A stretch of 24,517 bases of DNA from a virus. Numbering within the stretch: position 1 is the stretch's first letter; each line of letters starts with the position of its first letter. Shown here piece after piece: positions 1 through 24,517 of the stretch. The stretch is from positions 1-24,517 of the IMG/VR virus record IMGVR_UViG_3300042296_000219; one strand, given 5' to 3'. A program made the position numbers and the translations under genes. The notes under the pieces are model-generated. The model was given only the letters and a program-made list of their open reading frames with translations. It ran no database searches and had not been told where the DNA came from.

Positions 1-1
1 C

Positions 2-187
2 CAGCAGGTCGCGATCTGCATCCCAGACGAGCAGGCCCTGCCAACCACGATCATCCAAGACGGCGAGCCGGTCGAGGTTTCCGCCGAAATCTATCAGTCT
101 GGCAAGATTAAGATCAAACCAGAAGACCTGATCGACGAACTGCCCGAAGACTGGCAAAGTTCAAACCCAATGGAGCAAATCACATGA
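2..187 (+). CDS. 3' end of a structural gene, possibly portal protein (partial)
   Basis: An open frame enters from the left edge and runs 61 codons to a TGA at 185-187. The visible tail is acidic, with a PEDLIDELPEDW stretch and the ending SNPMEQIT. The sequence itself does not identify the family. The portal suggestion rests only on gene order, since the next recognisable genes are scaffold and P22-type capsid, which in P22-like podoviruses follow terminase and portal. The stop overlaps the next gene's start (ATGA at 184-187), so the two are probably translationally coupled. Confidence 0.5.
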   Translation, partial: QQVAICIPDEQALPTTIIQDGEPVEVSAEIYQSGKIKIKPEDLIDELPEDWQSSNPMEQIT

Positions 188-420
188 AGACCTCAACTCT
201 TATCAAGGCTCAAGCCGCCGCCCTGATTATCCAATTTGGCTTGAACATGGCGCACAAGGCCCATAATGAAGCTTTCGCGCGTGATCCAGAGGCGGGCAAA
301 GAAATCAAAGACCTGCTGGATAAGGCCCATGGCCTATTGCAGCTTGTTGGCCGTCATGCCGACCGCGCAACGCCAAAGCCAACGCCCGTGCTGAAAAGCG
401 TCGGCGGCGAAAAGAGGTAG
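184..420 (+). CDS. small helical protein of unknown function
   Basis: This 78-residue protein is not recognised. It looks soluble and mostly helical, with an Ala/Leu-rich first half (KAQAAALIIQFGLNMAHKAH) and a basic, Pro-containing tail (RATPKPTPVLKSVGGEKR). Its ATG sits in an ATGA overlap with the preceding gene and its TAG shares one base with the GTG of the next, so it lies in a tight late operon between a probable portal gene and the scaffold gene. It has no signal peptide or membrane segment. The tight coupling and normal codon use argue that it is real, and a morphogenesis-accessory role is only a guess from position. Confidence 0.6.
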   Translation: MKTSTLIKAQAAALIIQFGLNMAHKAHNEAFARDPEAGKEIKDLLDKAHGLLQLVGRHADRATPKPTPVLKSVGGEKR

Positions 421-899
421 TGGTGATAGGGCCGAATCTGACCGCAACGGGTCTGGCGGCAATCCTGACCTTTGCGTTCGTCATGCTGGTGGACAGAAAC
501 GTCCGCCCGGCAACCCTCGGCGCAGCGGCCTTCCTAGGCCTTACATGGTGCGCGACCACAATTGCCGCCGTGTTTGGCCAGCCGCCCGACAGTATGCTGT
601 GGTCTCAAATATGCGACGCGGTCCTTGCCGTGTTTTTGCTAGAGTCACTGCGCCATGAGCGCGCTCGGTGGAAAGTGTGTCTCATGATCCTCTTGGCAAT
701 TCAGGCGCTCACCAACCTTACCTATCAATATTTTTGGCAGCACCAGATAGCTTACAACGCCCGCGTCCTTGTCTTAAACGTGACCTTTTTTGGCCAGTTG
801 ATCTGTGTGCTTAGTCCGGGGGTGTGGGATGTCTTTCAGGCTAATCATAAGCGCCGTGCTCGCATGGATTCCATTGGTGGCCCTAGCGAGCTTGATTGA
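420..899 (+). CDS. polytopic membrane protein, unknown
   Basis: The protein has 159 residues and about five hydrophobic segments, near residues 5-22, 28-50, 62-78, 86-104 and 120-140, so it is probably an inner-membrane protein with a short basic/acidic C-terminal tail (NHKRRARMDSIGGPSELD). It starts at GTG 420 or the adjacent GTG 423. The AAGAGG just upstream suits the second slightly better. The stop TGA overlaps the next ATG (TGATG). The family is not recognised. Its pairing with a coiled-coil plus membrane-anchor protein resembles two-component holin-type arrangements, but a separate lysis cassette lies at 14030-15080, so this is inference only. Confidence 0.65.
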   Translation: MVIGPNLTATGLAAILTFAFVMLVDRNVRPATLGAAAFLGLTWCATTIAAVFGQPPDSMLWSQICDAVLAVFLLESLRHERARWKVCLMILLAIQALTNLTYQYFWQHQIAYNARVLVLNVTFFGQLICVLSPGVWDVFQANHKRRARMDSIGGPSELD

Positions 900-1114
900 T
901 GTCCGCGCCCTTGTCCGAAAGGGTTGCCGTTGCCGAAACCGAGATCAAGGCACTGACAAACACGATAACGGACCTAAAAAAAACCATTGAAAAACTAATC
1001 GCGGATGTTCGCAAACTTCAAGACACGTACCATTGGGCAATAGGCGTTGCCTTTGGCGCAGGCGTCGTGCTGACAATTTTTGCAAACTACATCAAAAAAC
1101 AGCTTGGCCTCTAG
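899..1114 (+). CDS. XhlA-like small coiled-coil/membrane-anchor protein
   Basis: This 71-residue protein starts at ATG 899, which overlaps the upstream TGA. A TTG one codon earlier is possible but less likely. Residues 4-45 form a charged heptad-like helix (SERVAVAETEIKALTNTI onward), followed by one membrane segment at about residues 47-65 (WAIGVAFGAGVVLTIFANY) and a basic end, KKQLGL. This layout, N-terminal coiled coil then a single C-terminal membrane helix in about 70-90 residues, matches the XhlA/holin-associated family known from phages and prophages. It is the last gene before a roughly 100-base gap that precedes the scaffold gene. A membrane-associated role is well supported. A lysis role is inference. 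Confidence 0.6.
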   Translation: MSAPLSERVAVAETEIKALTNTITDLKKTIEKLIADVRKLQDTYHWAIGVAFGAGVVLTIFANYIKKQLGL

Positions 1115-1217
1115 CATACACACGCAATTAACTAATCTTGCCAGACTGCATTAGGTAATGTAACTTAGTCACTAACCGTACTGACGCGGCTCGTCAGGAA
1201 CTCTTTAAGGGTTAAAC
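1115..1217 (+). promoter_or_regulatory. intergenic leader before scaffold/capsid genes with small hairpin
   Basis: This 103-base gap precedes the scaffold gene. It contains an inverted repeat CTGACG-CGGCT-CGTCAG (1181-1197, 6-bp stem, 5-base loop) and a weak promoter-like pair, TTGCCA (1138-1143) with TAACTT (1161-1166) at 17-base spacing. The -10 match is poor. AAGGG at 1207-1211, six bases before ATG 1218, is the ribosome binding site. A late promoter feeding scaffold and capsid here would make sense, but the sequence evidence is thin. Confidence 0.3.
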
Positions 1218-1997
1218 ATGTCTGATACTGAGTTTACCGAAGCGGAGATACCCGCGCCAGATCAAGATGCCACGGCGGCATTTGATGCTGTAGACAATCA
1301 AACGCCGGAAGATGTTGCAGCCGAAGCGCTTAAGACTTTTTCCCAAGAGGAACTTGACGCTATCCTAAGCAAACGTCTTGCAAGAGAACAGCGCAAATGG
1401 GAGCGAGAGCAAACTCAGCGCGCAGCAGAACAGGTCAAATCAGCATCGTCTGATATGCCTTTGCCGGATCATTTCGAAACTACCGAAGCTTACTTAGATG
1501 CGTTAGCGGAACGTAAGGCTGAAGAATTGATCGCACGGCGCGAAGCTGCACGGCAACAGTCTAGCATTCTCGAAGCCTATCACGACCGTGCAGAGGAAGC
1601 TCGGAACAAGTATGATGATTTTGAACAAGTCGCATATAATCCGAACTTAACCATCACAGACGTAATGGCTCAATCTATTCAGTATTCCGACGTTGGTCCT
1701 GATATTGCCTATCACCTAGGGACTAACCCAAAAGAAGCTGAACGGATTTCCAAATTGCCGCCGATCTTGCAGGCAAAAGAGATAGGGAAAATTGAGGCCA
1801 ATCTGGCTAACAATCCACCTATCAAACGATCTTCATCTGCCCCGGCACCGATTGCACCTGTTACAGCCCGATCTTCTGGATCACCTGCATATGATACGAC
1901 GGACCCTAGGTCTATCAAGACCATGACGGTTTCGCAGTGGATTGAAGAAGAACGGCTGCGCCAGATCAAGAAGTTCGAGGCGCAACGTAACCACTAA
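1218..1997 (+). CDS. scaffold-like capsid assembly protein
   Basis: The protein has 259 residues, is highly charged and has no membrane segment. Residues 1-35 are acidic (TEFTEAEIPAPDQDATAAFD), the middle (about 40-135) is a long Glu/Arg/Ala-rich helical region, and residues 195-230 are a Pro/Ser/Ala-rich linker before a helical end, SQWIEEERLRQIKKFEAQRNH. Acidic N-terminus, helical rod and basic C-terminal helix directly upstream of the major capsid gene is the usual scaffold layout, where the basic C-terminal helix binds coat protein. The start ATG has AAGGG six bases upstream. I see no protease motif. The assignment rests on composition and position rather than on a recognised family signature. 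Confidence 0.7.
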   Translation: MSDTEFTEAEIPAPDQDATAAFDAVDNQTPEDVAAEALKTFSQEELDAILSKRLAREQRKWEREQTQRAAEQVKSASSDMPLPDHFETTEAYLDALAERKAEELIARREAARQQSSILEAYHDRAEEARNKYDDFEQVAYNPNLTITDVMAQSIQYSDVGPDIAYHLGTNPKEAERISKLPPILQAKEIGKIEANLANNPPIKRSSSAPAPIAPVTARSSGSPAYDTTDPRSIKTMTVSQWIEEERLRQIKKFEAQRNH

Positions 1998-2012
1998 TTC
2001 AGGAGACACGCT

Positions 2013-3215
2013 GTGTCCAATTCGCTTCTAACTATCGACATGATCACTCGAAAGTCTCTAGAAATTCTAGAGAATAATCTAGTGCTCACACGCAATGTGA
2101 ACCGCCAGTACGATGACAGCTTTGCTGTTGAAGGTGCCAAGGTCGGCTCCACGCTGCGTATCCGCCTCCCCGACCGCGCTCTGGTTACTAGCGGTGCCGC
2201 CCTGAGCGTTCAGGATGACAACGAGCAGTTCACCACACTGAGCGTGTCTGAGCAAAAGCACGTCGGCGTAAACTTTACCTCCGCCGAACTGACCATGCAG
2301 TTGGATGACTTCGCCGACCGTGTTTTGAAACCGCGTATTAGCCAATTGGCTTCAACTATCGACGCTGACGTCGCCAACGCATTTAAAAACATTTACTCGT
2401 CGGTCGGCACTCCTGGCACCACGCCAGCTACGTCTGCTGTTCTTCTTGCCGCACAGCAAAAACTTAACGAAAACGCGGCGATGATGGATTCCCGCTACGC
2501 TACCGTCAACCCAGCCGCCAACGCTGGTTTGGTCGAAGGATTAAAAGGCCTGTTCAACCCAACTGACACTATTAGCAAACAGTTCAAGAATGGTATGATG
2601 GGTACTGGTGTTCTTGGGTTTAATGAGATTAACATGTCTCAGTCGATCAAGCAGCATACCACCGGCAACTGGGGTACTGCCATTACGATCACTTCGACTA
2701 TCTCGACGCAAGGCACAACTACGCTTGGGCTGTCTTTCACTGGGTCTTCTAAAACTTGGAAGCAGGGCGACGTGTTCACCATCGCTGGCGTCTTTGCCGT
2801 CAACCCGCAAACCCGTGAGTCCACTGGTTCGCTTCAGCAATTCGTTGTGACTGCTGACGCTTCCGGTTCGTCCACAGCCACTGTTACCGTTTCGCCAGCC
2901 ATCTACACTGCGTCTAACGCCCTCGCCACTGTGGATTCGTTCCCGCAATCTGGCGCTGTTGTCACTATGTTTGGTTCTGCAGCTACACAGTACGCGCAAA
3001 ACCTCGCATATCAGAAAGACGCAATCACTTTTGCTACGGCTGACTTGTTAATGCCAAACGGTGTGGACATGGCTTCTCGCGCTGTTCACAACGGCATCTC
3101 GCTCCGGATTGTCCGTCAATACGACATCAACAACGACCGTTTGCCGTGCCGTATTGACGTGCTGTATGGCTATTCTGTTATTCGCCCCCAATTGGCTACG
3201 CGCATTTGGGGTTAA
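2013..3215 (+). CDS. major capsid protein, P22 gp5-like with inserted domain
   Basis: This 400-residue protein is the main head shell subunit. The N-terminal arm (LTIDMITRKSLEILENNLVL) and following segments resemble the P22 coat family, in particular the conserved VGVNFTSAELTMQLDDF region (about residues 88-103) and the C-terminal ISLRIVRQYDINNDRLPCRI (about 366-385). Residues about 228-310 form a beta-rich insertion (KTWKQGDVFTIAGV then SSTATVTVSP) that aligns in position and pattern with the P22 insertion domain (GMKRGDKISFAGV in P22). It starts at GTG 2013, with AGGAG at 2001-2005 as ribosome binding site. A hairpin follows the stop. Confidence is high for capsid, and good for the P22-type fold. 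Confidence 0.88.
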   Translation: MSNSLLTIDMITRKSLEILENNLVLTRNVNRQYDDSFAVEGAKVGSTLRIRLPDRALVTSGAALSVQDDNEQFTTLSVSEQKHVGVNFTSAELTMQLDDFADRVLKPRISQLASTIDADVANAFKNIYSSVGTPGTTPATSAVLLAAQQKLNENAAMMDSRYATVNPAANAGLVEGLKGLFNPTDTISKQFKNGMMGTGVLGFNEINMSQSIKQHTTGNWGTAITITSTISTQGTTTLGLSFTGSSKTWKQGDVFTIAGVFAVNPQTRESTGSLQQFVVTADASGSSTATVTVSPAIYTASNALATVDSFPQSGAVVTMFGSAATQYAQNLAYQKDAITFATADLLMPNGVDMASRAVHNGISLRIVRQYDINNDRLPCRIDVLYGYSVIRPQLATRIWG

Positions 3216-3220
3216 TCTTT

Positions 3221-3255
3221 ATGCCCCGGCTTAAGTCGGGGCATAACCTTCTTTT
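3221..3255 (+). terminator. hairpin after capsid gene, terminator-like
   Basis: ATGCCCCG (3221-3228) pairs with CGGGGCAT (3237-3244). A G-U and a further C-G pair extend the stem to 10 bp around a TTAA loop. T-rich sequence (TTCTTTTT) begins a few bases after the stem rather than directly on it, so termination may be partial. It lies six bases after the capsid stop, which suits attenuation of the capsid message or protection of its 3' end. Confidence 0.6.
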
Positions 3256-3270
3256 TCTTGGAGAAACACC

Positions 3271-3672
3271 ATGGCACTTCCTTCAGTTGGTGGCGGGTAC
3301 CAAATCGGTGATGGCAATCGCAACGAAATTTTTCTAGGCGAAATGTCTGATCCGCAAACCGCAACCGCAACCGCAACTCTGACTGCCGCCCAAATAACTG
3401 GCAGTCTTTTGGTTGCTAACCCAAGCACTTCGGCTGCGTCCTATACGTTGCCCACCGCTGCTTCGGTTGATAACGTGCTGACCAACGCTAAAATTGGTAG
3501 CACCTTTGGTTTGAGCATTATCAACCTTGGCACGTCTTCCGGCGCGCTGACGATTGTTGCTGGCACTGGCTGGACCCTTGTTGGTTCGGCTACTGTGGCT
3601 GTTACAAGCTCGGCGCAGTTCCTCGCTTACAAAACCGGCGATGCAACCTACACGCTGTATCGCGTTAACTAA
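3271..3672 (+). CDS. small beta-rich virion protein, possible head decoration
   Basis: The 133-residue protein begins MALPSVGGGYQIGDGN and is then rich in Thr, Ala, Ser and Val with alternating beta-strand pattern through to the end (AQFLAYKTGDATYTLYRVN). It lacks charge clusters, membrane segments and signal peptide. I do not recognise a defined family, but short beta-rich proteins starting like this are commonly found directly after capsid genes in podoviruses and are often considered head-decoration or head-fibre proteins. It is preceded by GGAG (3260-3263) and sandwiched between two hairpins, so it may have its own expression level. Function is inferred from position. Confidence 0.6.
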   Translation: MALPSVGGGYQIGDGNRNEIFLGEMSDPQTATATATLTAAQITGSLLVANPSTSAASYTLPTAASVDNVLTNAKIGSTFGLSIINLGTSSGALTIVAGTGWTLVGSATVAVTSSAQFLAYKTGDATYTLYRVN

Positions 3673-3681
3673 AATAGCTTT

Positions 3682-3717
3682 GCCCTACGCCCTTGCGGCG
3701 TAGGGCGAATTGCTTTT
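3682..3717 (+). terminator. hairpin terminator before the gp4-like gene
   Basis: A perfect 10-bp stem, GCCCTACGCC (3682-3691) with GGCGTAGGGC (3697-3706), encloses a five-base CTTGC loop. It is followed by GAATTGCTTTTTA, so a T run starts about eight bases after the stem. It is a strong hairpin but an imperfect intrinsic terminator, probably attenuating or stabilising upstream messages. Confidence 0.65.
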
Positions 3718-3757
3718 TATGGCTTATACACAAACCCATCTTCGGCATCCGGTTCAC

Positions 3758-3764
3758 AAAGGAG
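3758..3764 (+). promoter_or_regulatory. ribosome binding site fixing the gp4-like start
   Basis: AAAGGAG lies six bases before ATG 3771. This picks 3771 over an in-frame start 26 codons earlier, at 3693, which would fall inside the preceding terminator hairpin. Confidence 0.8.
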
Positions 3765-3770
3765 CCTAAT

Positions 3771-4481
3771 ATGACTACGGCAGGCGAACTAATTAACGGC
3801 GCTTTGCGGTTGCTCGGTATGCTCGCCGAAGGTGAAACCCCGTCTGCCGCTACATGTCAAGACGCACTTGAAGCTATGAACCAGATGATTGATTCGTGGA
3901 ATACCGAACGCCTTTCAACATTCTCAACCCAAGACCAAGTGTTTAGTTGGCCTCCAAATCAAATAAGCCGTACGTTTGGCCCTACGGGTGATTTTGTGGG
4001 CAACCGCCCTATTCAACTTGATGATTCAACGTACTTTCGTGATCCGGCTAGCGGAATTTCTTACGGCATCAAGATCATCAATCAGCAGCAGTATGATGGC
4101 ATCGCCGTTAAGACCGTGACCAGCACCTACCCGCAGGTCATCTGGTTAAACATGGACAATCCAAACATTGATATGTACGTTTATCCCGTGCCTACGAAAG
4201 TGCTGGAATGGCACTTCATTTCGGTTACGGAACTAGACCAGCCAGCCACGCTAGCCACCAACCTAACTTTTCCCCCCGGCTATCTGCGGGCGTTCCGCTA
4301 TAATTTGGCTTGCGAGATTGCTGCCGAGTTCGGCGTCGAGCCATCGCCGCAGGTTTCGCGGATTGCTATGGTATCCAAGCGCAATCTTAAGCGCATTAAT
4401 AATCCCGATGACGTCATGGCGCTGCCATATAGCATTGTAGGTACCCGTCAGCGGTACAACATTTTTGCCGGTAACTACTAA
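3771..4481 (+). CDS. P22 gp4-like packaged-DNA stabilisation / tail accessory factor
   Basis: The protein has 236 residues. The opening TTAGELINGALRLLGMLAEG followed by CQDALEAMNQMIDSWNTERL is the typical N-terminal helical signature of the P22 gp4-type head-to-tail adaptor family. In P22, gp4 binds below the portal after DNA packaging, closes the head and recruits the tail hub. The protein is longer than P22 gp4 (about 166 residues), with extra beta sequence in the middle (VIWLNMDNPNIDMYVYPVP) and a helical end with basic residues. The start at 3771 is set by a strong ribosome binding site. Its stop overlaps the gp10-like start by one base (TAATG), consistent with coupled production of neighbouring tail-hub subunits. 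Confidence 0.82.
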   Translation: MTTAGELINGALRLLGMLAEGETPSAATCQDALEAMNQMIDSWNTERLSTFSTQDQVFSWPPNQISRTFGPTGDFVGNRPIQLDDSTYFRDPASGISYGIKIINQQQYDGIAVKTVTSTYPQVIWLNMDNPNIDMYVYPVPTKVLEWHFISVTELDQPATLATNLTFPPGYLRAFRYNLACEIAAEFGVEPSPQVSRIAMVSKRNLKRINNPDDVMALPYSIVGTRQRYNIFAGNY

Positions 4482-5911
4482 TGAAATCGCCTATCCTTGG
4501 ATCAGCATACGTTGCCCGTAGCGTAAACGCTGCGGACAACAATATGGTTAATTTATTTCCAGAAATAATCCCCGAAGGTGGCAAAGAACCTGCGTTTCTA
4601 AACAGAGCGCCCGGTCTTCGGTTGTTGACAACTTGTGGAACTGGCCCCGTGCGCGGCATGTGGCAGTTTGGTAATTTTGGGTATGTCGTATCTGGAGCGG
4701 AACTGTACCAAGTCACTTCGGCTTGGGTTGCCACAAAGATAGGTGACGTGTCCGGCACTGCCCCCGTGTCCATGTCAGACAACGGCATCCAACTCTTTGT
4801 TGCCTGCAACGGCCCTAGCTACATCTACAATTCTAACACTTCGGCTTTCGCGCAAATCACCGATCCCGACTTCCCCGGCGCAGTAACGGTCGGTTATCTT
4901 GACGGATATTTCGTGTTCAACGAGCCGAACAGCCAGCGCGTCTGGGTGACAAGCCTTTTTGATGGTACGTCCACCGACCCGCTGGACTTTGCCAGCGCGG
5001 AAGGTTCGCCAGACGGTTTGGTCTCGCTAATCATCGACCACCGCGAGGCTTGGCTGTTTGGCACCAACTCGGTCGAGGTCTGGTACGACGCGGGGTTAGT
5101 TGATTTTCCCCTGACACGCATCCAAGGCGCGTTCAACGAGATCGGCTGCGCCGCAGCCTATTCAGTCGCCAAGCTCGACAACGGCCTGTTTTGGCTTGGC
5201 AGCGACGCTCGCGGTAAAGGTATCGTTTATCGTGCCAATGGCTACACAGGGCAGCGCGTGAGCACTCACGCCGTCGAGTGGCACATCCAACAGTACGCCA
5301 ACATCAGCGACGCTCTGGCGTACACCTATCAGCAAGACGGTCACGCCTTCTATGTGCTGGTCTTCCCTAGCGCCAACACAACGTGGGTTTATGATGTAGC
5401 TACGGGTTCTTGGCACGAGCGGGCCGGGCTAGACAATGGCGTGTTTACCCGCCACCGTGGTAACTGCCAAATGGCATTTGGTGGCGAAACGGTTATTGGC
5501 GATTTTGAAAACGGAAATGTTTACGCTTTTGACCTTGAGGTTTTTGCCGACAACGGACAGCCTCAAAAATGGCTTCGGTCGTGGAGGGCGCTACCGACTG
5601 GTGAAAACAACCTAAAACGCACCGTGCAGCATAACCTTCAATTAGACTGCGAAACGGGCAATGGCCTTAACGACGGTCAAGGCTCAAACCCGCAGGTTAT
5701 GTTGCGTTGGTCTGACGATGGTGGGCATACTTGGTCTAACGAACATTGGAAATCTACCGGCGCAATCGGTACTTATGGCAAGCGCGTAATTTGGCGTAGG
5801 CTTGGTATGACCACCAAATTACGAGACAGGGTTTACGAAGTATCAGGAACCGATCCGGTTAGGATAGAAATTGTCGGGGCCGAGTTAGCCATTAGCGGCA
5901 CCAATGCCTAG
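4481..5911 (+). CDS. P22 gp10-like tail hub / packaged-DNA stabilisation protein
   Basis: At 476 residues the protein matches the P22 gp10 length (about 472). The N-terminal ADNNMVNLFPEIIPEGGKEP and APGLRLL segments are characteristic of the family, and the body is beta-rich with repeated short motifs such as GYLDGYFVFNEP, REAWLFGTNSVEVWYD and NGLFWLGSD that suggest a propeller-like fold. In P22 the gp10 hexamer forms the tail hub below gp4 and carries tail appendages. The gene directly follows the gp4-like gene with a one-base overlap and overlaps the next gene by eight bases. This gp4-gp10 pairing is strong contextual support. A tail-needle (gp26) homologue is not evident next to it. Confidence 0.83.
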   Translation: MKSPILGSAYVARSVNAADNNMVNLFPEIIPEGGKEPAFLNRAPGLRLLTTCGTGPVRGMWQFGNFGYVVSGAELYQVTSAWVATKIGDVSGTAPVSMSDNGIQLFVACNGPSYIYNSNTSAFAQITDPDFPGAVTVGYLDGYFVFNEPNSQRVWVTSLFDGTSTDPLDFASAEGSPDGLVSLIIDHREAWLFGTNSVEVWYDAGLVDFPLTRIQGAFNEIGCAAAYSVAKLDNGLFWLGSDARGKGIVYRANGYTGQRVSTHAVEWHIQQYANISDALAYTYQQDGHAFYVLVFPSANTTWVYDVATGSWHERAGLDNGVFTRHRGNCQMAFGGETVIGDFENGNVYAFDLEVFADNGQPQKWLRSWRALPTGENNLKRTVQHNLQLDCETGNGLNDGQGSNPQVMLRWSDDGGHTWSNEHWKSTGAIGTYGKRVIWRRLGMTTKLRDRVYEVSGTDPVRIEIVGAELAISGTNA

Positions 5912-6836
5912 CGTTCAAAACATAACCAACATTCCCGCTCCTCGCGTCAATTTCATTGATGATCGCACGGGGCTAATGTCACGTGAATGGTACAGGTTTT
6001 TTCTTAACCTGTTTACGCTGACGGGTGGCGGCACCACCGCCGTCAGTTTGGAAGATCTTCAGTTAGGCCCGGCGTTTGAGATCACGCCAAGCATGTTTGT
6101 CGTAGACAACCCGTCACCCAACGCTGAATCCGCTATCGCTACCCTATCCTTGTCTGTGCTTGACCTTTGGCAAAACCTTCAGACGCTGCCTATGGATTTT
6201 GGCGGCACGGTTTCAAGCGTTGGAACGGGGACTGGCTTATCTGGCGGTCCCATTACGAGTTCTGGAACGATTAGCTTTGCCGTCGCCGCCGTGGGGACTT
6301 GGGCCGATGCTCCATCGTCCGCCAACCTAGCCGCAGCAATGACGGACGAGACTGGAAGCGGGCCGTTGGTGTTTGCCACCTTGCCATCCATAACGACCAC
6401 ACTGGGCGTTGGTGGAGCCGCCGCGTCCGCGTCTGGGTCGGGCATTAGCTTCCCTGCGACGCAGAGCGCGTCAACAGATGCCAACACGCTGGACGATTAT
6501 GAAGAAGGGACATGGACGCTGACGGTTACGCCTGGCAGCGGCGCAATCACGTCCTATACGGTCCAGTCGGCCAAATATACGAAGATCGGCAATTTGGTGA
6601 CTGCCATCATCAAATTCACCATTACGAACAATGGCACGGGCGCATCGTTTTTACAGATCAATCTTCCGTTTACGTCTGCCGATGAGTGCGTGGGGACGAT
6701 CCGAGAAAACAACATTACAGGCACTCAGGGAAATATTCGAACTAGCGGTGCAAACGCTTTTCTCCTGACATACAATTCACTGTATCCGGCTCAAACCGGC
6801 GCAGTTATCACCGGCACTGTTACGTTTAACGTCTAA
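5904..6836 (+). CDS. fibre-like tail appendage protein
   Basis: The protein has 310 residues. The N-terminus (FIDDRTGLMSREWYRFFLNL, about residues 17-36) is a short motif seen at the start of many podoviral appendage proteins and probably docks on the hub. The middle is Gly/Ser/Thr-rich low-complexity sequence (GTVSSVGTGTGLSGGPITSS), typical of extended fibres. From about residue 200, TDANTLDDYEEGTWTLTVT plus YTKIGNLVTA is a beta domain recurrent at the C-terminal end of phage tail proteins. It overlaps the gp10-like gene by eight bases, consistent with a hub-attached component. Whether it binds the host or is a connector for the tailspike next door cannot be decided from sequence. Confidence 0.7.
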   Translation: MPSVQNITNIPAPRVNFIDDRTGLMSREWYRFFLNLFTLTGGGTTAVSLEDLQLGPAFEITPSMFVVDNPSPNAESAIATLSLSVLDLWQNLQTLPMDFGGTVSSVGTGTGLSGGPITSSGTISFAVAAVGTWADAPSSANLAAAMTDETGSGPLVFATLPSITTTLGVGGAAASASGSGISFPATQSASTDANTLDDYEEGTWTLTVTPGSGAITSYTVQSAKYTKIGNLVTAIIKFTITNNGTGASFLQINLPFTSADECVGTIRENNITGTQGNIRTSGANAFLLTYNSLYPAQTGAVITGTVTFNV

Positions 6837-6876
6837 GAGAATCAGCGGCGGCGTAGTTTTTTATTTTTACGGCCCG

Positions 6877-6885
6877 TGCTATAAG
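6877..6885 (+). promoter_or_regulatory. candidate extended -10 promoter before tailspike gene
   Basis: TGC-TATAAG (6877-6885) matches an extended -10 element, 32 bases before the tailspike ATG. The T run near 6857-6862 is only a weak -35, but extended -10 promoters tolerate this. The 80-base gap between fibre and tailspike genes otherwise holds only AGGGG (6906-6910), the tailspike ribosome binding site. Confidence 0.3.
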
Positions 6886-6916
6886 GAACCGCAAGGCTAA
6901 TCACTAGGGGTTAAAA

Positions 6917-8893
6917 ATGGCTGTAAATCTTTCTCCCCTTGCGGGCGCTGCATGGCAGTTTTTTAGCGATGCGGGCGTTCCTCTTAGCGGCGGTAAGCTG
7001 TACACCTACGCAGCGGGGACAACGACCCCGCAACCTACCTACACGTCTAACACCGGCTTAACGGCCAATGCCAACCCAATTATTTTGGATTCGGCGGGTC
7101 GTATCCCCGCCGAAGTATGGTTGACGTCAAACGTAAACTATAAGTTTGTGCTTAAGACCAGCACTGATATCACTATTGGAACTTACGACAACATTTCTGG
7201 CCTCGAAGCCAACGTCCTAGCGTCGCTCGCCAGCACGACCAGCAACGCGCTGGGCGATGCGCTTGTCGGCTTTAAACAGTCCAATTCTAGCGGCTTCTTA
7301 GCGGGCGCTACGGCCAGAACTGTAAATGACAAACTGCAAGAAAGCGTCAGCGTTAAGGATTTCGGCGCGACCGGCGACGGCGTAACTGACGACACAACCG
7401 CAGTTCAGGCGGCTTTGACTGCAAGTTTTGCGGTATATTTTCCTGCGGGAACTTATCTGTGCGGGCAGCTAACGCTCAAAACAGGTCAAAAGATTGTTGG
7501 TGACGGCGTTGGCGCAACCATCATCAAGCACAAATCCAGCACGAACACTTATGGTCTGTACGGCACCGGAATCAGCAATGTTTTGATTTCTGATCTAACC
7601 CTGACTGGGAACAGCGCCGGAAACCTGACGGGCGGCATGGGCGTTCGCATTGAGGGTAGTAGCTCAGGCATTACCATTCAAAACGTCAAGGCAACCGATT
7701 GGCGTTTGGACGGTATCGCAAAAGTAGGCACTGGCACCAATTTTGATGTTCTTAACTGCGAGTGCTCAAGCAATCTGCGAGATGGCGTGTCGATCAGCGG
7801 GGCGACGTTCAACACTGTTCAACTGTGCTCGCTAAACAGCAATGGTCGATATGGTTTGGTTTTTGGACCGTCGGCTAGCTATTCATCCGCTATTCAAAAC
7901 ACCGCAAACGGGAACGGCGAAAGCGGCTTGATTGCAAGTGGATTTGGCGGCGTTCTAAACATTATTCTTTTTGCGCTCAACACGACCAATTCCAATGATC
8001 AATATGGCATTAACAGCCTCACGGTTACAAATGCCACTTATTTGAGAAACGTGGCCGAGAGTAACGGCGTTGACGGAATGGGCGTTACACTTACTAGCCC
8101 ATACGCGCAATTTATAGGCAATCGCGTTAGCGGCAATGGCCGCGTTGGAATTTCTGTTGATAGTGAAAGCCATTACAGCGTTGTTAGCGATAATCTTTGT
8201 CTATCTAACGGCTGGGAAGGCGTTGGCGTATATCGCAGCACTGACGTTACCGTTTCTAACAACAAGGTTCTTAACAACGGCATCAACGCGGTAAGCGATC
8301 CAGACCCAACTGGGTATGTTCACGACGTGGGCGTTTTTGTTTACGATACAGCCAACACGCCAAACAATATCGCATCCAATCGCTGCACCATTGTCAACAA
8401 CACCATTGCGGACACTGGCGGCAATACGCAAAAAAGAGGCGTTCGGTTCCAAGACTTTTTTGGAAATTCAACTGGAGCCATTCTTACAGGCAACATTTTC
8501 TATGGTGCCACCACCGCGCAAGTTACGGCTATTAACGCCAATCTGGCCTATGTGACGGCTAACAGCGGATATTCAAAACCGGCTGCTGATCTAACCTTGC
8601 AAAATGGCTGGGTGGCTTATGACGCGACATGGCAACAGCCTACCTCTTACCTTGATGCAGACAATATCGTTCACGTTACTGGATCAATTAAAAACGGAAC
8701 CGTTACGGCTGGAACGGTGGTTGCAACCTTGCCCGTTGGTCAAAGACCCACCAAGGTTGAGGGGCCGTTTTTGGTTTACAACAACTCGACCTATTCCAGC
8801 GTTTACGTCTCCACAAACGGCGAAATTGTGGCGCAAACCGCATTGAACGCTACTCGCACAACACTGGCCGCGATTAGTTTCAAAGTGGACTAA
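6917..8893 (+). CDS. tailspike with adaptor domain and right-handed beta-helix (pectate-lyase fold)
   Basis: The protein has 658 residues. Residues 1-95 resemble the head-binding adaptor of podoviral tailspikes (LSGGKLYTYAAGTTTPQPTY, then AGRIPAEVWLTSNVNYKFVL). Residues 145-165 hold the hallmark VKDFGATGDGVTDDTTAVQA that opens pectate_lyase_3 beta-helix domains. Residues about 170-560 are a long parallel beta-helix with many short N-rich turns (NSNGRYGLVFG, NNKVLNNGI). The last 80 residues (GWVAYDATWQQPTSY, TLPVGQRPTKVEG) match a beta domain common at the ends of phage tail proteins. It probably binds and cleaves a host surface polysaccharide. The substrate and catalytic residues cannot be named. 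The ribosome binding site is AGGGG, six bases from ATG. Confidence 0.88.
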   Translation: MAVNLSPLAGAAWQFFSDAGVPLSGGKLYTYAAGTTTPQPTYTSNTGLTANANPIILDSAGRIPAEVWLTSNVNYKFVLKTSTDITIGTYDNISGLEANVLASLASTTSNALGDALVGFKQSNSSGFLAGATARTVNDKLQESVSVKDFGATGDGVTDDTTAVQAALTASFAVYFPAGTYLCGQLTLKTGQKIVGDGVGATIIKHKSSTNTYGLYGTGISNVLISDLTLTGNSAGNLTGGMGVRIEGSSSGITIQNVKATDWRLDGIAKVGTGTNFDVLNCECSSNLRDGVSISGATFNTVQLCSLNSNGRYGLVFGPSASYSSAIQNTANGNGESGLIASGFGGVLNIILFALNTTNSNDQYGINSLTVTNATYLRNVAESNGVDGMGVTLTSPYAQFIGNRVSGNGRVGISVDSESHYSVVSDNLCLSNGWEGVGVYRSTDVTVSNNKVLNNGINAVSDPDPTGYVHDVGVFVYDTANTPNNIASNRCTIVNNTIADTGGNTQKRGVRFQDFFGNSTGAILTGNIFYGATTAQVTAINANLAYVTANSGYSKPAADLTLQNGWVAYDATWQQPTSYLDADNIVHVTGSIKNGTVTAGTVVATLPVGQRPTKVEGPFLVYNNSTYSSVYVSTNGEIVAQTALNATRTTLAAISFKVD

Positions 8894-8924
8894 CTAGCGT
8901 TTTTGTTTTTGGGAGCTAACCAAT

Positions 8925-9260
8925 ATGACCGTCACCGTTAAGGTTCTTATCCCCGCCAAGATTGCGGAGGCCACGCAGACGACGCAGTATACCGCGACGG
9001 GCGTCACGACGCTGATCGACAAGTTCACGGCCACCAACTACAGCGCGTCGGCTGCAACGATCAGCGTCAACTTGGTCACGAATGCGGACACGGCGGGCAA
9101 CCAGAACCTGATCGTCAAGACCAAGACGTTGCAGGCTGGCGAGACCTACACGTTCCCTGAGTTGGTCGGCGCGGCGCTTGCGGCTAGCGGGTTCATCTCG
9201 ACGATTGCTGGAACAGCCTCGGCTATCAACATCCGCGCCAGCGGGCGGGAGATTAGCTAG
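8925..9260 (+). CDS. small beta-rich protein in tail module, unknown
   Basis: This 111-residue protein starts MTVTVKVLIPAKIAEATQTT and consists of alternating hydrophobic/Thr-rich strands with a short helical patch (FPELVGAALAASGFISTIAG) before SAINIRASGREIS. Proteins of this size and composition are frequent beside tail-fibre genes and may be small virion beta-sandwiches, but I recognise no defined family. GGGAG is placed ahead of ATG, and the stop shares one base with the GTG of the following cupin-like gene (TAGTG), so the two are coupled and probably act in the same structure. Confidence 0.6.
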   Translation: MTVTVKVLIPAKIAEATQTTQYTATGVTTLIDKFTATNYSASAATISVNLVTNADTAGNQNLIVKTKTLQAGETYTFPELVGAALAASGFISTIAGTASAINIRASGREIS

Positions 9261-9730
9261 TGGACGTAACTCAATACCAGTTCACCGTACCCAACCCGCG
9301 CAACATGCGCGGCAGGGTCGATGCGCTCCAGAAGACCATTTCCAAGTTCGAGCAATACGAGCCTGAGACGACACACACGTTCCACGGCGGGATGTACTGC
9401 CGTGAGGTCCGCAGCGCTCAAGGCGCTCTGATCGTCGGCAAGGTCCACAAGCAAGAGCATTTCTTCATGCTGCTGTCGGGGTCCATTATGGTAACCGAAG
9501 GCGATGACGCTACACTCCTAACGGCTCCGTGTATCTTGAGCAGCAAGCCGGGGACAAAGCGGGCCATCTTCATGGTTGAGCCGTCCGTTTTCGTTACGGT
9601 TCACCGCACGGATACCACTACGGTTGAAGACGCAGAAAACGAATTGGTAGAATTTGATCCAGATGCTATGTTTGACGTTGGGAACATAGCAAAACCGCAA
9701 GATGTTGAGGCGATCTCATGGCGTTCATAG
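9260..9730 (+). CDS. cupin-fold (RmlC-like) protein in virion module
   Basis: The protein has 156 residues and starts at GTG 9260. The core (about residues 63-115) reads as a double-stranded beta-helix: GKVHKQEHFFMLLSGSIMVT is cupin motif 1-like with two His, and PGTKRAIFMVEPSVFVTVH is a motif 2-like strand pair ending in His. Cupins bind a metal or small ligand and serve as enzymes or as structural domains. Here the gene lies between a tail protein and the ejection genes, overlapping the next gene by 13 bases, so a structural or particle-associated role is more likely than metabolism. The acidic C-terminal tail (NELVEFDPDAMFDVG) may be a binding peptide. The fold is moderately sure, the function unknown. 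Confidence 0.6.
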   Translation: MDVTQYQFTVPNPRNMRGRVDALQKTISKFEQYEPETTHTFHGGMYCREVRSAQGALIVGKVHKQEHFFMLLSGSIMVTEGDDATLLTAPCILSSKPGTKRAIFMVEPSVFVTVHRTDTTTVEDAENELVEFDPDAMFDVGNIAKPQDVEAISWRS

Positions 9731-10407
9731 CTGCCGCTTTTATCAGTGGGGCCGCATCAATAGCGAGTGGCCTAATGGGCGCGTCGGCGGCTAGCAAAGC
9801 TGCTAAGGCACAAACGCAAGCCGCCGCGCAGGCTTCCGCGCTCGAACGCGAAATGTTCGACAAGCAGGTCGAATTGCAAGCCCCGTTTCGTGAAGCGGGC
9901 CTTACCGCCCAGAATCGGTTGCTGCAATACCTTGGTTTGTCGGGATCGCCTAGCGACGCAGGCTACGGCAAATATGCTGGCGACTTCTCTATGAATGATT
10001 TCACGACAGACCCCGGCTATGCCTTCCGGCTGGCCGAAGGCAACAAGGCACTGGACCGTACAGCCGCTGCTCGCGGTGGATTGCTCTCTGGCGGCGCTAT
10101 GAAGGCTGCGCAGCGCTACGGTCAGGAGATGGGTAGCCAAGAGTACATGAACGCATTTAACCGCTACCAGACCAACCGCGCTAACCAACTCAACCCGCTT
10201 CAGAGCCTAATGGGTGCGGGGCAGACGGGGGCTAACATACTTACGCAAGCCGCAGGAAGTCTTGGTCAATCATTAGGTGAAAATGCTATTGGCGCGGGCA
10301 ATGCTCGTGCGTCGGGGTATATTGGACAGGCCAATGCCCTAACAGGTGCATTGAACCAAGGTATGAACAATTATATGGGTATGCAGTATATAAAGCGTAT
10401 GCAGTGA
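9718..10407 (+). CDS. internal virion / DNA ejection protein (gp7-like position)
   Basis: The protein has 229 residues. The N-terminal 25 residues are hydrophobic and Ala/Gly-rich (MAFIAAAFISGAASIASGLM) and could enter a membrane, followed by a helical Gln/Ala region with ALEREMFDKQVELQAPFREA, then FTTDPGYAFRLAEGNKALDR and AAARGGLLSGGAMKA. This PGYxFRLxEG...RGGxxSGxxxK pattern is typical of phage proteins annotated as DNA transfer or ejection proteins. The Gly/Asn/Gln-rich tail fits an internal capsid protein released with the DNA. It is the first of three consecutive genes that match the P22 gp7-gp20-gp16 ejection block in position. It overlaps the cupin gene by 13 bases. Confidence 0.72.
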   Translation: MAFIAAAFISGAASIASGLMGASAASKAAKAQTQAAAQASALEREMFDKQVELQAPFREAGLTAQNRLLQYLGLSGSPSDAGYGKYAGDFSMNDFTTDPGYAFRLAEGNKALDRTAAARGGLLSGGAMKAAQRYGQEMGSQEYMNAFNRYQTNRANQLNPLQSLMGAGQTGANILTQAAGSLGQSLGENAIGAGNARASGYIGQANALTGALNQGMNNYMGMQYIKRMQ

Positions 10408-10432
10408 CCTACTGTTGAATAAGGACGGTAAG

Positions 10433-11689
10433 ATGCCTATTGATCCTAGCATTGCCCTTAGCTTTAAGCCCTCGGTTGCGCTTGCGGACCCGATGGAAAT
10501 GTATGCAAATTATCAAAAAATGCAATCCAACGCTTTGGCTATGCAACATGCGCGGAACGAAAACGCGCTGGCACAGCGCACCGCGCAAGAAGATGCGGTC
10601 TATAATTCACTCCAAGAACGCTATGGAAATACGATAGGTGAACCTGATCCAGAGCGTTTATATAGTGCTATGCGGCAGCACGGTTTGGCCCATAGAATAC
10701 CAGGCACACAAAAAGAAATCCAAGAAGCCGAAAACAGGTCTCTAACTAACGAGAAACTTTTTAACGCCAACGTAAGCTCCGCGATGGACAATGCGCGGTT
10801 CCGGTTGGAGGGTGTGCGGACGCCTGAACAACTCATGCAGTGGACTGAACAGAATCATAACGATCCAACGCTACGAAAATATTTCGACCGCATCGGCGTT
10901 ACAATCGAACAATCCCGTGCTCAGATTGCCGCAGTAGCAAACGACCCCGCTGCATTTGCAGACCTTCGTCAAAAAGCACAACTTGGGCTAAAGAACGCTC
11001 AAGCCGCAGTAAATGCCCAAGCCAACATCGAAATCCAACGTGAATATCAACGCATGAAAGGCGGTGGTGGTGGCGCACGTCCGGCTGCTTTGGGCGGTGG
11101 CGGTAGCGGTGGCGCACGTCCGGCTGCTTCGGGCGGTGGCGGTGGCGGTGGCGCACGTCCGACTGCTTCGGGCAAGCCCTTAACCGCAAATGAGCAATCC
11201 GCAGTCTACAATATAGGCCGCGTACTAATGGCCGCTAAAGCAATTAAAAGCGCAACCGGTCGATCACCCAAAGCGGATGCCCCCTCGGCGGTTGAGGCTG
11301 CTGTTGGGGCGCTTCCATTTACCAAAAACGCAGTAAATTTTACGCGGGGGGCAGATCGTCAAATTGTAGCCGCCGCGCAGCGCGACATGCTAGACGGGCT
11401 ATTGTACCTAGCCACGGGTGCGGCGTACAACAAAGAACAGCTTGCGGGTCAATATGAATCTTACATCCCGACTTTTTCGGATAGTCCGGAAGCACGGGCA
11501 TCTAAAAGAGAGCGCTTGATACAACTTGTTAATCTTGGCAAAGTTCGCGCTGGAAAGGCTTGGACACCAGAATTAGAAAAAACGCTTAACGATCTGTTTG
11601 GTGTAAAGACGGGCGCTGTACCCACAGCAGCGCCTGCGCCGTCAGCGGGCGACGTGATTCGGTACGACGCAAGCGGGAAAAGGATGTGA
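10433..11689 (+). CDS. second internal virion / ejection protein with Gly-rich repeat linker
   Basis: The protein has 418 residues. I choose ATG 10433 over a TTG six codons upstream because AAGGA at 10421-10425 is well spaced for it. Residues 10-205 are mostly helical and Gln/Ala/Arg-rich (MYANYQKMQSNALAMQHARN). Residues about 211-247 are a Gly-rich linker of three 13-residue units (GGARPAAxGGGGx). Residues 250-400 form a second helical domain (AVYNIGRVLMAAKAIKSATG) containing TGAAYNKEQLAGQYESYIPT, and the C-terminus VIRYDASGKRM is short and polar. No catalytic motif is seen. Central position between two ejection-type genes and the helical, Gln/Ala-rich composition support an internal virion role. 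Confidence 0.68.
   Translation: MPIDPSIALSFKPSVALADPMEMYANYQKMQSNALAMQHARNENALAQRTAQEDAVYNSLQERYGNTIGEPDPERLYSAMRQHGLAHRIPGTQKEIQEAENRSLTNEKLFNANVSSAMDNARFRLEGVRTPEQLMQWTEQNHNDPTLRKYFDRIGVTIEQSRAQIAAVANDPAAFADLRQKAQLGLKNAQAAVNAQANIEIQREYQRMKGGGGGARPAALGGGGSGGARPAASGGGGGGGARPTASGKPLTANEQSAVYNIGRVLMAAKAIKSATGRSPKADAPSAVEAAVGALPFTKNAVNFTRGADRQIVAAAQRDMLDGLLYLATGAAYNKEQLAGQYESYIPTFSDSPEARASKRERLIQLVNLGKVRAGKAWTPELEKTLNDLFGVKTGAVPTAAPAPSAGDVIRYDASGKRM
11069..11174 (+). repeat. 39-bp tandem repeat within an ejection gene
   Basis: There are two full units (11069-11107, 11108-11146) and a partial third (11147-11174), each opening GGTGGCGCACGTCCG. The unit encodes a 13-residue GGARPxASGGGGx linker. 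Unit length is a multiple of three, so copy-number change would lengthen the linker without breaking the frame. Confidence 0.85.
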
Positions 11690-11690
11690 T

Positions 11691-14021
11691 ATGCCGATCC
11701 GCGCTCAATCTGCTGACGGTAAAATTCACGAGTTTCCGGACGGCACGTCGCCTCAGGTAATCGACAAGGTGATGCTTGACTACACCAAGTCAAACAAGCC
11801 TGCGTCTAGCGGCATCCCCGAAGGCCGCAAAGCCACGCGCTACGACGTCCTGCCGCCGGGCAGCCTAGTCCGTGAGCTTGGAGACACATTCGACGTTGCG
11901 CGAAATGCGTTTGCGCAATCGCAGGCCAAAAACCCCACAAGGCTAGGCGCAACGATACAGCCTTATGTAGCTGTCCTTTCGGGCGCAAAGCGCGGTGTTG
12001 AAGATTTTACGCAAGGCGCGCCCGCGCTCTTTGGCTTACCTGGTGCCCGTGAATACAAGAACCAAAAGGAAGCACAATATAAAGCGGCTACACCGAACCG
12101 TCTAGCCGCCGAAGGTGCTCGTTTGGCTATGCAAGCGGCTATTACTTATCCTATTGGTGGGGCCTTAGCGCTGCCCGTAAAGGCGTTGGCTAGAGCCGCG
12201 CCTGCTGTTGCACGTTACGCTGCGCCCATTGCCGCAGGCTTAGAGACTGGCGGCTTCCGTACAGGCATGAAGCCAACCTCTATGGGTGGCGAAGTCGCCA
12301 ACGCGCTCGTTCGTGGCGGCACGGGCGCAACCACGGGCGCGGGCACCGCCGTCGTGGCTGGGCAAGACCCCAACGCAGGCGCAAGCATCGGCGCTGCGCT
12401 GCCCCTCGTCGGCGTACCGTTTGGCAAGGCCGTCGTAGGAGCATTAGACTTCTTTGGCAAAAAAGGCGCTGATGTTGCGGCCACGGCAGTTCAAAAGGCG
12501 CTTGGCCCCAACGCAACCGACGTCATTGCGCTGTTGAACAGCGCACCCGAAGGCATGACTGCCAAGCAGTTCTTGGCGCAGGATGCCGTGCAAGCCCAGT
12601 TGCAGTCGCTGGGCGTCAAGAATCCGCAGGTTATTGTGGGGCTAGCAACCGCTATCGAGCAAGGCCCTGACGGCTTGCTTGCCTTCGCGCCTATCCTTAA
12701 GCAGCAGGCGCAAGCCCGCACCAACGTGCTAGCCGCGCAGGCAGGTGGACCAAACCAGACCGCCGCTTTGGCCTCGCAGCAAGCGGCCAAAGATAGCTTA
12801 AACGCGCTGACTGGACCCATGCGCCAAGAGGCGCTGAACAACGCCAACATTGGGGGAAAGTACATCCCTAACCTTAAAGCGCAAGCAGGGCGTCTTGAAG
12901 GCCAAGCCGCAACGGATGTTGAAACCGTGCGGCGCATGGAACGCCTTGCACCTGTCGCAGCCAAATCGCTCCCCCGCGTAGAAAGAGTTGCCAAGGATCA
13001 AGCGGAACGGTCGGCTGCTGAGAGCTTGGTTGCGGGCAAAGCTGCGCGTGACGCCAAGCAAATTGCAGCCAACATTTCCGAGGCAGGGCTTAAGCCTATC
13101 GACACCGACGCGCTCACATCGCGTTTGACGCAAATGCTGAACGACAATAAATACGCGGGCAACAATAAGGTTAGCCAAAGCGTTCGTGCGGTTTTGTCCG
13201 ACGTCAGCGAATGGGCAGCAAATAATAACGGCATTATTGATGCTGAAGCATTATATAGCATCCAAAAAAATACTGTCAGCGATACCATAAACGCGCTTTT
13301 GCGCGGGGAGGACCCGTCTTCCAAGCGCAAAGCCGCCGCCGCTGTCATGACCAAAATCAACCCTTTAATTGATGATGCTATTAAAAAAGCAGGCGGCGAA
13401 AGTTGGCTTGATTACAAAAACGCCTACTTTACTGGTATGAAGGACATCGAGCGTCGACAAATGTCTGCCCAGGCCATGCAGATGCTCAAGGATTCACCAA
13501 ACGATTTTGTCAAACTGGTGCGGGGCGACAACCCAGACGCCATCGAAAAAGTTTTTGGCCCTGGCAGCTACGACATTGTTAAAGAAATGGGCGCTGAAAT
13601 GGGTCCGTCGCGTATGACCGGCTTGCAAAAGGTTGCGGGTGAGCTTGAGTTAGATGTGCGAGCAGGCGAATTAGCAAACATCGGCGGCCCTGCGGCGCTG
13701 GAGATATTGAAAAAAGACCGCTCGATCCCTACCAAAATCTTAGCTTTTGCGGGTACGTTTGCGCAGCCTAAAGTGGCCGCTGCCGCAAGGTTAGCGTCCG
13801 CTGTAAAAGACCTCCGCATTGCGCCCGAAGTCGAAGCCGAACTCATTGCATCGTTTAAGTCGGGCAAGAGTTTGGCCCAACTGATAGCGCGTGTGCCTGC
13901 TGCAAAACGTCGCCAAGCCGCTATTGCGCTGGCTAATCCCGCATGGTGGTCTGCACCCGCTGCCGTCACCGTCAACGCTCTGGCACCGGACAACCCTAAC
14001 AGTAACGCCCTAGCCCAGTAA
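11691..14021 (+). CDS. large internal virion / DNA ejection protein
   Basis: The protein has 776 residues and is the largest of the late genes apart from the tailspike. The N-terminal domain IRAQSADGKIHEFPDGTSPQ then VIDKVMLDYTK (residues 3-34) is a small module that I recognise at the start of many phage internal virion or structural proteins. Residues 130-260 contain several Ala/Gly-rich hydrophobic stretches (YPIGGALALPVKALARAAP) that could form membrane-spanning helices. The rest is a long Ala/Lys/Gln-rich helical region. The architecture fits the proteins that build a channel across the cell envelope during DNA entry, as P22 gp16/gp20 do. No transglycosylase motif is evident. It follows the previous gene by one base. 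Confidence 0.75.
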   Translation: MPIRAQSADGKIHEFPDGTSPQVIDKVMLDYTKSNKPASSGIPEGRKATRYDVLPPGSLVRELGDTFDVARNAFAQSQAKNPTRLGATIQPYVAVLSGAKRGVEDFTQGAPALFGLPGAREYKNQKEAQYKAATPNRLAAEGARLAMQAAITYPIGGALALPVKALARAAPAVARYAAPIAAGLETGGFRTGMKPTSMGGEVANALVRGGTGATTGAGTAVVAGQDPNAGASIGAALPLVGVPFGKAVVGALDFFGKKGADVAATAVQKALGPNATDVIALLNSAPEGMTAKQFLAQDAVQAQLQSLGVKNPQVIVGLATAIEQGPDGLLAFAPILKQQAQARTNVLAAQAGGPNQTAALASQQAAKDSLNALTGPMRQEALNNANIGGKYIPNLKAQAGRLEGQAATDVETVRRMERLAPVAAKSLPRVERVAKDQAERSAAESLVAGKAARDAKQIAANISEAGLKPIDTDALTSRLTQMLNDNKYAGNNKVSQSVRAVLSDVSEWAANNNGIIDAEALYSIQKNTVSDTINALLRGEDPSSKRKAAAAVMTKINPLIDDAIKKAGGESWLDYKNAYFTGMKDIERRQMSAQAMQMLKDSPNDFVKLVRGDNPDAIEKVFGPGSYDIVKEMGAEMGPSRMTGLQKVAGELELDVRAGELANIGGPAALEILKKDRSIPTKILAFAGTFAQPKVAAAARLASAVKDLRIAPEVEAELIASFKSGKSLAQLIARVPAAKRRQAAIALANPAWWSAPAAVTVNALAPDNPNSNALAQ

Positions 14022-14029
14022 GGATACTT

Positions 14030-14431
14030 ATGACATATCAGCTAAGTCAACGATCCCGGCTCAACCTAACTGGCGTCCATCCCGATCTGGTCAAGGTCGT
14101 CATGCGGGCGCTTGAAATTTCACCTTTAGACTTTACGGTCATTGAAGGTTTGCGTACCGTCAAGCGCCAGCAGGAGCTATTTGCTTCGGGCGCATCCAAG
14201 ACCATGAAGTCTCGTCACATACACGGCTTCGCTGTGGACGTAGCGCCGCTCGTGGCAGGCTCTATTCGTTGGGATTGGCCTTTGTATGATCGGCTGATAA
14301 CGGCCTTCAAGCAGGCTGCTAAAGATGTTGGCGTCAAGACTGAGTTCGGTTACGATTGGAAGAAGTTTAAAGACGCCCCGCACATCCAACTCCCGTCAGC
14401 CACCTATCCGGACCCACCGAAAGATGCTTAA
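14030..14431 (+). CDS. M15-family peptidase endolysin
   Basis: The protein has 133 residues, which is the usual size for phage L-alanyl-D-glutamate-type M15 endopeptidases. LTGVHPDLVKVVMRAL (about 13-28) and FTVIEGLRTVKRQQELFASG (35-54) are the family's N-terminal pattern. The zinc site reads SRHIHGFAVD with His63 and Asp70, and DAPHIQL gives His118, with Asp115 as the likely general base. It would cut peptide cross-bridges of peptidoglycan at lysis. There is no signal peptide, so it depends on a holin for export. AAGGA precedes ATG 14030, and its stop overlaps the holin-like gene's start by eight bases, making a compact lysis cassette. Confidence 0.9.
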   Translation: MTYQLSQRSRLNLTGVHPDLVKVVMRALEISPLDFTVIEGLRTVKRQQELFASGASKTMKSRHIHGFAVDVAPLVAGSIRWDWPLYDRLITAFKQAAKDVGVKTEFGYDWKKFKDAPHIQLPSATYPDPPKDA

Positions 14432-14585
14432 GTTTATCAAAGCCCGTCTTAGCGAACGCTCGACCTGGCTGCTGATCGGCACTAGCGTTGCAGCAGCGTC
14501 TGCCCTAGCCGCGCCTTGGTCCTACGTCTCTATGGCTGTTGGAGTGGTCGCGGCTATGATTCCTGACGGAAATATCAGTCAATGA
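14424..14585 (+). CDS. small holin-like membrane protein
   Basis: This 53-residue protein starts at ATG 14424, inside the end of the endolysin gene. A basic N-terminus (MLKFIKARLSERSTW) is followed by two hydrophobic segments, about residues 15-30 (WLLIGTSVAAASALAAP) and 32-46 (WSYVSMAVGVVAAMIP). The KARLxERSTW opening is one I associate with small holins of alphaproteobacterial phages and gene transfer agents. It sits between endolysin and Rz, exactly where a holin belongs, and overlaps the Rz start by four bases (ATGA). It would form the inner-membrane lesion that lets the endolysin reach the wall. Support is good, short length notwithstanding. Confidence 0.75.
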   Translation: MLKFIKARLSERSTWLLIGTSVAAASALAAPWSYVSMAVGVVAAMIPDGNISQ

Positions 14586-14983
14586 GCAATCTGGCCGTAA
14601 TTATATGCATCGTCGTTGGCGCATTCTTTCTTGGGTGCATCAACGGCTACGCTATCCGAGATGGCGCGGCCAAGTCTGCTGCGGCTAAAGCCTACAAGGC
14701 CGCAGAGGGGCGGCGCATAGTCATGCAGGGGCAGATTGATGTCCTGTCAGCACAATATGAAGAGGAGCGCAGGCGTGTTTCCAGTGTCAATGTTCAGCGT
14801 ACCAACACGATCAAAGAATTTTACCGCGATGCTCCCGCTGCTCCCGCTGTTCCTGCTAATTGCGCTTTGCCTGACCCTATGTACAGCCTGCTCGTCAACA
14901 GTGTCCGTGACGCCAATGTCGCTACCGGCGAACCTAGCCTCGCCGTGCCCAAGTCTGCCGCTCCCGCCGCAACCAGCCATTGA
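14582..14983 (+). CDS. Rz-like inner-membrane spanin
   Basis: The protein has 133 residues, with an N-terminal signal anchor (residues 4-26, AVIICIVVGAFFLGCINGYA) followed by a periplasmic charged helix (AAEGRRIVMQGQIDVLSAQY, EEERRRVSSVNVQRT) and a Pro/Ala-rich C-terminal region. This is the layout of the i-spanin Rz, which pairs with an outer-membrane lipoprotein to fuse inner and outer membranes in the last step of lysis. Identification depends strongly on context: it follows endolysin and holin, and a lipoprotein gene overlaps its 3' part in another frame. Sequence is not conserved between Rz families, so architecture is the criterion. Confidence 0.8.
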   Translation: MSNLAVIICIVVGAFFLGCINGYAIRDGAAKSAAAKAYKAAEGRRIVMQGQIDVLSAQYEEERRRVSSVNVQRTNTIKEFYRDAPAAPAVPANCALPDPMYSLLVNSVRDANVATGEPSLAVPKSAAPAATSH

Positions 14984-15080
14984 CCCCGCTCGCCTAGAGT
15001 GGGAGGTTTCAGTGCTTAGCGCGTATCAAGACTGCGCTACGCGGCATAGGCTGACCGTGAAGGCTTGGCCGCGCAGCTAG
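14829..15080 (+). CDS. Rz1-like outer-membrane spanin lipoprotein, overlapping Rz
   Basis: The protein has 83 residues in the +1 frame relative to Rz, and its first 155 bases overlap Rz. From ATG 14829 it reads MLPLLPLFLLIALCLTLCTA then Cys21, a short signal peptide with a lipobox (CTAC) followed by Ser-Ser. The mature part is Pro-rich (SPCPSLPLPPQPAIDP), as in Rz1 proteins, then a short helix. The -3 residue of the lipobox is Cys rather than the usual Leu, so the lipidation site is likely but not ideal. Upstream in-frame ATG codons exist but would add a charged extension before the signal peptide. Its TAG interlocks with the stop of the opposing gene. Confidence 0.8.
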   Translation: MLPLLPLFLLIALCLTLCTACSSTVSVTPMSLPANLASPCPSLPLPPQPAIDPARLEWEVSVLSAYQDCATRHRLTVKAWPRS

Positions 15081-15313
15081 TCTTCACGGCTCTGCTCGGT
15101 GCGTTCCTGCGCTCCGGCATGAATGCCTAGAAGAGCCATCAAGGTATCACGCTCCCGTGCTGTTCGCAGTGCGGAATAGCGTTGATGCAGGCGGCGGAGG
15201 ATGTCTGGACGGCGAGCACCAACCATCTCGTCCTCCAACATCTTCTGAAATTCATGTTCAGTCATACTGTGCGCGTTGGCATTCAACCAACGCCAAGTGA
15301 CTTGCTCAACCAT
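15077..15313 (-). CDS. small charged helical protein in helicase operon, unknown
   Basis: This 78-residue protein is not recognised. It is strongly helical and charged (EHEFQKMLEDEMVGARRPDI, then LRRLHQRYSALRTARERDTL) with no membrane segment. Its ATG overlaps the stop of the helicase gene by eight bases, so it is the last gene of the - strand operon VRR-NUC, SNF2 helicase, this gene. Its stop codon (CTA on the + strand at 15077-15079) interlocks with the Rz1 stop of the convergent late operon. Association with replication/recombination proteins is by position only. Confidence 0.65.
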   Translation of the reverse strand: MVEQVTWRWLNANAHSMTEHEFQKMLEDEMVGARRPDILRRLHQRYSALRTARERDTLMALLGIHAGAQERTEQSRED

Positions 15314-16649
15314 TTTTCAATTCCTCTAAGGCTATGTCCGATAGATCGCGCTTGTCTCGCAGGCGCTCCCAGATTGTCCAGTCGATTGTCTTATTCGATA
15401 GCAGCGCGTAGCACCAGACCGGCTTGGTCTGACCGCTGCGGTGCAGCCGCCCAATAGTCTGCTCGAACAATTCCAGCGACCAAGGCAGCGAGACGAACAC
15501 GATCTTGTTGCCTCCATACTGAAGGTTCAACCCATGCCCTGCCGACTTGGGGTGAGCCAACAGCATCTCGATCTTGCCTGCGTTCCACCGCTCGATAGCG
15601 CGGTCGTCATCCAGCGTCTGGGCCTGTGGGTAGCGGCGTTTCAATTCCGCTAGTTCCTCTTGGTACTCGTAGACGATTAGTGTGTTGTCGCGCTGGTTTT
15701 CGGCCAGCAAATCTTCAAGCCTATCAAACTTGCTTTGGCTAAACCAAATGGCGTCTTGCGTCGTATTGAACTTGCCGGGGACCTCGCTTGCCGTCCGTGT
15801 CGTGTTGTAAACGAAGCCTGACGCCATCTGCTGTAGCTTGTTGGTGGCCGTGCCAGCCGTCTTGGCCGTGATGACGCCTTGCGCAAACTCGACTACAAAC
15901 TGCTTCTTCATGGTCTCGTAGGGCTTGCGGTCGTCCAGGTCGCAAGCCACCTCGACCAGATGCAGCGGCGGCAGCTTGTCGGCGTACTCGCCTGCATCTA
16001 AGACGTAGGTGGCGGGACGTATCTTCTCCATGACCTTGGCTAGTGCGTTAGGTCGCGGGGACCAGTCGCCAAAATCGCGGTTGGTGCAGACGAAGTAAGT
16101 CTGAAGGAACGCGCCCTTGGACCGACCAAGCAGCGAGCGGTCGATGATCTTGCACTGGCCGAAGACGTCTTCCAACCCATTGCTGGTGAACGAGCCGGTC
16201 AGGCCCCACCGAATCGGTACGCTGTCGATCAGGGCGTCGAGCGCCTTGAACCGTGCGCCGCTAGGGTTCTTGAGTCGCGTCAACTCATCAAAGACGATCC
16301 CGTCGAAACCGTCGAGCGTCTTTAGCTTCATGAGGTTATCGTAGTTGATAACGACCACGCTGGCATCGCTCGCTAGTGCCGCCTCGCGCTGCGCTGGAGA
16401 GCCTACGGCGAGGGCTAAAGTAAGCTTCGACCACTTGGGTGCCTCGACAGGCCAGACGTCCGTACAGACGCGCTTGGGAGCCACCACAAGCCACCGCTTG
16501 GCGTGGCCGTCGCGGATCATCTCCTGCATGGCCGTTAGCGTAAGCGCGGTCTTGCCCGCGCCGACCGGCGCTAGGATCATGGCGCGGTCGCGCTCATAGA
16601 GGAAGGTTGCGGCGTCTTCTTGGTATGCTCGCAACTTAAGCGCAAACAT
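15306..16649 (-). CDS. SNF2-type helicase / translocase
   Basis: The 447-residue protein has the full helicase set for superfamily 2: a Q-motif-like LRAYQEDAA (6-14), Walker A APVGAGKTAL (Lys33, Thr34), motif Ia VVAPKRV, motif II IVFDELTRLKNP (Asp121-Glu122), motif III WGLTGSF (about 152-158), and motif VI QTIGRLHRSGQTKPV (about 407-421), which is typical for SNF2 enzymes. It uses ATP to move on double-stranded DNA and may remodel protein-DNA complexes or aid recombination and replication restart. It is about the length of compact phage SNF2 proteins. It overlaps the VRR-NUC gene by 14 bases, a pairing common in phage replication modules. Confidence 0.9.
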   Translation of the reverse strand: MFALKLRAYQEDAATFLYERDRAMILAPVGAGKTALTLTAMQEMIRDGHAKRWLVVAPKRVCTDVWPVEAPKWSKLTLALAVGSPAQREAALASDASVVVINYDNLMKLKTLDGFDGIVFDELTRLKNPSGARFKALDALIDSVPIRWGLTGSFTSNGLEDVFGQCKIIDRSLLGRSKGAFLQTYFVCTNRDFGDWSPRPNALAKVMEKIRPATYVLDAGEYADKLPPLHLVEVACDLDDRKPYETMKKQFVVEFAQGVITAKTAGTATNKLQQMASGFVYNTTRTASEVPGKFNTTQDAIWFSQSKFDRLEDLLAENQRDNTLIVYEYQEELAELKRRYPQAQTLDDDRAIERWNAGKIEMLLAHPKSAGHGLNLQYGGNKIVFVSLPWSLELFEQTIGRLHRSGQTKPVWCYALLSNKTIDWTIWERLRDKRDLSDIALEELKNG

Positions 16650-16929
16650 GAATTACCCAATCGTCGATCATCTGCTTGGTCCACAGCACAACGTAATTTT
16701 GATTGGTAGCCTTCATCTCATTTTCAAACACCTTCTGAAGCGCAGACAACCGCCCCTTGGGTTGCTTGAGTTCGACAAACCACGTTGCGCCCCGTGGCAG
16801 ACATGCAATCCGGTCGGCCACGCCGCGCTGGGTGGGTGATTTAAACTTGTAGGTGACGCCGCCTAGCCGCATCACGGCCCAACAGAAATACGTCTCGATT
16901 TCGCTTTCTTTCATACCCCATTCTACCAT
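16636..16929 (-). CDS. VRR-NUC domain nuclease
   Basis: The product is 97 residues if ATG 16929 is used. The VRR-NUC fold is visible as ESEIETYFCWAVMRLGG (N-terminal helix), KSPTQRGVADRIACLP with the catalytic Asp, WFVELKQPKGRLSALQKVF with the E-x-K pair and the following Gly/Gln, and a final strand plus helix. Homologues are structure-specific endonucleases, often as standalone phage proteins next to SNF2 helicases. Start choice is uncertain: TTG 16986 would add 19 residues with no ribosome binding site and overlaps a TTGACC promoter-like box, and ATG 16914 is the other option. It is the first gene of the - strand operon. Confidence 0.85.
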   Translation of the reverse strand: MVEWGMKESEIETYFCWAVMRLGGVTYKFKSPTQRGVADRIACLPRGATWFVELKQPKGRLSALQKVFENEMKATNQNYVVLWTKQMIDDWVIHVCA

Positions 16930-17011
16930 GTAAATTATTTCTGTAAACCGACTTGCAAAAGATTTGTGTACGTGTACGGTGGTCAATCAAGCACAAAAGG
17001 AAGGTTCACTA
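16930..17011. promoter_or_regulatory. divergent intergenic region between two replication operons
   Basis: These 82 bases separate the - strand nuclease/helicase operon from the + strand DUF2800 operon, so promoters for both are expected here. On the - strand TTGACC (16986-16981) is a good -35 box, but the downstream -10 is weak (TCTTTT-like). A TTGCAA with TAATTT at 15-base spacing is also visible on the - strand. GTGTACGTGTAC (16965-16976) is a short direct repeat that might be an operator. AAGGAAGG (16997-17004) is the ribosome binding site for the + strand gene. Individual boxes are tentative. Confidence 0.4.
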
Positions 17012-18133
17012 ATGGCTGCACACAGTCGCATTGTCGGCGGTTCATCCGCCAAGCGCGTCATTAACTGCCCTGGCTCGGTTGCCTTGGTTGATACGATGCC
17101 GCCTCAACCTAGCAGCAGCTACGCCGACGAAGGTACGCTGCTTCACGACATCATCGCGCAGGTGCTGGAGACGGATGCATCGCCAGCGCAGTTTATTGGC
17201 CGCATGTACGCGGATACCGAGTTCACCGAAGATTTACTAGATTGCAAAATCATCCCCGCCCTTAAGGCATTGGATGAAATTGATCCTCACAAGACGATGG
17301 AGTTTACGGTCGAGAGCGTTGTGTCGTTTGGTGACTTCCTGCCCGGCGTGTTCGGCAGCGCCGACCTGCTAGGCCGGATCGGCAACCGCGTCATCGTACT
17401 GGACTGGAAATTCGGTGATGGCGTGACCGTCGAGGTCGAGGACAACACCCAGCACCTGTTCTACGCCGCCGCCGCCATGCGGACGCCGGGGCTGGAGTGG
17501 CTGTTCAATGGCGTTACCGAGGTTGAGCTTGTGATCGTGCAACCGCCCTACATCCGACGCTGGACGACGACGCCTGCGCGTGTTGCTGATTTCGAGACCG
17601 AACTGCTGCGGGCGGTCAAGCTGTCACGTCAGCCCGACGCGCCTATGGCGCACGGCGACCATTGCCGCTGGTGTCCTGCCAAGCCGATCTGCCCGATCCT
17701 GACTGGCGCTGTAGACCGCGCCGTGCAGGCCAAGCTGGAAACCATGCCTGTCGATCAGATTGGCTACTATCTAGAGCAGGTGCCTATGATCGAGCAGTTT
17801 ATCAGCGAGTTAACTACGCTGGCGCGTACTTTGATCGAGGCTGGTCATCCTGTCCCCGGCTGGAAGTTGGTCAAGAAGCGGGCGACCCGTCAGTGGGCCG
17901 ATGAAGGGCGCGCATCAAAGTTTATGGAGGATAACGGCATTATTGCGCACAACCTCAAAATAAAGTCGCCTGCCGCAGTTGAAAAAGAACTTAAGAAGGC
18001 GAAAATCCCCTTTGCGGACGGCCTAGTGGTCGCCGTATCATCAGGTTCCACGTTAGCCCCGGCGAGTGATCCCCGGCCAGACGTGGTTCAAATCGGACAG
18101 CAGCTAATGTCGGCTCTGTCCAAACTTCAGTAG
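17012..18133 (+). CDS. Cas4-like PD-(D/E)XK nuclease (DUF2800)
   Basis: The protein has 373 residues. ATG 17012 is fixed by AAGGAAGG seven bases upstream. The family start SRIVGGSSAKRVINCPGS carries Cys19, then ADEGTLLHDIIAQVLE gives His45. VFGSADLLGRIG has Asp118 and VIVLDWKFGDG has Asp131-x-Lys133, the nuclease core, followed by NTQHLFYAAAAM. HCRWCPAKPICP supplies Cys218, Cys221 and Cys227, which with Cys19 could hold an iron-sulfur cluster as in Cas4/AddB. Such proteins process DNA ends in phage recombination or replication. It heads the + strand operon and is followed by DUF2815 twelve bases later, the usual partner. Nuclease assignment is strong, in vivo role inferred. Confidence 0.88.
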   Translation: MAAHSRIVGGSSAKRVINCPGSVALVDTMPPQPSSSYADEGTLLHDIIAQVLETDASPAQFIGRMYADTEFTEDLLDCKIIPALKALDEIDPHKTMEFTVESVVSFGDFLPGVFGSADLLGRIGNRVIVLDWKFGDGVTVEVEDNTQHLFYAAAAMRTPGLEWLFNGVTEVELVIVQPPYIRRWTTTPARVADFETELLRAVKLSRQPDAPMAHGDHCRWCPAKPICPILTGAVDRAVQAKLETMPVDQIGYYLEQVPMIEQFISELTTLARTLIEAGHPVPGWKLVKKRATRQWADEGRASKFMEDNGIIAHNLKIKSPAAVEKELKKAKIPFADGLVVAVSSGSTLAPASDPRPDVVQIGQQLMSALSKLQ

Positions 18134-18145
18134 TAGGATAAAACG

Positions 18146-18808
18146 ATGTCAAAAAATTTAGTTAACTTTGGTGGCGGTTTACTTCCACCCGTCCAGTCGC
18201 TTTCAACTGCCCTCCGAACCGTCAAATTAGATGACGGTGGGGGTGCGACCCTCCTTAAGATGGACAAGACCGGCCATTGGGTGTTTGGAGCGAATGACAC
18301 CGAGATTGAAAATGATAGCTTGTGGGCTATCAATCCGTTCTCCTTCGTCCACGGCTACATCGCTTGGGGCGACGGCGAGGTTCTTGGTGAGACTATGTGT
18401 TCCATTACACAGCCGTTACCTGAACCCGTCCCTGCACCATCAGGTGCTAAGAAAGGGTGGGAACTACAGGTAGGTTTTAGTTTAAAGTGTGTCAACGGTG
18501 AAGACGAAGGCTTGGATGTTCGCTACACCGTAACTTCGGTTGGTGGTAAGCGTGCGGTTCAGCATATGGCCGTCGTCATTGCCGAACAGGTGGACAAGGA
18601 CCAAACCAAGCCTGTGGCCATCGTGTCGCTGGGTAAGGAGCATTACCAGCACAAGTCCTATGGCCGCATCTACACCCCCAGCTTTAACATCGTTCGTTGG
18701 GTGTCGATGGAGGGGGATACCGCTTCGACCGAGGAAGACGTGAGGGCCGACTCCGAAGTTGAGGCTCCTGATGAGGACGCACCGCGCCGTCGCCGTCGCA
18801 GCGCTTAA
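18146..18808 (+). CDS. DUF2815 family, probable single-stranded DNA-binding protein
   Basis: The protein has 220 residues and begins SKNLVNFGGGLLPPVQSLST, with a beta-rich body (KGWELQVGFSLKCVN, HMAVVIAEQVDKDQTKPVAI) and a conserved-looking HKSYGRIYTPSFNIVRW near residues 171-187. The tail is acidic then basic (EVEAPDEDAPRRRRRSA). DUF2815 proteins accompany DUF2800 nucleases and family A polymerases in phage replication modules and are thought to coat single-stranded DNA. The acidic C-terminal stretch is SSB-like in style, although it ends with an Arg cluster. AGGA lies about eight bases before ATG. Family call is from sequence and context, and the DNA-binding role is established only by association. 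Confidence 0.78.
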   Translation: MSKNLVNFGGGLLPPVQSLSTALRTVKLDDGGGATLLKMDKTGHWVFGANDTEIENDSLWAINPFSFVHGYIAWGDGEVLGETMCSITQPLPEPVPAPSGAKKGWELQVGFSLKCVNGEDEGLDVRYTVTSVGGKRAVQHMAVVIAEQVDKDQTKPVAIVSLGKEHYQHKSYGRIYTPSFNIVRWVSMEGDTASTEEDVRADSEVEAPDEDAPRRRRRSA

Positions 18809-18821
18809 TCCGGAGAGCGAA

Positions 18822-18855
18822 CGCCGGGGCGGGTTTTCCTATGCCCGCCCCGGCG
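18822..18855 (+). promoter_or_regulatory. strong GC hairpin between DUF2815 and DNA polymerase genes
   Basis: A perfect 12-bp inverted repeat, CGCCGGGGCGGG (18822-18833) and CCCGCCCCGGCG (18844-18855), has a ten-base loop TTTTCCTATG. It lies 14 bases after the DUF2815 stop and 15 bases before the polymerase ATG. There is no T run after the stem, so it is not a standard intrinsic terminator. It may stop or slow transcription, be a processing site, or stabilise the upstream 3' end. It places the alternative ATG 18841 inside the loop, arguing against that start. Confidence 0.75.
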
Positions 18856-18870
18856 AGTAGCGCAAGATCA

Positions 18871-20817
18871 ATGAACATACTTTGGATCGACTTTGAAACC
18901 CGTAGCCGCTGCGATCTTCCAGCCTACGGAGCCTACAACTATGCGCAGGATGCCAGCACCGACGTGCTGTGCATGTCCTATGCCTTCGATGATGAGGATG
19001 TCCAGACGTGGGTGCCGGGGCAACCGTTCCCTGCCCGCGTCAAGAACCACAAGGGGCAGATCAGGGCGCACAACGCCGCCTTCGAGCGCCTAATCTTCTG
19101 GTACGTTCTCCAGATTGACTATGACCTTGAGCAGTTCTACTGCACGGCCACGCAGGCCCGCGCCAACTGTGCGCCCGGCAACCTTGAGGACGCTGGCCGG
19201 TTCGCAGGTGCTGGGATGCGTAAGGACCACCGTGGCAAGCAACTGATTCGGCTGCTGTGCCTGCCGCAGGGCGATGGCACCTTTCGTGAGGACGACGCGC
19301 TGATGGCCGAGATGATCCAATATTGCGAGCAGGACGTCCGTGCCATGCGTGCGCTAGCCGCGACGCAGCGCCCGCTGTCCGATCAGGAACTGTCCGACTA
19401 TCACGTCAACGAGCGGATCAACGACCGAGGTGTCCTGCTGGACAAGCCTCTGGCCGAGGCTGCGGTGCGCTACGCATCTGCCGAACTGACCGAAATTCAA
19501 GACATTGTGCGCGAGATTACCGAGGGTGCCGTGCAATCTGTGCGATCACCTAAGATGCGCAAGTGGGTGCTGGATCGCGTTGGGCCGCAAGCTATCAAAC
19601 TCGCCACCATTTATAAAGATGACGTGGGCAAACTGTCCATCGACAAAACCGTGCGAGCCAACTTGCTCGCCCTTGCTGAGGAAAACCCTGATGAAGTGCC
19701 ACCGCATGTTGCCGAGGTCATCCAGTGCGCGGACGATTTGTGGGCGTCGTCCGTTGCTAAGTTCAGCCGTGCTGCGAAACTCGCGGACGCGGAGGATCAT
19801 CGTGTTAGAGGCGCATTTGTTTTCGCTGGTGGCAGCGCAACAGGCCGCGCTAGCAGCTATGGGCTACAGGTTCACAACTTCCCCCGCAAGTGTGCCGACG
19901 ACCCGTCATTAGTGCGCCAAGCGATGGTGCGCGGCCACCAGATCGTCCCCACCTACGGCGTCCGAACCACCGACGTGCTCAAACAGATGTTGCGGCCTTC
20001 TTTGATGCCTTCGCAGGGCAAGCGGCTAGTCGTGGCCGACTGGTCTTCCATTGAGGCTCGTGTGACGCCGTGGGCGTCTGGCGAGGGTGACGCCAAGCTG
20101 GAACTTTTTAGAACGGGCGAGGACGTCTACAAGGTTAACGCAGCGGCCACTTTCAAAGTGCTTGTGAAAGACGTTACCAATGACCAGCGCCAGATTGGTA
20201 AGGTCCAAGAACTTGCGTGTGGGTTTGCTGGTGGCGTGGGCGCGTTCGCGGCGATGGGCAGGGCCTACGGCCTAGCCTTGCCAGAACATGAAGCCAAGCG
20301 CATGGTTGACGGCTGGCGCAAGGCTAACCCGTGGTCTGTCCGCTACTGGCAGTCTCTAGAGGATGGCTATCGCCGCGCCATGCGTAATGTAGGCAAACCA
20401 TTCAAGGCGGGTCTGGTGACGTACTTTTACGATGGGCTGCACCTGTGGTACGAACTGCCTTCGGGCCGCATCCTATGCTATCCTTTTGCTCGATTTGAAG
20501 ATGGCAACGTGACATACGCGAAGGCCGCTTGGAAGCCCGCGCAGGATGCCAAGGAGTGGCCAAGAGCAAGGTTGTGGAAAGGTTTGGCTTGCGAGAACAT
20601 CACGCAAGCCATTGCCAATGACATTTTGCGCCATAGTTTGCGCCAGCTAGAGCCTCTGGGCGTAGTACTTCACGTTCACGACGAGATCGTGTTCGAGACC
20701 GACGACCCAGAACGTGTGGCTGAAAGTGTTATGGGGGTGATGTGTAACCCCCCGAACTGGGCTGGGGGCTTGCCTCTTGGTGCAGAGGTGACGCTGATGG
20801 ATAGATATGGGAAGTAG
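18871..20817 (+). CDS. family A DNA polymerase with 3'-5' exonuclease domain
   Basis: The protein has 648 residues. I start at ATG 18871 because exonuclease motif I begins right there (NILWIDFETRS, Asp7, Glu9) and the in-frame ATG 18841 falls in a hairpin loop. Exo II is AHNAAFERLIF, with Glu72 in place of the more usual Asp, and Exo III is YCEQDVRAM (Tyr151, Asp155). The polymerase domain shows motif A VVADWSSIEARV (Asp390), motif B with Lys444 in RQIGKVQELACGFAGG, and motif C LHVHDEIVFE (Asp604, Glu605). There is no 5'-3' exonuclease domain, as in phage replicative Pol A enzymes. It copies the phage genome with the neighbouring primase-helicase. The gene spacing places it mid-operon. Confidence 0.92.
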   Translation: MNILWIDFETRSRCDLPAYGAYNYAQDASTDVLCMSYAFDDEDVQTWVPGQPFPARVKNHKGQIRAHNAAFERLIFWYVLQIDYDLEQFYCTATQARANCAPGNLEDAGRFAGAGMRKDHRGKQLIRLLCLPQGDGTFREDDALMAEMIQYCEQDVRAMRALAATQRPLSDQELSDYHVNERINDRGVLLDKPLAEAAVRYASAELTEIQDIVREITEGAVQSVRSPKMRKWVLDRVGPQAIKLATIYKDDVGKLSIDKTVRANLLALAEENPDEVPPHVAEVIQCADDLWASSVAKFSRAAKLADAEDHRVRGAFVFAGGSATGRASSYGLQVHNFPRKCADDPSLVRQAMVRGHQIVPTYGVRTTDVLKQMLRPSLMPSQGKRLVVADWSSIEARVTPWASGEGDAKLELFRTGEDVYKVNAAATFKVLVKDVTNDQRQIGKVQELACGFAGGVGAFAAMGRAYGLALPEHEAKRMVDGWRKANPWSVRYWQSLEDGYRRAMRNVGKPFKAGLVTYFYDGLHLWYELPSGRILCYPFARFEDGNVTYAKAAWKPAQDAKEWPRARLWKGLACENITQAIANDILRHSLRQLEPLGVVLHVHDEIVFETDDPERVAESVMGVMCNPPNWAGGLPLGAEVTLMDRYGK

Positions 20818-20829
20818 GGATCAAGACTA

Positions 20830-23175
20830 ATGAGCATCGACCGCATACAATTCATCGAATACGTTTCGGCACTAGCCGAGCAGGGCGAAACCGCGCTCGT
20901 GGTCCGTCAGAAGCTAGTTTTAAAGGATGGTGAGCCGCAGTACCACGCAGATGGTGCGCCCAAGGCCACCTTTCCGTCGTTCATTCCGTCCGCAGCCGCG
21001 ATCAAGCCCGGGCAGTCGTGGTACATCAACACCGGGTCATTTATCCTTGACCGCTTTGTAGATGGCAAGCCTGCCGCCAAAGCCGAGAATGTTGAATACG
21101 TGCTGTTCATGATGCTAGACGACATAGGCACCAAATCCAAAGTGCCGCTAGTTCAACCGACTTGGATCATGGAGACGTCGCCGGGTTCGTTTCAGTGGGG
21201 CTACGTATTCGAGGTGCAGCCGACCAAGGCGGAGTTTACTGCCGCCATTAAAGCCATTGCCGACGCAGGTTATACCGACCCCGGCGCAACCAACGCCGTC
21301 CGCAACTGCCGCATCCCCGGTTCGGTAAACCTTAAGCGGGGGCGTGATAATTTTGAGGCGAAGATTATTGAGTGGCATCCTAACAACGGCATTACTTTGC
21401 CGTCGTTCCTAGACGCGCACGGTATCGAGCCAACCGCACCAGACACGGCTCAACTGCGCTCGATCAAATTGCGCGACACAGGCAAAGATAGCGTTGTTAA
21501 TTGGATGAACGACCACAACATGATCCTGTCTGCGGTTAACGCCGAAGGCTGGATGGGTATTGTCTGCCCTAACGAAGCGCAACATTCGGATGGCAATCCC
21601 GAGGCTCGATATAAACCCCTAGACCGATCATTCTGCTGCTACCACGGCCATTGCCAGATGTTGGGTAGCAAGGATTTTCTCGACTGGGTGCATCAGAACG
21701 GCGGACCACAAGTTACGCAAGGTCTGCGCGAGGAACTGTTAGCCGAACTTCACAATCGAACGCTTGATAAGCTAGAACCTAATGAAAACTATCCCGATGA
21801 AGCCAAGGCGCGGCAGCTTGAGGTAGAACACAAACAAATTAGCCGCGTTCAAAAAATGGATTGGTACAAAAACTTTGCCTATATTTTGTCGGATGACACA
21901 TATTTTGAATTTGCTAACCGCCGAGAGATTAGCCGAACTAATTTTAATGCGTTGTTTCGCCACGTTCCGTGCCAGTCGATACACACAGGCCGCAAAGTCG
22001 AGGCTAGCGTGTGTTTTGATGAAAACCGCGATCAGATGGGCGCGCAAGTCTTATCCGGGGTCACTTACGCACCTGGCGACGGCCTGCTGTTGGCGCGTGA
22101 TGGTGAAGTCTATGGCAACCGTTGGATTAACGGACGCCCCCAACTAGACTTGTCAGTACCCGTGTCAGACAGCGCCGTGCGCCGTTGGCTGGATCATTGT
22201 GAGCACCTTATCCCCGATGTAGATGAGCGCAACCACTGCCTAAATGTAATGGCATACAAGCTTCAAAACCCAACCAAGAAAATCAACCATGCGATCTTGC
22301 ACGGCAGCGATGAGGGTAGCGGTAAGGACACCATGTGGGAGCCTTTTATCTGGGCTTTGTCGGGTCCGAACTTCCGCAACCGCTCTATTGTCGATACCAA
22401 GGGCCTACAATCGGCTTGGGGTTACGACCTAGAGGCCGAGTTAATGATTATCAACGAGCTTCAAGAAAACGAAGCTGCGCAGCGTCGGGCGCTGGCTAAC
22501 CAACTTAAACCCATCATTGCCGCGCCGCCGCTAACGCTGACCATCAACCGCAAGGGGCTGCACCCATATCAGATGATCAACCGCGTACTTGTGTTGGCAT
22601 TCACCAACTACACCACGCCTATCAGCCTACCCTCCCAAGATCGCCGATGGTTCTGCGTCTGGTCTACCGTAGGGCGCATGTCTACGCCTGACGCGGACGC
22701 TATGCATGGTTGGTATCGTTCGGGCGGATATGAAGCCATTGCAACATGGCTCTATCAACGCGACGTGTCCGCCTTCGCACCGCATGAGGCACCAATAGAA
22801 ACCGACTTTAAACGGTCTATGATTGAAAACAGTATGAGTGTCACCGAAAGCGCGCTTGTCACGCTAATCAAGCTGCGCAAGGGCGAGTTTGCTAGAGGTA
22901 TCGTGGCCTCACCATTCCAAGCTTATGGCGATCTGCTTAAGAGCCAACTGCCAGATAGCGCCAAATTTCACCCCAACGCTTTGTTACATGCGCTTAAAGA
23001 GGCCGGATGGAAGGACTTAGGCCGCGTGTCTTGCGCGGAATACAGCACTAAAAAACACTTGTGGGCTGCGCCGGATGTTGCCCGCAAAAACAACAAAAGC
23101 AGATTGCGCCGCATGGCAGAAAACGAGGACGAAACGGGCGATAACGTGGTGGACTTTACGGCAAAACTTCGCTAA
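20830..23175 (+). CDS. primase-helicase (RepB-like primase plus D5/DUF5906-type ATPase)
   Basis: The protein has 781 residues. The N-terminal domain (about 1-190) looks like an archaeo-eukaryotic/RepB-type primase: FMMLDDIGTK (Asp97, Asp98), SPGSFQWGYVFE, and NAVRNCRIPGSVNLKRG. Residues about 235-290 hold a probable zinc motif (VCPNEAQHSDGN, then SFCCYHGHC) before KDFLDWVHQ. The C-terminal half is a superfamily 3-like helicase with Walker A GSDEGSGKDT (Lys499), Walker B MIINELQE (Glu543) and SQDRRWFCVW as likely arginine-finger region. It would synthesise primers and unwind DNA for the adjacent polymerase. A GGGA at 20818-20821 is a weak ribosome binding site. It is the last gene of the operon and is followed by a terminator. 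Confidence 0.88.
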   Translation: MSIDRIQFIEYVSALAEQGETALVVRQKLVLKDGEPQYHADGAPKATFPSFIPSAAAIKPGQSWYINTGSFILDRFVDGKPAAKAENVEYVLFMMLDDIGTKSKVPLVQPTWIMETSPGSFQWGYVFEVQPTKAEFTAAIKAIADAGYTDPGATNAVRNCRIPGSVNLKRGRDNFEAKIIEWHPNNGITLPSFLDAHGIEPTAPDTAQLRSIKLRDTGKDSVVNWMNDHNMILSAVNAEGWMGIVCPNEAQHSDGNPEARYKPLDRSFCCYHGHCQMLGSKDFLDWVHQNGGPQVTQGLREELLAELHNRTLDKLEPNENYPDEAKARQLEVEHKQISRVQKMDWYKNFAYILSDDTYFEFANRREISRTNFNALFRHVPCQSIHTGRKVEASVCFDENRDQMGAQVLSGVTYAPGDGLLLARDGEVYGNRWINGRPQLDLSVPVSDSAVRRWLDHCEHLIPDVDERNHCLNVMAYKLQNPTKKINHAILHGSDEGSGKDTMWEPFIWALSGPNFRNRSIVDTKGLQSAWGYDLEAELMIINELQENEAAQRRALANQLKPIIAAPPLTLTINRKGLHPYQMINRVLVLAFTNYTTPISLPSQDRRWFCVWSTVGRMSTPDADAMHGWYRSGGYEAIATWLYQRDVSAFAPHEAPIETDFKRSMIENSMSVTESALVTLIKLRKGEFARGIVASPFQAYGDLLKSQLPDSAKFHPNALLHALKEAGWKDLGRVSCAEYSTKKHLWAAPDVARKNNKSRLRRMAENEDETGDNVVDFTAKLR

Positions 23176-23202
23176 TCAAAACAAGCTTGTCCGTAAACTA
23201 AA

Positions 23203-23236
23203 CCCCCGCTGGATGTTTCCGGCGGGGGCTTTTTTA
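23203..23236. terminator. strong intrinsic terminator between convergent operons, probably bidirectional
   Basis: CCCCCGCTGG (23203-23212) pairs with CCGGCGGGGG (23219-23228, one T-G wobble) around the loop ATGTTT, followed on the + strand by CTTTTTTA. On the - strand the same stem is followed by TTTAGTTTA, a weaker T tract. It lies 27 bases after the primase-helicase stop and about 40 bases beyond the - strand stop, so it can end both operons. Confidence 0.9.
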
Positions 23237-23270
23237 TTTTGTATCTATTTAATTTGATTACCTAGGCGGT

Positions 23271-24038
23271 TTAGTTCTCGGTTGCTGGCCCGTATCTTCC
23301 AGTTTGGCATTGGTGATTTACCCATTCGATAATGACGTTTTTGCTATACCTAGCACACGCAGCCATAGTCGCCACGCGACATAATCCAATTGCAAATTCA
23401 GCAACTAGCGTGTCCGGTTGGTAGTCAGTGCGAATAGAGCATGACGCGACCTCACGCCATTTTCCGCCGTAACATGCCTCTATATCAAGAGTACTCAATG
23501 CATAGTGTGGCACCCTTTCGCTTGGCACAATCCGAGTTTCTAAACCTGTGAAACGCGCAATTTCATTAACGACTGATGGCATGAGCTTGGCGCGGTAGTC
23601 GTTCGAACTGTCTGCGCGGTAGATGCACTGAAATTCCTGTTGCCAGAACTCATTAAACCGAAGTTTAGCTGCGCTGGCACCATCATTCGTTTCGCGCCGG
23701 AAGCTTTTACCTGCCTGCCAGACACATAGTGGAAGCTTGCCGCCAATCTGCTTTGCCCAAGCATAACTTGACGGCGTAGTCTCCGCACGCAAGCATAAAG
23801 GCCCGCCCCCGGCATGGTGATTGGTCACAAACAAGTCGTCATCGCTATAGGCTGCACTAATCTGGGTTCGTGGCGACAGACATGGCCCCTCGACGCGGAT
23901 GATCCGCCATGCCGCGTTAGTGTCCAGCAATTCGCGGCGCATGACCGCAGCTAATCGGGCTTGAAAGGCATCACGCAATTCAATCTCGTTTTCGGTCCAA
24001 AACCGCAAGCCGCCAATGGTATATAGAGCTTCGCTCAT
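23271..24038 (-). CDS. standalone class II aminoacyl-tRNA synthetase-like catalytic core
   Basis: The protein has 255 residues. ATG 24038 is chosen because AGGAGAG (24047-24053) precedes it. An in-frame start 26 codons earlier would run into the upstream gene. Residues 15-55 resemble the motif 1 region. GPLCLRAETTPSSYAWAKQI (about 76-95) is like the Leu-Arg-x-Glu-Thr segment of class IIa enzymes. Motif 2 is GKSFRRETN then LRFNEFWQQEFQ, and motif 3 is LVAEFAIGLCRVATM with the GLxR arginine. KWREVASCSIRTDYQ resembles the GlyRS substrate segment. The protein ends just after motif 3, so the anticodon-binding domain is absent. It may activate an amino acid for a target other than normal tRNA charging. 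The fold is well supported, the substrate unknown. Confidence 0.8.
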   Translation of the reverse strand: MSEALYTIGGLRFWTENEIELRDAFQARLAAVMRRELLDTNAAWRIIRVEGPCLSPRTQISAAYSDDDLFVTNHHAGGGPLCLRAETTPSSYAWAKQIGGKLPLCVWQAGKSFRRETNDGASAAKLRFNEFWQQEFQCIYRADSSNDYRAKLMPSVVNEIARFTGLETRIVPSERVPHYALSTLDIEACYGGKWREVASCSIRTDYQPDTLVAEFAIGLCRVATMAACARYSKNVIIEWVNHQCQTGRYGPATEN

Positions 24039-24039
24039 T

Positions 24040-24504
24040 TTAGATGCTCTCCTGTTTAATAATGGCCTGCTCGTCGGCGAAGCCGAACATAGGCAGAAAA
24101 ACGAATGGCTGGCCACGCTCGCGTAGCAGGTCCGCCCCTAGAATTTCCCATGCGGCGTACCATGAGGCGTACCATGCGGCGTCTGCTGCGGCGTCCCCTG
24201 CGGCGTCCCGTACGGCGGCCCATGCGGCGTACCATTCGGCGTCCCGTGCGGCGTACCATGCGGCGTCTGCTGCGGCGTACCCTGCGGCGTCTGCTGCGGC
24301 GTCTGCTGCGGCGTCTGCTGCGGCGTCTGATGCGGCGTCTGCTGCGGCGTCTGATGCGGCGTCTGCTGCGGCGTCTGCTGCGGCGTCTGATGCGGCGTCT
24401 GATGCGGCGGAGACCGCAAGCCAGTCGGCCTCGGTCATCTGTTTCAGATGCTCAAGGAAGGCATCTAGGATGTGGCCATTGGGGCCATATTGGTGGTTAG
24501 TCAT
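24040..24504 (-). CDS. Ala/Asp-rich tetrapeptide-repeat protein, unknown
   Basis: The protein has 154 residues, with AGGAGA eight bases before ATG 24504. Residues 1-33 are ordinary sequence (NHQYGPNGHILDAFLEHLKQ, then MTEADWLAVSA), residues 34-117 are tandem DAAx tetrapeptides, and residues 118-154 are ordinary again (ILGADLLRERGQPFVFLPMF). The first repeat half is nearly uniform (DAAA, DAAS), while the second has Trp/Tyr (AAWYAA). Such sequence should form a long Ala helix with an acidic stripe and an aromatic-rich end. The family is not assigned. The gene lies one base upstream of the synthetase-like gene and shares its operon. Flanking non-repeat ends and a good ribosome binding site support a real protein. 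Confidence 0.7.
   Translation of the reverse strand: MTNHQYGPNGHILDAFLEHLKQMTEADWLAVSAASDAASDAAADAAADAASDAAADAASDAAADAAADAAADAAGYAAADAAWYAARDAEWYAAWAAVRDAAGDAAADAAWYASWYAAWEILGADLLRERGQPFVFLPMFGFADEQAIIKQESI
24152..24403. repeat. 12-bp tandem repeat array (about 21 units)
   Basis: There are 21 contiguous 12-base units with consensus GCGGCGTCTGCT on the + strand, plus a degenerate unit at 24404-24415. Units at 24284-24403 are almost identical, differing mainly at CT/AT in the last positions. Units at 24152-24283 are more diverged (GCGGCGTACCAT, GCGGCGTCCCGT). The unit is a multiple of three, so expansion or loss keeps the coding frame. Because it lacks stops in several frames it produces spurious open frames on both strands. 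Confidence 0.95.
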
Positions 24505-24517
24505 ACTGCATTCTCCT

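Follow-up and report, generated by a model that had tools for sequence, protein, structure and literature searches.

What does a conserved stand-alone core that appears to activate glycine charge, and how is its acceptor chosen? Aminoacyl-tRNA synthetases commonly pick their tRNA through an anticodon-binding domain. The question is raised by a 255-amino-acid open reading frame on the minus strand of the window (the whole stretch of viral DNA analyzed, 24,517 nucleotides), where it runs from an ATG at 24038 to a stop codon at 23273-23271. Its family ranges from small podoviruses through phages of 300 to 600 kb to Rhizobium chromosomes. The answer bears on phage takeover of translation and on new roles of truncated synthetases, and a glycine-activating core of about 230 amino acids would lend itself to modeling minimal or ancestral synthetases.

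Gene and genomic context

The synthetase gene is carried by a phage, represented by a P22-like, 24.5-kb IMG/VR fragment. Other genes in the window encode a P22 coat protein, PolA, a DUF5906 primase-like protein, SNF2, and a PD-(D/E)XK nuclease; neither a terminase nor a tRNA gene was identified in the fragment. Two more small-phage contigs (L022 and L024) carry the window's replication genes together with the synthetase. The gene and the features upstream of it are as follows.

23271-24038, minus strand: gene for the bare GlyRS-type class II synthetase core, 255 amino acids (open reading frame, profile, and structure evidence)
24048-24053, minus strand: Shine-Dalgarno sequence AGGAGA, 9 nt before the synthetase ATG (from the sequence)
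24040-24504, minus strand: gene for an Ala/Asp/Trp-rich repeat protein, upstream of the synthetase, with its stop 1 nt before the synthetase ATG

The repeat protein and synthetase genes probably form one transcription unit. The repeat protein partially matched PHROG 8332 (unknown function) and had no Pfam match, and a role for it as functional partner of the synthetase is unsupported. Between the convergent primase and synthetase genes, a GC-rich hairpin followed by a T run (23203-23240) reads as a plus-strand terminator.

The protein is a GlyRS-type class II core

The window protein matched Pfam tRNA-synt_2b (33.4 bits against a cutoff of 29.3) and gave a partial GlyRS match in NCBIfam (E = 4e-10). 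It scored far below the curated GlyRS cutoffs (39.1 versus 312 for NF003211 and 21.5 versus 243 for TIGR00389), and all 67 aligned family members matched the NF003211 GlyRS model. Compared with the PDB, the family profile hit alpha2 GlyRS structures (E = 3e-14) far above SerRS, PylRS, and HisRS. The earlier note had proposed an intact class II core, and a structure check bore this out: AlphaFold2, given the 67-row alignment, returned a class II core (pLDDT 93, pTM 0.87), and a Foldseek search with this model placed alpha2 GlyRS at the top (E = 3e-14), with the mycobacterial enzyme ranked first. Searches of the synthetase against PHROGs and against the PADLOC defense system models gave no significant match and no match, respectively. 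The window protein is a truncated aminoacyl-tRNA synthetase core of the GlyRS type. It was not filed as a GlyRS because it lacks the insertion domain, the anticodon-binding domain, and the conserved Cys/His zinc set.

About 34 amino acids follow motif 3, forming one helical tail (helix 219-246 in the model) before the protein ends. Since nothing but this tail lies past motif 3, there is no anticodon-binding domain, as had been claimed from the first reading of the sequence; specifically, a C-terminal HGPT anticodon-binding domain was absent from both the sequence and the AlphaFold2 model. No insert of the size of the GlyRS insertion domain was found, as judged by strand order and length in the model and by the alignment. 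As for zinc ligands, no Cys or His is invariant across the 67 rows; the only candidates are C105 and C138, each partly conserved.

Residues of the glycine and ATP site are conserved

The residues that hold glycyl-adenylate have been named in a structure paper on Mycobacterium tuberculosis (Mtb) GlyRS (PMC12208437). Thirteen Mtb GlyRS active-site positions map onto the window protein, and 12 of them keep the GlyRS residue, at 99 to 100% of the 67 rows (E86, E135, E214, Q133, R114, A216, F131, E116, E196, R203, Y179, and R221). These residues lie in five segments.

23775-23792, minus strand: LRAETT (residues 83-88), with E86 = Mtb Glu165, glycine amino group (alignment and conservation)
23616-23705, minus strand: motif 2 (residues 112-141; alignment and conservation)
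23478-23510, minus strand: lid segment PHYALSTLDIE (residues 177-187), with Y179 = Mtb Tyr264 (alignment and conservation)
23424-23456, minus strand: REVASCSIRTD (residues 195-205; alignment and conservation)
23367-23405, minus strand: motif 3 (residues 212-224; conservation, register set by eye)

Motif 2 (SFRRE...LRFNEFWQQEFQ at residues 112-137) and motif 3 (EFAIGLCR at 214-221) are present as first quoted, and a conservation check found the arginines of both in 67 of 67 aligned homologues. In motif 2, R114, E116, F131, Q133, and E135 correspond to Mtb R197, E199, F212, Q214, and E216; in REVASCSIRTD, E196 corresponds to Mtb Glu284 (ribose/metal) and R203 to Arg291; in motif 3, E214, A216, and R221 correspond to Glu324, Ala326, and Arg331, a mapping that rests on the spacing E-x-A-x-G-x-x-R, identical to that of GlyRS. 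Mapped in this way from the Mtb enzyme, E86, E135, and E214 contact the amino group of glycine, R114 and Q133 contact its carbonyl, A216 is the gate blocking a side chain, and F131 and R221 form the adenine sandwich. At the 13th position, the buried Glu218 of GlyRS is replaced in the family by an invariant Gln (Q137), so the glycine pocket is not identical to that of GlyRS.

The one exception to conservation was E86 in L091, a cyanobacterial MAG contig with a phage-type copy that reads like a local frameshift near LRAETT; this copy is probably phage sequence in the bin. Loci were collected by the patterns LRxETT or FxQxEFQ, which biases the set toward those residues, but a match to either pattern sufficed for a locus, and selection did not involve the remaining residues. 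An independent set of phages, detected by plain tblastn with no motif patterns, keeps the same invariant residues.

The GlyRS-like substrate site suggested by the earlier note was sharpened by these data to the GlyRS glycine pit specifically, and on that ground the substrate is most likely glycine. Glycine activation is well supported by the predicted pocket, and the site appears to operate in the manner of GlyRS.

Two noncanonical roles were considered. One is that of a noncatalytic regulator or scaffold, as with HisZ or the accessory subunit of POLG2: the architecture of a bare class II core is similar to that of HisZ, and 17 family members gave weak matches to hisZ models. However, all catalytic residues are invariant, unlike those of degenerate paralogues, which makes such a role highly improbable. 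GlyRS makes Ap4A, and a core with a complete ATP site might likewise signal by producing Ap4A or a similar dinucleotide via glycyl-adenylate chemistry, or act by depleting ATP or glycine. Strict conservation of the glycine site would be needless if glycine were dispensable, and nothing in the gene neighborhoods points to signaling, which we regard as very unlikely.

The family is widespread and under selection

More than 100 homologues were found in phages and bacteria, mostly in jumbo phages. Viral contigs scanned with a single sequence yielded no relatives, whereas an alignment query found 90 in IMG/VR (80 kept) and 74 in bacterial genome contigs, mostly of Rhizobium, Devosia, Phenylobacterium, and Mesorhizobium. 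The 19 annotated phage records found by tblastn all come from phages of 311 to 636 kb, and their existing annotation is mostly hypothetical or a vague synthetase. Strong sequence constraint over the phage and bacterial homologues agrees with the initial view that the gene is not a decaying fragment.

In the tree, drawn with its root at the midpoint, the alphaproteobacterial chromosomal copies form a single clade (100/96) that falls within the phage sequences, a placement suggesting that some soil bacteria took the gene from phages into their chromosomes. Of 60 Rhizobium species genomes sampled, 27 carry the gene, about 20 bacterial loci share one chromosomal site, and the Rhizobium copies are, by their substitution pattern, under purifying selection (dN/dS about 0.09). 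One homologue (L084:9992-10663) runs through two in-frame stop codons, the first of them TGA, which suggests opal recoding or decay.

tRNA genes lie near the synthetase more often than expected

Among 24 phage records, 10 had a tRNA gene no more than 1 kb from the synthetase (1.49 expected; P = 2e-7), and 12 had one no more than 2 kb away (2.4 expected). These 24 are the partly nonindependent records outside the CUA clade described below, and the count omits several genomes with very many tRNAs. Gene position thus statistically favors a tRNA-related role. No tRNA gene lies nearby in the window fragment, in several relatives, or in the bacterial copies, so positional evidence is absent for half of the family; moreover, because translation genes cluster in jumbo phages generally, proximity need not mean that tRNA is the acceptor.

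Clustering of the neighbors of 75 loci found no conserved partner gene. Only the syntenic CUA clade has common neighbors, and one apparent cluster was discarded as antisense open reading frames. Among the neighboring genes are one for RtcB and one for a bare AlaRS core. Two huge phages (L006:10884-11630 and L051:10901-11623) carry the AlaRS-type core (Pfam tRNA-synt_2c), a second bare class II core, directly downstream of the glycine one. In the CUA clade, as well as in L023 and L036, a CysRS gene (in L004, at 9579-10949) lies about 6 kb or less from the bare core.

Activated glycine might instead be passed to a protein, a carrier, a small molecule, or a modified tRNA base. Known stand-alone cores (GluQRS, EpmA, and the amino acid:[carrier protein] ligases) do such jobs (PMC9437257), and the gene occurs without a nearby tRNA in small phages and on bacterial chromosomes. 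On the other hand, no conserved acceptor gene was seen in the neighborhoods, no zinc ligands are conserved, the excess of nearby tRNA genes is significant, and no phosphopantetheine-binding domain was found among the 25 of 29 families listed for 83 neighbor proteins. The non-tRNA targets put forward in the earlier note have lost ground on these counts, and an acceptor other than the tRNA 3′ end is possible but doubtful.

An amber tRNA accompanies the synthetase in one clade

In nine loci of one jumbo-phage clade (L004, L032, L033, L034, L042, L044, L045, L048, and L049), an isolated CUA tRNA with G73 lies 53 to 1,875 bp upstream of the synthetase; no other tRNA was located in the roughly 10 kb flanking the synthetase in each direction, or up to the contig end. 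In jumbo phages the synthetase might therefore be the cognate enzyme of a phage amber suppressor tRNA, placing glycine or a relative at UAG. The pairing, however, is limited to this largely syntenic clade, in which UAG is still used as a stop and wholesale UAG recoding was not seen. Wider scans of the clade's records found other tRNAs elsewhere, including a second CUA tRNA in Phosso, and L057, which lies beside the clade in the tree, has no nearby tRNA. A dedicated CUA tRNA, as in a pyrrolysyl-type pair, is present in this clade alone, with none in the window, and the window and bacterial copies would be left unexplained. In the gene-bearing bacteria, a loose CUA tRNA pattern gave two matches that were not tRNA-like and were no commoner than in the control. 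Service to an amber tRNA is distinctly unlikely to be what the enzyme does in jumbo phages.

As a general function, CUA tRNA charging was rejected: the synthetase profile matched 11 of the 50 records with the CUA tRNA pattern (10 strongly), many phages that lack the synthetase have this type of tRNA too, and most synthetase carriers lack a CUA tRNA of this form. For AP-J-162, another jumbo phage of Sinorhizobium, a CUA tRNA had already been reported (PMC11242549). The pairing is a clade-specific lead.

Proposed function

Our preferred reading, to which we assign a probability of roughly 0.55, takes the protein to be a glycine-specific class II enzyme that is catalytically competent, consists of the GlyRS catalytic core, and glycylates tRNA via the acceptor region. 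The core would form glycyl-adenylate and hand the glycine to a tRNA recognized by its acceptor region alone, since no part is left to read the anticodon. Transfer to tRNA, without anticodon reading, is the most likely second step in view of where the gene lies and of the site's descent from GlyRS. Glycylated tRNA would be kept available during infection independently of the host enzyme: in jumbo phages the core would work on the phage's own tRNAs, and in small ones like that of the window on the host's; alphaproteobacterial chromosomes would have captured the core from phages and then kept the gene. A bolder version, in which phage-born minimal glycine:tRNA ligases ignore the anticodon, one clade is paired with an amber tRNA and rewrites host UAG, and alphaproteobacteria captured the gene, is unlikely to hold in full.

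Comparison with known systems

Searches of the open-licence literature turned up no account of a family of GlyRS-type bare cores in phages; the family is widespread and apparently undescribed. Its best viral structural match in BFVD, A0A6J5M2P2, is a 222-amino-acid class II core of an uncultured Caudovirales phage, similar in size to the window protein (30% identity) and annotated merely as a class II domain. Viral proteins of 185 to 217 amino acids with a class II fold were also matched at low identity (A0A141HRQ2, A0A2I7SAH4, A0A292GIB7, and K7QJG2 of phAPEC8), hinting at further bare-core families in phages. The full-length synthetase genes of huge phages (Al-Shayeb 2020, PMC7162821) are likewise phage encoded and near tRNA genes, but they were recovered with full-length TIGRFAM models, and the bare-core family falls far below such cutoffs.

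Stand-alone truncated cores such as GluQRS and the amino acid:[carrier protein] ligases use other acceptors (PMC9437257). GluQRS (YadB), a truncated GluRS core, also stands alone, lacks an anticodon-binding domain, and works on tRNA; it differs in being class I and glutamate specific and in glutamylating queuosine in the anticodon. The amino acid:[carrier protein] ligases are also stand-alone class II cores and activate glycine or alanine, but they are SerRS related and Zn dependent, with a Cys/Glu/Cys Zn-binding site that has no counterpart in the phage family, and they have a carrier protein partner, of which none was seen here. In comparison with alpha2 GlyRS (M. tuberculosis, PDB 8t5n/8u2q; TIGR00389, NF003211), the phage core is without the anticodon-binding and insertion domains and carries an invariant Gln in place of Glu218, while the two have in common the class II core, the triple-Glu glycine pit, the Arg, Glu, Phe, and Gln of motif 2, the E-x-A-x-G-x-x-R of motif 3, and the lid Tyr.
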